Assembly (NCBI RefSeq): GCF_003058225.1
Contig: NZ_QBUG01000006.1
Coordinates: 186,001-250,000, forward strand
Source: Promicromonospora sp. AC04
GTDB taxonomy: Bacteria; Actinomycetota; Actinomycetes; Actinomycetales; Cellulomonadaceae
Reading direction: 5' to 3'
Length of the DNA stretch: 64,000 bases
How positions within the stretch are numbered: the stretch's first letter is position 1; each line of letters starts with the position of its first letter. Below the pieces are notes generated by a model. The model did no database searches. It was not told where the DNA came from and saw only the letters and a list, made by a program, of their open reading frames with translations. Made by a program: the position numbers and the translations under genes. Shown in pieces: positions 1 through 64,000 of this stretch.

Positions 1-952
1 GCGGGAGAACAAGAAGCTGCCCACGCTGCGCGGCCGCACCGTGGTGAACCTGTTCTACGAGGACTCCACGCGCACCCGGATCTCGTTCGAGACGGCGGCC
101 AAGCGCCTGTCGGCCGACGTCATCAACTTCTCGGCCAAGGGGTCGAGCGTCTCCAAGGGCGAGTCCCTCAAGGACACGGCCCTCACCCTGCACGCCATGG
201 GGGCCGACGCCGTGGTGGTGCGCCACTCGGCGTCGGGCGCCGCGCACCAGCTGGCCCATGCGGGCTGGCTCGACGCCGGCGTGCTCAACGCGGGCGACGG
301 CATGCACCAGCACCCCACGCAGGCGCTGCTGGACGCGTTCACCATCCGCCGGCACCTGGTGGGGAACGTGGGCGACGACGGCCGCGGCCCGGACAGCTCG
401 GTCGGCGCGGACCTGGCCGGCCTGCGCATCGCGATAGTCGGCGACGTCCTGCACTCCCGCGTCGCCCGCTCGAACGTGTACCTGTTGCACACCCTGGGCG
501 CCGAGGTGACCCTGGTCGCACCGCCGACCCTGGTTCCGGTGGGCGTCGAGACGTGGCCGTGCCGGGTCTCGTACCACCTGGACGAGACGCTCGAGCAGTG
601 GCAGCCGGACGCGGTGATGATGCTGCGGGTGCAGCGCGAGCGGATGTCGGGCGGCTCGGGCGCGTTCTTCCCGAGCCCCATGGAGTACAGCCGCAAGTTC
701 GGGTTCGACGCCCGCCGCCTCGCGGTGCTGCCGGACCACGCGATAGTGATGCACCCCGGCCCGATGAACCGCGGCCTGGAGATCTCGGCGGCCGCCGCCG
801 ACCACCCGCGCTCCGTGATCGTGGAGCAGGTGGCCAACGGCGTCGCCGTCCGGATGGCCGCCCTGTACCTGCTGCTCGCCGGCGACGACAGCACCGGCAG
901 CACCAGCAGCAACACCGGCAGTACCAGCACCGACGAGAGGATCGCCCTGTGA
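1..952 (+). CDS. pyrB: aspartate carbamoyltransferase catalytic chain, 5' end outside window
   Basis: Transfers carbamoyl from carbamoyl phosphate to aspartate, the first committed step of pyrimidine synthesis, in the cytoplasm. The reading frame is open from base 2, so the gene starts upstream; compared with the mycobacterial enzyme roughly 35-40 residues are missing. Visible signatures are the carbamoyl-phosphate loop STRTR (bases about 65-79), a second-domain HPTQALLD motif and HPGPMNRG near the end. The C-terminus carries a low-complexity Ser/Thr/Gly/Asn tail of about 20 residues beyond the usual end. The stop overlaps the pyrC start (GTGA), so the genes are translationally coupled. Confidence 0.97.
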
Positions 953-2340
953 GCAGCACCCCTTCGAGCACGACCTACGTCCTGCGGGGGGTACGCCCCT
1001 ACGGCACGGACCCGGTCGACGTCGTGCTGTCGGACGGCGTGATCGCCGCGATCGGCGCTCCGGGCACGATCGAAGCGGGCGAGGGCCAGGGCGCGGGCGC
1101 CGTCGTGCGCGAGATCCAGGCCGAGGGCCACGTCCTGCTGCCCGGGCTCGTGGACCTGCACACCCACCTGCGCGAGCCCGGCCGGGAGGACGCCGAGACG
1201 GTGTTCTCCGGCACCCGGGCCGCAGCGGCCGGCGGCTTCACCGCCGTGCACGCCATGGCCAACACGACGCCGACGCAGGACACCGCGGGCGTCGTCGAGC
1301 AGGTGTACCGGCTGGGCCAGGAGGCCGGCTGGGTGGACGTGCACCCCATCGGCGCGGTGACCGTGGGCCTGGGCGGCGAGAAGCTCGCCGAGCTGGGCGC
1401 CATGGCCGACTCCGCCGCCCGCGTGCGGGTCTTCTCCGACGACGGCAAGTGCGTGCACGACCCGGTCCTGATGCGCCGCGCGCTGGAGTACGTCAAGGCG
1501 TTCGACGGCGTCGTGGCCCAGCACGCGCAGGAGCCGCGCCTGACCGAGGGCGCGCAGATGAACGAGGGCGTCGTCTCCGCGCAGATCGGGCTGACCGGCT
1601 GGCCCGCGGTGGCCGAGGAGTCGATCATCGCCCGCGACGTGCTGCTGGCGGAGCACGTGGGCTCGCGCCTGCACGTGTGCCACCTGTCGACCGCGGGCTC
1701 GGTGGAGATCGTCCGCTGGGCCAAGGGCCGGGGCATCAACGTCACCGCAGAGGTGACGCCGCACCACCTGGTCCTTACCGACGACCTCGCCCGCGACTAC
1801 GACCCGGTGTTCAAGGTGAACCCGCCGCTGCGCACCGCCAAGGACGTCGAGGCGGTCCGCGAGGGCCTGGCCGACGGCACCATCGACATCGTCGCCACCG
1901 ACCACGCCCCGCACCCGGTCGAGGACAAGGACTGCGAGTGGGCGTCGGCGGCGTTCGGCATGACGGGCCTGGAGACGGCGCTGTCGGTGGTGCAGCAGAC
2001 GATGGTCGACACCGGCCGCATGACCTGGGCCGACGTCGCCCGCGTGCTCTCGGAGAACCCCGCGCGCATCGGCCGGATCAGCGCGACCCAGGGCCGGCCG
2101 ATCGCCGTCGGCGAGCCCGCCAACCTGACCCTGGTCGACCCGGCCGCGACCCGCGCGATCGACGGCCGTACCCAGGTCACCGCGAGCGACAACACCCCGT
2201 TCCAGGGCATGGAGCTGCCGGGCCGCGTGGTCGCCACCTTCCTGCGCGGCCGGGCGACGGTGCTCGACGGCGCCGTCGTCGACGGTCCGGGAAACGGCAC
2301 CGGAGCCGACGGCAAGACTCTCGAAGGAGCCGCCCGATGA
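949..2340 (+). CDS. pyrC: dihydroorotase
   Basis: Cyclises carbamoyl aspartate to dihydroorotate, third step of UMP synthesis. The 463-residue protein is a class I amidohydrolase: the zinc motif HTHLREPG lies near residue 70 and the late metal/catalytic motif DHAPH near residue 320. The GTG start is fixed by the 4-base GTGA overlap with pyrB and a homologous N-terminus; the longer open frame upstream is an overlap artefact. Length is typical for the family. It is followed by another 4-base overlap (ATGA). Confidence 0.97.
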
Positions 2341-3008
2341 AGATCCTGGCCATCGCCCTGCTGGTCGCGTGCGCGATCTTCCTGGTGCTGTACGTGACCC
2401 TCATCGGCCGACGGCGGCTCGCGCAGCGCACCACCACCGTGGTGCCCGTGCCGCCCGCGGTGCCCGACGGGAACGGGCCCGACGCAGGCGGTCCCGGCGG
2501 GAACGCCGTCGGGCCGGTGCGGTTCGGCCCCCTGGAGGCCGTCTACGTCTCGACCACGCTGCACGGCGACTGGCTCGCGCGCGTCGGCGCGCACGGCCTG
2601 GGCGACCGGTCGCACGCGCTGGTCTCGGTCCACGACAACGGCCCCGGGTACGACGGCGGCGTCCTGGTCGAGCGCGACGGCGCCGACGACCTATGGCTTC
2701 CCGTGAGCTCGATCCGCAGCGCGGGCCTCGCCCCGGGCATGGCGGGCAAGTACGTCGGCGCCGACGGCCTCGTGGTCCTCACCTGGGCCGTCCCGGAGGC
2801 CGACGGCGTCCCGGCGGCCCTGGTCGACACCGGGCTGCGCACGCGCCGCGCCGAGGACCGCGGCGGCCTCGTCGACGCGGTCCGGTACCTGCTCGCGGCC
2901 CAGCAGCCCCAGCAGTACCCCGAGCAGCAACACCCCCAGCAGCCGTATCCCCAGCAGAGCCAGCAGCAGAGCTACCCGCAAGACCCGTACCAGCAGGAGG
3001 CCCGGTGA
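2337..3008 (+). CDS. single-pass membrane protein of the pyr operon, probable PH-like domain
   Basis: A 223-residue protein with one N-terminal membrane helix (about residues 3-22), a basic stop-transfer stretch GRRRLAQR, a Pro/Gly linker, and a soluble cytoplasmic domain (about residues 60-180) that I judge to be PH-like. The C-terminal 40 residues are a Gln/Pro/Tyr-rich repeat built on YPQQ. It overlaps pyrC by ATGA and carA by GTGA, so it is an integral member of the operon. A membrane protein at this position is common in actinobacterial pyr operons, but its role is unknown; a link between pyrimidine flux and the envelope is only a guess. Confidence 0.85.
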
Positions 3009-4326
3009 CCATCCCGACGACAACCGCAGCTCAGTCCGCTGCCCAGCCCAGTGCCCAGCCCGCAGCACTGGTCCTCGAGGACGGCACGACCTATCGCGGC
3101 CGGGCCTACGGCGCGACCGGCACGACGTTCGGCGAGATCGTCTTCTCCACCGGCATGACCGGCTACCAGGAGACCCTGACGGACCCGTCCTATCACCGGC
3201 AGATCGTCGTCATGACGGCGCCGCACGTCGGCAACACGGGCGTGAACGACGAGGACCCCGAGTCGGGCCAGATCTGGGTCTCCGGCTACGTGGTCCGCGA
3301 CCCCGCGCGCCGGGTCTCGAGCTGGCGCGCGCAGCACTCGCTCGGCGAGGAGCTCGCCGGGCAGGGCGTCGTCGGCATCTCCGACATCGACACGCGCGCC
3401 CTGACCCGCCGCCTGCGCGAGGAGGGCGTGATGCGCGCGGGGATCTTCTCGGGCGACGACCTGGTCCGGGGCGGCTACCCGCGCCCGATCGAGGAGCTCG
3501 TCGCCCAGGTGCAGGCATCCCCGCAGATGGCGGGCGCGAACCTGGCCCCGGAGGTCTCCACCACCGAGGCCTACACGGTGGAACCGGCCGCCGAGTGGCT
3601 GGAGAGCAACCCGGGCAAGGCCCCCGTCGCGACGGTGGTCGCCGTCGACCTCGGCATCAAGACGATGACGCCGGTGCGCCTCGCCGAGCGCGGCGTGCGC
3701 GTCGTCGTCGTGCCGCAGGCCTCGACCATCGCCGACATCCTCGAAACCCTCGACGCGCTGCCCGACGACGCCCCCCGCGGCGTCTTCTTCTCCAACGGCC
3801 CCGGGGACCCGGGCGCCGCCGGACACGAGGTCGAGGTGCTGCGCGCGGTCCTGGACCGGAGGATCCCGTTCTTCGGCATCTGCTTCGGCAACCAGCTCCT
3901 GGGCCGGGCCCTCGGCTACGGCACCTACAAGCTCGGCTACGGCCACCGGGGCATCAACCAGCCGGTCCTGGACCGCACCACCGCCAAGGTGGAGGTCACC
4001 GCGCACAACCACGGCTTCGCCGTCGACGCGCCCGTCGTGGACGACGCCGGTGCCCCCGCGATCTCGACCGCCCCGCACGACGGCGGCCGGTACGGCCGCG
4101 TCGTCGTCTCCCACGTCGGCCTCAACGACCAGGTCGTCGAGGGGCTGACCTGCCTCGACCTGCCCGCCTTCTCGGTGCAGTACCACCCCGAGGCCGCGGC
4201 CGGCCCGCACGACGCCGCCTACCTGTTCGACCGGTTCGTCGGCCTCATGACGGACCCCGCGGCGTGGCCGCCTGCCATCAAGACCCAGCACACCGAAGCT
4301 CAGAACAACCCCGAGGAGAACCACTG

Positions 4327-4327
<1 letters not shown>
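3005..4327 (+). CDS. carA: carbamoyl-phosphate synthase small subunit (glutaminase)
   Basis: Hydrolyses glutamine and passes ammonia to CarB for carbamoyl phosphate synthesis, serving pyrimidines and arginine. The 440-residue protein has the CPSase_sm N-terminal domain ([10 protein letters not shown]) and a class I amidotransferase domain with nucleophile Cys293 in GICFGNQ and the His394/Glu396 pair in QYHPEAAAG. The GTG start overlaps the previous stop by 4 bases. The N-terminus has about 20 extra Ala/Gln/Ser residues before the conserved [11 protein letters not shown]. Confidence 0.97.
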
Positions 4328-7745
<3,418 letters not shown>

Positions 7746-7749
<4 letters not shown>

Positions 7750-8711
7750 GCGGCGCCGAGCCGGCCCCGGTGGTCGATCCTGCCCCGACCGTGCCGTTCG
7801 GCGCGCGGCTGGCCGCCGCGATGGACGCCCACGGCCCGCTGTGCGTGGGCATCGACCCGCACGCATCGCTCCTGCGGGCCTGGGGCCTGCCCGACGACGT
7901 CGGCGGCCTGCGCGAGTTCTCCCTGCGCGTCGTGGACGCGCTCGGGGGCAAGGTCGCGGCGTTCAAGCCGCAGTCCGCGTTCTTCGAGCGGCACGGCTCG
8001 CGCGGCCTCGCGGTGCTGGAGGAGGTCATCGCCGCGGCCCGGGCGGCCGGTCCGGGCAGTACGGCGGGCTCGGGCAGCACGCTGACGATCGTGGACGCCA
8101 AGCGCGGCGACATCGGCTCGACGATGGGCGCCTACGCCGAGGCGTTCCTCGCGGACGGCTCGCCCCTGGCCGGGGACGCTCTGACCGTATCCCCTTACCT
8201 CGGGTTCGGCTCGCTGGAGCCCGCGATCGACCTGGCCGCGGCCACGGGCCGCGGCCTGTTCGTGCTGTGCCTCACCTCCAACAAGGAGGGCTTCGAGGTA
8301 CAGCACGCGGTGCAGCGCCATGTCGGCACGCACAGCGGCATGGGCAGTGCTGAGCCCGACGGCAGGCCCGACGGTGTCTCGGTCGCCGCTCTGATGGCGG
8401 CGCGCGCGGCGGTGCTCAACGCGGGCGCGGAGCCCATGGGCTCGGTCGGCCTCGTCGTTGGTGCCACGATCGGCGACGCGGTGGCCGCAACGGGCACCGA
8501 CCTGGTGGCCGTGAACGGACCCCTGCTGGCGCCCGGAGTGGGCGCCCAGGGGGCGGGGGAGCGGGAGCTCGCCACGACGTTCGGAGCCGCCCGGCGAAAC
8601 GTGCTCGCGTCGTCGTCCCGGGCGGTGCTCGCCGCGGGACCGGACCCGGATGCGCTGGTGAGCGCCGCACGCGCGGCCGCTCGGGAGGCGACAGCAGCGC
8701 TGCGGACCTGA
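7746..8711 (+). CDS. pyrF: orotidine 5'-phosphate decarboxylase, subfamily 2
   Basis: Decarboxylates OMP to UMP, the last step of de novo pyrimidine synthesis. The 321-residue length and the catalytic motif [10 protein letters not shown] (from about residue 117) mark the long, mycobacterial/myxobacterial type (PyrF2) rather than the short type. Other family signatures are GIDPH near residue 36 and [15 protein letters not shown] start by GTGA overlap with carB. It is the last gene of the operon and is followed 25 bases later by a strong hairpin. pyrD and pyrE are not in this window. Confidence 0.96.
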
Positions 8712-8736
8712 TTTCTCGCCTCGGACCGCCCGCAGG

Positions 8737-8776
8737 ACAAAGCACCCTCGATCCCTACGGATCGAGGGTGCTTTGT
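8737..8776 (+). terminator. pyr operon terminator
   Basis: Perfect 18-bp inverted repeat with a CTAC loop (arms 8737-8754 and 8759-8776). The distal arm ends in CTTTGTTGTG, giving a short U-rich tail. It begins 25 bases after the pyrF stop and separates the pyr operon from mihF. Confidence 0.9.
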
Positions 8777-8987
8777 TGTGGAATGTACTAAATGCCTTAT
8801 TGCGCTTGTGTATGAGTTTTCACGAAGTGGCGTTCTGCGATTGCCGACCACTGAGGCGGTGGCTACTTTCGATGCAGCAGTTCACACCAGACCGGTTGCG
8901 GACCAGGTCACGGACTTGGGCATCCGGCCCGAGCGAGGACCGGGTGTCTGAGTCAGGAACCGGTCGAGAGACGAGTAGGTGACTTGC

Positions 8988-9299
8988 GTGGCACTACCAC
9001 CCCTCACACCCGAGCAGCGTGCGGCAGCACTCGAGAAGGCAGCCGAGGCGCGACGCGCGCGGGCAGAGATCAAGAACAAGCTCAAGTACTCGCAGGGCTC
9101 ACTCAAGGAGGTCATCGAGCAGGGCCAGAAGGACGACGTCGTGGGCAAGCTCAAGGTCGTCTCGCTGCTCGAGTCCCTGCCGGGGGTCGGTAAGGTTAAG
9201 GCCAGGGCGATCATGGAAGAGATCGGGATCGCCGAGACCCGCCGCGTCCGAGGCCTCGGACCGCACCAGTCGGCGGCGCTCATCGAGAGGTTTGGCTGA
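8988..9299 (+). CDS. mihF: actinobacterial integration host factor (mIHF)
   Basis: Nucleoid-associated protein that binds and bends DNA, essential in mycobacteria. The 103-residue product starts [18 protein letters not shown] and contains the helix-two-turn-helix DNA-binding region [18 protein letters not shown] (about residues 65-82) typical of actinobacterial mIHF. The GTG at 8988 is preferred over 8979 because AGGTGA lies five bases upstream and the N-terminus matches the family. mihF-gmk-rpoZ is the standard actinobacterial order. The 276 bases before it hold the pyr terminator and an untranslated leader. Confidence 0.95.
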
Positions 9300-9900
9300 G
9301 ATCAGTACGACACAACCCGCACGGCTGACCGTGCTCGCAGGTCCCACCGCGGTGGGCAAGGGCACGGTCTCCGCTGATGTGCGGGACCGTTATCCGCAGG
9401 TCTGGCTCTCCGTGTCGGCGACCACCCGGTCGCCGCGCCCGGGCGAGGTAGACGGAGTGCACTACTTGTTCGTGTCGCCGGAGGAGTTCGACCGCATGGT
9501 CGCCGCCGGCGAGATGCTCGAATGGGCAGTGGTGCACGGTCGTAACCGGTACGGGACGCCACGGCGGCCGGTCGAGCAGAAGCTCGCCGCCGGGGTCCCC
9601 GTGCTCCTGGAGATAGACCTCCAGGGGGCGCGCCAGGTGCGTGACGCGGTGACGGCCTCGGGCCTGGAGGCCCGATTCGTCTTCCTCGCCCCGCCGAGCT
9701 TCGACGAGCTGGTCCGCCGCCTCGTCGGGCGCGGCACCGAGGACTCCGAGGAGCGCGAGCGCCGGCTCGCCACCGCGCGGGTCGAGCTCGCGGCCGAGGA
9801 GGAGTTCGACGTCACGATCGTGAACGACAACGTGCACCGTGCCACGGACGCGCTGGTCGCGGTGATGGGTGTGGGTTCCACCACACCTGTGCCCGGCTAG
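9292..9900 (+). CDS. gmk: guanylate kinase
   Basis: Phosphorylates GMP to GDP. The P-loop GPTAVGKGT sits near the N-terminus, followed by [17 protein letters not shown] (GMP site) and the [10 protein letters not shown] segment. The start is uncertain. TTG at 9292 overlaps mihF by 8 bases but has GAGAGG only one base away. The residues that align with family N-termini begin at the ATC codon at 9301 ([15 protein letters not shown]), which GAGAGG precedes at a normal 10-base spacing. GTG at 9331 would cut into the first beta strand. From TTG the length is 202 residues, normal for Gmk. Confidence 0.93.
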
Positions 9901-9938
9901 CGGGCAGGCCGGCCCTTCGGTCGGCAGCAGAGCCGGCG

Positions 9939-9984
9939 GTCGGGCGTTTCGCCCGACGTCTCCGGGTGACAGAGCAGGTAGACT
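9939..9984 (+). promoter_or_regulatory. hairpin and probable rpoZ promoter
   Basis: The gmk-rpoZ gap holds a perfect 8-bp hairpin with a TTT loop (9939-9957), without a following T-run, and then TAGACT at 9979-9984, a good -10 match. Transcription would begin near 9991, giving a leader of about 40 bases to the rpoZ start at 10032. No convincing -35 was found. Confidence 0.5.
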
Positions 9985-10031
9985 CGTCCCTCGGACTTTC
10001 CCCCATCACCTCAGACTTCTGGAGCTTCACC

Positions 10032-10367
10032 ATGGCCGGAACCGTCGCCGCCCCCGAGGGCATCACCGACCCGCCGATCGACGAGCTGCTCGAGCGCATC
10101 GACTCGAAGTACGGCCTCGTGCTGTACGCGTCCATGCGGGCCCGTCAGATCAACGCGTACTACTCGCAGCTCAACGAGGGCCTCCTGGAGAACGTGGGCC
10201 CGCTCGTCGAGACCCGCAACCAGGAGAAGCCGCTCTCCATCGCGATGCGCGAGATCACGCAGGGTCTCCTCACGATCGAGGAGGTCGACCCGGCAGAGGT
10301 CCAGGCGCAGGCCGACGCCGCCGCGGCCGCCAAGGCCGAGCAGTCGCTGCCCGAGTTCCCGGCCTGA
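10032..10367 (+). CDS. rpoZ: RNA polymerase omega subunit
   Basis: Small subunit that stabilises beta' in the core RNA polymerase. The 111-residue product has the omega signature [20 protein letters not shown] and the ARQINAYY segment. The ATG at 10032 is chosen because GGAG lies seven bases upstream and family members start close to MAGTVA; the in-frame ATG at 9966 would put the promoter inside the gene. The C-terminal 25 residues are Ala-rich, as usual in actinobacteria. Confidence 0.94.
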
Positions 10368-10404
10368 CCGGGGCTCGCAGGCGATACGGCAGAGGCGAAC
10401 ACCG

Positions 10405-11640
10405 ATGAGGATCCTCCTCGGCGTCACCGGTGGGATCGCCGCGTACAAGGCGGTGCTCCTGCTGCGCCTGCTGCGCGAGCAGGGGCATGCCGTGCGCGTG
10501 ATCCCCACCCGGGCGGCGCTGGAGTTCGTTGGCGCGCCGACCTTCGAGGCGTTGTCGGGCGAGCCCGTCAGCACCGAGGTGTTCGACGACGTGCCCGGCG
10601 TGCAGCACGTCGCGCTGGGCCAGGGCGCGGACCTCGTGATCGTCGCCCCGGCCACGGCCGACTTCCTGGCGCGCGCGGCCGCGGGCCTCGCCGACGACCT
10701 GCTGACCACAACGCTGCTGGCCGCCCGCTGCCCGGTGGTGCTCGCCCCGGCGATGCACACCGAGATGTGGGACCACCCCGCGACGCGGGCGAACGTGGCC
10801 ACCCTGCGCGAGCGGGGCGTGCACGTGATCGAGCCCGCCTCGGGCCGCCTGACCGGCACCGACACGGGTCCCGGGCGGCTCCCCGACCCGGAGGACATCG
10901 CGCGAGAGGCGCTGTCGCTGGTCGGGGCTGCCCAACCCGAGGCCGAGCCGGGAGACCTGGCCGGCCGCCGCGTCGTCGTCTCCGCGGGTGGTACGCGGGA
11001 GGCCATCGACCCGGTGCGGTTCATCGGCAACCGGTCCAGCGGCCGGCAGGGCGTCGCCCTGGCGCAGGCCGCCGCCGCGCGGGGCGCGGACGTGACGCTG
11101 GTGGCCGCGAACCTCGCCCAGGACGTGACCGACCAGGTCGTCTCGGGGCCGCGGGCCTGCGCCGTCGTGCGGGTGGAGTCCACCGCTGAGCTGCGTGAGG
11201 CGGTCCGGGCCGCCGGCGCGGACGCGGACGTCGTGGTGATGGCCGCCGCCGTCGCGGACTTCCGCCCGGCCGTCACGCCCGACGCCAAGATCAAGAAGGT
11301 GCCGGGGCAGGGCCCCGCGCCGATCGAGCTGGTCGAGAACCCGGACATCCTGGCGGAGCTCGCGCACGAGCGGCTGCGCCCCGGCCAGGTGGTGGTGGGC
11401 TTCGCGGCCGAGACGGGTGACGCGTCCGGCAGCGTGCTGGAGCACGGCCGGGCCAAGGCGCGTCGCAAGGGTGCGGACCTGATAGCGGTGAACGCCGTCG
11501 GGTCCGGGCGGGGTTTCGGCACCGACAGCAACGAGGTGACGCTCCTGGACGGGGCCGGCGACGTCGTCGGTCAGGCCTCCGGTTCCAAGCGCGAGGTGGC
11601 GGACGCACTGTGGGACGCCGTCGTGAAGCTCTTGTCGTGA
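10405..11640 (+). CDS. coaBC: bifunctional phosphopantothenoylcysteine decarboxylase / phosphopantothenate-cysteine ligase
   Basis: Second and third steps of coenzyme A synthesis from phosphopantothenate. The N-terminal CoaC flavodomain (about 1-180) shows [31 protein letters not shown] (histidine at its start) and AMHTEMW. The C-terminal CoaB domain (about 190-405) shows [21 protein letters not shown] and the AAVADFRP...KIKK ligase motif. The 411-residue length is normal, and the gene lies 37 bases after rpoZ, the usual actinobacterial neighbour. Confidence 0.97.
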
Positions 11641-11661
11641 CTGCCGTCTCACCTTTCAGGA

Positions 11662-11698
11662 TCGACTGTTCGCTGTGCGAGACCGTAGGCTGGGGGCC
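11662..11698 (+). promoter_or_regulatory. metK leaderless promoter
   Basis: TCGACT (11662-11667) and TAGGCT (11686-11691) with an 18-base spacer match -35/-10 elements. TAGGCT ends seven bases before the metK ATG, so the transcript probably starts at the start codon. No Shine-Dalgarno sequence is present, and there is no room for a SAM riboswitch. Confidence 0.75.
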
Positions 11699-12889
11699 AT
11701 GAGCGAGCTGCGTCTGTTCACGTCCGAGTCCGTGACCGAGGGTCATCCGGACAAGGTGTGCGATCAGATCAGCGACGCGATCCTCGATGCCCTGCTGGAG
11801 CAGGACCCGGCGTCGCGGGTGGCCGTGGAGACCATGGTCACCACCGGCCTGGTGCACGTCGCGGGTGAGGTCACCACCGAGGCGTACGTCGAGATCCCGC
11901 AGATCGTGCGGGACGTGGTGCGCGGGATCGGCTACACGTCCTCGGCCATCGGGTTCGACGGCGACTCGTGCGGTGTGTCCGTGTCGATCGGGCAGCAGTC
12001 GCCCGACATCGCGCAGGGTGTCGACAAGGCCCTCGAGATGCGGGACGACACGAGCGACCTCGACCCCCTGGACGCCCAGGGTGCCGGCGACCAGGGCCTC
12101 ATGTTCGGCTATGCGTCGGACGAGACGGCCGCCTACATGCCGATGGCCGGGTGGCTGGCGCACCGCCTGGCGGAGCGGCTGGCCGCGGTGCGCAAGTCGG
12201 GCGAGCTGCTGGGCCTGCGCCCCGACGGCAAGACCCAGGTCACCATCGGGTACGACGACGACCGCCCCGTCGCCGTCGACACCGTGGTGCTCTCCACGCA
12301 GCACGACGCCGACGTCGAGCAGCAGAAGCTGCACGTCGCGGTCTCCGAGATCGTGATCGCCCCCGTGCTGGAGGCCGCGGGCCTCGACTGGTCGGGCGCG
12401 AAGCAGTTCGTGAACCCGACCGGCAAGTTCGTCATCGGCGGGCCGCAGGGCGACGCCGGACTGACGGGCCGCAAGATCATCGTCGACACGTACGGCGGCA
12501 TGGCCCGGCACGGCGGCGGGGCGTTCTCGGGCAAGGACCCGTCGAAGGTGGACCGGTCCGCGGCGTACGCGATGCGCTGGGTGGCCAAGAACGTGGTGGC
12601 GGCGGGGCTCGCGCGGCGCTGCGAGGCGCAGGTCGCCTACGCGATCGGCAAGGCGCACCCCGTTGGTCTCTACGTCGAGACGTTCGGCACCGAGACCGTG
12701 CCCGTCGAGAAGATCATCGGAGCCATCCGCGAGGTGTTCGACCTGCGCCCGGCCGCCATCGTGCGCGACCTCGACCTGCTGCGGCCCATCTACCGGGCCA
12801 CGTCGACGTACGGGCACTTCGGGCGCGACCTGCCGAACTTCACGTGGGAGCGCCTGGACCGGGTAGAGGACCTGCTGAGCCTGTTCTGA
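11699..12889 (+). CDS. metK: S-adenosylmethionine synthetase
   Basis: Makes SAM from methionine and ATP, feeding methylation and other pathways. The 396-residue protein has the diagnostic motifs [17 protein letters not shown] at the N-terminus, [12 protein letters not shown] near residue 120 and [16 protein letters not shown] near residue 280. The GTG at 11675 would add eight residues and place the -10 box inside the gene; the ATG at 11699 matches the family. Confidence 0.98.
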
Positions 12890-12961
12890 GGCTTTGAGCC
12901 GCCCGCTCGCGTGCTGGAGTGTCCTGGGCGCCCCCAGATCGGCACCTTCCTGTGACGTCGG

Positions 12962-13012
12962 CACTTTGCCTTGAGATCGGCTCAGGCCTGTGCCGACCTC
13001 GAGGCAAAGTCA
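12962..13012. repeat. imperfect hairpin repeat between metK and priA
   Basis: About 20 bp of imperfect inverted repeat: ACTTTGCCTTGAGATCGGC (12963-12981) faces GCCGACCTCGAGGCAAAGT (12992-13010), with one G-U pair and one mismatch. Related TGCCGACCT(C)GAG words recur nearby (around 13030). The core GCCTTGAGATCGG is shared with a perfect 31-bp hairpin at 62374-62443, which suggests a dispersed palindromic element. It may also end metK transcription, although there is no T-run. Confidence 0.6.
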
Positions 13013-13084
13013 CGACTCCGCTGTGCAAACTGCCGACCTGAGTACGTGCCTCCCGTTGTCAGTGACGCGTGATGGGATAGGGGC

Positions 13085-15373
13085 GTGAACGGGGAAACAG
13101 AGCAGGACACGCTGCCGGACGGCGTGCTGCTCGGACTGGACGAGGTGGGCGGCGCGCCCTCGCGCGGCCGTGGCAAGGCTCGGCCGGGCAACCCGCTCGA
13201 CAAGGCCGAGACCAACGGGATCCCGATCACCGAGACCCTTCCCGTTGCGCGCGTCGCGCTCGACCTGCAGCCCGCGCACCTCGACCAGCCGTACGACTAC
13301 CTGGTCCCGGCCACCATGGCCGACGACGCCCAGCCCGGTGTCCGGATCAAGGCCCGGTTCGGGCGGCAGGACGTTGCCGGGTACGTGGTCGCTCGCCAGG
13401 AGACCTCGGACCACGACGGCCGGCTCGTGCCGCTGCGCCGGGTGGTGTCGGACGAGCAGGTGCTGACGCCGCAGGTGCTGGAGCTGTGCCGGGCCGTCGC
13501 CGACCGGTACGCCGGCACGCTCGCCGACGTCCTGCGCCTGGCCCTGCCTCCGCGGCACGCACGCGTCGAGAAGGAGCCGCCCCCGTTGGTCGAGGTCCGG
13601 AGCAGCGAGCTTCCCGCGCCCGAGTCCTCCGCCTGGGCCCCGTATCGCGGGGGAGAGGCGTACCTGCGCCGGATTCTGGCGGGTGAGGCGCCGCGGGCCG
13701 TGTGGTCGGCGCTGCCGGGGGTGGGCGGCAACACCGGCCACGCCGATGCCGGCCACGCCGATGGCAACAGCCCCGATGGCAAGGGTGCGGTCACGCCGCA
13801 CTGGGCCGCCGCCGTCGCGCAGGCCGTGCAGTCGTGTACTGCGGGCGGGCGGGGGGCGCTCGTCGTCGTGCCGGATGCGCGGGACGCGGCGCGGGTGACC
13901 GCGGCCCTGGAGGGCGCGGGGCTCGGGCCGGACGATGTCGTGCGGCTCCTCGCGGACGACGGGCCCGCGCCCCGCTACCGTGCCTTCCTGCGGGTGCTGC
14001 GGGGCTCCGCGCGCGTCGTGGTCGGGACGCGGGCCGCGATGTTCGCGCCGGTCGCGGACCTCGGGCTCGTGGTCCTGTGGGGCGACGGCGAGGAGACGCT
14101 GGCCGAACCGCATGCCCCGTACCCGCACGCCCGCGACGTGCTGGCGCTGCGCGCGGAGCGGGAGGACGCGGCGTTCCTGCTGGGCTCGCCGGGGCGGACG
14201 GTGCAGGCGCAGGCACTGCTCGCGTCGGGCTGGGCGCGCGAGCTGGCTGCGCCCCGGGACGTGGTGCGGGCACGGGCGCCGCGGGTGCGTGCGCTGACGT
14301 CGGTCGAGCTGGCGCGGGACGGCGCCGCCGCCGCGGCCCGCCTGCCGTCCGCTGCCTGGCGTGCCGCGCGCGAGGCGCTGGAGCGGGGGCCGGTGCTGGT
14401 GCAGGTGCCGCGGTCCGGGTACCTGCCGGTCGTGGCGTGCTCCCGGTGCCGGGTTGCGGCCCGCTGCGGGCACTGCCACGGCCCGCTGGGGCTGCCGCAC
14501 GCCGAGGGCGCTCCGCAGTGCACGTGGTGCGGTCGGCTGGCCGGCGGCTGGCGGTGCGCGGAGTGCGGCTGGACGGGGCTGCGCTCGGTCCGGGTCGGGT
14601 CGGCGCGCACCGCCGAGGAGCTGGGCCGCGCGTTCACGGGGGTACCGGTGCGGCTGTCGTCGGCGTCGGCCCCGGGCGGGGTGCTCGACGCCGTCCCGGC
14701 GACGCCCGCGCTGGTCGTCGCGACGCCGGGGGCGGAGCCCGTCGCGGAGGCCGGGTACGCCATCGCGCTCCTGCTCGACGCCGCAGTGATGACGGGCGGC
14801 ACCGGCCTGGCCGCCGGCACGGAGGCGCTGCATCGCTGGCTGGCGGCCGCGTCGCTGGTCCGGCCCGGGCCGCAGGGGCAGGTGCTGCTCGTGGGCGACG
14901 GCGCCCCCGGGCCGACCCAGGCCCTGGTGCGCTGGGACCCGGCGGGCTTCGCGGAGCGCGAGCTCGACGAGCGGGCGGAGCTGCACCTGCCGCCCGCCGT
15001 GCGTGTCGCCGCGGTGACCGGGGACCGGACCGCCGCGGACGCCGTCGTCGGACGGGTCGGGCTGCGCGAGGACCCGGGGACGGGCTCGGGCGTGCTGGGG
15101 CCGGTCGAGGTCGACCCGGACGCCTCCGGGCGGGGACCGGGCGGCCGGGGCGCGGGGGCGGCGTCGGGCGGCCGTCGGGGCGGAGGCACCGGAGGTGCCG
15201 GAGGGACCGGCGGGGTCCAGGCGCTGGACCTGCCCGTGCGGACCGTGCTGCGCGTACCGCTTGCCCAGGGTGACGAGCTCGCCCGTAGGCTCAAGGCAAG
15301 CCTTGCCGTCCGCTCCGCGCGCCGCGAGGGCGGCACCGTCCGTGTGCAGCTCGACCCGAAGGAGATGCTGTGA
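13085..15373 (+). CDS. priA: primosomal protein N' (PriA), helicase-inactive actinobacterial form
   Basis: Replication-restart protein. The 762-residue protein keeps the N-terminal DNA-binding domain (VALDLQPAHLDQPYDYLVP near residue 60) and the zinc-binding cysteine cluster (about 450-500: CSRCRVAARCGHC, CTWCG, CAEC). I see no Walker A GxxxxGKT; the helicase region keeps VVVGTRAAMFAPVADLGLVV, and the DEAH position reads WGDGEE. Loss of ATPase motifs is known in actinobacterial PriA, so it may serve as a loading scaffold. A Gly-rich insert occurs near residue 685-705. GTG start; TGGGAT at 13073-13078 is a weak leaderless -10 candidate. Confidence 0.92.
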   Translation: MNGETEQDTLPDGVLLGLDEVGGAPSRGRGKARPGNPLDKAETNGIPITETLPVARVALDLQPAHLDQPYDYLVPATMADDAQPGVRIKARFGRQDVAGYVVARQETSDHDGRLVPLRRVVSDEQVLTPQVLELCRAVADRYAGTLADVLRLALPPRHARVEKEPPPLVEVRSSELPAPESSAWAPYRGGEAYLRRILAGEAPRAVWSALPGVGGNTGHADAGHADGNSPDGKGAVTPHWAAAVAQAVQSCTAGGRGALVVVPDARDAARVTAALEGAGLGPDDVVRLLADDGPAPRYRAFLRVLRGSARVVVGTRAAMFAPVADLGLVVLWGDGEETLAEPHAPYPHARDVLALRAEREDAAFLLGSPGRTVQAQALLASGWARELAAPRDVVRARAPRVRALTSVELARDGAAAAARLPSAAWRAAREALERGPVLVQVPRSGYLPVVACSRCRVAARCGHCHGPLGLPHAEGAPQCTWCGRLAGGWRCAECGWTGLRSVRVGSARTAEELGRAFTGVPVRLSSASAPGGVLDAVPATPALVVATPGAEPVAEAGYAIALLLDAAVMTGGTGLAAGTEALHRWLAAASLVRPGPQGQVLLVGDGAPGPTQALVRWDPAGFAERELDERAELHLPPAVRVAAVTGDRTAADAVVGRVGLREDPGTGSGVLGPVEVDPDASGRGPGGRGAGAASGGRRGGGTGGAGGTGGVQALDLPVRTVLRVPLAQGDELARRLKASLAVRSARREGGTVRVQLDPKEML

Positions 15374-16152
15374 GCTCAGCCGACCCGGCGACCGGCCCGA
15401 CCAACCCTGCGATCAACACCGCGGCAAGCCCCGAGATCGACCCTGCGACGAGCCGTGCGATCAACACCGCGGCAAGCCCCGCGATCGACACTGCGACGAG
15501 CCCTGCGAGCAGCCCCGCGATCGATACCGTCGTGTACGACTTCGGCAACGTGCTGGTCGGCTGGGATCCCTTCGGGCCGTACGCGGACCGGCCGCGCGCC
15601 GAGGTCGCGGCGTTCTTCGAGGCCGTGGACTTCGACACGATCAACCACGCCGCCGACGCCGGGACGTCATACGCGGTGCTGCTCGAACGCGTGGCCCGGA
15701 CGCACCCGGAGCTCGTCGACGACCTGCGCCGGTACGTGGAGCACTACGAGCTGTCCCTGACGGGGCCGATCGAGGGTTCGGCGGAGCTCGTGAGCGAGCT
15801 GAAGGGCTTGGGGCTGCGGCTGTACGGGCTGACGAACTGGCAGGCCGAGACCTTCCACAGCGCCGAGCCCGCCGCGCCGGCGATCGGGCTGATGGACGAC
15901 GTCATAGTGTCCGGCCGCGAGGGCATGGCCAAGCCCGACCGGCGGATGTTCGAGCTGGTCGTCGAGCGGTTCGGAGTCGACCCGGCACGCGCGGTCTTCA
16001 TCGACGACAAGACCGTCAACGTCGACGCGGCACGCGGCGTCGGGTTCCACGGCGTGGTGTTCACGCACACGCCCGCGCTGCGCAAGGAGCTGCGCGCGCT
16101 GGGGCTCCCGGTCGCGGAGCAGGGACGTCGCGGAGTAGTGCCCACCGAGTAG
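15370..16152 (+). CDS. HAD-superfamily hydrolase with repetitive N-terminus
   Basis: Probable phosphatase on a small substrate. HAD motif I appears as VVYDFGNVLVGWDP (from about residue 53; first Asp is the nucleophile), motif II as GLTNWQ, motif III as Lys in GMAKPDRRMF, and motif IV as FIDDKTVN. The first 50 residues are a Thr/Ala/Asn/Ile-rich repeat (units around AINTAASP and ATSPA) encoded by near-identical DNA, with no homology to the enzyme core. GTG start by GTGA overlap with priA, so it is co-transcribed. The substrate is unknown. Confidence 0.88.
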   Translation: MSSADPATGPTNPAINTAASPEIDPATSRAINTAASPAIDTATSPASSPAIDTVVYDFGNVLVGWDPFGPYADRPRAEVAAFFEAVDFDTINHAADAGTSYAVLLERVARTHPELVDDLRRYVEHYELSLTGPIEGSAELVSELKGLGLRLYGLTNWQAETFHSAEPAAPAIGLMDDVIVSGREGMAKPDRRMFELVVERFGVDPARAVFIDDKTVNVDAARGVGFHGVVFTHTPALRKELRALGLPVAEQGRRGVVPTE

Positions 16153-16181
16153 TGCCGCCGAGCAGAAGCCCCCGGACCGCA

Positions 16182-16889
16182 TCAACCACCGGAGACGTCG
16201 ATCGTACGTTCCTCCGTCGCTGCCCTGAGGTCGTCGAGCGTGGTCACGTCGGCCTCCGGGTGGGCGTCGGCCGGGTTGTTCGCCGCAATCGCGTCCGCGA
16301 CGGGCCAGGTGACCGTGCCGTCGTCGTGCACGTCGCCCAGGAAGGCGTTGTCAAACACGATCTCCCACTCCGGCGGCGGCCAGGGCTCGGGACCCACGTG
16401 GTTCAGGAACAGCACGACGTCGTCCAGCGCGAGCAGCTCCTCGGCCACCCGGTCCGGGTCCGCAGAACCGTCGATGCCGATGTGCACCGTCACCGTGCTG
16501 CCCTCGAGCATCGTCAGGTCGCCGAGCGAGTCGATGACCACGTCGACCTCGAACGTCAGGTCGATCATCTCGAGGCTCGGATGGTCCGGTTCGCCAGGTT
16601 CCCAGCTCATGAACCGCCCCGTCGTGGTCAGCTCGGACGCGTGCGCCTCGCCGGCCCCGTCGACGTACCGGACCGACGGCAGTGCATCGGTGACGGTCTC
16701 CGGGTACCAGGCGTAGTCGGCCGTCGGCGCGGGTATGGCGAGCACCTCGGCGAAGCCGGCGTCACTGGCTCCGGTACCCCCGGTGCCGGTGCCACCCGCA
16801 TCGGCGGCGCACCCCGCCAGCAGAGCCGCCGGGAGCAGCACAGCGGAGAGCAGAGCGGCGACCGGAGGGACGAGCATTGTTCGGCGCAT
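16182..16889 (-). CDS. predicted lipoprotein, unknown function
   Basis: A 235-residue exported protein. The N-terminus MRRTMLVPP, a hydrophobic stretch and the lipobox LLAGC (Cys near residue 26) predict lipidation and anchoring to the outer face of the membrane. A Gly/Thr linker is followed by an acidic domain of about 190 residues that I do not recognise. GGAGG lies six bases before the ATG. Convergent with the HAD gene; downstream on the same strand from the sensor kinase at 17031-18212, with 141 bases between them. Confidence 0.8.
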   Translation of the reverse strand: MRRTMLVPPVAALLSAVLLPAALLAGCAADAGGTGTGGTGASDAGFAEVLAIPAPTADYAWYPETVTDALPSVRYVDGAGEAHASELTTTGRFMSWEPGEPDHPSLEMIDLTFEVDVVIDSLGDLTMLEGSTVTVHIGIDGSADPDRVAEELLALDDVVLFLNHVGPEPWPPPEWEIVFDNAFLGDVHDDGTVTWPVADAIAANNPADAHPEADVTTLDDLRAATEERTIDVSGG

Positions 16890-17030
16890 CGTGGTCCTCC
16901 GACCGGGTAGGGGCTGCTACTTCGTCTCTGTGCCGAGGGCCACGGTGCTTGCGCGCCGCACGACGACACGTCGCGGGGCTGCCGAACCGAGACTGACCTG
17001 AGAGCCGGCTCTGGCGTGGTCCTCGGGCCG

Positions 17031-18212
17031 TCATGACGGCGGGAGCCGGACCGTGACGTCCAGCCCGCCGCCCCGGTTGGCGGTCGAGGTGATCACTCCA
17101 TCGTGGGCGAGCACTACCGCCTGCACGATGGACAGGCCGAGCCCAGCGCCGCCGTCGGAGGAGGTGCGGCTGCCCTCGCCACGGACAAAGGGCTCCAGCA
17201 GGCGGTCGACCTGGCCCGGAGGGACACCCAGGCCCGAGTTGAGCACTCGCAGGGCCGCGGTGCCGGCCGAGGTGCCGGTCGACACGGTGACGTGACCGCC
17301 GGGGTAGTTGTAGCGAAGGGCGTTGCCGACGAGGTTGGCGGTCATCCGCTCCAGCAGCACGGGTTCGCCGGTCACGTGTGCGGCGGACAGGTCCTGGTGG
17401 AGCGTGAGGCCCGTGGCGGACAGCTGGTCGCCGACGTCGGCCAGCACCGCGCGGGCGACCTCGGCGAGGTCGACGGGACGCGGGTTCGCTGTCCCGGCCT
17501 GGCTCCGAGCCAGCACGAGGAGCCCGTCCAGGGTGCGCCCGCTGGCCTCTGCCGCCGCACGGACGTCCTCGGCCATCGTCAGCAGCTCTGCCCGGGTGGG
17601 TTCGCCGTCCAGGGTCACGTCGATCGCGGTGCGTATGGTGGTCAGCGGGGTGCGCAGCTCGTGCGCGGCGTTCGCGGCGAACAGCTTCTGGCTGTCCAGC
17701 GCGCGGTCGCGCTCCGCGATGCCGTGCTGGACCCGGTCCAGCATCCCGTTGACCGTCTCGGCCAGCGCGGCCAGCTCGTCCTGCGGGGGGTGCACCGGCA
17801 CGCGGTCGGACAGGTTCTCCGCGGAGAGTCGCTGGGCGGTGGCCGAGATCGCGCGGATCGGCCGCAGCACCCGGCCTGCCAGCAGCCAGCCGAGTACGCC
17901 TGCCAGGACGGTGACCACCGCCAGCGCGATCCCCGCCTGCGTCAGCAGCGCCGCAAGGGTCTCGTCGCGCACCCGTTGTGACAGCGCGGAAGGACTGGGT
18001 GGCTGCGGAGGGAGAGACCCGGTGCCGTCCGGCCGGGCCGTCCACAGGACGACCTCGCGGTGCGCCAGGCTCTCCCGCATGAGCAGGTAGGTCAGGGCGG
18101 TCAGCGCCACGCCGGCCGCCAGGACGAGTGCGACGTAGAGCAGGGTGAGCCTGTTGCGCGCGGTCAGGCGCAACGACCGTGGGGACCGTGAGGGCATGGT
18201 CGAGTCAGACAT
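17031..18212 (-). CDS. sensor histidine kinase, OmpR-pair type
   Basis: Membrane sensor for the response regulator encoded seven bases upstream. The 393-residue protein has TM1 (about 22-45), a short extracytoplasmic loop of about 45 residues rich in Pro/Ser, TM2 (about 89-113), HAMP (about 114-165), a HisKA domain with His184 in AAHELRTPL, and HATPase_c with ANLVGNALRYN and DGGAGLGLSIV. The ATG at 18212 (MSDSTMPSR) is used because it follows the regulator stop; longer in-frame starts lie inside the regulator gene. The ligand is unknown. Confidence 0.93.
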   Translation of the reverse strand: MSDSTMPSRSPRSLRLTARNRLTLLYVALVLAAGVALTALTYLLMRESLAHREVVLWTARPDGTGSLPPQPPSPSALSQRVRDETLAALLTQAGIALAVVTVLAGVLGWLLAGRVLRPIRAISATAQRLSAENLSDRVPVHPPQDELAALAETVNGMLDRVQHGIAERDRALDSQKLFAANAAHELRTPLTTIRTAIDVTLDGEPTRAELLTMAEDVRAAAEASGRTLDGLLVLARSQAGTANPRPVDLAEVARAVLADVGDQLSATGLTLHQDLSAAHVTGEPVLLERMTANLVGNALRYNYPGGHVTVSTGTSAGTAALRVLNSGLGVPPGQVDRLLEPFVRGEGSRTSSDGGAGLGLSIVQAVVLAHDGVITSTANRGGGLDVTVRLPPS

Positions 18213-18219
18213 GGTCGAA

Positions 18220-18876
18220 TCATGACCGGATGCGGTAGCCGGCGCCGGTGACGGTCTCGACCAGCGCCGGTTCACCGAGCTTGCGGCGCAGGGTGCCGAC
18301 CGTGATCCGGACCGCATTGGTGAACGGGTCCGCGTGCTCGTCCCACACCTTGTCCAGCAGGGTCTCCGCACTGACCACGTCACCTGCCGCGGCAAGCAGG
18401 TGCTCCAGCACACCGAACTCCTTGGGCGCCAGCGCGAGCAGCCGTCCCGCGCGCTCCGCGGTGCGTCGCGCGGGATCAAGGGTGACGTCGGCCACCCGCA
18501 GCACGGGCGGACGAGCCGGCGCGCTGCGCCGGGCGAGCGCGTGCACCCGGGCCACCAGCTCGGAGAATGCGAACGGCTTGCCGAGGTAGTCGTCGGCGCC
18601 GAGGGTGAGCCCGTCCACCCGGTCCTCGACGGTGCCGGACGCGGTCAGCATCAGGATGCGCGATCCGCCCCGTTCGGCGAGCTGCCGGCACACCGTGTCG
18701 CCGTGCACGACCGGTAGATCCCGGTCCAGCACCACCACGTCGTAGGGCGTGTGGGCGCACCTGTCCAGTGCGCTCTGCCCGTCCTGCGCCAGATCGACGG
18801 CGAACCCATGCTTGCGCAGCCCGGCCGTGATGTACCCGGCCAGCGGCCGCTCGTCCTCCACCAGCAACACCCGCAT
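18220..18876 (-). CDS. OmpR/PhoB-family response regulator
   Basis: DNA-binding partner of the adjacent kinase. A receiver domain (1-115) with acidic pocket ED near residue 7-8, phospho-acceptor Asp51 in VVLDRDLP and Lys in DDYLGKPF precedes a winged-helix output domain (about 125-218). The start is the ATG at 18876 (MRVLLVEDE); GATACT six bases upstream indicates a leaderless transcript, and a direct repeat covers the -35 region. The serine hydrolase gene diverges from the same intergenic region. Confidence 0.94.
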   Translation of the reverse strand: MRVLLVEDERPLAGYITAGLRKHGFAVDLAQDGQSALDRCAHTPYDVVVLDRDLPVVHGDTVCRQLAERGGSRILMLTASGTVEDRVDGLTLGADDYLGKPFAFSELVARVHALARRSAPARPPVLRVADVTLDPARRTAERAGRLLALAPKEFGVLEHLLAAAGDVVSAETLLDKVWDEHADPFTNAVRITVGTLRRKLGEPALVETVTGAGYRIRS

Positions 18877-18882
18877 GGCCCG

Positions 18883-18941
18883 AGTATCGCCGCACGGACC
18901 TATGGATTGGGTATGGCACCGCGAGCGGCCACCCATAACCC
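18883..18941 (-). promoter_or_regulatory. response-regulator promoter with 11-bp-spaced direct repeats
   Basis: On the minus strand GATACT (18888-18883) lies six bases before the regulator ATG. Seventeen bases further upstream the -35 position is covered by two CCATA repeats with an 11-base period (18916-18912 and 18905-18901). A third CCATA in the opposite orientation lies at 18933-18937. Eleven-base spacing is typical of OmpR-family sites, so autoregulation is plausible. Confidence 0.5.
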
Positions 18942-19008
18942 GGAACCGATAGACCTTGCCCCGATCACCGCGGTGCCCCGATCACCGCGCTCGACATAGG
19001 AGAACCTC

Positions 19009-20211
19009 ATGGCACCTCACCTGTCCCGGCGTGCAGCACTCGGCCTGTTCGGAACGGCCTCGGCGGCCGCCCTCGCACCGGCCTCGGCAGACGCCGTCGA
19101 GCAAGAGCCCCAGGGCACCCGCATACCGAGAGGCCTGCGCCCCGGAGGCGAGCTGGACCAGCTCGTCGCAGACAAGGCAGCCCACGACGAGTTCTCCGGA
19201 TCGCTCCTGCTGACCCACCGCGGCCGCACCGTGCTGGCCCGCTCGCACGGCCTCGCCGACAAACAACGGGCCATCTCGAACACGCAGGACACCGCGTTCG
19301 CCCTCGCGTCGGTGACCAAGCTGGCCACCGCCGTCGCCGTCGCGCAGCAGGCTCAGCTCGGAACGCTCAGCTACCGGGAGCCGCTCGGCACCTACCTGGA
19401 CGGCTTCCCGGACGACATCGCCGGGGCGACGGTGCACCATCTGCTCACCCACACCTCGGGCCTCGGCGACTATCACCAAATGCCCGGCTACCAGGAGGCG
19501 GCGGCAACCTGGACCAGCCCGGAACAGGTCATGACCGGGATCACAGACCTCATTCGAGGATCGCAGCAGGCCTTCCCCGCGGGCGCCGGCTACACCTACA
19601 GCAATTCAGGCTTTCACCTCCTGGGTGAGATCGTGGCCAGGGTGAGCGGCACGTCGTACTACGACTACGTGCGCCGGAACGTGTTCACCGCGGCCGGCAT
19701 GACCCGCGCCGACTTCGTCACCAAGCCGCAGTGGCGAGCCGACCGCCGCATCGCGCACCCCTACCACCGCGACGCACAGGGCGGGTGGGTCGACGCCCTG
19801 GAAGAGTTCGGCCACATCGGCACCCCCGCCGGGGACGCGTTCGCCACCTGCGACGACCTCAGCCGCTTCGCCCGCTACCTCTACCAGCAGAGGTTCCTCC
19901 AGCCCGCCCACACCCAGCTCGTCCTGAGCGGAAAGGTGCCGACGCCCCGGCAGACGCCACCCCCCGGCCAGCCCCTGCCCCCGCAGACCGGCACACCCCC
20001 ACAGACCGTCTACCAGTGCTACGGCCCCACCGGCGCCCTCGTCCAGGGCCAGTGGACGTTCGGCCATGGCGGCGGAAACGCGGCCGGCATCTCCACCGTG
20101 GTCGACTTCTACCCCGACACCGACTGGGTCCTCGTGGCACTGAGCAACTACTCGAACCAGACCGTCCTGGAGATCTCCGCCCTGACCCGCGACCTCGTGG
20201 TCGCCGCCTGA
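19009..20211 (+). CDS. Tat-exported serine hydrolase, class C beta-lactamase/DD-peptidase fold
   Basis: A 400-residue secreted enzyme. The N-terminus has a twin-arginine signal (LSRRAALGLFG) with Ala-rich cleavage region near residue 28. Catalytic motifs are S101-x-x-K104 (SVTK), Y197-S198-N199 and H353-G-G-G (the KTG equivalent), the pattern of the beta-lactamase/penicillin-binding-protein-like family 12 proteins, which include peptidases and esterases as well as lactamases. A Pro/Gln/Thr-rich insert lies near 305-335. GGAG is 10 bases upstream of the ATG. It diverges from a two-component operon that may regulate it. Substrate not predictable. Confidence 0.9.
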   Translation: MAPHLSRRAALGLFGTASAAALAPASADAVEQEPQGTRIPRGLRPGGELDQLVADKAAHDEFSGSLLLTHRGRTVLARSHGLADKQRAISNTQDTAFALASVTKLATAVAVAQQAQLGTLSYREPLGTYLDGFPDDIAGATVHHLLTHTSGLGDYHQMPGYQEAAATWTSPEQVMTGITDLIRGSQQAFPAGAGYTYSNSGFHLLGEIVARVSGTSYYDYVRRNVFTAAGMTRADFVTKPQWRADRRIAHPYHRDAQGGWVDALEEFGHIGTPAGDAFATCDDLSRFARYLYQQRFLQPAHTQLVLSGKVPTPRQTPPPGQPLPPQTGTPPQTVYQCYGPTGALVQGQWTFGHGGGNAAGISTVVDFYPDTDWVLVALSNYSNQTVLEISALTRDLVVAA

Positions 20212-20249
20212 CAGTCGCTGCCTGACGGACGCGCACCTGGACCGACACC

Positions 20250-20261
20250 TAAACTGACCAG
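20250..20261 (+). promoter_or_regulatory. fmt leaderless promoter
   Basis: TAAACT at 20250-20255 is followed by six bases and then the fmt GTG at 20262. No Shine-Dalgarno is present, so initiation at the start codon is likely. Confidence 0.7.
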
Positions 20262-21230
20262 GTGCGTCTTCTCTTCGCAGGAACCCCCGAACCCGCCGTC
20301 GCCTCGCTGGAGGCTCTACTCGGCTCGCGTCACGAGGTCGTGGCAGTCCTGACGCGCGCGGACGCGCCGTCGGGCCGCGGCCGCAAGCTCACGCCGAGCC
20401 CCGTGCGCGCCCGCGCCGAGGAGGCCGGGATCCGCGTCATCACGGACGTCCCGCGCGGCGACGAGTTCGTCGCGATGCTGAGCGACCTGGAGATCGACGC
20501 CGCCCCCGTCGTCGCCTACGGCCACATCCTGCGGCCCGCCGTGCTCGCCGTGCCCCGCCTCGGCTGGATCAACCTGCACTTCTCCGTGCTGCCCGCCTGG
20601 CGCGGCGCGGCGCCCGTGCAGCGCGCCGTGATCGCCGGCGACGAGGTCACCGGAGCGACCACCTTCCTGCTCGACGAGGGTATGGACACCGGCCCCGTGC
20701 TCGGCACCGCCACGGAGACCATCCGGCCCACCGACACCTCCGGCGACCTCCTCGGCCGCCTCGCGGTCTCCGGCGCCGAGCTCCTCGTCGCCACCCTCGA
20801 CGCCCTCGAGGACGGCACCCTCCAGCCACAACCCCAGCCCGCCGACGGCGTCTCCGTCGCCGCGAAGCTCACCACCGACGACGCCCGCGTGGCCTGGACG
20901 GACCCGGCGCTCGCGGTCGACCGGCTGGTGCGCGGCTGCACGCCCGCGCCCGGCGCGTGGACGACGCTGCCGGACGGTTCCCGGCTGGGCCTCGGGCCCG
21001 TCGCGCCGCGTCCCGAGGTCACGGACCTGACGGCCGGCGAGGTGCGCGCGCTCAAGCACGAGGTCCTGGTCGGCACGGCGACGCACGCCGTCGCGCTGGG
21101 CGAGGTGCGGCCCGTCGGGAAGAAGGCGATGGCCGCGCCGGACTGGGCCCGCGGCGCGGGCCGATCGCTCGTGGAGGCCGGCCTCGTGCTGGACGGGTCC
21201 ACGACGAGCGCCGCCGAGGTGTCGGCATGA
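20262..21230 (+). CDS. fmt: methionyl-tRNA formyltransferase
   Basis: Formylates initiator Met-tRNA using 10-formyltetrahydrofolate. The 322-residue protein begins with the conserved [19 protein letters not shown]; catalytic Asn104 and His106 lie in [17 protein letters not shown] and the catalytic Asp in [11 protein letters not shown] near residue 141. A C-terminal OB-like domain spans about 205-310. GTG start with a leaderless promoter. Overlaps rsmB by ATGA. Confidence 0.97.
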
Positions 21231-22828
21231 GCGGGCACGAGGGCGACCGCGGCAGCGGCGGCTCGGCGGACGGTGGTTCGCGCGACGGTGGTTCGCGCAA
21301 CGACGGCTCGCGTGACGGCGGCAGCCGGGGCTTCGACGACGACCGGCGCAACACCTCGGGCCGCCAGCGCTCCGCGTCCCGTTCCCGGGGCGACCGGTCC
21401 CGCACGTCGCAGGCGCCGTCAGAGCGGCGCAAGCGCACCGACCCGGCCCGGATGGCAGCGTTCGACGTGCTGCGCGAGGTCGACGAGTCGGACGCGTACG
21501 CGAACCTCGTGCTGCCGCCGCTGCTGCGCGAGCGGCACATCCGCGGTCGCGACGCCGGCTTCGCGACCGAGCTCACCTACGGCACGCTGCGCCTGCGCGG
21601 CCGGTACGACGCCATCCTCTCGTCCTGCGTCGACCGCCCGCTGCCGGGGCTGGACCCGGCGCTGCTGGACGTCCTGCGCCTCGGTGCCCACCAGGTCCTC
21701 GGCATGCGCGTGCCCGTGCACGCGGCGGTCTCCGAGACGGTCGGGCTCGCGCGCAACCGCGTGGGCGCCGGGCCTGCGCAGATGGTGAACGCGGTGCTGC
21801 GCCGGGTGTCGGAGCGGCCGCTCGACGAGTGGCTGTCCATCCTCGAGAAGGAGGCGCCGGACGCCCTGACCGGCCTCGCGGCCACCGAGTCGCACCCGCT
21901 GTGGATCGCCCGCGCCCTGCGCGAGGCGCTGGTCGGCAACGGGCGCAGCGTGGACGAGATCGGCGACCTGCTGGCCGCGGACAACGTCGCGCCGCGCGTC
22001 ACCCTGGTGGCCCGGCCCGGCCTGGTCGAGGCGTCCGACGAGGGGGCCTGGGGCGACGTCGACCTGGTCGCCGGCCGCTGGGCGCCCACTGCGCTGCGCC
22101 TGGAGGGTTCGGACCCGTCAGGGATCCCGGCGATCCGGGAGGGCCTCGCGGGCGTGCAGGACGAGGGCTCGCAGCTCGTCACGCTCGCCCTCGCCGGCGT
22201 GCCCCTGGAGGGCAGTGACCGGCGCTGGCTCGACCTGTGCGCAGGTCCGGGCGGCAAGGCGGCCCTGCTGGGCGCGCTGGCCGCGCAGCGCGGAGCGACG
22301 CTGGTCGCCAACGAGGTGGCGCCGCACCGCGCCCGCCTGGTCAAGGGCGCCCTGGCGGCGCTGCCCGACGGCGTGGTCGAGGAGGTGCGGACCGGCGACG
22401 GACGCGACGTCGGCGCCGACGAGCCCGGGGCTTACGACCGCGTGCTCGTCGACGCGCCGTGCACCGGACTGGGCGCGCTGCGCCGTCGGCCCGAGAGCCG
22501 GTGGCGGCGGACGCCGTCGGACCTCGCGGCCCTCACCGGGCTGCAGCGCGAGCTTCTGAAGTCCGCGCTGGACGCCGTCCGGCCCGGGGGAGTGGTGGCC
22601 TACGTGACGTGCTCCCCGCACCTCGCCGAGACGCAGCTCGTGGTCTCCGACGTGCTGAAGAAGCGCACCGACGTCGAGCGCCTGGACACGCCGGCCGTAG
22701 TTCGTTCAGTGGTGCGCGCTGGCGCGGCGGACGAGATCCCGCTGTCGGACCGCGACGACGTGCAGCTCTGGCCGCACGTGCACGGCACGGACGCGATGCA
22801 CCTGATGTTGCTGCGCCGGAAGGGGTAG
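21227..22828 (+). CDS. rsmB: 16S rRNA (cytosine-967-C5)-methyltransferase with NusB-like domain
   Basis: Methylates C967 of 16S rRNA with SAM. After a disordered 75-residue N-terminus with Gly/Ser/Arg/Asp repeats (SRDGGSR), a NusB-like RNA-binding domain (about 75-205) precedes the methyltransferase (about 235-533). Motifs: [14 protein letters not shown] (SAM), [16 protein letters not shown] with Cys412, and the catalytic Cys462 in YVTCSP. The start is set by the ATGA overlap with fmt, a common actinobacterial pairing. The repetitive N-terminus is unusually long. Confidence 0.95.
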
Positions 22829-23048
22829 CGCCTCCCCTGTGCTGGTCCTGTCTGGCTCGGGAGATTGTGAACGTCTCGGCGGGTCGCATGGTGCTTCTTC
22901 GGTAGGTGCTAGGAAGCGTGAACTGGGTTCGGTTGTGGCCCGGGTATGCGGGCTGTCTGAACTATTCGGCCTGACTGAACTCGGTTGGGCAGACGTGAAC
23001 GTTCTTCAGGAGTCCTGGCACCCACACTAGGGTCGACCCTGCCTCCCG
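22829..23048. other. intergenic region with GAACT/GGTTSGG-like words
   Basis: 220 bases between rsmB and a convergent membrane-protein gene. It is less GC-rich than the flanks and repeats the words TGAACT and TTCGGTTG/CTCGGTTG. A 63-codon open frame (22839-23030) has no recognisable features. I see no clear terminator, promoter or RNA gene. Confidence 0.4.
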
Positions 23049-24068
23049 TCACCGCCCTCCCCGGGCCCGACGGATGAGCGCGACGACGGCGACCGGGACA
23101 GTCGCAGCCGCTGTCGCTGAGAACGCGATGAACGTGCCGGCGAAGATCCATGGCTCCGACTCCCAACCGTCTTCTCCCGCCAGCTGGGCGTTGCCCGGTG
23201 CGGCCGGTTCGTAAATGACCTCGACGGAGTCACCCTCGTAGTACACGCCGTCCCCCACCGTGACGTACGCGCTGTGCTTCGTGCCGTCCATAGTCGGGAA
23301 CCGAACGTCGAGCTCTCCAGCGCCGTCCCAGGTGCTCTTCACGACGACTGCCTGCACGACGACGCCAGATGTTCGAAGTGCTGCCGCGTCATTGACGGAG
23401 CTCGCAGCAAGCGGGCCGAGTATCGCGGCGCTGAGAACGGGTGCGATGACCAGCAGGAGGACGATCTGGGGAGTCTCCCACGCTGCAAGGAGACGAGGAC
23501 GGGGCCCGACAGGAGGATCGCCGCGTGTCTGCGCGAGGCCCCCGTGCCGCCGCGCCCACACCCGCCGAAGGAGCTCGCGAACCGCAACGAGTCCACCAAG
23601 CAACGCCAAGAGGGCGAGTAGGTCGAGGCCCGCGAAGAGGAGGACGTAGCCGTCGATCAGCGGCTCGTCGACGGCGACGATCCGTCCTGGGGCGCGAGGA
23701 TCGAAGACAACGTCGAGCCGATCATTGAACTTGATGCCGTCTGGGCCGCGGCTGAGAGTTGCCTCGAAGTACGGCGGATCGTCAGGTCTGACGACTACCG
23801 TGTCGGGGCCCCGGCGCACCCAGTTGTAGTCGACTACCCATGCGTTGACCCGCACCCCGCGGTCCGCGAGGATCAGCCGGTCCTGGATGTACTCGAATGT
23901 GACGTAGCCAGGAAAGGCCGAAAAGATGAGGGCTGCGCAGATCGTGAACAGGAGGTTGTCGGTGCTGGTCCTTCTGACAGCACTGAGGTCGATCCTCACC
24001 ACGTCGGTCCATGCTGCTCGGTCACGCAGGGAGGCTAGCGGCGCGTTCCGGCGTAGGGCCACGACCAC
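23049..24068 (-). CDS. membrane protein with two DUF3592-like halves, unknown function
   Basis: A 339-residue protein with four likely membrane helices: near residues 40-62, 145-168, 200-222 and 310-330. Each pair brackets a beta-rich extracytoplasmic segment of about 85 residues, and each segment holds a VxFDPRAPG or VIYEPAAPG-type motif (RLDVVFDPRAPG; SVEVIYEPAAPG). This resembles a duplicated DUF3592-type module. Sampled stretches run at about 57 percent GC, well below neighbours, suggesting later acquisition. The GTG at 24068 is the furthest start; the GTG two codons later is equally possible. Confidence 0.7.
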   Translation of the reverse strand: MVVALRRNAPLASLRDRAAWTDVVRIDLSAVRRTSTDNLLFTICAALIFSAFPGYVTFEYIQDRLILADRGVRVNAWVVDYNWVRRGPDTVVVRPDDPPYFEATLSRGPDGIKFNDRLDVVFDPRAPGRIVAVDEPLIDGYVLLFAGLDLLALLALLGGLVAVRELLRRVWARRHGGLAQTRGDPPVGPRPRLLAAWETPQIVLLLVIAPVLSAAILGPLAASSVNDAAALRTSGVVVQAVVVKSTWDGAGELDVRFPTMDGTKHSAYVTVGDGVYYEGDSVEVIYEPAAPGNAQLAGEDGWESEPWIFAGTFIAFSATAAATVPVAVVALIRRARGGR

Positions 24069-24356
24069 CGGCGCACAGCGCGGGTGAACTTCTGCGCGCC
24101 TGACCGAGCTGGGTCAGAATTCAGACCGGCTCGGTCAGTCCTTGCCAATCCGTCACTTGGCCCGCAATGCCACCGCCGCCTTCGATGTCCACCGAGCTGG
24201 TTTCCTGCTCGTCCGCGGTGATCGCCGGGCGCGCCGTGGTGTCCGAGAGGCCGCAGTGAGGTCCTCGACGTAGGCGTGCGGATCGGTGCCGGTGTCGTTG
24301 GCGAAGGCCTCGCCGAGGATGCGGGCGCGTGCTGTGCCGCTCGGCCCGCCACGCCG
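24069..24356. other. non-coding gap, possible remnant coding sequence
   Basis: 288 bases between two minus-strand genes. Read on the minus strand, two short overlapping frames give protein-like segments (ANDTGTDPHAYVEDL in one; ARPAITADEQETSSVDIEG in another, ending at a stop near 24121), which could be a frameshifted gene fragment. I cannot assign a family, and no start with a ribosome binding site is visible. Confidence 0.3.
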
Positions 24357-24785
24357 CTAGACACCCGCCGGCGGCCACACCCCGATGATCACGGCCATGA
24401 CCAGGATCGTCACCAGCTCGTGCGCCAGGTTCAGAGTGGTGAGCGCGGACGGGCGGCCCTCGAAGGCGTCGTGCGTGATGATGCGGGCCGCCGTGAACCC
24501 GATCCAGAGCATGACGGCGGTGACGACGGCCGCAGTGAAGAAGCTGCCGTCGTAGAACTCCCACGAGATGTAGGTGGCGCCGGCGAGCACCCAGGCGGTC
24601 AGGAAGCTGACGATGACCGTCACGACGATGGGCCAGACCCCTGCCGCCCGGGCAGCCTCCTGGTCCACCTTTGCCAGCCGCATCCAGCGCTTGCCGAACA
24701 CCCTGGGCGTGTACCAGACCGAGCCCACGACCAGCGTGGACAGCGTGGCCACGATCACTGCCCAGTAGTTCACTTCGGGGATCAT
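24357..24785 (-). CDS. DUF1761-family membrane protein
   Basis: A 142-residue protein of the DUF1761 family, recognisable from NYWAVIVATLSTLVVGSVWYTPRVFGKRWMRL (motif in two parts, residues 6-37) and the four membrane helices (about 8-28, 51-71, 84-104, 118-138). Function unknown. GGGAG lies six bases before the ATG at 24785. It diverges from rpe with only 41 bases between the start codons, so the promoters overlap. Confidence 0.85.
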   Translation of the reverse strand: MIPEVNYWAVIVATLSTLVVGSVWYTPRVFGKRWMRLAKVDQEAARAAGVWPIVVTVIVSFLTAWVLAGATYISWEFYDGSFFTAAVVTAVMLWIGFTAARIITHDAFEGRPSALTTLNLAHELVTILVMAVIIGVWPPAGV

Positions 24786-24814
24786 CGTTTGCTCCCGGTC
24801 TGTTGGTCGGGCTC

Positions 24815-24826
24815 TAGGCTGGCATC
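24815..24826 (+). promoter_or_regulatory. rpe leaderless promoter
   Basis: TAGGCT (24815-24820) ends six bases before the rpe ATG at 24827, the same hexamer and spacing class as the metK and hisE promoters in this window. Confidence 0.7.
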
Positions 24827-25489
24827 ATGGCAGCCCTCATCGCCCCCAGCATCCTGTCCGCCGACTTCGCGAACCTCGAGCGCGACCTCGGCCGGATCGC
24901 CGACGCCGACTACGCGCACGTCGACGTCATGGACAACCATTTCGTGCCGAACCTGACGCTGGGGCTGCCGATCTTCGAGCGGCTCGCGAAGGTGTCGCCG
25001 ATCCCGCTGGACGCGCACCTCATGATCGAGAACCCCGACCGGTGGGCACCCGCGTTCGCGGAGGCGGGGGCGGCGTCGGTCACCTTCCACGCGGAGGCGG
25101 CGCAGGCGCCCGTCCGGCTGGCGCGGGAGCTGCACCGGCTCGGGGCACGGGCGGGCGTGGCGCTGCGGCCGGCGACCCCCGTGGAGCCCTACCTCGACCT
25201 GCTGGCCGAGATCGACATGATCCTCGTGATGACGGTCGAGCCGGGGTTCGGCGGGCAGTCCTTCATCGAGGGCACGCTGCCGAAGATCCGGCGCGCGCGG
25301 GAGGCCGTCAGCGAGTCCGGCCTCGACGTGTGGATCCAGGTCGACGGGGGAGTGTCCCGGGACACGATCGAGCGGGCGGCCGACGCCGGCGCGAACGTCT
25401 TCGTCGCGGGCTCAGCCGTGTACGGGGCCGAGGACATCCCGGCCGAGATCGCCGCCCTGCGCGAGCTGGCGGAGAAGCACACCCACTGA
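24827..25489 (+). CDS. rpe: ribulose-phosphate 3-epimerase
   Basis: Interconverts ribulose 5-phosphate and xylulose 5-phosphate in the pentose phosphate pathway. A 220-residue TIM barrel with [13 protein letters not shown] at the N-terminus, the metal/catalytic segments [12 protein letters not shown] and [22 protein letters not shown], and the phosphate-binding VDGGVS and [11 protein letters not shown] near the end. Supplies pentose phosphates near the riboflavin genes, but is transcribed from its own promoter. Confidence 0.97.
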
Positions 25490-25539
25490 CCCGACGTCGG
25501 ACCCCGCCGCCGGGGTCCGATGCCCGCGTGCGGGGCAAG

Positions 25540-25611
25540 GTCCGCTTCGACCAAGCAGTTGGGCTTGGATATCGAGCCGGAACCAAGCCCAACTGCTTGG
25601 TCGAAGCGGAC
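25540..25611. repeat. perfect 29-bp stem hairpin downstream of rpe
   Basis: Arms 25540-25568 and 25583-25611 are exact reverse complements with a 14-base loop (25569-25582). The arm contains CCAAGCAGTTGGGCTTGG, itself partly palindromic. It starts 50 bases after the rpe stop and has no T-run on either side. It may act as a factor-independent end or mRNA 3' stabiliser for rpe, or be a mobile palindromic repeat. The gap 25490-25801 holds this hairpin, the 16-bp repeat at 25662 and the kinase promoter. Confidence 0.8.
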
Positions 25612-25661
25612 AACGGGGCAGCCGGACGGCAGCCGCCAGCGGCGTCCTGTTCTCATCTGGA

Positions 25662-25677
25662 AATAGTGTGCCAAGCG
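25662..25677. repeat. 16-bp intergenic repeat, copy 1
   Basis: AATAGTGTGCCAAGCG occurs here and again, exactly, at 32639-32654, upstream of hisE. Both copies are intergenic and lie 140-200 bases before a leaderless promoter. TAGTGT inside it resembles a -10 hexamer. Meaning unknown. Confidence 0.6.
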
Positions 25678-25749
25678 CATCGCGCCAGCACGCCGGCAGT
25701 GCGCACACCTCACCAGCAGCCCCGAGACCAGGCCCGGAACGAGGCCCGG

Positions 25750-25801
25750 CTCGTACTTTTGCCTGATCCGGCCGATGCGCCCGTCCTCGTAGCATGAGGC
25801 C
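25750..25801 (+). promoter_or_regulatory. promoter region of the NarL-type two-component operon
   Basis: TAGCAT (25790-25795) ends six bases before the kinase GTG at 25802, indicating a leaderless transcript. No -35 is evident, consistent with activation. CTCGTACTTT at 25750-25759 recurs exactly at 27808-27817, ahead of the DUF2306 gene, and could be a shared regulator site. Confidence 0.5.
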
Positions 25802-27019
25802 GTGTCCGCCATCCGCTCGGTCTGGAACGAACCGCGGCCCGCCGACCCGCCCGCGCGGACGTGGCGGGACTGGGTGCTCGTCGCTGCGTTCGTGGTCGCC
25901 GCGGTGATCGAGGGGATCGTCCGCCCGGATGTCCCGGGGCGCTGGCTGCAGGTCGCCACCGTCGTCGTGCTCGCGCCGACCCTGCTGTGGCGCCGGACGC
26001 ACCCGCTGCTGATGGTCGCCATCGCGTTCGTCGCTTCCGGCGTGCCGGCCGTGATCCTGGACCGGGAGCTGGACCTCACCGCGAACGTGTTCATGCTGGT
26101 CCTGCCGTACGCACTGTTCCGGTGGGGGAGCGGGCGCGCGATGGTGCTCGGCGCGACGCTGATCCTCGCGAAGGTGGGCGTCAACGCCGCGCTCGGGTTC
26201 CTGACCCCGACCGACGTGGGAGCGGGCGTCGTGATCCTCAGCGCGGCCTTCGCGCTCGGCCTGGCGTTCCGCTACCGCGCTGGGGCCCGTAAGCGCGAGC
26301 GCGAGCAGGTCGCGCTGCTCGAGCGGGAGCGCCTGGCGCGCGACCTGCACGACGTCGTCGGGCACCACGTCTCGGCCGTCGCCGTCCGTGCGCAGGCCGG
26401 GCTCGCCGTGTCCGGCACCGACCCCGGCGCCGCGGCGGACGCCCTGCGGGTCATCGAGGGCGAGGCCACCCGCGCCCTGGCCGAGATGCGCACCCTCGTC
26501 CGCGCCCTCCGCTCCGACGAACTGCGCACCGAAGACCCGCGCACCGATGGCCTGGGCGCTGATGGCCTGGGCGCTGATAACTCGGGCACAGGCGAGGCGG
26601 CCGACCTTGCCCCCGGCCCCACCATCGCCGACGTCGAACGCCTCGCCGACACCGGGCCGCCGCCCGTCGAGGTCCTCCTGGAGGGCGACCCCGCCCGGGT
26701 CACGGCGGCCGTCGGCGCCGCCGTGCACCGCATCGCCCAGGAGTCGGTCACCAACGCGCGCCGCCACGCCCGGGGTGCCACCCGGATCGCCGTCCTGGTC
26801 ACCGTCGGCGACATGTCCGTCCGCCTCCGGGTGTCCGACGACGGGGACGCGCCGACACGTCCGGCCGGCAGCGGGTTCGGGCTGGCCGGGATGCGCGAAC
26901 GCGCCGAGCTGCTCGGGGGCACGCTCGAAGCCGGGCCCGCGGCCCGGGGCTGGACCGTCGAAGCGGTCCTCCCGCTGTCCGGGGCACCACGAACGCCCCG
27001 GACGGGCCGGCCGGCATGA
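25802..27019 (+). CDS. NarL-type sensor histidine kinase
   Basis: A 405-residue membrane kinase with four to six N-terminal helices (within residues 25-160), a HisKA_3 dimerisation domain with His183 in RDLHDVVGHHVSAV, and a HATPase domain whose N-box reads HRIAQESVTNARRHA and G-box GFGLAGMRERAELLGG. Between the two lies an insert of near-repeats (TDGLGADGLGAD, about 240-255). No extracellular sensor domain is visible, so the signal is probably sensed within the membrane. Overlaps the regulator gene by ATGA. Confidence 0.93.
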   Translation: MSAIRSVWNEPRPADPPARTWRDWVLVAAFVVAAVIEGIVRPDVPGRWLQVATVVVLAPTLLWRRTHPLLMVAIAFVASGVPAVILDRELDLTANVFMLVLPYALFRWGSGRAMVLGATLILAKVGVNAALGFLTPTDVGAGVVILSAAFALGLAFRYRAGARKREREQVALLERERLARDLHDVVGHHVSAVAVRAQAGLAVSGTDPGAAADALRVIEGEATRALAEMRTLVRALRSDELRTEDPRTDGLGADGLGADNSGTGEAADLAPGPTIADVERLADTGPPPVEVLLEGDPARVTAAVGAAVHRIAQESVTNARRHARGATRIAVLVTVGDMSVRLRVSDDGDAPTRPAGSGFGLAGMRERAELLGGTLEAGPAARGWTVEAVLPLSGAPRTPRTGRPA

Positions 27020-27720
27020 CGACCGATGGCATGACGACCGAGCCCGCACCGGCCGAGCGCATCACGGTCCTCGTCGCGGACGACCAGGAGATCGTCCGCA
27101 CGGGCCTCACCATGATCCTGAACGCCCAGGACGATATCGAGGTCGTCGGCGAGGCCTCTGACGGCCGGACCGCCGTCGAGCTCGCCCGGAGGTTGCGTCC
27201 CGACGTCAGCCTGCTCGACATCCGGATGCCGGGCATCGACGGCATCGAGGCCACCCGGCTTCTCGCGGGCGCCGACGTCGCGGACCCGCTCGCCGTCGTC
27301 GTCATCACCACCTTCGACCTGGACGAGTACGTCTACGCGGCCCTCCGCGCGGGGGCTCGAGGCTTCCTGCTGAAGGACGCCGGTCCCGCGCTCCTGGCCC
27401 AGGCGATCCAGGCCGCGGCGGCGGGCGATGCGCTCATCGCGCCAAGCGTCACGACGCGCCTCCTGCACGCCTTCGCCGACGCCGGTCCGCGGAACGTGCC
27501 CGCCCAGCCCCTGGACCCGCTCACCGCGCGGGAGGAGGAGGTGCTGCTGGCCGTGGCCCGCGGCCGGACCAACACCGAGATCGCGCGCGAGCTTTTCGTC
27601 ACGCTCAGCACGGTGAAGTCGCACGTCGCGAACCTGATGACCAAGGTGGGCGCGCGCAACCGGGTCGAGGTCGCGCTCTGGGCGTACGACACGGGGCGCG
27701 TGCGGCCCGGTCGCCCCTGA
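27016..27720 (+). CDS. NarL/FixJ-family response regulator
   Basis: DNA-binding partner of the preceding kinase. Receiver domain (about 17-135) with phospho-acceptor Asp68 in SLLDIRMPG and Lys in GFLLKDAG; LuxR-type helix-turn-helix (about 170-225) with LTAREEEVLLAVARG and TVKSHVANLMTKV. The ATG is set by the ATGA overlap; the first 15 residues are not conserved. Likely targets are its own operon and the neighbouring DUF2306 gene, judged only from shared upstream words. Confidence 0.94.
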   Translation: MTTDGMTTEPAPAERITVLVADDQEIVRTGLTMILNAQDDIEVVGEASDGRTAVELARRLRPDVSLLDIRMPGIDGIEATRLLAGADVADPLAVVVITTFDLDEYVYAALRAGARGFLLKDAGPALLAQAIQAAAAGDALIAPSVTTRLLHAFADAGPRNVPAQPLDPLTAREEEVLLAVARGRTNTEIARELFVTLSTVKSHVANLMTKVGARNRVEVALWAYDTGRVRPGRP

Positions 27721-27883
27721 CCCTGCTCGATGACCTGCCCGGCGACCGCTCGGCGACCCTGCCCGGCGACCCGCCCCGCACCCCGCCCGCCACGCCGTGG
27801 CAGTCAACTCGTACTTTCGGCCAGGGCAAAGACCGGTCCACGGGCCCATGACCAGCCCGCACCCTGCCGAGGACGCTCGGTAC

Positions 27884-28537
27884 ATGACGACATCCCAGGC
27901 AACGACCAGGTCCACCAGCCGTCGCGAGTGGCTCGTCCCCGCAGGGCTGCTGCTCCTGTCGCTGGTCCCCGCGCTCGGTGGCTCCGTGCGGCTCGCCGAG
28001 CTGGGGTCCGACCCGGTGCTGACCGCGGAGAACGCGCGCTTCGTGACCCAGCCGCTGCCCGTCGTCGTGCACATCGTCTGCGTGACGACCTACAGCATGC
28101 TCGGCGCGTTCCAGTTCGTCCCGAGCCTGCGCCGACACCGCTGGCACAGGCTGGCCGGACGGGTGCTCGCACTGGCGGGCCTCGGCGTCGCGCTGACCGG
28201 CCTCTGGATGACCGCGTTCTACGACCTGCCCGTCAAGGACACGGTGGTCGTGAACGGGATGCGCTACCTGGTCGGTACTGCCATGGCGGTGTCGATAGTG
28301 CTGGGCGTGCGTGCGGCGCTGCGCCGCGACTTCGTGACCCACTCGGCCTGGATGACGCGCGCCTACGCGCTGGCCATGGGCGCGGGCACGCAGGCGCTGC
28401 TGCTCGGGCCGTTCACGGCGGTCGCCGGCGCGCCGGGGCCCGTGCCCAACACGATCGGGATGGGCCTGGGGTGGGCCATCAACGTGGCGTTCGCCGAGTG
28501 GGTGATCCGGCGTCGCCGGGTCCGGCGCACGGCGTGA
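27884..28537 (+). CDS. DUF2306-like membrane protein
   Basis: A 217-residue protein with about six membrane helices and conserved histidines in VVHIVCVTTYSMLGAFQF, RRHRWHRLAGR and VTHSAWMTRAYAL, a pattern seen in DUF2306/cytochrome-b-like membrane proteins. Function unknown. The ATG at 27884 is preferred because GAGGA lies nine bases upstream; an in-frame ATG at 27848 would add 12 residues. It lies downstream of a two-component operon on the same strand, with 163 bases between. Confidence 0.8.
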   Translation: MTTSQATTRSTSRREWLVPAGLLLLSLVPALGGSVRLAELGSDPVLTAENARFVTQPLPVVVHIVCVTTYSMLGAFQFVPSLRRHRWHRLAGRVLALAGLGVALTGLWMTAFYDLPVKDTVVVNGMRYLVGTAMAVSIVLGVRAALRRDFVTHSAWMTRAYALAMGAGTQALLLGPFTAVAGAPGPVPNTIGMGLGWAINVAFAEWVIRRRRVRRTA

Positions 28538-28651
28538 GGTCTCGTGGAACCGGCAGTGTGACCCGAGGCACGGCGCCCGGTGCGCCCGGGTGTGACACAG
28601 AGCACGCCGAACGCCGCCCTTGCTGTGGCATTCTGTGAGCAGTAGTGCACA

Positions 28652-28783
28652 CACGTGCTCCGGGGTCGGTGTAATTCCGAGCCGGCGGTGACAGTCCGCG
28701 ACCCGTCCGTCCGCAAGGATGGCCGGTTGACCTGGTGGAACTCCAGGACCGACGGTGAAAGTCCGGATGGGAGGAAGCACGTG
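28652..28783 (+). ncRNA. FMN riboswitch (RFN element)
   Basis: Conserved RFN core elements are all present in order: GGTCGGTGTAATTCC, GGTGACAGTCCGCGACCCG, the CCAG-type variable arm, GACGGTGAAAGTCCGGATGG and GAGGAAGCAC. The P1 stem pairs CACGTGCT (28652-28659) with AGCACGTG (28776-28783). It lies 118 bases ahead of ribD and should switch off the rib operon when FMN is abundant. Confidence 0.97.
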
Positions 28784-28812
28784 CGGCGCCGCCGTCCCCT
28801 GGGCGTGTGTCG

Positions 28813-28854
28813 CCGTGACGTCGTGCGCGCGGGCTGGGCCGTCACGGCCAGCCC
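28813..28854 (+). promoter_or_regulatory. probable expression platform of the FMN riboswitch
   Basis: A strong nested hairpin (28831-28854: GGGCT/AGCCC around GGCCG-TCA-CGGCC) follows the aptamer. CCGTGAC at 28813-28819 can instead pair with GTCACGG at 28841-28847, an arm of that hairpin, so two exclusive folds exist. There is no U-run, so Rho-dependent termination or another mechanism may be involved. Confidence 0.5.
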
Positions 28855-28901
28855 GTGCACCCGTCGTCCACCCCGGAGCGCCGAAGCTCGGGGAGGACGG
28901 C

Positions 28902-30038
28902 ATGAACCAGGCACGGCAGGGCCGCGCGACGGCGCCCGCGGCGACCGGACCACACGCTCTCGAGAGCGCCATGCGCCGCGCCCTCGCGCTGGCCGTGCAG
29001 GGCCCGGCGTACGGCCCGAACCCCCGCGTCGGCTGCGTGCTCCTGGATCCCGGCGGTCACCCGGTGGCCGAGGGCTTCCATCGCGGGGCGGGCACCCCGC
29101 ACGCGGAGGCCGCAGCCCTGGCCGACGCCCGCTCGCGCGGCATCGACCCGCGGGGCACGACGGCGGTCGTGACGCTCGAGCCCTGCGCCCACCACGGCCG
29201 CACCGGACCCTGCGCCGATGCCCTGATCGACGCCGGCGTCGCCGCCGTGCACGTGGCGGTCGGCGACCCGAACCCGGTGGCGACGGGCGGCGCTGCCCGG
29301 CTGCGTGCCGCGGGGATCGAGGTGACCACGGGCCTCCTCGCGGACGAGGGCGAGGAGCTGCTCCGCCCGTGGCTGCACGCGGTCCGGACCGGCCGCCCCT
29401 ACGTGACCCTCAAGCTCGCGACCAGCCTCGACGGCCGGGTCGCCGCCCCGGACGGGACCAGCCGCTGGATCACCGGTCCGCGGGCGCGAGCCCACGCCCA
29501 CACGATCCGCGCGCAGGTCGACGCGATCGCCGTCGGCTCGGGAACCGCCCTGACGGACGACCCGTCCCTCACCGCGCGGACGGCCGACGGCGGCCTGTTC
29601 GAGCACCAGCCGCTCCGGGTCGTGCTCGGCCGTCGTACGGTGCCCGACGGCGCCCGCCTGCGCGGGCCCGGCGGACCCCTGCTGCACCTGCCCGAGCGGG
29701 ACCTCGACGTGGTGCTCCGGGAGCTCGGTGACCGGGAGGTGCGGCACCTGCTCGTGGAGGGCGGTCCCACCCTGGCGACCACCCTGCTGGCCGCCGACGC
29801 CGTCGACGAGCTGCACGCGTACGTGGCGCCGGTGCTGCTCGGCGCGGGCGCCACCGCCGTCGGCGATCTCGGCGTCACCACCATTGGCGAGGCCGCGCGC
29901 TTCGCCACCCGCGACGTGACCCGGCTGGGGGACGACATGCTCATGGTCGCGCGCCGGGCCCAGCCCGCACAGCCCGAACAGCCCGAACAGCCCGAACAGA
30001 AAGGCCGGCCCAGCCGGCACACCAAGGAGGAGATCTGA
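28902..30038 (+). CDS. ribD: bifunctional diaminohydroxyphosphoribosylaminopyrimidine deaminase / reductase
   Basis: Second and third steps of riboflavin synthesis. The deaminase domain (about 10-150) carries the zinc site H67-A-E69 and C95/C104 in EPCAHHGRTGPC. The reductase domain (about 150-360) has the NADPH-binding region TLKLATSLDGRVA and LLVEGGPTLATTLL. The ATG at 28902 follows GGGGAGGA closely; the longer open frame upstream runs through the riboswitch and is not coding. The C-terminus carries a PEQ repeat of about 12 residues. Shares one base with ribE (TGATG). Confidence 0.96.
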   Translation: MNQARQGRATAPAATGPHALESAMRRALALAVQGPAYGPNPRVGCVLLDPGGHPVAEGFHRGAGTPHAEAAALADARSRGIDPRGTTAVVTLEPCAHHGRTGPCADALIDAGVAAVHVAVGDPNPVATGGAARLRAAGIEVTTGLLADEGEELLRPWLHAVRTGRPYVTLKLATSLDGRVAAPDGTSRWITGPRARAHAHTIRAQVDAIAVGSGTALTDDPSLTARTADGGLFEHQPLRVVLGRRTVPDGARLRGPGGPLLHLPERDLDVVLRELGDREVRHLLVEGGPTLATTLLAADAVDELHAYVAPVLLGAGATAVGDLGVTTIGEAARFATRDVTRLGDDMLMVARRAQPAQPEQPEQPEQKGRPSRHTKEEI

Positions 30039-30718
30039 TGTTCACCGGAATCGTTGAGGAGCTCGGCTCCGTCGTCGCGTTCGAGCGACCCGGCGGCGAC
30101 GCCGGATCCGGCACGGCGCCCGACGCCGTCCTGACCGTCGTCGGGCCGCTCGCCACGTCGGACGCCCGTCCGGGCGACTCGATCGCCGTCGACGGGGTGT
30201 GCCTGACCGTCACGTCGGTCGCGGACGGCGCGTTCGTGGCCGAGGTGATGCCGGAAACCCTCCGCCGCACGTCGCTCGGCGGCCTCGTGCCGGGCGCCCG
30301 GGTCAACCTGGAGCGTGCCCTGCCGGCGAACGGCCGCCTGGGCGGGCACGTGGTCCAGGGGCACGTCGACGGCGTCGCGACGCTCGTGCGGCGCACCCCC
30401 GGCCCGCGCTGGGACGACCTGGAGCTCGCCGCGCCCCCCGCCCTGACCCGATACGTCGCGGAGAAGGGCTCCGTCGCCCTGTCCGGCGTGTCGCTCACGG
30501 TGACGTGGGTGTCCGACGACGCCTTCGGGGTGTCGCTCATCCCGACCACGCTCGCCGCGACGACGCTGGGCGGGCTGGCCGCGGGCGACGTCGTGAACGT
30601 GGAGGTCGACGTGCTCGCGAAGTACGTCGAGCGGCTCATGACGGCCGGGACGAACACTGCGAACGCCCTGGACACTGCCATCGCGGCGAGCGACCTGGAG
30701 ACGGGAGTCGCCCGATGA
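30038..30718 (+). CDS. ribE: riboflavin synthase alpha chain
   Basis: Dismutates two 6,7-dimethyl-8-ribityllumazine molecules to riboflavin. The 226-residue length and MFTGIVEELG start are typical, with two lumazine-binding repeats (about 1-105 and 106-205) each ending in a similar TLGGL(V/A)-type turn. An extra Gly/Asp/Ala loop occurs near residue 20-30. Overlaps ribBA by ATGA. Confidence 0.96.
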   Translation: MFTGIVEELGSVVAFERPGGDAGSGTAPDAVLTVVGPLATSDARPGDSIAVDGVCLTVTSVADGAFVAEVMPETLRRTSLGGLVPGARVNLERALPANGRLGGHVVQGHVDGVATLVRRTPGPRWDDLELAAPPALTRYVAEKGSVALSGVSLTVTWVSDDAFGVSLIPTTLAATTLGGLAAGDVVNVEVDVLAKYVERLMTAGTNTANALDTAIAASDLETGVAR

Positions 30719-32118
30719 GCGCGGTGCGCGCAGCGAGCACGACGGACACGACCGCACTCGATACCGACCCGGTCGACATGCACGAAGTCGACACGGACCT
30801 GATGGAGCGTGCCTTCGCCGAGCTCGCCGCCGGCCGCCCCGTCCTGGTGGCGGACGACGCCGGCCGGGAGAACGAGGTCGATGTAGTCCTCGCCGCGAGC
30901 GCCGCGACGGCGGAGTGGGTGGCGTGGACGGTGCGGCACTCGTCGGGGTACCTGTGTGCGCCGATGCCGGGGTACCGGGCGGATGCGCTGGAGCTGCCGC
31001 TGATGGTGGAGCGGAGCGAGGATCCGCGGAGCACGGCGTACACGGTGTCGGTGGATGCGGTGGGGGTGTCGACGGGGATCTCGGCGGCGGACCGGGCGCT
31101 GACGTTGCGGGTGCTGGGTGATCCGGCGTCGGGTGCGCGGGACCTGATCCGGCCTGGGCACGTGCTGCCGTTGCGGGCGCGGCCGGGTGGGGTGCTGGAG
31201 CGTGCTGGGCATACCGAGGCCGCGGTGGACCTGGTGCGGTTGGCGGGTGGTGCCGGCGGGGTGCTGGGTGAGGTGGGTGGCATCGCGGAGCTGGTGCGGG
31301 ACGACGGCGCGGTGATGCGCCTGCCGGAGGCGCGGGTCCTGGCCCAGGAGGCGGGGCTGGTGGTGCTGACGGTGGCGGAGCTGGTGGCGTGGCGGCGGGC
31401 GTACGACCCGGTGCCGTCGCCCGGCGCGGCCGGCGTCGTGCCCGGCCTTGTCCCGGGGCTCGCCGAGCGGGTGCACCGGGTGGGGGAGGCGTCGTTGCCG
31501 ACGCGGTACGGGGACTTCCGGGTGGTGGCGTACCGGGATCTGCTCTCGGGTGCGGAGCACCTGGGGCTGACGCCGGTGTCGGCGGGTCCGGCGCTGGTCG
31601 GTTCCGCGCAGGGCTCGCTGGTGCGGGTGCACTCGGAGTGCCTGACGGGGGACGGGCTGGGGTCGCTGCGGTGCGACTGCGGTCCGCAGCTGGAGGCGTC
31701 GCTGCGGGCGGTGTCCGCCGAGGGTGGTGCGGTCGTCTACCTGCGGGGTCACGAGGGCCGGGGGATCGGCTTGGCGGCGAAGGTCCAGGCGTACGCGCTG
31801 CAGGACGCCGGGCGGGACACCGTGGAGGCGAACGTGGACCTCGGGCTGCCGGTGGACGCGCGGGAGTACGGCGCGGCGTCGGCGATCCTGGCGGACCTCG
31901 GCCTGGACGGGGTGACGCTGCTGACGAACAACCCGGAGAAGGTGGCGGGCCTGCGGGAGGCGGGCACGGACGTCGTCGGGCGGCGGGGGCTCGCGGTGGG
32001 GCGTGGTGTGCACAACCACCGGTACCTGGAGACGAAGCGGGTGGTGCTGGGGCACAGCATCGACCTGAACGAGGAAGTCGACGAGCAAGTCAACGAGAAC
32101 GAAGGAGCATGCGCATGA
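30715..32118 (+). CDS. ribBA: bifunctional DHBP synthase / GTP cyclohydrolase II
   Basis: Supplies both precursors of riboflavin: dihydroxybutanone phosphate (residues about 25-230) and the pyrimidine from GTP (about 255-455). The cyclohydrolase zinc ligands are intact: Cys309, Cys320 and Cys322 in [18 protein letters not shown], and [13 protein letters not shown] follows. In the synthase half the usual DDExRENEGD motif reads [10 protein letters not shown] (47-56), with changes at 49, 50 and 55, whereas [10 protein letters not shown] and GHTEAAVDL are intact. Full length at 467 residues. Confidence 0.95.
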
Positions 32119-32606
32119 GCGGCGCGGGAGCACCGAAGGTGACGGTCGACGGCACGGGCCTGCGGGTGGTCGTGGTCGCGGCGAGCTGGCACGAGCGAGT
32201 GATGGACGGGCTGCTGGCCGGCGCCCGCCGGGCCCTGGCGGAGTCGGGCGCGGACTGGACGGAGGTGCGGGTGCCGGGCTCGTTCGAGCTGCCGGTGGCC
32301 GCTGCGCGTGCGGCCGGGGTCGGTGGGGGGCCGGCGGCGGACGCCGTCGTCGCGCTCGGGGTGGTGATCCGGGGCGGGACGCCGCACTTCGAGTACGTGT
32401 GCGCGGCGGCGACGTCGGGCCTGACGGACGTGAGCGTCCGGACCGGGGTCCCGGTCGGGTTCGGCGTGCTGACGTGCGACGACGAGACGCAGGCGCTGGA
32501 CCGGGCAGGCCTGGAGGGCTCCAGGGAGGACAAGGGGGCGGAGGCCGTGGAGGCGGCGGTCGCGACGGCGGTGACGCTGCGGAGCCTCGCGCCGACCGGC
32601 GTCTGA
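32115..32606 (+). CDS. ribH: 6,7-dimethyl-8-ribityllumazine synthase
   Basis: Condenses DHBP with the aminopyrimidine to lumazine; forms icosahedral shells in many bacteria. The 163-residue protein has [20 protein letters not shown], the catalytic His91 in [11 protein letters not shown], and [16 protein letters not shown]. The ATG at 32115 overlaps the ribBA stop (ATGA) and has GAAGGAG seven bases upstream, which favours it over the in-frame ATG at 32109. Last gene of the riboflavin operon. Confidence 0.96.
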
Positions 32607-32638
32607 CCGCTCTCCACTCTCAGCACCAGTCCTGCATT

Positions 32639-32654
32639 AATAGTGTGCCAAGCG
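32639..32654. repeat. 16-bp intergenic repeat, copy 2
   Basis: Exact second copy of AATAGTGTGCCAAGCG (first at 25662-25677). It lies 33 bases after ribH in the 229-base gap before hisE. The rest of the gap shows no gene; the hisE promoter is at its end. Confidence 0.6.
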
Positions 32655-32823
32655 TCTTTGCCGAACCCACGCCAGTCCTATACCGCACCAACGAGCCCAA
32701 AGAACGGGCTCGCTCGGCACAGTCTCGACGCCGGAGTCGTGCGGGGGACAGGACAGTGGCCCGCGTCATAGCGAGAATGGCCACAACGTGGGACGGCCAC
32801 GGGTAGAGCCCCTGTCGCCCGAC

Positions 32824-32835
32824 TAGGCTGGGCGT
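32824..32835 (+). promoter_or_regulatory. hisE leaderless promoter
   Basis: TAGGCT (32824-32829) followed by six bases and the hisE GTG at 32836; no ribosome binding site. Confidence 0.7.
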
Positions 32836-33099
32836 GTGAAGACCTTCGAGACCCTGTTCGCCGAGCTGACCGAGAAGGCCGAGACCCGTCCCGCGGGCTC
32901 TGGCACCGTGGCCCAGCTGGACGCCGGAGTCCATGCGATCGGCAAGAAGGTCGTGGAGGAGGCCGCCGAGGTCTGGATGGCGGCCGAGTACCAGTCGGAC
33001 AGCGAGACCGCCGAGGAGATCTCGCAGCTCCTGTACCACCTGCAGGTCCTGATGGTCGCCAAGGGACTGACCCTCGAGGACGTGTACACGCATCTGTGA
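32836..33099 (+). CDS. hisE: phosphoribosyl-ATP pyrophosphatase
   Basis: Second step of histidine synthesis, a stand-alone HisE (not fused to HisI). The 87-residue MazG-like all-alpha protein shows [27 protein letters not shown] (metal-binding Glu residues) and [12 protein letters not shown]. Followed after 105 bases by hisG, the usual actinobacterial partner. Confidence 0.95.
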
Positions 33100-33204
33100 C
33101 CCGGCCTCGCCGGGCCCCGACCACGGTTGAAGTACCACCGGTCGAGCCCCGGCGAGAGACCCGGGTTCCGCAGATCCGACGTACACCCAGAGAGGAACCA
33201 ACAC

Positions 33205-34077
33205 ATGCTGCGCATCGCCGTCCCCAACAAGGGTGCCCTGTCCGGCCCCGCCTCCGAGATGCTGCGCGAGGCGGGCTACCGCCAGCGCCGCGACACCCGT
33301 GAGCTCGTGCTCGCCGACCCCGAGAACGACGTCGAGTTCTTCTTCCTGCGCCCCCGCGACGTGGCGGTCTACGTCGGGACCGGCACGGTCGACGTCGGCA
33401 TCACCGGCCGGGACCTGATGCTCGACTCGGGCGCGGACGCCGTCGAGCACCTCGGCCTCGGGTTCGCCCGGTCCACGTTCCGGTACGCGGCGCCCGCGGT
33501 GCCGACGGAGCCCGGCCAGACCCACCCGATCACCGAGGTGAGCGACATCGCCGGGCGCCGCGTCGCGTCGTCGTACACCACGCTCGTGGCCCAGCACCTG
33601 GCGAAGCAGGGCGTCGAGCCCGCGGCGATCGTGCACCTGGACGGCGCCGTGGAGTCGAGCGTGCGGCTCGGCGTCGCGGACGTCATCGCCGACGTCGTGG
33701 AGACCGGCACCACCCTGCGGGCCGCGGGGCTGGAGGTGTTCGGCGACCCGATCCTGCGTTCGGAGGCCGTGCTGATCCGGCAGTCGGACGTCGAGCCGCC
33801 CGCAGGCCTGGAGGTCCTGACCCGGCGGCTGGAGGGTGTGATCACCGCCCGCGAGTACGTGCTCATGGACTACGTGGTCCCCGCGGCGCGGCTCGAAGAA
33901 GCCGTCGCGATCACGCCCGGCAAGGAGTCCCCGACGGTCTCGGCGCAGCACCACAGCGACGCCTGCGCCGTGCGCGTCATGGTCCCGCGCAGCGCGACGA
34001 ACCGGATCATGGACGCGCTGTACGACGTCGGGGCGCGCGCCATCATCGTGACCTCCATCCACGCCTCCCGGCTGTAG
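33205..34077 (+). CDS. hisG: ATP phosphoribosyltransferase, long form
   Basis: Committed step of histidine synthesis from ATP and PRPP. The 290-residue length identifies the long HisG with a C-terminal ACT-like domain (about 215-290) for histidine feedback inhibition. Motifs: [34 protein letters not shown] and the PRPP loop [23 protein letters not shown] lies nine bases before the ATG, unlike the leaderless hisE. Confidence 0.97.
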
Positions 34078-34082
34078 GCCTC

Positions 34083-34583
34083 ATGGCTGCGGGCGCGGGT
34101 GCGGGGACAGGCAGCAGCGCCACCGGCCATGGCCGTGGCGACGACCGCTTCCGCACCTTCCGCGGCCGCTTCGGCACGCCGACGGCGTACGGGCTGGCGC
34201 TGCTGTCCGCCGGCGGGTGCACGTTCGTCGCACTCGCGGCGAACGGCGCCGGCGCGGACACCGCCAACCGGATAGCGATCATCGTGCTCGGGCTGCTGGG
34301 CGCCGCCATCGCCTGGCGGTTCGGTGCCGTGCGCGCGATCCCCGACCCGACCGGGCTCACCGTCGTCAACTACGCCAACAGCCGCCGCCTGGCCTGGGCC
34401 GAGATCGTGACCGTCCGGTTCGGCCCGAACGACCCGTGGGTGCACCTCGACCTCGCCGACGGCGACGTGCTCGCCGTCATGGGGATCCAGCGCGCAGACG
34501 GCGAGCACGGCATGGCCGAGGCCCGCCGCCTGGTGACGCTCATCTCCGAGCTGGGCGAGGCCACCGAACCCGGGCGGCAGTAG
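34083..34583 (+). CDS. PH-domain-like membrane protein
   Basis: A 166-residue protein: a Gly/Ala-rich N-terminus, two membrane helices (about 36-54 and 60-80), then a small beta-rich domain with LTVVNYANSRRLAWAEIVTV that resembles the bacterial PH-6 type domain found downstream of hisG in many actinobacteria. It starts five bases after the hisG stop. Function unknown. Confidence 0.82.
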   Translation: MAAGAGAGTGSSATGHGRGDDRFRTFRGRFGTPTAYGLALLSAGGCTFVALAANGAGADTANRIAIIVLGLLGAAIAWRFGAVRAIPDPTGLTVVNYANSRRLAWAEIVTVRFGPNDPWVHLDLADGDVLAVMGIQRADGEHGMAEARRLVTLISELGEATEPGRQ

Positions 34584-34637
34584 CCGGGGAACGCGCGGCC
34601 CGGGAACGGCGGCCGGGAACAAGAGCTGGAGAGCAGA

Positions 34638-34688
34638 AACGGCGGTCGGGCTTGCCGAGACCATGTCTCGGCAAGCCCGACCGCCGTT
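34638..34688. terminator. bidirectional terminator, 23-bp perfect stem
   Basis: Arms 34638-34660 and 34666-34688 are exact reverse complements with a CCATG loop. It stands between the convergent hisG/PH genes and the DEAD-box helicase gene. A-rich on the left and TTGT on the right give short U-tails for both directions. Confidence 0.85.
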
Positions 34689-34720
34689 GTCACGCGACTG
34701 CTCTCCGGGCGTGTGCCGCG

Positions 34721-36739
34721 TCAGCGGGCGCTGCGGGCCTCCCAGTGGGCCGGGCCGCGGCCACGGGGGCCACGCTCGCCGTCCGGGCGGCGGTGGTCGC
34801 CACCCGTCCGCGGGGCGCGGTCCCGGTCGCCGCCGGTGCGCGCCGGGCCCCGGTCCAGGGTGATGCGCAGCGGCTTGCCGGCCACGCGGGCCCGGGCCAG
34901 GCGGTCGAGCGCCTCGTTGTCCAGCGGCGCGATGATGTCCACCAGCGAGAAGCTGCCGAAGATGTCGATCTTGCCGACGTCGGCTCCGGTGATGCCACCC
35001 TCGCCCGTCAGCGCACCGACGATCCCGCCCGGCTGCACGCCGTGCGTGTGCCCGACGGCGATGCGGTACCGCGTGCCGCGGGCCGGACGGCGGATGCCGC
35101 GGTCGCCCTCGGCACGGCCGCGCGGGGAACGGTCTCCCGACCGGTCGTGCCGGTCGCCGTCGCGGGTGTTGCGCCGGGCCGCGGCCGACTTGGCCTCGGC
35201 ACGCTCACGCTCGTACTCCTCCTGCTCCGCACGGGCCCGCGGGCCGTCGTCGCCCACCGCGAGCGCCGCCATGGCGGCGGCGATCTCGACGGGGTCGACG
35301 CCGGTCTCGTCGGCGTAGGCGCGGATCATGTCGGTGTACATCTCGAGGCGGCCGGCCTCGCGGCGGGCCGCGACCTTGCCGAGGGCGCGCTTGACCTGGT
35401 GGGCGGAGACGTCCTTGGGGGACGGGATCTCGACCTCTTCGAGCGAGGCGCGGATGGTGCGCTCGATGCTGCGGAGCTTGCCGCGCTCGTGGGGGGTGAC
35501 GAAGGTGAGGGCCTCGCCGGTGCGGCCGGCGCGGCCGGTGCGGCCGATGCGGTGGACGTAGGCCTCGGGCTCGCCGGGGACGTCGAAGTTGACGACGAGG
35601 CCGATGCGGTCGACGTCGAGGCCGCGGGCGGCGACGTCGGTGGCGACGAGGACGTCGAGGGCGCCGGAGCGGAGCCGTTCGACGATCTTCTCGCGTTCCT
35701 TCTGGGCGACGTCGCCGGAGATGGTGGCGGCGGAGATGCCCTTCTCGATGAGGGCGGAGCCCACGTCTTCTGCGGCGCCGCGGGTGCGGGTGAAGACGAT
35801 GGCGGCGTCGGCGTCGGACGTGGACAGGACGCGTGCGAGGGAGCCGACCTTGTGGCGGAACGGCACGACGGCGTAGGTCTGGCGGACGGCCGTGACGGTG
35901 GAGGCCTGCCGGGTGACGGCGATCTGCACCGGGTCGGTCATGTGGTGGTCGGCGACCTTGCGGATCGCGGGGGGCATGGTCGCGGAGAAGAGGGCGACCT
36001 GGCGCTTGGTGGGTGCCTGGCCGAAGATCTCCTCGACGTCCTCGGCGAAGCCCATGCGGAGCATCTCGTCGGCCTCGTCGAGGACGAGGAAGCGGATGTC
36101 GTCGAGCTTGAGGGCGCCGCGGTCGAGGTGGTCCTTGATGCGGCCGGGGGTGCCGACGACGACGTGGACGCCGTCGCGCAGGGCGCGCTGCTGGGGGATG
36201 TAGGGTGCGCCGCCGTAGACGGGCAGGACGCGGACGTCGTCGAGCTTGGACGCGAACGACTCGATGGCGTCGGCGACCTGCATGGCGAGCTCGCGGGTGG
36301 GCGCCAGGACGAGGGCCTGCACCTTGCGGAGCTTGGGGTCGACGGCGGCGAGCAGCGGGAGGCCGAACGCGGCGGTCTTGCCGGTGCCGGTCTGGGCGAC
36401 GCCGGTGATGTCGCGGCCGGCGAGCAGCTCGGGGATGGCGCGGGCCTGGATGGCCGAGGGCGTGACGAAGCCGAGCTCGTTGACCGCGGCCATGAGGGGC
36501 GCGGGGAGGTTGAGGCTGGCGAAGGTCGGGCCGGTGGGCTCGCTGGTCACGGCGTCGCCGGCGGCGGCGTCGGAAGCGGGAGCCTGCGTGGCGGGCTCGG
36601 TCGAGCCGGCCTCGGGGGCGGCAGCCGCGGAGACCTCGGAGGTGGCGGCCTCGGGGGCCGTCTGGTCGCCGGAGTCGGCGATGACCTGCTCGGTGTTCTG
36701 CTCAGCGGGCGCGATCAGGTCATGGGTGTCGATAGACAT
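34721..36739 (-). CDS. DEAD-box RNA helicase, DeaD/CsdA type
   Basis: ATP-dependent RNA unwinding in ribosome assembly and mRNA decay, often cold-induced. The 672-residue protein has an Ala/Glu-rich N-terminus (1-70), Q-motif GFVTPSAIQ, Walker A AQTGTGKT (115-122), LDEADEM, FSATMPP, and the helicase C domain with VATDVAARGLD and HRIGRTGRAGRTG. A DbpA-type RNA-binding domain (about 540-620) and an Arg/Gly-rich tail complete the CsdA layout. ATG 36739 is used; an in-frame ATG four codons upstream is possible. No clear Shine-Dalgarno. Confidence 0.95.
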   Translation of the reverse strand: MSIDTHDLIAPAEQNTEQVIADSGDQTAPEAATSEVSAAAAPEAGSTEPATQAPASDAAAGDAVTSEPTGPTFASLNLPAPLMAAVNELGFVTPSAIQARAIPELLAGRDITGVAQTGTGKTAAFGLPLLAAVDPKLRKVQALVLAPTRELAMQVADAIESFASKLDDVRVLPVYGGAPYIPQQRALRDGVHVVVGTPGRIKDHLDRGALKLDDIRFLVLDEADEMLRMGFAEDVEEIFGQAPTKRQVALFSATMPPAIRKVADHHMTDPVQIAVTRQASTVTAVRQTYAVVPFRHKVGSLARVLSTSDADAAIVFTRTRGAAEDVGSALIEKGISAATISGDVAQKEREKIVERLRSGALDVLVATDVAARGLDVDRIGLVVNFDVPGEPEAYVHRIGRTGRAGRTGEALTFVTPHERGKLRSIERTIRASLEEVEIPSPKDVSAHQVKRALGKVAARREAGRLEMYTDMIRAYADETGVDPVEIAAAMAALAVGDDGPRARAEQEEYERERAEAKSAAARRNTRDGDRHDRSGDRSPRGRAEGDRGIRRPARGTRYRIAVGHTHGVQPGGIVGALTGEGGITGADVGKIDIFGSFSLVDIIAPLDNEALDRLARARVAGKPLRITLDRGPARTGGDRDRAPRTGGDHRRPDGERGPRGRGPAHWEARSAR

Positions 36740-36908
36740 GCAGTGGTGCACCGTTCGTCGTCGGGTAGGGAGTCAGGGCCGAGGTGAGGGCCCTCGCGTC
36801 GCTTGCTCCCGAAACACCTTCCCCGCAGCCGAGGCTGCGGGCCTGTCTCGCACGTTGCGTGCACACACGGGAAGACGACGAACTCCAAGGGGATGTGTCA
36901 CCACCCTA
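36740..36908 (-). promoter_or_regulatory. structured 5' leader and promoter of the DEAD-box gene
   Basis: On the minus strand TAGGGT at 36908-36903 is a -10 candidate, giving a leader of about 155 bases. Inside it, GTTCGTCGTC (minus strand 36883-36874) and GACGACGAAC (36762-36753) are perfect complements that would close a long stem ending about 14 bases before the start codon. A hairpin CCCGCAGC-CGAG-GCTGCGGG lies at 36822-36841. Long structured leaders are typical of cold-shock helicase genes. The remainder of the gap to 37145 holds only the next gene's promoter. Confidence 0.5.
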
Positions 36909-37097
36909 TCGGCTGCGAGCGCCTTGAGCACAGGGGTAGCGAGCGTGACTTGCAGCACGCGGGTGGATGTTGTGCGTGGTGAGGGCGTTGCGGGGGTAGT
37001 CGGACGGCAAGGTGTGGGCAAGGTCGGGGCGGGTCGGTGCCTGGTCGTGGAGTTGGCTCGGCCCGGCGTGCCGTGCGTATACGCAACGCTCGCCCCG

Positions 37098-37103
37098 TAG
37101 GAT
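37098..37103 (+). promoter_or_regulatory. -10 candidate for the pgsA2/DUF881/sbp operon
   Basis: TAGGAT would start transcription near 37110, about 35 bases before the GTG at 37146. No convincing -35 element was found. Confidence 0.5.
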
Positions 37104-37145
37104 GATGGCGGCCGAGAACAACCGGCGTGAGCAAGGGCGGTGTGC

Positions 37146-37718
37146 GTGTCCACTGGGGCGGAGATGAGCTCCCGGGTGCTGACCGTGCCCAACATCATCA
37201 GCCTGGTGCGGCTGGCGCTGGTGCCGGTCTTTGCTGTGCTGATCGTCGTGGGCGAGGACGGTTGGGCGCTGCTGGTGCTCGCGGTGTCGGGCGTGTCGGA
37301 CTGGCTGGACGGTGTGTTGGCCCGTCGCCTGAACCAGGTCACTCGCCTGGGGCAGATGCTGGATCCGTTCGCGGACCGGCTCTTCATCTTCGTGACTTTG
37401 ATCGGTCTGGCCTGGCGTGCGGTGGTGCCGCTCTGGCTGGTGATCGCGATCGTGGCGCGTGACGTGCTGCTGGCGCTGACGGTGCCGGTCCTGGCTCGTC
37501 TGGGGTACGGGACGCTGAACGTGACGCTGGTCGGCAAGGTCGCGACGTTCGCCCTGTTGTACGCGTTCCCGTTGCTGCTGCTGGCTGAGGTGCCGGGCTG
37601 GGTCGGTGCGGGGGCGCACGTGGTGGGCTGGGCGTTCACCTGGTGGGGTGTCGGCCTGTACTGGCTGGCCGGGCTGCAGTACGTGGCGCAGGTGCGCCGG
37701 CTGGTGGCCGCGGCATGA
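37146..37718 (+). CDS. CDP-alcohol phosphatidyltransferase (PgsA2-like)
   Basis: Integral membrane enzyme of phospholipid synthesis. The CDP-alcohol phosphotransferase signature is complete: D-x2-D-G-x2-A-R-x8-G-x3-D-x3-D within SDWLDGVLARR...GQMLDPFADRL (about residues 45-75), in a 190-residue protein with about five helices. It corresponds by position to mycobacterial pgsA2 (Rv1822), which precedes DUF881 and sbp. Exact product (phosphatidylglycerophosphate or other) is not decidable. GTG 37146 has AGGGCGG five bases upstream; GTG 37140 and ATG 37164 are alternatives. Overlaps the next gene by ATGA. Confidence 0.88.
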   Translation: MSTGAEMSSRVLTVPNIISLVRLALVPVFAVLIVVGEDGWALLVLAVSGVSDWLDGVLARRLNQVTRLGQMLDPFADRLFIFVTLIGLAWRAVVPLWLVIAIVARDVLLALTVPVLARLGYGTLNVTLVGKVATFALLYAFPLLLLAEVPGWVGAGAHVVGWAFTWWGVGLYWLAGLQYVAQVRRLVAAA

Positions 37719-38629
37719 CCGCGCCGGGCGCTCCGGTACAGGGTCGGACGTCGGGGCGGCGTCTGGACGAGTCGATGACGCTCCTGCGGGAGGTGACCGA
37801 GCGGCCGCTGGACCCGGGGTACGCGCTGATGGCGCGGCGTCGCGCGGAGGCGGGGGAGAAGAAGTCGGAGCGCAGCGTGCCGAGCCTGGTGGCGATGTTG
37901 CTGGTGGCGGTCCTGCTGGGCGCGGCGACGACGGTGGCCGTGCGTGACCTGCGGGCGCCGCAGCCGGTGGTCGCCAGGGGCCGCTCGTTGCTGATCGAGC
38001 AGATTCAGGAGCGTAGTGCCGAGGTGGAGGCCCTGTCGGAGCGTTCGGCGGTGCTCGGCTCGGAGGTGGACGAGCTGCAGCGTGGTGGCCTGTTGCCGTC
38101 GGCGTTGCTGGAGGTGAACCGGTTGGACCAGCTGGTCAACGGTGCGGTGGCGGTGCAGGGTCCGGGCATGGTGGTCAAGCTGACCGACGGTTCGGGTGGT
38201 GGCCTGGTCGAGCCGGGGGATGCGCCGGCGGAGTCGCGGGTGCGGGACGCGGACGTGCAGTTCGTCGTCAACGAGCTGTGGGCGGCGGGCGCGGAGGCGG
38301 TGGCGGTGAACGACGAGCGGCTGACGTCGTTGTCGGCGATCCGGAACGCGGGTGACGCGATCCTGGTGGACCTGCACCCGTTGAACGGTCCCACGTACAC
38401 GATCGAGGCCGTTGGTGACCCGGAGGAAATGCAGGTCGAGTTCGCGCGGTCGGCGGGGCTGGGGTTCCTGCAGCTGCTGAGCGCGGAGTACGACATCAAG
38501 AACGAGGTGACGACCAGCGAGGAGATGCACCTGCCGGGTGCGGGCTCCCCGACGCTGCGGTCGGCGCGCCCCCCGCAGTCCGGGGACGAGAACACAACTG
38601 AGGACCGATCCGAGGAGGACAACGGATGA
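37715..38629 (+). CDS. DUF881-family membrane protein, first copy
   Basis: A 304-residue single-pass protein: a cytoplasmic N-terminus of about 55 residues, one helix (about 57-75), a coiled-coil segment (about 85-125), and an extracytoplasmic DUF881 domain (about 130-275) with GPGMVVKLTDG and FVVNELWAAGAEAVAVNDERL. It corresponds to Rv1823. The family is linked to cell envelope and division only by gene neighbourhood. Overlaps sbp by ATGA. Confidence 0.93.
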   Translation: MTAPGAPVQGRTSGRRLDESMTLLREVTERPLDPGYALMARRRAEAGEKKSERSVPSLVAMLLVAVLLGAATTVAVRDLRAPQPVVARGRSLLIEQIQERSAEVEALSERSAVLGSEVDELQRGGLLPSALLEVNRLDQLVNGAVAVQGPGMVVKLTDGSGGGLVEPGDAPAESRVRDADVQFVVNELWAAGAEAVAVNDERLTSLSAIRNAGDAILVDLHPLNGPTYTIEAVGDPEEMQVEFARSAGLGFLQLLSAEYDIKNEVTTSEEMHLPGAGSPTLRSARPPQSGDENTTEDRSEEDNG

Positions 38630-38958
38630 TCGCGATCGTCGGGCTCGTGATCGGGGTGGTCGCCGGCCTGGTGCTGCAGCCCACCGTCCCGCTGATACTG
38701 CAGCCGTACCTGCCGATCGCGGTGGTGGCCGCGCTGGACGCCCTGTTCGGGGGTCTGCGCGCGATGCTCGACGGGCTGTTCGACGACAAGGTGTTCCTCG
38801 TGTCGTTCCTGTCGAACGTGGTGGTGGCGGCGTTCATCGTGTTCCTCGGTGACCAGCTCGGTGTGGGCGGGCAGCTGTCCACGGCGGTCGTGGTGGTGCT
38901 CGGGATCCGGATCTTCTCGAACGCCGCCTCGATCCGCCGGCACATCTTCAAGGCGTGA
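38626..38958 (+). CDS. sbp: small basic protein, DUF1290
   Basis: A 110-residue membrane protein with three helices (about 3-20, 62-80, 84-102) and the conserved LRAMLDGLFDDKVFLVSFLSN and GIRIFSNAASIRRHIFKA. The family (Rv1824) almost always lies next to DUF881 genes; function unknown. In most actinobacteria the second DUF881 gene follows directly. Here an antisense KAP NTPase gene intervenes. Confidence 0.94.
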   Translation: MIAIVGLVIGVVAGLVLQPTVPLILQPYLPIAVVAALDALFGGLRAMLDGLFDDKVFLVSFLSNVVVAAFIVFLGDQLGVGGQLSTAVVVVLGIRIFSNAASIRRHIFKA

Positions 38959-39003
38959 GGCTCACCTGGTGCCCGCCCCCGACGTCGTCCGGCGTGCGCT
39001 GGG

Positions 39004-40812
39004 TCAGTGCCGCTCCGTCGTGTGGAAGCTGAACCGCGCCACCTCGCGCGCCCACGCGCGGTAGCTGCCCACCTCGGCGGGGACTCCTGCGGCGACTGCG
39101 CGTTCCGCGACGCCGCGCATCCGCCGCCAGGCCGCGCATGCGGCGCACCGCTCGTGGCCGGCGGACGCGTGCCGGCCGCCCAGGGTCTCGATCACGGCGG
39201 TGAGGTGTGCCGCGTCGGGCCGGTCATCGAGCTCGCCGAGCAGCTGCGCGGCCTGTTCGGGCGCGCCCACGAGCAGGGCCAGCAGGAGGGCGGCGGGCCG
39301 TGGGTCGTCGTCGGGCCCCGTCGCGTACCGGACCAGCTGGTACAGCGTGAGCAGCTTCTTCGCCGCGCGCGGCGTGGTCACGGCCTCGCAGACCAGCGCA
39401 AGGAGCTCCGCCTCCCGGGCGCTCAGGGTGCTCGACGGCGGATCTCCTGCCGGGGCGTCGTCGTCACCCGGGTCAAGGGCCAGGTCAAGCGGTAGGAGAC
39501 CCTGGTCGGCGGCGGTCCGCAGGAGGTAGCGGCCGCTGACCGGGGGCACGAGGCGGGGGAGCGCGTAGGGCACCTGGAAGAGCGCGTCGAGGTGGTCGAG
39601 CGCCCCGGCCGCATGGCCCTCCAGGCGCGTGGCTGCCGCGGAGTCGCGTTCGAGCGCGTGCCGCAGGGTCCGTGGGTCGGCGGCGACCACGATGACGAAC
39701 AGGCTCGTCGACAGCAGCAACGTGAGGGCCTGCAGCACGTCGACGACCCGGTCGGGCGGGCATCGGTCGAGGTCGTCGACGTGGAGCACGATCCGCTCGA
39801 CGCGGCCGTCGGCGTCGGTGTCGCCCGGGCGTCGTAGATGCTCCCCGGCCTTGGCGAGCTGGTCGGCGAACGTCCCGAGCTCGTCCTGCAGGTTCCCGAC
39901 GAACCCGTGGGCGCGCTCCAGGCGGCCCTGGTGGTCGTCGTCGTGCAGGAGGACGGACAGGCCGTCGATGGCGTCGTCGGCGTCCAGCTCGCCGAGGCGC
40001 GCCTCCGCCTTGGCCCTCTCCTGGTCGAAGGTGACCAGGACGAGCTGCGCCAGCGTGCCGACCATGCCCGTACGCAGCGGGTCCAGCTCGGCCACGCGGC
40101 TGCGGTAGCCCGCGACGAGCGCCGTCAGCGCCGCCACGAGACCCGACGAGGCGAGCACCCCGCTGACCCAGGTGCCCGACTCCGCGAGCCAGGCAGCGAC
40201 GTCGGGCGCCACTTCGTGCGCGAAGACGGGCAGGAGCGCCGGCCCGACGACGAACAGCCCGGCGACCACGAACACGATGGTGAGCGGCAGCGCCCGGCGC
40301 CACCCGCTGCGGAACAGCGCCCACGGCAGCAGGAGGAGCACCCGGGCCTGGTGCAGGACGGTGCCGAGAACGCTCGCGTCCTCCGCGGCCCCGATCCGGT
40401 GGTCGAGCCGGGCTGCCCGCGCTCGCATGCGCTCGGCCCGGTTCGTCGTCGCGGTGCGACGCCGGGCCCGCAGCCGGGCGTCGAGGGGCCCGCGACGGCG
40501 CCCGGTCACGTCCTCGCCGCGCAGCGCGGCGACGACCTTCGCGGCGATCCCGACCAGCACGGAGGTGTCGCCGTGCGCCCATGCGTTCCACCGGACGACC
40601 CGCACCGACGCCACCGACTCCGGGTCGCCCGACGCAGCCCGCGCCTCGACCTGCACCTGCAGGCGCCGCAGGAACGCGGACTTGCCGCCTCCCCACTCGC
40701 CCAGGACTGCCACGGCATACGACGGCGGCGCCGTGCGCGCCGTGACAAGGTGCGCCAGGGCCTCGACATGGGGCCGCAACCCGAGGTCGTCGCGCACACC
40801 GGTCGAAGTCAC
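39004..40812 (-). CDS. KAP-family P-loop NTPase, membrane-associated
   Basis: A 602-residue NTPase of the KAP family. Walker A GEWGGGKS is near 38-45, the family motif VVRWNAWAHGD near 75-85, and the extended Walker B HVDDLDRCPPDRVVDVLQAL near 343-362. Two hydrophobic segments (about 170-195 and 210-235) sit inside the NTPase domain, as is characteristic of KAP proteins. A cysteine/histidine group (HERCAACAAW) lies near the C-terminus. GTG 40812 is chosen because AGGAGG lies four bases upstream; an ATG seven codons earlier is possible. KAP proteins include phage-exclusion and membrane-complex proteins; its role here is unknown. Confidence 0.88.
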   Translation of the reverse strand: MTSTGVRDDLGLRPHVEALAHLVTARTAPPSYAVAVLGEWGGGKSAFLRRLQVQVEARAASGDPESVASVRVVRWNAWAHGDTSVLVGIAAKVVAALRGEDVTGRRRGPLDARLRARRRTATTNRAERMRARAARLDHRIGAAEDASVLGTVLHQARVLLLLPWALFRSGWRRALPLTIVFVVAGLFVVGPALLPVFAHEVAPDVAAWLAESGTWVSGVLASSGLVAALTALVAGYRSRVAELDPLRTGMVGTLAQLVLVTFDQERAKAEARLGELDADDAIDGLSVLLHDDDHQGRLERAHGFVGNLQDELGTFADQLAKAGEHLRRPGDTDADGRVERIVLHVDDLDRCPPDRVVDVLQALTLLLSTSLFVIVVAADPRTLRHALERDSAAATRLEGHAAGALDHLDALFQVPYALPRLVPPVSGRYLLRTAADQGLLPLDLALDPGDDDAPAGDPPSSTLSAREAELLALVCEAVTTPRAAKKLLTLYQLVRYATGPDDDPRPAALLLALLVGAPEQAAQLLGELDDRPDAAHLTAVIETLGGRHASAGHERCAACAAWRRMRGVAERAVAAGVPAEVGSYRAWAREVARFSFHTTERH

Positions 40813-40906
40813 GAATCCTCCTGATCTGGACATCAGGGACGCACGCTAGCGCACCACCCGGGCACGCCCCACCGGGTCCGACCCCGGCTCGAGCCGCGCC
40901 GTAGCG

Positions 40907-40933
40907 CGGGAGCGATTTGCTCCCGAGTAGAGT
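40907..40933 (+). promoter_or_regulatory. palindromic operator and -10 box before a small leaderless ORF
   Basis: CGGGAGC-GATTT-GCTCCCG (40907-40925) is a perfect 7-bp inverted repeat. Three bases after it comes TAGAGT (40928-40933), then seven bases and an ATG at 40941. The palindrome covers the spacer/-35 region, where a repressor or activator would act. Confidence 0.6.
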
Positions 40934-40940
40934 GTTGGCG

Positions 40941-41135
40941 ATGTACGGAGACACCAGCACCCACGGGCATGGCTTCTCCGTGCCACGAGACCTACGACGA
41001 CTCCCGTCGGGGATCTCACCGGACACTCACCTCGGCACGCTCGTGCCGGGGGCTGTTCCTCCAGCATTCCCCCGCAAGCGGTCGCGAGTCGGCGAAACCG
41101 CTGGTCAGCGCCCCTCAGACAGCTTCAGGGCGTGA
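40941..41135 (+). CDS. small hypothetical protein, 64 residues
   Basis: Candidate small gene: a -10 hexamer TAGAGT ends seven bases before its ATG (leaderless arrangement) and its stop overlaps the downstream DUF881 GTG by four bases (GTGA). The product starts MYGDTSTHGHGFSVPRDL and is Pro/Arg/Gly/Ser-rich with no helix or known motif. It may be a real small protein or a leader peptide coupling translation of the DUF881 gene. Confidence 0.5.
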   Translation: MYGDTSTHGHGFSVPRDLRRLPSGISPDTHLGTLVPGAVPPAFPRKRSRVGETAGQRPSDSFRA

Positions 41136-42130
41136 GCATGGGCAGCGTCAAGGACCACGCTGAGGACGGGGCTGAGAACCAGCTCGAGAACCAGCTCGAG
41201 AACCAGCTCGAGAACCAGCTCGAGAACCAGGCCGAGAACCAGCTCGAGAACCAGGCCGAGCACGCGGCCGAGCACGCGGCCGACAAGAAGTCCGAGCCCC
41301 CGGTCGAGACCGGGGCGGCCGCACCGCAGAAGCCTGAGCCGGCGGACGCCCACACCGAAGAGGCCGACACCGAAGAGGCCGACGCCGACACGGAGCCGCC
41401 GCCGGCCACACCGGCATCGGGCTGGAGGCGGGTCGCGCAGCTGCTGCGGCCCCACGGCACGCGCTCGGAGCTGCTGTCGGGCCTGCTGTGCCTCGCGCTC
41501 GGGTTCGCGCTGGCGGTCCAGGTCGGGCAGTCGACCGGGGACCAGCTCAGCAGCCTGCGTCAGGACGAGCTGGTCCGGCTCCTGGACGAGGTGACGCAGC
41601 GCGCCGAGCAGCTGGACGCCGAGGTCGCGGACCTGGAGGAGATCCGGGACGACCTGCAGTCGGAGGACGGCCGCGACCAGGCGGCGCGGGACCTGGCGCA
41701 GCAGCGCGCAGCGCAGGAGGGCATCCTGTCGGGTCGCCTCCCCGCGCAGGGCCCGGGCGTGCAGATCCACGTGGCCGACGGCGGCAAGCCGCTCGAGGCG
41801 CAGATGCTGTTCAACCTGCTCGAGGAGCTGCGCAACGCAGGCGCCGAGGCGATCCAGGTCAACGGGGTGCGGCTGGTCACGACCAGCTACTTCGTGGACT
41901 CGGGCGGCGGCGTCGTGCTGGACGGCGCAGCGATCGCCTCCCCGTACGAGTGGACGGCGATCGGAGACCCCGAGACGATCGACCGCGCGCTCGAGATTCC
42001 CGGCGGCGCGCTGCCACGGATCCGCGAGGAAGGCGGCGAGGCGACCACCACCCCCTCCGACGAGGTCACCGTCGACGCCGTGCGCATCCCGGGCGAGCCG
42101 GAGTACGCCGAACCCACCGACGAAGAGTGA
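41132..42130 (+). CDS. DUF881-family membrane protein, second copy, with ENQL repeat tail
   Basis: A 332-residue counterpart of Rv1825. The cytoplasmic N-terminus of about 115 residues contains seven tandem four-residue ENQ(L/A) units and two EHAA units, then an acidic Pro/Glu region. One helix (about 120-135), a coiled coil (about 145-190) and the DUF881 domain (about 200-300: GPGVQIHVADGG, LRNAGAEAIQVNGVRLV) follow. GTG 41132 overlaps the small ORF; ATG 41138 is the alternative. The repeat is not part of the family core. Confidence 0.9.
   Translation: MSMGSVKDHAEDGAENQLENQLENQLENQLENQAENQLENQAEHAAEHAADKKSEPPVETGAAAPQKPEPADAHTEEADTEEADADTEPPPATPASGWRRVAQLLRPHGTRSELLSGLLCLALGFALAVQVGQSTGDQLSSLRQDELVRLLDEVTQRAEQLDAEVADLEEIRDDLQSEDGRDQAARDLAQQRAAQEGILSGRLPAQGPGVQIHVADGGKPLEAQMLFNLLEELRNAGAEAIQVNGVRLVTTSYFVDSGGGVVLDGAAIASPYEWTAIGDPETIDRALEIPGGALPRIREEGGEATTTPSDEVTVDAVRIPGEPEYAEPTDEE
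41174..41257 (+). repeat. 12-bp tandem repeat, seven units
   Basis: Seven units of GAGAACCAG(CTC/GCC) run in frame inside the second DUF881 gene, followed by two GAGCACGCGGCC units (41258-41281). Five units are identical to each other. Being a multiple of three, unit gain or loss would change length without a frameshift. Confidence 0.9.
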
Positions 42131-42226
42131 CCCCCGCCACGTTCATGACCTGCTCGGACAGGCACAATTGGCCGACCTGCCGAACCGGCATGCGGAACCG
42201 CTCTGACGTGGGTAGTTTTATCCGGG

Positions 42227-42273
42227 TTGGTTCCCAACTTTGGTTCCCGCGTCCATCCCGATCGAGGTAGGTT
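42227..42273 (+). promoter_or_regulatory. garA promoter with direct repeat
   Basis: Two TTGGTTCCC copies (42227-42235 and 42240-42248, 13-base period) stand just upstream of and at the -35 position of TAGGTT (42268-42273). The start site would be near 42280, giving a leader of about 70 bases to the garA ATG. GGAACC words also occur at 42194-42199 and after the -10. Confidence 0.45.
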
Positions 42274-42352
42274 GAGTGGAACCCGGACGAGGTCCCGGCC
42301 GTTGTCCCAGCGTAGTAACCCAGCACATCACCACCGCACCCGAGGAGACCTG

Positions 42353-42826
42353 ATGACGGACCCCAGCGCCCATCCGGTCGGGCCCGATACCACGGCCAAC
42401 CTGGGTCGCATCGCGTTCCCGACCTCCGACGAGCAGACGCCCCGCACGGCGCTCAGCCCGGAGGAAGCCGCCGCGGTCGCCGCCCTCCCGCGGCACTCCG
42501 CGCTGCTCATCGTGCAGCGCGGCCCGGGATTCGGCGCCCGCTTCCTCCTGGACACCGGCCGTTCGGTCGCCGGCCGCAGCGAGCAGGCCGACATCTTCCT
42601 GGACGACGTCACCGTGTCCCGCAAGCACGCCGAGTTCGTGCGCGAGGGCGACTCGTTCGTCGTGCGCGACATCGGCTCCCTGAACGGCACCTACGTCAAC
42701 CGCGGCCGGATCGACGGCGCCACGCTGGTCACCGGCGACGAGGTGCAGATCGGGAAGTTCCGCCTGACCTTCCACGCCAGCCCGCAGTCGCCGGCGCAGT
42801 GGGGCGCGGGGACGCCCGCCCCGTGA
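42353..42826 (+). CDS. garA: FHA-domain regulator of 2-oxoglutarate metabolism (GarA/OdhI-like)
   Basis: Phosphorylation-switched inhibitor of 2-oxoglutarate dehydrogenase and regulator of glutamate enzymes in actinobacteria, controlled by Ser/Thr kinases. The 157-residue protein keeps the N-terminal phospho-acceptor pair in DTTA (about residues 13-16) and an FHA domain (about 60-145) with VAGRSEQADIFLDDVTVSRKHAEF and GSLNGTYVN. Start at ATG 42353 with GAGGAGA upstream. Corresponds to Rv1827; gcvH, which normally precedes it, is absent here. Overlaps ftsR by GTGA. Confidence 0.95.
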   Translation: MTDPSAHPVGPDTTANLGRIAFPTSDEQTPRTALSPEEAAAVAALPRHSALLIVQRGPGFGARFLLDTGRSVAGRSEQADIFLDDVTVSRKHAEFVREGDSFVVRDIGSLNGTYVNRGRIDGATLVTGDEVQIGKFRLTFHASPQSPAQWGAGTPAP

Positions 42827-43620
42827 CGACCGGCGCCGCACGCGACCATCGTGGGGTCCGCCGCGGCACCGACCCCGGCTCTGTCCATGAACCGGCCCTC
42901 GAACAGGGCCAGGACCACCAGGGCGACGTCGACGCGCCCTGGCCCCAGGGCATCTCCCGCCAGGCCACGATGCGGATCAGCGACGTCCTGCGCGCCCTGG
43001 GCCAGGAGTTCCCCTCGGTCTCGCACTCCAAGCTCCGCTTCCTCGAGGAGCAGGGCCTGATCGAGCCCGTGCGCACCCCGTCGGGCTACCGCCAGTACAG
43101 CCAGGCCGACGTCGAGCGCCTGCGGTTCGTCCTCACCGAGCAGCGCGACAGCTACATGCCGCTGAAGGTGATCAAGGAACGCCTCGCCGCGATGGACACC
43201 GACCCCGACTCGGCCGAGCACCCCGCACCCCGCCTCGCCGGCGGCGGGTCGCCCGCCCGACGCCGCTGGACCGCCTCGTCCGTGGCCCAGGCCGCAGGCG
43301 TCACCGAGGAGTTCGTGCAGAGCCTGGCCCAGGCCGGCCTCCTGCCGGCATCGGGCACCACCTTCGGCTCCGGTGCCGTCGAGGTCGCCCGCATCGCGGG
43401 CGCCCTGGCCGAGTTCGGCATCGAGCCGCGCCACCTGCGTTCCTTCCGGACCGCCGCCGACCGGCAGGTCACGCTCGTCGACCAGGTAGTGGCACCGCTG
43501 CGCAGCCAGCAGGCCAGCGCGGCACGCGGCCGGGCCGCGAGCATGGCGAGCGAGATGGGCGAGCTGTTCACCCGCCTGCACGCCGCCTGGGTACGCCAGG
43601 GCATCGACGACCTCAGCTGA
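42823..43620 (+). CDS. ftsR: MerR-type regulator FtsR
   Basis: Transcription activator of ftsZ in Corynebacterium, conserved in actinobacteria (Rv1828). The 265-residue protein has a nonconserved N-terminus of about 50 residues, a MerR helix-turn-helix (about 50-115: MRISDVLRALGQEFPSVSHS, SGYRQYSQADVERL), a linker, and a second winged-helix-like half (about 145-260). GTG start by GTGA overlap with garA; an ATG near residue 50 matches shorter homologues. Confidence 0.92.
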   Translation: MTTGAARDHRGVRRGTDPGSVHEPALEQGQDHQGDVDAPWPQGISRQATMRISDVLRALGQEFPSVSHSKLRFLEEQGLIEPVRTPSGYRQYSQADVERLRFVLTEQRDSYMPLKVIKERLAAMDTDPDSAEHPAPRLAGGGSPARRRWTASSVAQAAGVTEEFVQSLAQAGLLPASGTTFGSGAVEVARIAGALAEFGIEPRHLRSFRTAADRQVTLVDQVVAPLRSQQASAARGRAASMASEMGELFTRLHAAWVRQGIDDLS

Positions 43621-43769
43621 ACCCGACGGAGCCCACCCGGACCGGCTCGCGCCCCAGCCCGAGCCGGACGTTCCGGGCAGGGTGAATCCCACCCTTGGTT
43701 TGCCGTCGGCCTACCGGCCCGTGACCAGGAAATTGACCCGAGCGCGCGACGGGGGGCGGCCCGACGCCG

Positions 43770-43781
43770 TACGGTGAAAGC
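43770..43781 (+). promoter_or_regulatory. leaderless promoter of the bifunctional nuclease gene
   Basis: TACGGT (43770-43775) ends six bases before the GTG at 43782. The rest of the 161-base gap after ftsR shows no other feature. Confidence 0.65.
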
Positions 43782-44309
43782 GTGAGGCCGGACGACGTGC
43801 CGATGGTCCCCGTTGAGATCCTCGGCGTTCGACAGCAGCAACGCGATCAGGAGATCGTCGTGCTGCTGCTGGACAGTGCCGCCGACCTGGCCATCCCGAT
43901 AGTGATCGGGGCCCGCGAAGCCAGCGCCATCGCCATGGCACAGGCCGGCCTCGCCACACCGCGCCCCATGACGCACGACCTGCTGCGCGACGTGCTGGGC
44001 GCCGTCGGCGTCACGCTCGAACGGGTGGAGATCGTCGCGCTGGAGGGCGGGATCTACTTCGCCGAGCTCGTCCTGAGCAACGGAGTGCACCTCGACTCGC
44101 GAGCCTCGGACGCGATAGCGCTGGCCGTACGCACCGGCAGCCCCGTCCTGTGCTCCGCGGAGATCGTGGCCCTCGCCGGCGTCGAGATCGTCGACGTCGA
44201 CCAGCAGGCCGAGGTCGAACGATTCCGCGACTTCCTCGACCACGTCACGCCCGAAGACTTCCTCGGACCCCCGGGCGGAGGCAGCCAAGGTGGTGGCCGG
44301 ACCGGGTGA
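43782..44309 (+). CDS. bifunctional nuclease domain protein (DUF151)
   Basis: A 175-residue protein of the BFN/DUF151 family (Rv1829 counterpart). Conserved features: LPIVIG-like IPIVIGAREASAIAMA (about 38-53), RPMTHDLLRDVLGAVG, and SRASDAIALAVRTGSPV. Plant and Thermotoga members have nuclease activity; the actinobacterial role is unproven. Short Gly-rich tail. Sits between ftsR and a second MerR gene, as in mycobacteria. Confidence 0.92.
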   Translation: MRPDDVPMVPVEILGVRQQQRDQEIVVLLLDSAADLAIPIVIGAREASAIAMAQAGLATPRPMTHDLLRDVLGAVGVTLERVEIVALEGGIYFAELVLSNGVHLDSRASDAIALAVRTGSPVLCSAEIVALAGVEIVDVDQQAEVERFRDFLDHVTPEDFLGPPGGGSQGGGRTG

Positions 44310-44409
44310 AAGTCGGCTGAACCGCGACACGCCGAGACGTTTCACGGCGCGCATCTTTGAAATCACCTTCGACGCGCCATAGCGTGGCCACGACACCCCA
44401 GGAGGCACA

Positions 44410-45000
44410 GTGAACACCAGCGGTGAGAGAGCCACACGCGCTGCGGTCCCGCACGGCGCGCAGGGTCTCCTCTTCGGTGAGGACCTGACGGAGCAAGACG
44501 CCACGACGGGCTACCGCGGTACGACGGCGTGCCACATCGCCGGCATCACCTACCGGCAGCTCGACTACTGGGCCCGCACCGGCCTCGTGGAGCCGAGCAT
44601 CAAACCCGCCACCGGATCCGGCACGCACCGGTTGTACAGCTTCCGGGACATCCTCGTGCTCAAGGTCGTCAAGCGACTCCTCGACACGGGCGTCTCCCTG
44701 CAGCAGATCCGCACCGCGGTCACGGCCCTGCGCGAACGCGGCGTGGACGACCTGGCGCAGATCACCCTCATGTCCGACGGCGCGAGCGTGTACGAGTGCA
44801 CCTCACCGGACGAGGTCGTCGATCTCGTCGCCGGCGGTCAGGGCGTCTTCGGCATCGCCGTCGGGCGAGTGTGGCGCGAGATCGAGGGCACCCTCGCCCA
44901 GATGCCGACCGAGACCCTCGACCAGGGCGAGGCCGGCGACGTCCCCGCCGTCGAGGGTGACGAGCTCGCCCAGCGGAGGGCCGCCAAGTCCGCCGTCTGA
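44410..45000 (+). CDS. MerR-family regulator (Rv1830 counterpart)
   Basis: A 196-residue regulator with helix-turn-helix at about 35-105: HIAGITYRQLDYWARTGLVEPS and LYSFRDILVLKVVKRLLDTGVSL (two separate motifs). A C-terminal acidic region follows. AGGAGG is seven bases upstream of the GTG at 44410. TAGCGT near 44381 is a possible -10 box. It closes the conserved cluster. The mycobacterial homologue affects division and growth; target genes here are unknown. Confidence 0.92.
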   Translation: MNTSGERATRAAVPHGAQGLLFGEDLTEQDATTGYRGTTACHIAGITYRQLDYWARTGLVEPSIKPATGSGTHRLYSFRDILVLKVVKRLLDTGVSLQQIRTAVTALRERGVDDLAQITLMSDGASVYECTSPDEVVDLVAGGQGVFGIAVGRVWREIEGTLAQMPTETLDQGEAGDVPAVEGDELAQRRAAKSAV

Positions 45001-45120
45001 CTCCTTGTCTGACTTCGTACAGCTCTGTCGTCCTCATTCCGTCGTTCTGACTCAGCCGTCTGGCACGGGGTTGCTCCGCACCCCCGACCAGGCGGTCTGC
45101 TGTTCCCCGGCCGGCAGGCG

Positions 45121-45132
45121 TAACCTGCGGGC
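45121..45132 (+). promoter_or_regulatory. leaderless promoter of the MBL-fold gene
   Basis: TAACCT (45121-45126) ends six bases before the ATG at 45133. Confidence 0.65.
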
Positions 45133-45810
45133 ATGGAGCTCACCTTCCACGGTCACGCGTGCGTCTCCCTCAGCCTCTCCGACGCCGGAGGCTCGCTCGT
45201 CATCGACCCCGGCACCTTCAGCGACACCGCCTCCGCCCTCGCGGGGGCCACGGCCGTGCTGATCACGCACGACCACTTCGACCACGTCGACGTGCCCGTC
45301 GTCGTCGAGTTCCTCAGGTCGAACCTCGACGCCCAGGTGTGGGCCTCCGCCCCCGCCGCACACGCCCTGCTGGACGACGGCGCCCCGGCCGATCAGGTGC
45401 ACGAGGCAAAGCCCGGCCAGGTGCTCGACATCGAGGACGCACGCGTCACCGTGGGCGGCGGCGACCACGCCGTGATCCACCCGGAGATCCAGCGCGCGGT
45501 GAACGTGACGTACCTGGTCGAGATCGAAGGGGCCAGCGTGTACCACCCGGGCGACTCCTATGACGCACCGGCGGAGCTGCCCGAGGACGGCCTCGACGTG
45601 CTGCTCGTGCCCGTGTCGGCGCCGTGGATGAAGATGCGCGAGGCCATCGACTTCGCACGGTCGGTCTCGGCAAGCGTGGTCGTGCCCATCCACGACGTGT
45701 TCCTGTCCGAGCCCGGGCACACGCTGACCGCCCGCTGGCTGGACACGGCGCGGCTCGGCGGCCACTACACGTACACGCGGCTGCCGGTGGGGGACTCGCT
45801 GGTGGTCTGA
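45133..45810 (+). CDS. metallo-beta-lactamase-fold hydrolase, UlaG-like
   Basis: A 225-residue cytoplasmic hydrolase. The MBL metal motif is THDHFDH (about 51-57), with HPGDSYD near 138 and a final PIHDVFLS histidine near 180. The N-terminus ELTFHGHACVSL is typical of the UlaG/L-ascorbate-lactonase-like group, which are phosphodiesterases or lactonases. Substrate unknown. Convergent with the phospholipase D gene. Confidence 0.88.
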   Translation: MELTFHGHACVSLSLSDAGGSLVIDPGTFSDTASALAGATAVLITHDHFDHVDVPVVVEFLRSNLDAQVWASAPAAHALLDDGAPADQVHEAKPGQVLDIEDARVTVGGGDHAVIHPEIQRAVNVTYLVEIEGASVYHPGDSYDAPAELPEDGLDVLLVPVSAPWMKMREAIDFARSVSASVVVPIHDVFLSEPGHTLTARWLDTARLGGHYTYTRLPVGDSLVV

Positions 45811-45844
45811 GGTTCCAGAGGCGAGCGAGGTGTGCCGCGGGCGG

Positions 45845-47137
45845 CTACAGCAGCGGGCGGAGCGGGATCAGGAGGTATTCGCCGATCTTGGCGACCGCGC
45901 CGCGTTCTTCCCACTGGGCGAGCGTGAGCTCCTGGGCGTTGGACAGGTCCATGGCGAACACGTCCTCCATGCGGCCGGCCAGTCCCGGGTCGACGATCTC
46001 GAGGTTGACCTCGTAGTTGCCCGTGAGGCTGAGCCGGTCGATGTTGGCGGTGCCGATGGTGGTCCAGCGGCGGTCGATGGTGGCGGTCTTGGCGTGCACC
46101 ATGGCGCCCTGGTACAGGAAGATCCGCACGCCGCCGCGCAGCAGGGAGGCGTAGTGGCCGCGGGCGAGCCAGTCGGCGACCACATGGTTGGAGCGGTGGG
46201 GCACCAGGACCCGGACGTCGACGCCGCGTGCGGCTGCGGCGAGCAGCGCGGCGTGGATGTCGTGGTCGGGGATGAAGTACGCCTGGGTGATGTAGACGTG
46301 GCTCGTGGCGCGGTCGATCGCGTCGAGGTAGATCCCGCGGATGGGGAACACGAGCTCGGAGGGTGCGTTGCGCGCGGCCTTGAGGTGGGGCAGCCAGGTC
46401 CCGGAGCCGACGTCGGGCAGGATGGGGTGGCGCGGCTTGCGGTGGCGGTTCCAGAAGTCGACGAACGCGTTGCGCAGCTCCCACACGGACGGTCCTTCGA
46501 GGCGGACGTGGGTGTCGCGCCACTGCGTGGCGTACAGGGAGCCGATGTTGTAGCCGCCGACGAAACCGGTCTCGTCGTCGACCACGAGGATCTTGCGGTG
46601 GTCACGGCCCGAGGTGCGGACGTTGAGGTAGGCGACGCCCGGGCGCAGCACGGGGAAGCGCAGCACGTGCACGCTGGGCGGGAACCGGAAGAACGAGTAG
46701 GGGACCACGAGGTTGGCGAAACCGTCCACGATCACGTAGACGTCGACGCCGCGGGCGGCCGCGTCGATCAGTGCCTGCTTGAAGTCCTGGCCCACCTGGT
46801 CGTTCTTCCAGATGTAGGACTCCAGCATCACGGTCTTGCGCGCCCCGTGGATGGCGTCGAGCATCGCCTCGTAGAGGTCGGCGCCGTAGGTGTAGACAGT
46901 GGTGGCGGTCTCGTCGATGTGCTCGGTGAGCGGCTTCTCCGTGGGGAACTTCGACGTGAGCGGGTGGATGCGCCGTCGGATCTTGTCGGTCACGGTGAGC
47001 GCGACCGCTGCCGCGACCGGCACCGCGGCCGCGATGACCGCCGCGCGGGTCGCGATCGTGCGGGCACGCTGCATGAAGTCGGACGGGATGTCGAGCGTGA
47101 GCTTCGGGAAGCTGCCTGGGATCTTGCGAGGTGCCAC
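45845..47137 (-). CDS. phospholipase D-superfamily protein, cardiolipin-synthase-like
   Basis: A 430-residue protein with one N-terminal membrane segment (about 25-50) and two HKD motifs: H-x-K-x4-D in RDHRKILVVDD (about 178-186) and VHAKTATID (about 355-363). Two HKD motifs with a membrane anchor suggest a cardiolipin synthase or related phosphatidyltransferase. The GTG at 47137 is favoured by TACCGT six bases upstream (leaderless); a longer frame reaches 47257 but lacks start signals. Confidence 0.9.
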   Translation of the reverse strand: MAPRKIPGSFPKLTLDIPSDFMQRARTIATRAAVIAAAVPVAAAVALTVTDKIRRRIHPLTSKFPTEKPLTEHIDETATTVYTYGADLYEAMLDAIHGARKTVMLESYIWKNDQVGQDFKQALIDAAARGVDVYVIVDGFANLVVPYSFFRFPPSVHVLRFPVLRPGVAYLNVRTSGRDHRKILVVDDETGFVGGYNIGSLYATQWRDTHVRLEGPSVWELRNAFVDFWNRHRKPRHPILPDVGSGTWLPHLKAARNAPSELVFPIRGIYLDAIDRATSHVYITQAYFIPDHDIHAALLAAAARGVDVRVLVPHRSNHVVADWLARGHYASLLRGGVRIFLYQGAMVHAKTATIDRRWTTIGTANIDRLSLTGNYEVNLEIVDPGLAGRMEDVFAMDLSNAQELTLAQWEERGAVAKIGEYLLIPLRPLL

Positions 47138-47149
47138 GGGTTCACGGTA
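47138..47149 (-). promoter_or_regulatory. leaderless promoter of the phospholipase D gene
   Basis: On the minus strand TACCGT (47149-47144) is followed by six bases and the GTG at 47137. Confidence 0.6.
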
Positions 47150-47258
47150 CCCGGTCTCACGTCCGGGTTCGCGGAATAGCGGCGCACGGGCCGCGCCGGG
47201 CGGTGCCGGGGCAGACCCGAGCGCGCCGGACCCCGCCGGACCGGAAGGCCGCCGCATG

Positions 47259-47801
47259 TCAGTGGAACGTCGTCGCGTAGTAGGTCTGCTGGTCCACGGT
47301 CTCGACGGTGACGTCCTGGGTGCGTTCGAGGTGGCTGCGCAGGTGGTCGGCGAACCGCAGGGAGTCGTCGTTGAACCGGGAGACGTCGTAGGCGCACACG
47401 ACGCGGTTCTCGGCGAGGTGGGCGACGAGGGCGTCGATCATGTCCATGAAGGTGCGCGTGGAGCGCCGGCTCGGGTGCGTGAGCGTGAACCCGATGTACC
47501 AGACCGCGCCGCGCGCGGCGTGCTCGGGGTAGCGGGCGGCATAGTATTCCGGGCTCACCCACGGAACCGCCGCGAGGTCGGTCGCGAGCGTGGTCAGCCC
47601 CACCGCCTGACCTTGCTCGTCACGGGCGAGGAGCTTGGTCACCCGATGGTCGGCCAACTCCTGGTCGAACTCCTCGCGCAGCAGGACGTGCCGGGCGGCG
47701 GCGCGCGTGCGCAACGGTTCGAACGCCTCGAGGTACAGCTCCCAGAAGCGCTGGGCGACCTCGCCCGCCACGGTCGTCTCGAAGGAGATGTCAGCGCCCA
47801 C
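47259..47801 (-). CDS. GNAT-like acetyltransferase, paired with arginine decarboxylase
   Basis: A 180-residue protein that looks like a divergent GNAT N-acetyltransferase: an N-terminal alpha region, a central strand with AVWYIGFTLTHPSRRSTRTFMDMIDAL (in two parts) resembling the acetyl-CoA-binding beta4/alpha3 segment, and a C-terminal VVCAYDVSRFNDDSL. Its GTG (47801) overlaps the decarboxylase gene by 11 bases. If the assignment holds, the substrate could be agmatine or another amine made by the preceding enzyme, but this is inferred from context only. Confidence 0.65.
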   Translation of the reverse strand: MGADISFETTVAGEVAQRFWELYLEAFEPLRTRAAARHVLLREEFDQELADHRVTKLLARDEQGQAVGLTTLATDLAAVPWVSPEYYAARYPEHAARGAVWYIGFTLTHPSRRSTRTFMDMIDALVAHLAENRVVCAYDVSRFNDDSLRFADHLRSHLERTQDVTVETVDQQTYYATTFH

Positions 47802-48297
47802 CGTCGAACGCCTCCCAGCCCGCGCGCCGGTAGGTCGCGACGACCACTGCGCACACGGGCAGCGTCCGGCAGGTGATGCCGATGACCCGCCGGCCCTGGG
47901 AGTGGTAGGAGCCGCCGCGTGTGGCCGAGAGGTCCTCGAGACTGTGCATGAGGTCGGTGGAGACCTGCTCGCGCGACGGGCCTTCGTGCTCGACGAAGAG
48001 GCCCGCACCGCTGCCGTCCTCCCGTCGCGACCAGGCGATCCCCGCCCAGGCCTCGTGCCCCGGGAGGACCGCGTGCGCCCGCGCGTACACGCAGTACAGG
48101 GCGTCCCCGTGGTCGCCGTGCAGCTGTTCCTGACCGTCCACCTCCAGGACCTGGCTGCCGGGAGGGACTATGGAGCTCAGGCGGACGAGGTTGAAGTCGC
48201 TCACGCCCGCGGCGGCGAGGGCGGCGTCGAACGCGGCGAGCGTGGTCCGGCCGGTGCCGGTGCCGGCACTCACGCGGATCGTCAGGGTAGGGGTCAC
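47791..48297 (-). CDS. pyruvoyl-dependent arginine decarboxylase
   Basis: Converts arginine to agmatine and carbon dioxide using a pyruvoyl group made by self-cleavage. The 168-residue proenzyme has the family signature GTGTGRTTLAAFDAALAAAG and the cleavage site RLSSIVPPGS, with Ser41-Ser42 as the expected scissile pair giving a short beta and longer alpha chain; FVEHEG near residue 105 is also conserved. The GTG at 48297 overlaps the hybrid kinase stop (GTGA). Being in one operon with a sensor kinase is unusual. Confidence 0.88.
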   Translation of the reverse strand: MTPTLTIRVSAGTGTGRTTLAAFDAALAAAGVSDFNLVRLSSIVPPGSQVLEVDGQEQLHGDHGDALYCVYARAHAVLPGHEAWAGIAWSRREDGSGAGLFVEHEGPSREQVSTDLMHSLEDLSATRGGSYHSQGRRVIGITCRTLPVCAVVVATYRRAGWEAFDGGR

Positions 48298-51236
48298 GAC
48301 TTCCTCTCAGGGGGGAGTGGTTCGGGTTCGTCGGTGCGACCGGCGACGGCGTCCAGGAGGTCGAGCACGGAGTGGAGGACGGCGTCCGGCGCCGTGCGGC
48401 CCTTGGTGAGGAAGACGGTCCGGCCCAGGCGAAGGTCGTCGCGCTCCTCAGTGCTGACCTCCGCGCCTGAGAACACGACGAGGGGGACCTGCTGCAGGCG
48501 GCCGTCGCGGCGCAGGTCGGCCACGAGCTCCTGCCCGTCGGCGCCCGGGAGCTTGAGGTCGAGGACGACGACGTCCGGCTCGGCGCCGTCTGCGAGAGCT
48601 GCCCGTGCCTCGTGCACCGAGCGCGCCTGCGTGACGACGAGCCCGCCGTTCTCCAGGACCGTCGCCACCACCGTCCGCAGGTCGTCGTCGTCCTCGACGA
48701 CCAGGACCCGGTTGTGGTGCGGCCGCCGGCGGATGACGTCCTGGACGGTCTCGATGAGGCGCTCGGGGTCGACGGGCTTGACGAGCCAGCCGTCGGCCAG
48801 CGCGGCCGTCTCCTGCGCGTCGGCCGGGCGCGTCCCCGACACGACGACGACCGGCACGTCGGCGGTCGCGGCGGACTGCCGCAGCCGGCTGAGCACCTCC
48901 GCCCCGCTGGTGCCCGGCATCGCGAGGTCGAGCACTATCGCGGCGGGCTGGGCCTCCTGGATGACCTCGAGCGCCGCGCCCCCCTCCGTGACGCCGACGA
49001 CGCCGTATCCGCGCTCCTCCAGCACCGTGCGCAGCACCTCGACGACGTACGGGTCGTCGTCCACGACGACCACCCGCGTCGCGGTGGAGGGGTTCACCGG
49101 CGACCCCGCCACGACGGGGATCAGGTGCGGGGTGGCGCGGCGCAGCGTGAACCGGAAGCTCGACCCCCGGCCCTCGCCCTCGCTGACCGCCCACATCCGC
49201 CCGCCGTGCCGCTCGACGATGCTGCGCGCGATGGCCAGGCCGAGCCCGGAGCCGCCTCGCTCGCGCGTGTCGGAGGCGTCGACCTGTTCGAACCGGCGGA
49301 AGACCGACTCGAGCTTGTCCGGCGGGATGCCGCGGCCCTCGTCGTCCACGCGCAGCTCGACGAACTCGCCGGCGGGCGCAGCCGTCACGCGGACGGTGCT
49401 GCCGCGCGGGGAGAACCGCACGGCGTTGCCCAGCAGGTTGGTCAGCGTCTGCACGATGCGCTCGCCGTCCGCACGGACCACCTCCGTGGAGCGGACGGGT
49501 CGCAGGGCGACCCCGACCTTGTTCGCCAGGACCGAGACCTGCTCCACCGCCGCTGACACGAGCGCGTCGACCCGGTGCTCCTCCAGCTCGAACCGAGTGG
49601 TGCTCGCGTTCAGGCGCTCGGTGTCGAGGATGTCGTCCACGAGCCGGCCGAGCCGCTCGCTGCTCGTCAGCGCGATGTGGACCATGCGCGCCGCCTGCTC
49701 GGGCGCGTTGTCGAGAGCGTTGCTGTCGATGAGCCCGAGCGCACCACGGATCGCCGTCAGCGGGGTGCGCAGCTCGTGGCTCACGACAGACACGAACTCG
49801 TCCTTGATGCGCTCCATCTCGCGCCGCTCCGTGACGTCGCGGAAGGCGACGACCGCACCGCGGATGACTCCGTCGTCGCGCAGCGGGCTCGCCGTGACCT
49901 CGACGGGCACCTCCATCCCGTCGAACCGGTAGACGTCCTGCTCGCCTGTGGCCGTGACGCCGTCGCGCAGGGCCTCGGTGATGTAGCAGTGCTCCACCGG
50001 GTGCGGCGTGCCGTCCTCGCCGGGCGCGTGGAAGGTGGCGTGCGCCTCGCGCCCCACGAGGTCCGCGGCGGACGCACCCAGCGTGTGCGCCGCTGCCGCG
50101 TTGAGGAAGGTCACCCGCCCCTCGGGGTCCACCCCGTAGATCCCGTCGGCCACGGACTCCAGCGTCCGCTCGCGCTCGCTCGCGAGCGAGCGCAGCTGCG
50201 CAGTGCGTTCCAGCACCCGCCGCTCGAGCCCTCGGCGCAGCGAGTCGTTGTCCATGACGACCAGGATCTGGCGCACGACGACTGCGACGAGCACGGCGAC
50301 CCACAGCACGTTCGCCACCACCGGGAGCCCCTCGCTCGACTGGATGACGCGCACCAGCGCCGCCGTGAGGAACAGGCAGAACGTCACGACCGTGCCGAGC
50401 ACGGGCGTCCCGTCCTCGGACCTGCTGGTGACCGGGCTGCCGGACGCCGCCGGGTGGCGCGCGGCGAGCGCGATGGCAAGGTAGCCGCCGACCCAGCCCG
50501 CGTCGACGGGGCTGCCGAACGCGAAGCCGTCCGCCGAGGACAGCAGCGCGAAAGCGACGTCGGACACGGCGTACAGGACGAACCCGCCGCCCACCAGCAC
50601 GAGCGGCACCCGCTCGGCGGCGCTCGACCGGGTCAGGACCAGGACCGCGAGGGTGGCGAGCAGGGCGTCGACCACCGGCAGCGCGTAGGCGGTGAGCGCC
50701 GGCTGCGCCTCCCAGGTATTCGTGTCCAGGACGACGGCGAAGAGCGCGATGTACAGGACGGAGCCGCCGACGACCACGCTGTCCAGCAGGATGCGCACCA
50801 GCTCCCGGCCGCGCAGGCGGACGGCCGGGAAGAGCGAGAGGCCGACCACGCCGAGCAGGAGAGCGGCGATGTAGACGGCGTCCCCGGTCTCCGGGTCGCC
50901 GATGAGCCCCGAGTAGACGTTGCCGGCCAGCCCGACGACCCCGCCCAGGGAGAGGAGCCCCCACGCCTTCCGGCGCCGGCCCGTCGACTGCGCCGCGCGC
51001 CAGCCGCAGCTCACCGCCGCGATGACACCCGCGGCGGCGAGCGCCGCGGTGGAGATCAGCTCGCGGGTCTCCTGGGGCAGGGGGCTGGCGAGCAGCAGGA
51101 CGAGCACGAGGATGGAGAGTCCGGCGGCCCAGGACCAGCGCACGAAGCTCTGCCAGGATCGCGCGGTGGCGCCTCCCTGTCGGGAGCTGTGTGTGCGGAG
51201 GGCGCCCTCGCCGACCTCGCCCGGGGCGGCGGTCAC
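48294..51236 (-). CDS. hybrid sensor histidine kinase, multi-TM, PAS, two receiver domains
   Basis: A 980-residue kinase. About ten membrane helices (25-340) form the sensor, followed by a PAS domain (about 365-480; ADGIYGVDPEGRVTFLN), HisKA with His487 in SHELRTPLTAI, HATPase_c (about 590-720; NLLGNAVRFSP, GGSGLGLAIARS), and two receivers (about 735-855, Asp in IVLDLAMPG; about 860-970, Asp in VVLDLKLPG). GTG 51236 overlaps the upstream receiver gene by GTGA; the ATG at 51245 would give a 13-base overlap. The receiver pair suggests a phosphorelay to the stand-alone receivers nearby. Confidence 0.93.
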   Translation of the reverse strand: MTAAPGEVGEGALRTHSSRQGGATARSWQSFVRWSWAAGLSILVLVLLLASPLPQETRELISTAALAAAGVIAAVSCGWRAAQSTGRRRKAWGLLSLGGVVGLAGNVYSGLIGDPETGDAVYIAALLLGVVGLSLFPAVRLRGRELVRILLDSVVVGGSVLYIALFAVVLDTNTWEAQPALTAYALPVVDALLATLAVLVLTRSSAAERVPLVLVGGGFVLYAVSDVAFALLSSADGFAFGSPVDAGWVGGYLAIALAARHPAASGSPVTSRSEDGTPVLGTVVTFCLFLTAALVRVIQSSEGLPVVANVLWVAVLVAVVVRQILVVMDNDSLRRGLERRVLERTAQLRSLASERERTLESVADGIYGVDPEGRVTFLNAAAAHTLGASAADLVGREAHATFHAPGEDGTPHPVEHCYITEALRDGVTATGEQDVYRFDGMEVPVEVTASPLRDDGVIRGAVVAFRDVTERREMERIKDEFVSVVSHELRTPLTAIRGALGLIDSNALDNAPEQAARMVHIALTSSERLGRLVDDILDTERLNASTTRFELEEHRVDALVSAAVEQVSVLANKVGVALRPVRSTEVVRADGERIVQTLTNLLGNAVRFSPRGSTVRVTAAPAGEFVELRVDDEGRGIPPDKLESVFRRFEQVDASDTRERGGSGLGLAIARSIVERHGGRMWAVSEGEGRGSSFRFTLRRATPHLIPVVAGSPVNPSTATRVVVVDDDPYVVEVLRTVLEERGYGVVGVTEGGAALEVIQEAQPAAIVLDLAMPGTSGAEVLSRLRQSAATADVPVVVVSGTRPADAQETAALADGWLVKPVDPERLIETVQDVIRRRPHHNRVLVVEDDDDLRTVVATVLENGGLVVTQARSVHEARAALADGAEPDVVVLDLKLPGADGQELVADLRRDGRLQQVPLVVFSGAEVSTEERDDLRLGRTVFLTKGRTAPDAVLHSVLDLLDAVAGRTDEPEPLPPERKS

Positions 51237-51610
51237 CCGCGCCATCCGAGGAGGCCGGCGATCTGGGCAGGCAGGGTGATCGGGTCGAACGGCTTGGCGA
51301 GGACTCCTGCGACGGCGAGGTCGTCGTAGCGGCGCCGCTCGGCGGGCTGGACCTTGGCGGTCAGCAGGATCACCGGGACGCTGCGTGTGCTGGGGTCCTC
51401 CTGGAGCCGGGCGAACGTGGTGGGCCCGTCCATCGCGGGCATCATGACGTCCAGCAGGACCGCGTCCGGCGGATCGGCGGTGCACAGGGCGACCGCCTCG
51501 GCTCCGCTGGCGGCGACGTCGACTGCCCACTCGGTGGTCATCTCCAGGCCGATCCGTACGACCTCCCGGATCGCCTCCTCGTCGTCGACGACGAGTATGC
51601 GGTGGCTCAT
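51233..51610 (-). CDS. single-domain response regulator (receiver only)
   Basis: A 125-residue receiver with no output domain: VDDEE near residue 9, phospho-acceptor Asp in VLLDVMMPAMDG (about 53), Thr in LLTAK and Lys in VLAKPFDP. It precedes the hybrid kinase with a 4-base overlap and is probably a phosphorelay intermediate. AGGTAG lies upstream of the ATG. It diverges from the REC-PIG-L gene across 190 bases in which I see no obvious promoter. Confidence 0.93.
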   Translation of the reverse strand: MSHRILVVDDEEAIREVVRIGLEMTTEWAVDVAASGAEAVALCTADPPDAVLLDVMMPAMDGPTTFARLQEDPSTRSVPVILLTAKVQPAERRRYDDLAVAGVLAKPFDPITLPAQIAGLLGWRG

Positions 51611-51800
51611 CGAGCTACCTGCGCAGCTGGCGTGTCGAGTAGTTCCAGCATCTGCTGTCCTACCTCCTCGCGGTCGGCACGAGAGCACTGACGAATTCAT
51701 CGTGCCACGCCCGACGACAGGCGGCTCGCCGCGTTCGTGCATACCGTCGGGGGAGGCGGGGTGACCAGGGGCGAGGCTGCTCCGTGAGTGAGGGGGACCG

Positions 51801-52883
51801 ATGACAGACGACACAGACGACATTTCGCCCGGCGCCTGGTCCGCGCTGATCGTGGAGGACGACGTTGACGCGGGGGCATTCACCCGGACTGTGCTCGAGA
51901 AGCATCTTGGGATGCGCACCGTGATGGCCGGCGATGCGGAGAGCGCGCTGGCGGCCCTGCAGGCCGAGAGCTTCGACCTCGTGGTCATCGACGTCGAGCT
52001 GCCCGGGCGTTCCGGCCTGCAGATCCTGCCGGAGGTCCACCAGCTGGCCATGGGCGTCCCAATCATCATCCTGACGGCGCACAAGCGCGTCGACTACGCG
52101 CTGGACGCCTTGCGCGGCGACGTGGACGACTTCCTGGTCAAGCCCGTCGACGTGGAGCTGCTCGTCGAGCGTGCCACCACGCTCGCGCGCCGGGGCCGGG
52201 CATGGCGCGACGCGAACAGCACGAAGACCGTGCTGGCGGTGGGCGCCCACCCGGACGACGTCGAGCTCGGGGTCGGTGGTGCCCTGGCCGCGCACGCGAG
52301 CACCGGGGACCGGCTGGTGATCCTGACGATGTCGGGCGGCTCGGTCGGGGGTTATGCCGAGGCGCGCTACCTGGAGTCCAAGGCGGCAGCGGAGATGGTG
52401 GGCGCACGGCTGATCCACCTGGGCTTCGAGGACACGCACCTGGACCCGGCGCGGGGCCCCATCACCGCGGTGGAGGAGGTGATCCGGGAGGTCCGGCCGG
52501 ACCGGGTGTACACGCACAGCAACCACGACCGGCACCAGGACCATCGGGCGGTGCATCAGGCGGTCCAGGTCGCATCCCGCGAGGTGGGGGACCTGGCGTG
52601 CTTCCAGAGCCCGTCGTCGACCATCGACTACCGGCCGGACCGGTTCGTGGACATCACCGACCACCTGGAGACCAAGCTGCGGATGCTGCAGGCGTTCGTC
52701 TCGCAGGCGCACCGGCCCTACATGGAGGAGGACATCGTGCGGGCGACCGCACGGTACTGGTCACGGTACGCGCAGAGCCGGTACGCGGAGCCGCTGGAGA
52801 CGGTGCGGTCCACGATGCTGATGCTGCCGGCCGCGGACCGTATGTCCGCGCACGGTGTGCGTGGCGAGCCCGGGTACGTGTGA
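51801..52883 (+). CDS. response regulator fused to a PIG-L/LmbE-type deacetylase
   Basis: A 360-residue two-domain protein. The receiver (about 13-130) has acidic residues in IVEDD, phospho-acceptor Asp64 in VVIDVELPG, Thr92 and Lys114 in FLVKPVD. The PIG-L domain (about 142-345) has the zinc motif AHPDDVELGVGG (His150, Asp152, Asp153) and the late HQDHRAVH motif near 245-252. PIG-L enzymes remove acetyl from N-acetylglucosamine-type groups. Phosphorylation may gate activity. GAGGGGGA precedes the ATG. Overlaps the next kinase gene by GTGA. Confidence 0.92.
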   Translation: MTDDTDDISPGAWSALIVEDDVDAGAFTRTVLEKHLGMRTVMAGDAESALAALQAESFDLVVIDVELPGRSGLQILPEVHQLAMGVPIIILTAHKRVDYALDALRGDVDDFLVKPVDVELLVERATTLARRGRAWRDANSTKTVLAVGAHPDDVELGVGGALAAHASTGDRLVILTMSGGSVGGYAEARYLESKAAAEMVGARLIHLGFEDTHLDPARGPITAVEEVIREVRPDRVYTHSNHDRHQDHRAVHQAVQVASREVGDLACFQSPSSTIDYRPDRFVDITDHLETKLRMLQAFVSQAHRPYMEEDIVRATARYWSRYAQSRYAEPLETVRSTMLMLPAADRMSAHGVRGEPGYV

Positions 52884-53680
52884 GCCCGCCGAGACCGCAC
52901 CCGGCGGCCCGGCGCCTGCGGGCCCGCACGAACAGCGGGCCCGCCGAGACGACCGGGTCGCCGCCGGACGGGCTCATCGGCATGGTCGGACATGACCTGC
53001 GCTCGCCCCTGACCTCGGTGCTCGGGTACGCCCAGCTCCTGGGTGCGGACTCCCTGACCGCCGAGCAGCAGGGGTACGTGGCCGTCATCGAGCGCAACGG
53101 GCGGCGCCTGCTGCGCCTGATCAACGAGCTGGTGCTGGGCGCACATCTCGCGGCGGGGGAGCTGACCATCACCCGCAGGGAGGCGGACCTGGCCCGGGTG
53201 GCACGCACCTGCGGTGACGAGCTGGGGCCGACGGCGCGGGCCGCCGGGCTGTCGCTCACGGTGGCGGCGCCCGAGAAGGTAGCGGTGTCGGGTGACCCGG
53301 AGCTCCTGGCCCAGGTGGTCACCAGCCTGCTGGACAACGCGATCAGGCTCACGCCGCGCGGCGGTGCGGTCACGGTGGGGGTCGGTCCGGTCGACGAGAC
53401 GACGCGGGAGGCGGTGATCGAGGTCGTCGACACCGGGGCGGGCTTGGGGCCCGACGCGCTGGGCCGGCTCGCAAAGCGCCCCTACCGCGCTCGCGGCTTC
53501 GCTGGGTGGCAGGTCCGGGAGATCGGGTTCGGCCTGCCGCTCGCGCAGGCCATCGTGGACGCGCACGGCGGCACCCTGGGCGTCGAAAGCACCCTCGGTG
53601 AGGGAACCAGGGTCACGGTGACTGTGCCGGCGGGCTCGTCTGCAGACTTGTCGGCGGGAGCTGGGTCCACACCTCGTTGA
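52880..53680 (+). CDS. soluble histidine kinase without sensor domain
   Basis: A 266-residue cytoplasmic kinase: a basic N-terminus, HisKA with His38 in GMVGHDLRSPLTSVLGY, and HATPase_c (about 135-255) with SLLDNAIRLTPRGG, VDTGAGLG and IGFGLPLAQAIVDAHGG. No membrane or sensor domain, so its input may be another protein. GTG start by GTGA overlap with the REC-PIG-L gene, its probable substrate. Its 3' end overlaps the opposite-strand lipoprotein gene by 68 bases. Confidence 0.9.
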   Translation: MSPPRPHPAARRLRARTNSGPAETTGSPPDGLIGMVGHDLRSPLTSVLGYAQLLGADSLTAEQQGYVAVIERNGRRLLRLINELVLGAHLAAGELTITRREADLARVARTCGDELGPTARAAGLSLTVAAPEKVAVSGDPELLAQVVTSLLDNAIRLTPRGGAVTVGVGPVDETTREAVIEVVDTGAGLGPDALGRLAKRPYRARGFAGWQVREIGFGLPLAQAIVDAHGGTLGVESTLGEGTRVTVTVPAGSSADLSAGAGSTPR

Positions 53681-54851
53681 GCGCGGCCCAGTGCTCGTCC
53701 GTCATCAGGGTGTACGGGGTGACGTTGATGGCGGTCACGCCCTGCGCGCGGGTGGCCCGTACGGCGTCGGCCATGTCCTGCGGTGGGATCGCGGCCTGGC
53801 TGCTGCCGGAGGTGGTCTCGTCCGCCGAGGGGCCCTCGTCCCAGAGCCCTACCGACATGGTGAACGTGTCGGTGGGGATGCCGGAGTGGAGCAGTGTCGC
53901 GGTGACCGCCTCGAGGTCGGCGGGCGTGCGCTCCACGAGGCCGAGGTAGGCCCAGAACACCAGCCGGTCGGCGTGCCGGGCCAGCTGGGAGTAGCCGAGG
54001 CCGGCGTCGGGCCGCCCTTCGGCGGGGTCGTCCCAGTTGATCAGGACGTCCACCGCGAGATTGGGCCGCTTGCCGGTCTCGGCGGCCACGTCGTCGAGCA
54101 CGCCGGCCGCGCGCTCCAGGAAGTCGGCGATCACCTCGGACCGCCAGGCGCCGATCTCGGGCGCTTCCTCGTCGATGGTCCCGTCGGCTCGCCGGGGCCA
54201 GTCCTCCTCGCCAGTCATCTGCCGGTACAGGGCGGCGTCGTCGGCGCCGTAGGTCTCGTCGTTGAACTTGAGCTCCGTGAACGTGATCTGGTCGGGCTCG
54301 TAGCGGCGGGCGAGCTCTTCCATGAGCTCGATGAAGCGGTCGCCGACGGGACCGTCGTGGATGGCGCTGGCCGACGGCGCGTACTGCGCGAAGGATCCGT
54401 CCGCGTCCACGCCGGCGACCGACGGGTCATTCTCGATCCAGCGGGGGATCAGGGCGTCGATCATGAGGTCGACGAGGCGGGGCTCGCCGTCGGGCGTGCG
54501 TGCCGTCTCCGCTATCGCGTGGGCGATGTGGTCCCGGCCCGGGTCCGCGACGGCCTCGGGGTGGGCGGACCAGTCGAACGCGACCCACTCGGCCCGGCCC
54601 ACCGCGAGGGACACCGAGTTGACGTGCGCGTCCTCGAGCCGCCGGCGTACGGCGTCCCAGTCCTGCTCGCGATCCGCCACGTCCTCGATGCCGAGGCTGA
54701 TCGACTGCTGGGCGGGCGCCTGCACCAGCGGGCGGTTCACCGAGGGTGCGGTGGGTTCCGCCGAGCAGGCCGTGTGGGTGGTGGCGAGCACGACGGCGAG
54801 GGCCACCGCGGTGACGGTCGCCGCGGCGCGCGACCCGCGGCGCTCGTTCAT
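53613..54851 (-). CDS. secreted protein, putative TIM-barrel glycoside hydrolase
   Basis: A 412-residue exported protein. The signal region (RGSRAAATVTAVALAVVLATT) ends in HTAC, which may be a weak lipobox. The mature part resembles TIM-barrel glycosidase-like proteins such as the hydrolase domain of PgaB: VNSVSLAVGRAEWVAFDW, ITFTELKFNDETYGADD (candidate acidic catalytic residues) and NLAVDVLINWDDPAEGR. Family assignment is tentative. The ATG overlaps the glycosyltransferase stop (ATGA), so it probably acts on that enzyme's polymer. Confidence 0.7.
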   Translation of the reverse strand: MNERRGSRAAATVTAVALAVVLATTHTACSAEPTAPSVNRPLVQAPAQQSISLGIEDVADREQDWDAVRRRLEDAHVNSVSLAVGRAEWVAFDWSAHPEAVADPGRDHIAHAIAETARTPDGEPRLVDLMIDALIPRWIENDPSVAGVDADGSFAQYAPSASAIHDGPVGDRFIELMEELARRYEPDQITFTELKFNDETYGADDAALYRQMTGEEDWPRRADGTIDEEAPEIGAWRSEVIADFLERAAGVLDDVAAETGKRPNLAVDVLINWDDPAEGRPDAGLGYSQLARHADRLVFWAYLGLVERTPADLEAVTATLLHSGIPTDTFTMSVGLWDEGPSADETTSGSSQAAIPPQDMADAVRATRAQGVTAINVTPYTLMTDEHWAALNEVWTQLPPTSLQTSPPAQSP

Positions 54852-56122
54852 GAGTCCTGCCCGGTGTCGACGGAGATCGTGCCGCTCCGGTCCATCTTGT
54901 TCCACCGGTTCTCGGCGCCGCGCAGCTCCAGCCAGATCGCGCGCAGCATGACCAGGCTCATCACCGTCGAGAAGAACGGCCACAGCGGCAGGGTCCAGGC
55001 GTGTCTCAGGTCGCCGGGTGCGCGGTCCAGGAAGACGGCGAGCACGAGCAGGGCGACCGTGAGCGGCAGGCTGAGGAAGAGCAGCACCTGCCAGAACGTG
55101 GCCGGCACGGCGCTCGGGTCGCCCAGGAGCGCCAGCGCCACGAACACCACGAGCGCGGCGACCTGGATCACGGGCCCCAGCACCTGGGAGAAGAGGTTGA
55201 AGGCCAGGTAGGGGCCGAACGGTCCGTAGCGTGGGTTGCCGGTCAGGTCGTAGTGCAGGCGCACGGTCTGCAGCAGGCCGCGTGCCCAGCGCACGCGCTG
55301 CTTCCACAGGTCCGGCAGGGTGGACGGCGACTCGGCGTGGACCAGCGCGCGGGGCGCGAAGGCGGCGCGGTAACCGGCCCGGTAGACCCGCCAGGTGAGC
55401 TCGAGGTCCTCGCCCACGGTGTCCTCGTTGAGCGGGCCGGTGCGTTCCAGCACGTCGCGGCGGAACGCGCCGGTGTTCCCGGAGACGATCGGCAGGCAGT
55501 GCATGGCGCTCAGCGCGCGGCGCATCAGTCCGGTGCCGACGTGGTTGATCAGGGCGAGGAAACGGGTCTGCACACGGTCGAGGTTCACGGTCCGGTCGTC
55601 CCCGCACACCGCGCCGATGCGCTCGTCGGTGAAGGCGCGGACCATCTCGGTGAGGGTGTCCGGCCCGAACATGCCGTCGGCGTCGACCAGGACGAGGATG
55701 TCGCCCAGGGCGTGGTCGATGCCGCAGTTGAGCGCGGCGCCCTTGCCTCGGTTGGCCTGCGTGTACGCCTGCACCCCGGGCAGCTCGGCGGCGAGCGCCT
55801 GGAGCTGGGCGTAGGTGTCGTCGGAGGAGCCGTCGTCGACGCACACCACCTCGAAGTCTGGGTAGCGGCTGCGGGCGATGGAGCGCACGCAGTTCTGCAC
55901 GACGACGCCCTCGTTGTAGGCGGGCACGATGACCGAGATCGAGGGTGGCGCGGAGCCCGGGTGGTCGAAGATGGTCCCGGCGTGCGGGGGGCTGCCTGGT
56001 GGCGGAGGCCGGTGGCGGGCCTCGAACACGATGGCGAACGGGACCATGAGCAGCCGCACGATGCCGACGACGAGCATCGTCGCGCCGAAGACGACTGCGA
56101 CCGCCGTCAGGACCGGCATCAT
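54848..56122 (-). CDS. membrane glycosyltransferase family 2, PgaC/IcaA/hyaluronan-synthase-like
   Basis: Processive polysaccharide synthase. The 424-residue protein has an N-terminal helix (about 5-30), a GT-A domain with SVIVPAYNE, CVDDGSSDDT, the DxD motif VLVDADG, GEDLELTWR and QRVRWARG (QxxRW), and three to four C-terminal helices (about 310-400). This layout matches beta-glycan synthases such as PgaC. The ATG overlaps the ATP-grasp stop (ATGA). The sugar is not predictable, but the nearby PIG-L deacetylase would suit an N-acetylhexosamine polymer. Confidence 0.92.
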   Translation of the reverse strand: MMPVLTAVAVVFGATMLVVGIVRLLMVPFAIVFEARHRPPPPGSPPHAGTIFDHPGSAPPSISVIVPAYNEGVVVQNCVRSIARSRYPDFEVVCVDDGSSDDTYAQLQALAAELPGVQAYTQANRGKGAALNCGIDHALGDILVLVDADGMFGPDTLTEMVRAFTDERIGAVCGDDRTVNLDRVQTRFLALINHVGTGLMRRALSAMHCLPIVSGNTGAFRRDVLERTGPLNEDTVGEDLELTWRVYRAGYRAAFAPRALVHAESPSTLPDLWKQRVRWARGLLQTVRLHYDLTGNPRYGPFGPYLAFNLFSQVLGPVIQVAALVVFVALALLGDPSAVPATFWQVLLFLSLPLTVALLVLAVFLDRAPGDLRHAWTLPLWPFFSTVMSLVMLRAIWLELRGAENRWNKMDRSGTISVDTGQDS

Positions 56123-57090
56123 CGGGGTGGTCGTCCTGCGGCGAGCACCGCGTCGAGCAGCTCCGGGGCGTGCGCGCAGTTGGCGCCGAACCGGCCGTTG
56201 ACCTCCAGCACGACCGGCGTGCCGGTGGTGTCGCGGCGGACGTCCATGTCGACGGGGCCGATCAGGCCGAGCGCCTCGACGGTCCGGCGGGCGAGCTCCT
56301 CGACGTCGGGTGCGGCGCCGTCGGGCAGGCGTACGACGGCGGAGGCGTTGCCCACCCGGCCCTGCTTGAGCGCGGTCTTCTCCAGGACCACCACGGTGGT
56401 CTCGCCGGAGGGCATGTGGTGCACCTGCGGGCAGTACTCGGTGCCGCCGGCGAACGACTGGATGATCCAGGAGGCGTCGAGCCCGGTCCAGGCCGCTGGG
56501 CCGGGCAGGTCCGCGGGCGTCTCGATCAGTCGCACCCCGCGCCCGCCGCGTGAGACGCGGGGCTTGACCACTATCGGTCCGCGGGCCCAGGCGAGTGCCT
56601 CGTGCACGCCCGGGAAGTCCGTGGGCAGGGCGTAGCGGGGGATCAGCACCCCGGCGCGGTCGAGCGCCAGCATGGTGAGCAGCTTGTCGGCGGCGATCGC
56701 GGCGGGGCCGGGGGCCGAGGTCACTATGACGCCGTCGGTGCTGGGCGTGCCGGTGGCGCGTTCCGTCGGGCCGCGAGCGCCGGGCGCGGCCCGGTCGAGC
56801 GCCTGTGCGAGGACGGCGACCTGGGGCAGCTCGTCCTGGACGGTGGGGATCACGAGGTCGGGGGCGTGCTTGTCGATCAGGTCCCGCATGCCGGTGGCGT
56901 AGTCCCAGGCGTCGGCGCGGGGCGCGTGGTCGGTGTCCGGGAAGTGCGGGTTCGTCACGGGAGCGATGTCGACACCCACCCAGGTCAGGTCGGCGCCCGC
57001 GGCGGCGCGGGCCGCGAGCTGCGCACCGAGCGTGCGGCCGGCGGGGCCGCCTGCACCCGTCACGAGAAGGGAGGTCATCGGATGGTCCAC
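56119..57090 (-). CDS. ATP-grasp domain protein
   Basis: A carboxylate-amine/thiol ligase-type enzyme of about 320 residues. The N-terminal domain starts TSLLVTGAGGPAGRTLGAQL, and the ATP-grasp core has PIVVKPRVSRGGRGV and the metal-binding LEVNGRFGAN near the end. It resembles CarB-like ATP-grasp proteins found in polysaccharide or peptide ligase loci; the substrate is unknown. GTG 57090 is preceded by GAGGAG at nine bases; the in-frame ATG 57078 fits homologues but lacks a ribosome site. First gene of the operon with the glycosyltransferase and secreted hydrolase. Confidence 0.82.
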   Translation of the reverse strand: MDHPMTSLLVTGAGGPAGRTLGAQLAARAAAGADLTWVGVDIAPVTNPHFPDTDHAPRADAWDYATGMRDLIDKHAPDLVIPTVQDELPQVAVLAQALDRAAPGARGPTERATGTPSTDGVIVTSAPGPAAIAADKLLTMLALDRAGVLIPRYALPTDFPGVHEALAWARGPIVVKPRVSRGGRGVRLIETPADLPGPAAWTGLDASWIIQSFAGGTEYCPQVHHMPSGETTVVVLEKTALKQGRVGNASAVVRLPDGAAPDVEELARRTVEALGLIGPVDMDVRRDTTGTPVVLEVNGRFGANCAHAPELLDAVLAAGRPPR

Positions 57091-57187
57091 ATCGGCGGGC
57101 TCCTCGGTCGGGTCTATGCAGAGTCTCGCTCTCCGGGCGTTGGAACGCATTCGGAGCTTGCCCGGGTGCGGTGGGGCGGGGCCGCTC

Positions 57188-58219
57188 TCATTCGATGGCG
57201 GCCGCGAGCGGGTGGGAGCGGATGGCGGCGGCGAGCTCGCCCTCGATGCGGTCGAGGTAGACGCCGGTGGTCGCGATCGAGGCGTGGCCGAGGAGCTCGG
57301 CGACGACCTTGACGTCCCAGCCGTCGGCCACCAGGAGGGTCGCGGTGGTGTGCCGTAGGGCGTGCGGGGTGGCCTCACGCTGGTAGGGGGCGGGCATGCG
57401 GGCCACGGCGCGGGTCAGCAGGGCGCGGATGGCCTGGGTGTCGACGCGGCGGCCGCGCCAGGACAGCAGGAGGGCGCGCTGGGCGTCGTCGTCCCGGGGG
57501 CGTTTGGCCGCCAGGGCGGGGCGCAGGTGGGTGAGGTAGTCGTCCAGGGCGCGGGCCAGGGGCGGGGAGAGGGTCACGGTGCGGGTGTTGCCGCCCTTGC
57601 CGCGGATGCGCCAGGTGGTGCGCTCGGGCTCGCGGGCTACGTCGTCGACGTCGGTACGGGCCAGCTCCGAGACGCGCGGGCCGAGGACCAGCAGGAGCGC
57701 GACCACGAGCCGGTCTCGCAGGGCAAGGTCCTGGTCGGTCCTGGCAGGTGTGTCCGACGGCGGGGTGGCCAGCAGACTCCGGGCCGCACCCGCCGAGAGG
57801 GCCGTGCGGGCGGTGCGCAGGGTGCCGCGCACCTTGGCGGGCGGCGCGGCCCACTGCATGGGGTCGGCCTGCACCCAGCACTCGCGGGCGGCGTACGCGA
57901 AGAACCGGGTGACGGACTGCCGGAACCGGTTGACGGTGGCGGTGCTGCGCCCGGGGCCGGGCTTGCGGTCCGGGTCGGTGTACCGGGCGTCGGGCGCGGA
58001 CTGGTAGCGCACCAGGACGCTGTCGACGTCGGGCCCCGTCACGTCGTCGAGGATCCGGTCGCGGCCGGTCAGACGCCCGAACTCCGTCACGTCACGCGTG
58101 TAGCTACGCGCCGTGGCGGGAGACAGGACCCCACGGATGGTCTCGACCTCGACCGCCGCGAGATAACGGCGGGAGGCTTCGGCGACGGTGATGCGCTCGA
58201 GGCGCGGAGGGGCGACCAT
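57188..58219 (-). CDS. tyrosine recombinase/integrase
   Basis: A 343-residue phage-integrase-family recombinase with a SAM-like N-terminal domain (about 15-140) and catalytic domain (about 160-335). Catalytic residues visible: Arg in GPRVSEL, His and Arg in PHALRHT, His in LGHAS and Tyr in GVYLD. The C-terminal part LAAAIRSHPL is a short tail. The start (MVAPPRLER) is supported by TAGGGT seven bases upstream. No phage genes or tRNA target are nearby, so it looks like a resident recombinase rather than a prophage integrase. Confidence 0.92.
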   Translation of the reverse strand: MVAPPRLERITVAEASRRYLAAVEVETIRGVLSPATARSYTRDVTEFGRLTGRDRILDDVTGPDVDSVLVRYQSAPDARYTDPDRKPGPGRSTATVNRFRQSVTRFFAYAARECWVQADPMQWAAPPAKVRGTLRTARTALSAGAARSLLATPPSDTPARTDQDLALRDRLVVALLLVLGPRVSELARTDVDDVAREPERTTWRIRGKGGNTRTVTLSPPLARALDDYLTHLRPALAAKRPRDDDAQRALLLSWRGRRVDTQAIRALLTRAVARMPAPYQREATPHALRHTTATLLVADGWDVKVVAELLGHASIATTGVYLDRIEGELAAAIRSHPLAAAIE

Positions 58220-58232
58220 GAGCGTCACCCTA
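58220..58232 (-). promoter_or_regulatory. leaderless promoter of the recombinase
   Basis: On the minus strand TAGGGT (58232-58227) is followed by seven bases and the ATG at 58219. Confidence 0.6.
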
Positions 58233-58358
58233 GGCGGGACCACTGACACTCCCGATTTGCCGGAATATGCCGCTGACCTGCAACGGAACCACGACCCGGC
58301 CGGGTCGGACGTACCGGTCACCATCAGCGGCCCGCACGTCCGAACCGCCCCGACGGGC

Positions 58359-59204
58359 TCAGGCCAGGTCGCGGCGGCGCATCACCGTCAGGACCACCGC
58401 CGTCAGACCCACGATGTAGGCGGCGACCGTCAGCAGGGCCTGGTCGCCAGGGATGACGTCGAGCACACCGGGCGTGCCCGAACCGGCCCCGGTGAGCGAC
58501 CCGACCAGGGAGCCGGCAGCCGTCCCCGGCAGGAAATGGGTCACCTGCTCGACGACGTCCAGCAGGGAACCGACACCACGCAGCAGGTTCTCCACCACCA
58601 GGGCCCAGACCAACCCCAGCCCCACCGCGAGCGCCGGGCCGCGAGCGATGATCCCGACGGCGTAACCGAGCAGGGCCCACATCCCCAGCACGAGCAGCCC
58701 GCCGCCGACCGCCCGGGCGAGATCGCCCGCCGTCGGCCAGCTGATGGCCTCGCCCTCGGTCAGGGCGATGCCGCTGGACACGGCGACGAACAGGGCGAGA
58801 GTCACCCCGACGATGAGGACCACGAACACGCTCAACGCGGTCAAGGAACCGCCGACCACCGCGATCCGGGACGGGCCCTGCGTGAACGAGGTCTTCCAGG
58901 TACCCCAGCCGAACCCGTTGCCCGCGACCAGGGCGCCCAGCACCATCGCGAGCGCCCCGCCGAACATCGGCATGCCCTGGACCAGGACGTCGGGAACACC
59001 CTGCGGCAGGAGCCCGACCAGAAGTGCCTCGCGCGCGGCACCCTCCGCGGCAAAGCTCTCCGTCCCGGTGACGTAGGAGACGTAGTCGAAGACGTACCCG
59101 AACGTCAGGGCGAGGGCCACCCAGGCGCCGACGGTGATCCACACCGCCGGCCACCTGCACAGCCGGAGCAGCTCCGCGCGGGTGCTGTCGAGGACGGCGG
59201 TCAT
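58359..59204 (-). CDS. ABC transporter permease
   Basis: A 281-residue ABC-2-type permease with six likely helices (about 20-40, 75-97, 122-148, 160-182, 190-212, 252-272). It lacks extracytoplasmic domains. The ATG overlaps the ATPase stop (ATGA), so the two form one exporter. Function may be export of a lipid, peptide or antibiotic; not predictable. Confidence 0.9.
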   Translation of the reverse strand: MTAVLDSTRAELLRLCRWPAVWITVGAWVALALTFGYVFDYVSYVTGTESFAAEGAAREALLVGLLPQGVPDVLVQGMPMFGGALAMVLGALVAGNGFGWGTWKTSFTQGPSRIAVVGGSLTALSVFVVLIVGVTLALFVAVSSGIALTEGEAISWPTAGDLARAVGGGLLVLGMWALLGYAVGIIARGPALAVGLGLVWALVVENLLRGVGSLLDVVEQVTHFLPGTAAGSLVGSLTGAGSGTPGVLDVIPGDQALLTVAAYIVGLTAVVLTVMRRRDLA

Positions 59205-60190
59205 GAGACGGGCTCCTTCGTGCGCGTGGCGGCCGCGGCCGTGTTCGTGGTGGCTCTGGTGCTCGGGTCGGCGGCGCTCGCGGTCATCTCGAAGAAGACC
59301 TCCTCGAGGGTCCGCTCGCTGGGGGCCACCTCGTGCACGTCTGCCCCTGCGGCCACCAGCGCACGGGTCAGGTCGGGCGCCGCGGAGGCGGGCAGGTCCA
59401 CCCCGAGGGCGCCGTCGGGCAGGGGGCGGACGCCGTCCGGGCCGGCCAGCCGGGACGCGACCGCGAGCGCCGTGTCCCGCGGGGTGGCGCGCACGCGCAC
59501 CGTGATGCCGCCGCGCAGGTCCGCGACGGCCGCCTCCCGCAGCAGCCGGCCATGGTCGATGATCCCGACCCGGTCGCAGATCTCCTGCACCTCCGTCAGC
59601 AGATGGCTGGACAGGACCACTGTGCGGCCGTCGCGGGCCAGGGACACGACCAGCTCGCGCATGTCCGCCATGCCCGTCGGGTCCAGGCCGTTGGTCGGCT
59701 CGTCCAGGATCACCAGCTCCGGGTCACCGAGCAGCGCCGCCGCGACACCGAGGCGCTGCTTCATGCCCAGGGAGTAGCCCTTGTAGGCGTCGTCGCCGCG
59801 CCCGGTCAGGTCGACCAGGTCCAGGACCCGCTCCACCTCCGCGCGCGGCAGGTGCCGGTACCGGGCCAGGGAGCGCAGGTTGTCCCGGCCCGACAGGTAC
59901 GGGTAGAAACCAGGCCCCTCGACCAGGGCACCCACCCGCCCCGTCACGTCCGCCCGCCCCGCCGGCCGGCCCAGCACCGTCGCCCGCCCCGCAGTGGGGC
60001 GGACCAGCCCCAGCACCATGCGCAGCGTCGTCGTCTTGCCCGCGCCGTTGTGGCCCAGGAAGCCGTACACCTCGCCGCGCCGCACCGTCATGCTGACCCG
60101 GTCCACGGCAACCCGGTCGCCGTACCGCTTGGTCAGCGCATCGGTCCGCACCACGAGCTCGCTCGTGTCGTTCACACCTGTCTCGTCCAT
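59201..60190 (-). CDS. ABC transporter ATP-binding protein
   Basis: A 329-residue ATPase with Walker A GHNGAGKTT (about 45-53), signature YSLGMKQRLG, Walker B LVILDEPTNGLDP and the switch histidine in VLSSHLL. A C-terminal extension (about 225-329) is the DrrA/BcrA-type domain typical of exporters. GACTGT six bases before the ATG is a possible leaderless -10. It diverges from the alcohol dehydrogenase gene. Confidence 0.93.
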   Translation of the reverse strand: MDETGVNDTSELVVRTDALTKRYGDRVAVDRVSMTVRRGEVYGFLGHNGAGKTTTLRMVLGLVRPTAGRATVLGRPAGRADVTGRVGALVEGPGFYPYLSGRDNLRSLARYRHLPRAEVERVLDLVDLTGRGDDAYKGYSLGMKQRLGVAAALLGDPELVILDEPTNGLDPTGMADMRELVVSLARDGRTVVLSSHLLTEVQEICDRVGIIDHGRLLREAAVADLRGGITVRVRATPRDTALAVASRLAGPDGVRPLPDGALGVDLPASAAPDLTRALVAAGADVHEVAPSERTLEEVFFEMTASAADPSTRATTNTAAAATRTKEPVS

Positions 60191-60314
60191 GACCCCACAG
60201 TCGCCCCAGGAGGTAGGCCCGGCGTCCGTCAGCAAGCGACAACCCGGGTACGCAGGTTTGCGTACACCCGACCGTTCAGACAGCCCGCGCGCCCCGCCTC
60301 GCGGTGCCGCGTGG

Positions 60315-60326
60315 TTGAATCCGCTC
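60315..60326 (+). promoter_or_regulatory. leaderless promoter of the alcohol dehydrogenase gene
   Basis: TTGAAT (60315-60320), one mismatch from TANNNT, ends six bases before the GTG at 60327. Confidence 0.5.
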
Positions 60327-61391
60327 GTGCGCGCCATTCTCTTCGACCAGTTCCAGGGCCCCACCGACGTCCGCGAGGTCCCCGACCCGAAGGCGCCCGA
60401 CGGCGGGGTGGTCGTGCGGGTGCACGCGACCGGCCTGTGCCTGAGCGACTGGCACGCCTGGTCCGGGCACGACGCCGACATCACCGACCTGCCGCACGTC
60501 CCGGGCCATGAGCTCGCGGGCACGATCGCCGAGGTGGGCGCCGGCGTCACGAACTGGCACGTCGGGGACCGGGTCACCGTGCCGTTCGTCAGCGGCTGCG
60601 GCGCCTGCAAGTGGTGCCGCAGCGGCCAGGCGCAGGTCTGCCCCGACCAGACGCAGCCCGGCTTCACGCACTGGGGCTCCTACGCGGAGCTCGTCACCCT
60701 CTACGCCGCCGACGCCAACCTCGTCGCGATTCCCGACCACGTCTCGTTCGAGACGGCGGCCAGCCTCGGCTGCCGCTTCGCCACCGCCTACCGCGCCGTG
60801 GCCGGGCGGGCGCAGGTCCGGGCGGGGGAGTGGGTCGTGGTCGTCGGCGCGGGCGGCGTCGGGCTCAGCGCCATCATGGTCGCGGTCGCCCGCGGGGCGC
60901 ACGTCGTCGCGATCGACCGGTCCGAGGGCGCCCTGGACGCCGCCCGCCGCGCCGGCGCCGAGCACACCGTGCTCGCGGACGGTCCCGCGCTCGCGGACGG
61001 CCTCGACGTCCCCGCCGTCGTCCACCAGGTGACCGACGGCGGCGCGCACGTCGCGGTGGACGCCGTCGGCAGCGAGCGGACGTGCGCCGACGCGATCCTG
61101 AGCCTGCGCCGCCGCGGACGGCACGTGCAGGTCGGCCTGTTCCCGCCCGTCGACGGCGGCCCGCGCGTGCCGATGGGCCGTGTGATCGCCTGGGAGCTCG
61201 ACGTGCTCGGGAGCCACGGCATGGCGGCGGCCGACTACCCCGAGATGCTGGACCTCGTCGCCTCCGGTGCGCTGCGGCCCCAGGACCTCCTGGACCGGGT
61301 CGTCGGCATGGCGGAGGCCGCCCGGCTGGTGCCCACGATGGACTCCGCGCCGCGCGCCGGGATGGTGGTGCTTGACCCGCGCAGGCCATGA
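60327..61391 (+). CDS. zinc-dependent medium-chain alcohol dehydrogenase
   Basis: A 354-residue MDR oxidoreductase. Catalytic zinc ligands are Cys in TGLCLSDWH (about 38) and His-Glu in PGHELAG; structural zinc cysteines lie in GCGACKWCRSGQAQVC (about 91-107). The Rossmann motif GAGGVGLSA (about 175) and Asp in AIDRSEG indicate NAD preference. Related to threonine/alcohol dehydrogenase-like enzymes; substrate unknown. Confidence 0.94.
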   Translation: MRAILFDQFQGPTDVREVPDPKAPDGGVVVRVHATGLCLSDWHAWSGHDADITDLPHVPGHELAGTIAEVGAGVTNWHVGDRVTVPFVSGCGACKWCRSGQAQVCPDQTQPGFTHWGSYAELVTLYAADANLVAIPDHVSFETAASLGCRFATAYRAVAGRAQVRAGEWVVVVGAGGVGLSAIMVAVARGAHVVAIDRSEGALDAARRAGAEHTVLADGPALADGLDVPAVVHQVTDGGAHVAVDAVGSERTCADAILSLRRRGRHVQVGLFPPVDGGPRVPMGRVIAWELDVLGSHGMAAADYPEMLDLVASGALRPQDLLDRVVGMAEAARLVPTMDSAPRAGMVVLDPRRP

Positions 61392-61485
61392 AGACGTAGG
61401 CCTGTTGGACGCGGCGAAGACACGGGCCTGTCAGACTCACGGGCTACCCCCCCCGTGTTGTTCTGTACATCTGACACGTCAGAGG

Positions 61486-62079
61486 TCAGGCGGCCCAGCG
61501 CAGGAGCGCGTCCAGGGGAGCCGGCACCCGGTCCAGGGGAAGCACCTCGGCCAGGCGGCGTCCGTAGCGTTCCTTGCGGCCGCCCTTGGAGCCGATGAAC
61601 CGGTGCAGCTGCTGGGTGGTGGTGCGTTCGCGCTGGGCCGGCTGGCCCTGCAGCCGCTCGAAGCTGCGCAGCTCGCCCTCGGCGTCGATCAGGGCGAGGA
61701 ACCCGTCGATGCCGATCGCCCGGATCAGCTCGTCCTCGAGGTCCCGGTCGCACCGGAAGAAGCCGAGGTCGGTCAGGGGAGTGGTCGCGTCGAACCGGCG
61801 CACACCGACCCGGTCGAGGCCCTTGATGACAAACCTTTCCTCCGCGGCGTCGTACAGGCCGCCGAGCCGGATGCTCCGGTCACCGGGCAGCTGGTCGACC
61901 AGGGCGACGAGGTGGTGGCCGATGTTGGTGATCCCGCCCATCGCGACGACCTGCACACCGAGGTCGGCGAGGGGGAGGCCCAGGCGGGCGGCGAGCGTCT
62001 CGACAGCCGCCCGGTCGCTCTCGCCCTCCACGAGCACCGCGGTGCTCGTGGAGGCGGCGAGAATTCCGGCGAGATTCAT
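61486..62079 (-). CDS. stand-alone TOPRIM-domain protein, OLD-nuclease-like
   Basis: A 197-residue protein with an OLD-type TOPRIM fold: VLVEGESDRAAVETLA (metal-binding Glu near residue 18) and a second acidic motif GLYDAAEE near residue 81, followed by DLEDELIRAIG. It lacks the ATPase half of OLD nucleases. ATG 62079 has GGAG about five bases upstream; longer starts are unlikely. Small TOPRIM proteins of this kind are scattered in actinobacteria; function unknown, DNA processing or defence is possible. Convergent with the alcohol dehydrogenase gene. Confidence 0.8.
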   Translation of the reverse strand: MNLAGILAASTSTAVLVEGESDRAAVETLAARLGLPLADLGVQVVAMGGITNIGHHLVALVDQLPGDRSIRLGGLYDAAEERFVIKGLDRVGVRRFDATTPLTDLGFFRCDRDLEDELIRAIGIDGFLALIDAEGELRSFERLQGQPAQRERTTTQQLHRFIGSKGGRKERYGRRLAEVLPLDRVPAPLDALLRWAA

Positions 62080-62373
62080 GGTCTCCGGATCGTATGCCTC
62101 GGGCGCTGGGAGGGGCCGCAGGATTTTCGGGCTGCTACCGTGTTGATCTTGGTTCGTGTTGAAAGACAGTTGTGTTGCGCTATACACAATGCTTTAGATG
62201 AGTTGGGGCGACGCGATCGGGGTAGGGGCGTGGAACGAGAACCGGTCGCACGCGCCCCAGGGCCGCCGTATTGCTCGGCCCGTATTGCTCGGCCCGGGCT
62301 GCGGGGCACGTGCTGCGAAGCCCGACTCGTCCCGCGAAGCCCGCGAGTTCGGTCGAACGCATGGCTCCGGCTC

Positions 62374-62443
62374 GTGGCTTCGGTCGGCTGCCTTGAGATC
62401 GGTCCAATAAGCGACCGATCTCAAGGCAGCCGACCGAAGCCAC
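62374..62443. repeat. perfect 31-bp stem hairpin
   Basis: Arms 62374-62404 and 62413-62443 are exact reverse complements with an 8-base loop CAATAAGC. There is no T-run after either arm. Its core GCCTTGAGATCGG is also in the hairpin downstream of metK (12962-13012). Confidence 0.85.
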
Positions 62444-62589
62444 TCAGGGCGAGGGGGCAAGTGACCGAACTCAGCGCCACGTAGAGTCCGGCGACCGCGT
62501 GACGTGGACGCGAAGAGTCCGGCTGTGCCGTGCGGCGGAGGGCACCACCCGGGGGCGGGCCTCAGGGCCTCTTCCACCGCCGTAATGAC

Positions 62590-62603
62590 ATAATGTGCAT
62601 TAT
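62590..62603. promoter_or_regulatory. AT-rich palindrome, possible operator
   Basis: ATAATG-TG-CATTAT is a 6-bp inverted repeat in an AT-rich patch that stands out in this GC-rich sequence. It lies 248 bases before the 2-hydroxyacid dehydrogenase and overlaps hexamers (CATAAT, TAATGT) that resemble -10 boxes. Possible regulator site. Confidence 0.4.
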
Positions 62604-62837
62604 CGGATGTAACCCGATCTGCCGCAGAAGCCCGTCCGTACGCCGATGACGGCCGCTGGAGATGACGGCCGCCGGGACGGTACGCAGCCCCGAAGATCGA
62701 GCTCGCCGCCGTCGACCGCGGTCGACGCCGGTCCGGGGAGGCTCTTTGATCGGCGAGCCCACGGAACGCTCGCAAGCCTGGAACATCAGGCCGCGAGCCC
62801 AGTCCGCTGACATAACTGACCCGGACCGTCTCCCCGG

Positions 62838-62850
62838 CACAATGGGCGTG
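62838..62850 (+). promoter_or_regulatory. leaderless promoter of the 2-hydroxyacid dehydrogenase gene
   Basis: CACAAT (62838-62843) ends seven bases before the ATG at 62851. Confidence 0.5.
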
Positions 62851-63795
62851 ATGGCACCCGAACCCTCAGCACCCACTCTGGCCGAGACCCTGCGCACCCG
62901 TCCGACCGTGTCTGTAGGCGACGACGTCGACAACGGTCTGCGTGAAGCGCTCCTCACGTGGGCGCACACCCACGGCCTGGAGATCCTGGATCGCGGCGCG
63001 ACGCTCGCGATCACGACGAAGCCCGAGTACGCGGCGGACGCCGCCTGGGTGCACTCTCCCTTCGCGGGTGTCGAGCACCTGGCGCCCGCCCTGCCGGACG
63101 ACGTGCTCCTGACCCGCACCACCGGGACGATGCCCTGGCGCATCGCCGAGTACGTGCTCGCCTGGGTCCTTGCCGAACGCTGGCAGACAGCCCGCTACCT
63201 CGCCGACTCGGCGTCGGCCACCTGGGACCCGTCGAACCCGCCGATGCCGCCCGACCGGGATAGAGCCGTAGTGGTCGGCACCGGTGCCATCGGAAGGTCG
63301 ATCGCCCGGTCACTGGCCGCCGTCGGGCATCGGGTCACGGGCCTCAGCAGGACCGGCCGTCCCGACGACGCGTTCGACGCCGTGCTGCCCTTCGCCGAGG
63401 CACACGCTCCCGCGCTCGCCGGGGCGGGTGTCGACGTCCTCGTGCTCGCGCTCCCCCACACCCCGCAGACGACCGGCCTGATCAGCCCACAGCTGCTCCA
63501 GACGTTCGACCGCGTGCACCTGCTCAACATCGGACGAGGGTCGGCGATCGGCACGGACACGCTGGTCGGGGCGCTCGACGCCGGCCGGGTACGGCACGCG
63601 ACCCTCGACGTCGCCGAACCAGAACCGCTCGACCCGGCATCGCCCCTGTGGCGCCGCCCGGACGTCACGATCACGCCGCACGTCTCGGGGCTGACGCTGC
63701 CGTCCGACGTCGTCACGAGCCTGGACGCGGCGCTCATGCAGGTCCGCGACGGCGTTCGTCCGGCATCGGCCGTCGAGCGGGATCGCGGCTACTGA
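62851..63795 (+). CDS. D-isomer-specific 2-hydroxyacid dehydrogenase
   Basis: NAD(P)-dependent reduction of 2-oxoacids to D-2-hydroxyacids, cytoplasmic. The 314-residue protein has the Rossmann motif VVGTGAIGRSIA (about 137-148), LLNIGRGSAI with catalytic Arg near 230, DVAEPEPLD with Glu near 259 and the catalytic His in TPHVSG near 281. The N-terminal substrate domain is short. ATG 62851 is preferred for the adjacent -10; ATG 62842 and a longer frame are alternatives. The substrate could be glyoxylate or hydroxypyruvate; not decidable. Confidence 0.9.
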   Translation: MAPEPSAPTLAETLRTRPTVSVGDDVDNGLREALLTWAHTHGLEILDRGATLAITTKPEYAADAAWVHSPFAGVEHLAPALPDDVLLTRTTGTMPWRIAEYVLAWVLAERWQTARYLADSASATWDPSNPPMPPDRDRAVVVGTGAIGRSIARSLAAVGHRVTGLSRTGRPDDAFDAVLPFAEAHAPALAGAGVDVLVLALPHTPQTTGLISPQLLQTFDRVHLLNIGRGSAIGTDTLVGALDAGRVRHATLDVAEPEPLDPASPLWRRPDVTITPHVSGLTLPSDVVTSLDAALMQVRDGVRPASAVERDRGY

Positions 63796-63805
63796 GCCGT
63801 CGGTT

Positions 63806-63827
63806 GCCCAGCCGTCGGTTGCTGGGC
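63806..63827. terminator. hairpin between convergent genes
   Basis: GCCCAGC and GCTGGGC (7 bp) enclose an 8-base loop. The hairpin lies between the dehydrogenase stop and the stop of the opposite gene. CCGTCGGTTGC is directly repeated across it. No T-run. Confidence 0.5.
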
Positions 63828-63831
63828 GCGG

Positions 63832-64000
63832 TCAGTGGCCGTCCGGCTGCTTCGGCGCGAACGGCCACTCCTCGAAGGCGGCACAGCGCCCGTCGTCGTC
63901 GAACGTGAGGACCCACAGGTCGCGCCAGCGGCCGCCCGGTGCGGCATAGTCCACGCTCACGCGCACGACCGCCGTCGGACCGTCCACGGCGAGCACCTCG
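63832..64000 (-). CDS. NTF2/SnoaL-like protein, C-terminal fragment (5' end outside window)
   Basis: Only the last 55 residues are visible, ending at the TGA whose complement is at 63832-63834. The segment VVRVSVDYAAPGGRWRDLWV followed by LTFDDDGRCAAFEEWPF has the beta-strand pattern and the closing FxEWP element common in NTF2-like (SnoaL-type) domains of actinobacteria. It was too short at the window edge for a confident family call. Convergent with the dehydrogenase gene. Confidence 0.65.
   Translation of the reverse strand, partial: EVLAVDGPTAVVRVSVDYAAPGGRWRDLWVLTFDDDGRCAAFEEWPFAPKQPDGH

Follow-up and report, generated by a model that had tools for sequence, protein, structure and literature searches.

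What does an actinobacterial operon do that couples a sensory phosphorelay to a small decarboxylase and a GNAT-like protein? The question is raised by a 64,000-nucleotide stretch (hereafter, the window) of the Promicromonospora sp. AC04 genome (6.85 Mb, 26 contigs). Four minus-strand genes encode a receiver, a hybrid histidine kinase, a decarboxylase of the PvlArgDC family (Pfam accession PF01862) and a GNAT-fold protein. A sequence-only reading had described all four genes as overlapping, and the open reading frame coordinates bear this out, with overlaps of 4, 4 and 11 bases. With moderate confidence, we propose that the operon encodes a signal synthase together with its receptor, so that an N-acylated amine would be made and then sensed by the adjacent receptor.

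Organization of the operon and its products

The first gene (51233..51610, minus strand; ATG at 51610, stop at 51233) encodes a CheY-like stand-alone receiver of 125 amino acids. Residues 5-117 match PF00072 (6.1e-24), and Pfam revealed no output domain. This gene overlaps by 4 bases (51233-51236) with that of the hybrid kinase (48294..51236, minus strand; GTG at 51236, stop at 48294). The kinase contains, in order, an N-terminal multi-transmembrane (multi-TM) sensor domain, a PAS domain, HisKA, HATPase_c and two receivers, all but the sensor being assigned by Pfam, which matched no Hpt domain. The HisKA phospho-acceptor domain (49605..49805, minus strand) spans residues 479-545 (PF00512, 1.5e-17). 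The receivers match PF00072 (2.7e-39) in two stretches, the best of which is the first receiver (48744..49073, minus strand; residues 723-832), and the second lies toward the C-terminus.

The sensor domain (50220..51152, minus strand), whose transmembrane nature was read from the sequence, is unnamed. No Pfam family reaches its cut-off there, and an assignment to HisKA_7TM (PF16927) was rejected, with no match at E 0.1. The domain is homologous to the N-terminal domains of kinases and GGDEF-EAL proteins encoded beside other GNAT or PvlArgDC genes. W64, D124, D198 and R294 are invariant in a 24-row alignment; speculatively, the acidic residues of such a membrane sensor could accommodate a guanidinium ligand. 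A search for sensor paralogs counted at least one such gene in this genome, these counts being lower bounds with five candidates scored per genome.

The decarboxylase gene (47791..48297, minus strand; GTG at 48297, stop at 47791; 168 amino acids) overlaps the kinase gene by 4 bases (48294-48297). Its product scores 94.8 bits against PF01862 (cut-off 22.7; E 6.6e-27) and is the only match to this family in the genome at E values up to 10. It also matches the structure of Methanocaldococcus jannaschii PvlArgDC (PDB 1n2m, E 1e-9), and its closest relative in our tree is from Promicromonospora soli (87% identity). The predicted self-cleavage site, Ser41-Ser42 in the motif NLVRLSSIVPP (codons at 48172..48177, minus strand), aligns with Ser52-Ser53 of the M. 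jannaschii enzyme; the aligned 1n2m sequence has Ala at position 53, as in the S53A proenzyme form. D24, N36, S41, S42 and E103, equivalent to D35, N47, S52, S53 and E109 of M. jannaschii, are invariant in 13 rows; D35, N47 and E109 have known roles in the M. jannaschii enzyme. The strict cleavage motif fits 70 of 80 decarboxylase rows and the second serine is kept in all 80; the ten rows outside the strict motif have Ser-Ser in nine cases and Thr-Ser in one (L126). Judged by its sequence, the enzyme is probably active. Its substrate is likely arginine by family membership, with a score against the NCBI arginine-decarboxylase equivalog TIGR00286 (68.5 bits) that falls below the cut-off of 106.95.

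The GNAT gene (47259..47801, minus strand; GTG at 47801, stop at 47259; 180 amino acids) overlaps the decarboxylase gene by 11 bases (47791-47801) and encodes a predicted N-acyltransferase. Neither Pfam nor NCBIfam matches its product at E 0.01, and sequence comparison with the PDB gave nothing significant (best E 0.035; a profile search likewise gave nothing). An AlphaFold2 model (mean pLDDT 88, pTM 0.84) matched 2oh1 at 2.2e-6 and many other GNATs in Foldseek. On this predicted model the fourth operon protein has a GNAT fold, so that the earlier guess of a GNAT-like protein, to be compared with GNAT structures, holds at the level of the fold. When 23 aligned family members were scanned with an E limit of 10, 8 matched Acetyltransf_1 (PF00583), the best at 4.4e-6, and a relative at L181 matches it at 3e-7, over the cut-off. 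The usual acetyl-CoA P-loop motif of GNATs is Q/R-x-x-G-x-G/A; the stretch aligned to it reads HPSRRSTRTF in the window and HPSYRSSGVF at a locus without PvlArgDC (L068), with Phe in place of the last Gly/Ala.

Foldseek matches also include the acyl-homoserine lactone (AHL) synthases BjaI (5w8g) and TofI (3p2h), at 16% identity and E 4.8e-5, and acetyltransferases score equal to or above these. Because the fold matches include both kinds of enzyme, transfer of either an acetyl or a longer acyl group would be possible. Membership in the LuxI autoinducer-synthase family was considered and rejected for want of profile support: the likeness to BjaI and TofI is one of fold, whereas Autoind_synth (PF00765) is absent from the 15 families matched by any of the 23 GNAT family members (E up to 10).

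A cardiolipin-synthase-like PLD protein (45845..47257, minus strand; PF13091) is encoded downstream and is a possible passenger on the same transcript. Since its open reading frame, as called, begins 1 base past the GNAT stop, the operon transcript may extend into it; the true start may lie further in. The protein scores 222.8 bits against TIGR04265, under the cut-off of 290. A PLD gene follows the unit at seven of eight Promicromonospora loci, at the Myceligenerans locus L096 and at L051; no Isoptericola locus has one there. Divergent from the operon is a gene for a receiver fused to a PIG-L/LmbE-type N-deacetylase (51801..52883, plus strand; PF00072 and PF02585), which also adjoins the operon in four Promicromonospora loci (L076, L088, L089 and L090). 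It is pure speculation that this protein would remove an N-acyl group. A receiver gene, divergent or co-directional, adjoins the unit in 11 of 12 related loci, the exception (L058) being on an 8-kb contig.

Linkage of GNAT, sensor and decarboxylase genes in Actinomycetota

The order was sampled evenly (396 genomes), and we identified the decarboxylase in 14 genomes and the GNAT protein in 31. Every genome with the decarboxylase also encodes the GNAT protein (hypergeometric chance 1.3e-17, genomes taken as unrelated). Kinase, decarboxylase and GNAT genes are collinear in 12 of the 14 genomes, comprising the window and 11 others with 12 loci. G049 and G093 encode PvlArgDC apart from the GNAT and sensor genes. 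One genome (G266) carries two near-identical copies of the unit (L055 and L056) with different kinase continuity on a single 3.67-Mb contig, one lying about 10 kb into the contig and the other about 102 kb short of its end; this pair is possibly an assembly artefact or a duplication. At L059 (G133), PvlArgDC is split over two frames by a frameshift or sequencing error.

By a count that is less circular than a ranking of sensors, though it includes loci used as profile rows, 32 of the 33 GNAT matches in the order sample lie within 2.6 kb of the multi-TM sensor domain seen in the operon kinase, the exception being on a contig of 3,966 bases. The sensor ranking itself is partly circular, since the profile was built from GNAT-linked sensors; 31 of its 35 best matches adjoin a GNAT gene, and the other four all belong to one family (f15). 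These four f15 genomes (L164-L167) encode a close sensor relative with no GNAT gene within about 6 kb, and their sensors could be orphan receptors that listen to others.

The pairing extends to the 17 of 31 GNAT genomes without a PvlArgDC match, save one on a short contig. With iterated profiles, the sensor domain was found beside all 12 GNAT loci read without an adjoining PvlArgDC (L062-L073), and all eight of their sensor proteins scanned by Pfam are GGDEF-EAL proteins. Near PvlArgDC, the domain also occurs in large proteins at seven loci of Acidimicrobiia, unclassified actinobacteria and Pilimelia (L121, L126, L127, L141, L144, L145 and L146); the five scanned are again GGDEF-EAL proteins. 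The output of the sensor thus varies between kinase and GGDEF-EAL while its pairing with GNAT persists.

A phylum-wide sample of 396 genomes provided a test outside the profile training set. It contained 19 GNAT places in 18 genomes, one being the window, and we read the other 18 places, from 17 genomes. All 18 GNAT genes adjoin a sensor gene. Seven have the window-type sensor domain within 1.5 kb, and at the other 11 a 7TM-type kinase gene (about 715 codons) lies 13-213 bases away, two of these being incomplete at contig ends (L190, and L187, of which the C-terminal half is left). Pfam identified a histidine kinase in all five of these kinases that were scanned and HisKA_7TM in four, three of them over the cut-off.

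PvlArgDC is present at one of these 18 loci (L175). At four others (L187, L189, L190 and L191), the GNAT domain is fused C-terminally to an ODC/DapDC-type PLP decarboxylase, assigned by Pfam at L189 and L191 and by eye at L187 and L190. The best NCBIfam match of the fused enzyme is diaminopimelate decarboxylase, below the cut-off. This is the strongest hint that the GNAT protein may act on a decarboxylation product, because a second, non-homologous decarboxylase joins the same GNAT.

Approached from the decarboxylase, a pattern scan of one genome per species (84,980 species) yielded 107 relatives, of which we retained the best 80: 52 from Actinomycetota, 24 from CPR and four others, with L118 assigned by its neighbour genes. 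L097, a Sphaerisporangium cinnabarinum record, has gene positions nearly identical to those of Cellulosimicrobium funkei L098 and is possibly mislabelled. Among the 52 Actinomycetota loci in the best 80 of 107, GNAT lies within 2 kb in 45, the sensor domain within 6 kb in 42 and both in 41. Also within the best 80, two Klenkia and two Virgisporangium loci have a GNAT-PvlArgDC pair with the sensor domain not nearby, and four Actinoplanes loci have PvlArgDC with neither GNAT nor sensor nearby.

The close association of the two enzymes could have another basis. The GNAT protein might be a CoA-binding factor for maturation or feedback of the pyruvoyl decarboxylase and no transferase at all. PanZ is a GNAT-superfamily protein needed for in vivo activation of the pyruvoyl decarboxylase PanD (PMC4410942), a pairing like that of the operon, and a GNAT gene within 2 kb of 45 of the 52 actinobacterial PvlArgDC genes (best 80 of 107) agrees with this precedent. 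Unlike in PanD/PanZ, however, the operon GNAT is tied to a sensor and also occurs without the pyruvoyl enzyme, in 17 of 31 genomes of which all but one, on a short contig, keep the sensor. It is fused in 4 of 18 phylum loci to a PLP enzyme, which needs no pyruvoyl maturation, and the four Actinoplanes loci have PvlArgDC without a GNAT gene nearby. Since GNAT occurs without PvlArgDC and fused to a PLP decarboxylase, we lowered maturation as its main role to a slim chance.

The GNAT protein might also acylate the adjacent sensor or receiver protein, the decarboxylase product then being a cofactor or effector in its own right. No other pair is as constant as GNAT and sensor, and protein N-acetyltransferases, NatD among them, are found in the top Foldseek matches. 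Yet this GNAT is combined with decarboxylases of two unrelated families, in one case within a fusion protein. This favors a small amine as acceptor. The soluble part of the partner also differs (kinase or GGDEF-EAL). We rate protein acylation as highly improbable.

This arrangement recurs too frequently for chance. Its firmer core is the GNAT protein and the membrane sensor, with the decarboxylase as a frequent, exchangeable partner. The sequence-only reading had suggested a sensing system built around agmatine or acetylagmatine. It named a lack of conserved linkage in related genomes as grounds for refutation. Several actinobacterial families, however, link the decarboxylase with GNAT and the membrane sensor, and Saccharibacteria link it with kinase and receivers, so that we regard the suggestion as partly supported; it differs from our reading in the core pair, and agmatine and the acetyl group are candidates for the amine and its modification.

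Candidate sources and possible fates of the amine

The enzymes might instead serve acid, arginine or polyamine balance by producing and acetylating agmatine, with no dedicated signal and with the kinase sensing arginine, pH or the amine to control them. Polyamine acetyltransferases exist among GNATs, and PaiA, which presumably has a polyamine role, is among the fold matches. Acid resistance through decarboxylation of arginine and export of agmatine is known (PMC8503589). Against such homeostasis, the Promicromonospora genome has no match to PF00491 (agmatinase/arginase) or PF04371 (agmatine deiminase), and no antiporter is found among the nine window proteins scanned by Pfam. Moreover, GNAT keeps its sensor in genomes without PvlArgDC, and the sensor domain also has c-di-GMP outputs. 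The absence of arginase/agmatinase-family and agmatine-deiminase matches weakens a role in polyamine synthesis, and because neither family is matched, we would not expect either to consume agmatine in this genome. We consider both the homeostatic role of the enzymes and the corresponding role of the kinase unlikely.

Among 30 genomes examined, PF00491 is present in 11, seven of these at loci where GNAT adjoins PvlArgDC, and PF04371 in one. Because PF00491 genes are present, agmatine may have other fates in those genomes. A different setting is seen at two Chloroflexi loci (L112 and L137), where PvlArgDC is followed by methyltransferase-like and agmatinase-like genes, as read from the sequence, in genomes that contain PF00491. 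This polyamine-type setting contrasts with the sensor setting of the window.

SpeA-like decarboxylases (PF01276) could be a further source of amine. This family is likewise unmatched in the Promicromonospora genome, and we identified it in 12 of the 31 GNAT genomes: in none of the 12 with the linked operon, in both with an unlinked PvlArgDC and in 10 of the 17 free of PvlArgDC, the remaining 7 of these 17 lacking it. The distribution fits an exchangeable amine source and proves nothing; the function of actinobacterial SpeA homologues is described as unknown (PMC8503589).

The decarboxylase also has signalling neighbours outside Actinomycetota. Among the 24 CPR loci in the best 80 of 107, many of which are cut by contig ends, PvlArgDC clusters with a histidine kinase in 16, receivers in 16 and a stand-alone membrane protein in 8. 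The same 24 loci (best 80 of 107) include the GNAT family in 7, an LPG_synthase_C protein, an assignment confirmed on two members, in 12, and either in 15. Four CPR loci (L119, L129, L132 and L142) have none of these counted partners. In Saccharibacteria, decarboxylase, receivers, kinase and GNAT-fold proteins often occur together. L108 and L135 encode a third GNAT-like type, which is also found near PvlArgDC and the sensor in an Acidimicrobiales locus (L146). Since CPR loci share synteny with folD- and murI-like genes, some of the linkage could reflect an ancestral gene order.

Two scanned Saccharibacteria kinases match HisKA_7TM, and other CPR kinases, the L116 kinase among them, are soluble and are preceded by a separate membrane protein. 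The evidence that this stand-alone membrane protein (cluster 7) and the window sensor are homologous is suggestive only, with hhalign at 82% for all sensors and 10% for the kinase subset alone. The 7TM part of the CPR kinases gave no match to the window sensor (hhalign 0.1%).

We built a midpoint-rooted decarboxylase tree of 80 rows, comprising 79 of the 80 named loci (L097 was left out) and the window. The four loci of the best 80 of 107 that are neither Actinomycetota nor CPR, all with neither GNAT nor sensor, and four Patescibacteria (L119, L129, L132 and L133) are separated from the actinobacterial and Saccharibacteria enzymes (97/97). The Virgisporangium and Kineosporia enzymes (L143, L147, L148 and L149) cluster with a Saccharibacteria clade (99/97). 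This grouping suggests gene transfer between actinobacteria and Saccharibacteria.

A candidate signalling pathway and its known counterparts

On the reading that we favor, the operon would provide both the synthase of a signal and its receptor. The pyruvoyl enzyme would cleave itself and decarboxylate a basic amino acid, most likely arginine, to yield agmatine. The GNAT-fold enzyme would then acylate or acetylate the resulting amine, and the multi-TM domain of the neighbouring hybrid kinase would bind the conjugate. The kinase would pass phosphate to its own receivers and to the stand-alone receiver, and elsewhere the same sensor domain would drive GGDEF-EAL proteins instead. Gene order, domain content, the self-cleavage motif and the conserved linkage are observed directly, and the GNAT fold comes from a predicted model. 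We infer from these the substrate, the acyl group, export or release, ligand binding and the output of the operon. Sensing of an internal metabolite rather than a released product is possible.

The adjacency of the presumed synthase gene to a membrane sensor gene, conserved in 32 of 33 cases in the order and 18 of 18 in the phylum, favors a synthase-receptor unit. Against it stand the 17 of 31 GNAT genomes without PvlArgDC, the unlinked PvlArgDC of G049 and G093, the f15 sensors without GNAT, the Klenkia, Virgisporangium and Actinoplanes loci without the full set, the partnerless CPR loci, the PF00491 genes in 11 of 30 genomes and the lack of an Autoind_synth match among the GNAT family members. 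To decarboxylate, acylate and sense remains the most economical reading.

More tentatively, we suggest a wider class in which a pyruvoyl or PLP amino-acid decarboxylase and a GNAT protein make N-acyl-amine signals, each read by a multi-TM receptor of its own that is encoded alongside and acts through a kinase or c-di-GMP. Such a class would possibly span Actinomycetota and Saccharibacteria, and since the tree hints that the decarboxylase gene has passed between them, cross-phylum signalling is possible. Some Saccharibacteria live on actinobacteria. In titles and abstract openings of the open-access literature, we found neither a PvlArgDC-GNAT-kinase unit nor acylagmatine as a bacterial signal, which suggests that, as far as searched, a chemical signalling system of this kind is undescribed. 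Actinobacteria are known mainly for butyrolactone signals, and the proposal, if true, would add a widespread autoinducer-like family to this phylum. A GNAT subfamily and a multi-TM sensor domain, both so far unnamed, would also gain functions, as would these bacterial PvlArgDC genes, and there would be a concrete handle on communication in Saccharibacteria.

Individual parts of the proposed pathway have precedents. The operon decarboxylase resembles M. jannaschii PvlArgDC in its PF01862 family, its Ser-Ser site and its equivalents of D35, N47 and E109. The M. jannaschii enzyme reportedly serves polyamine synthesis, whereas the window enzyme adjoins a GNAT protein and a sensor, scores below the equivalog cut-off and belongs to a genome without an agmatinase-family match. 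The acetylation chemistry proposed for the operon is established in Drosophila, where agmatine N-acetyltransferase acetylates agmatine with acetyl-CoA (PMC5647378). The window GNAT protein has no significant sequence match to any solved structure. To our knowledge, the Drosophila enzyme has no sensor partner. Bacterial precedents for the gene layout are LuxM/LuxN, CqsA/CqsS and LqsA/LqsS, in which the synthase gene reportedly lies next to a gene for a multi-TM, often hybrid, sensor kinase. The operon differs from these systems in chemistry and phylum, and its synthase would consist of a decarboxylase and a GNAT protein; like them, it would place a synthase gene beside a sensor gene.
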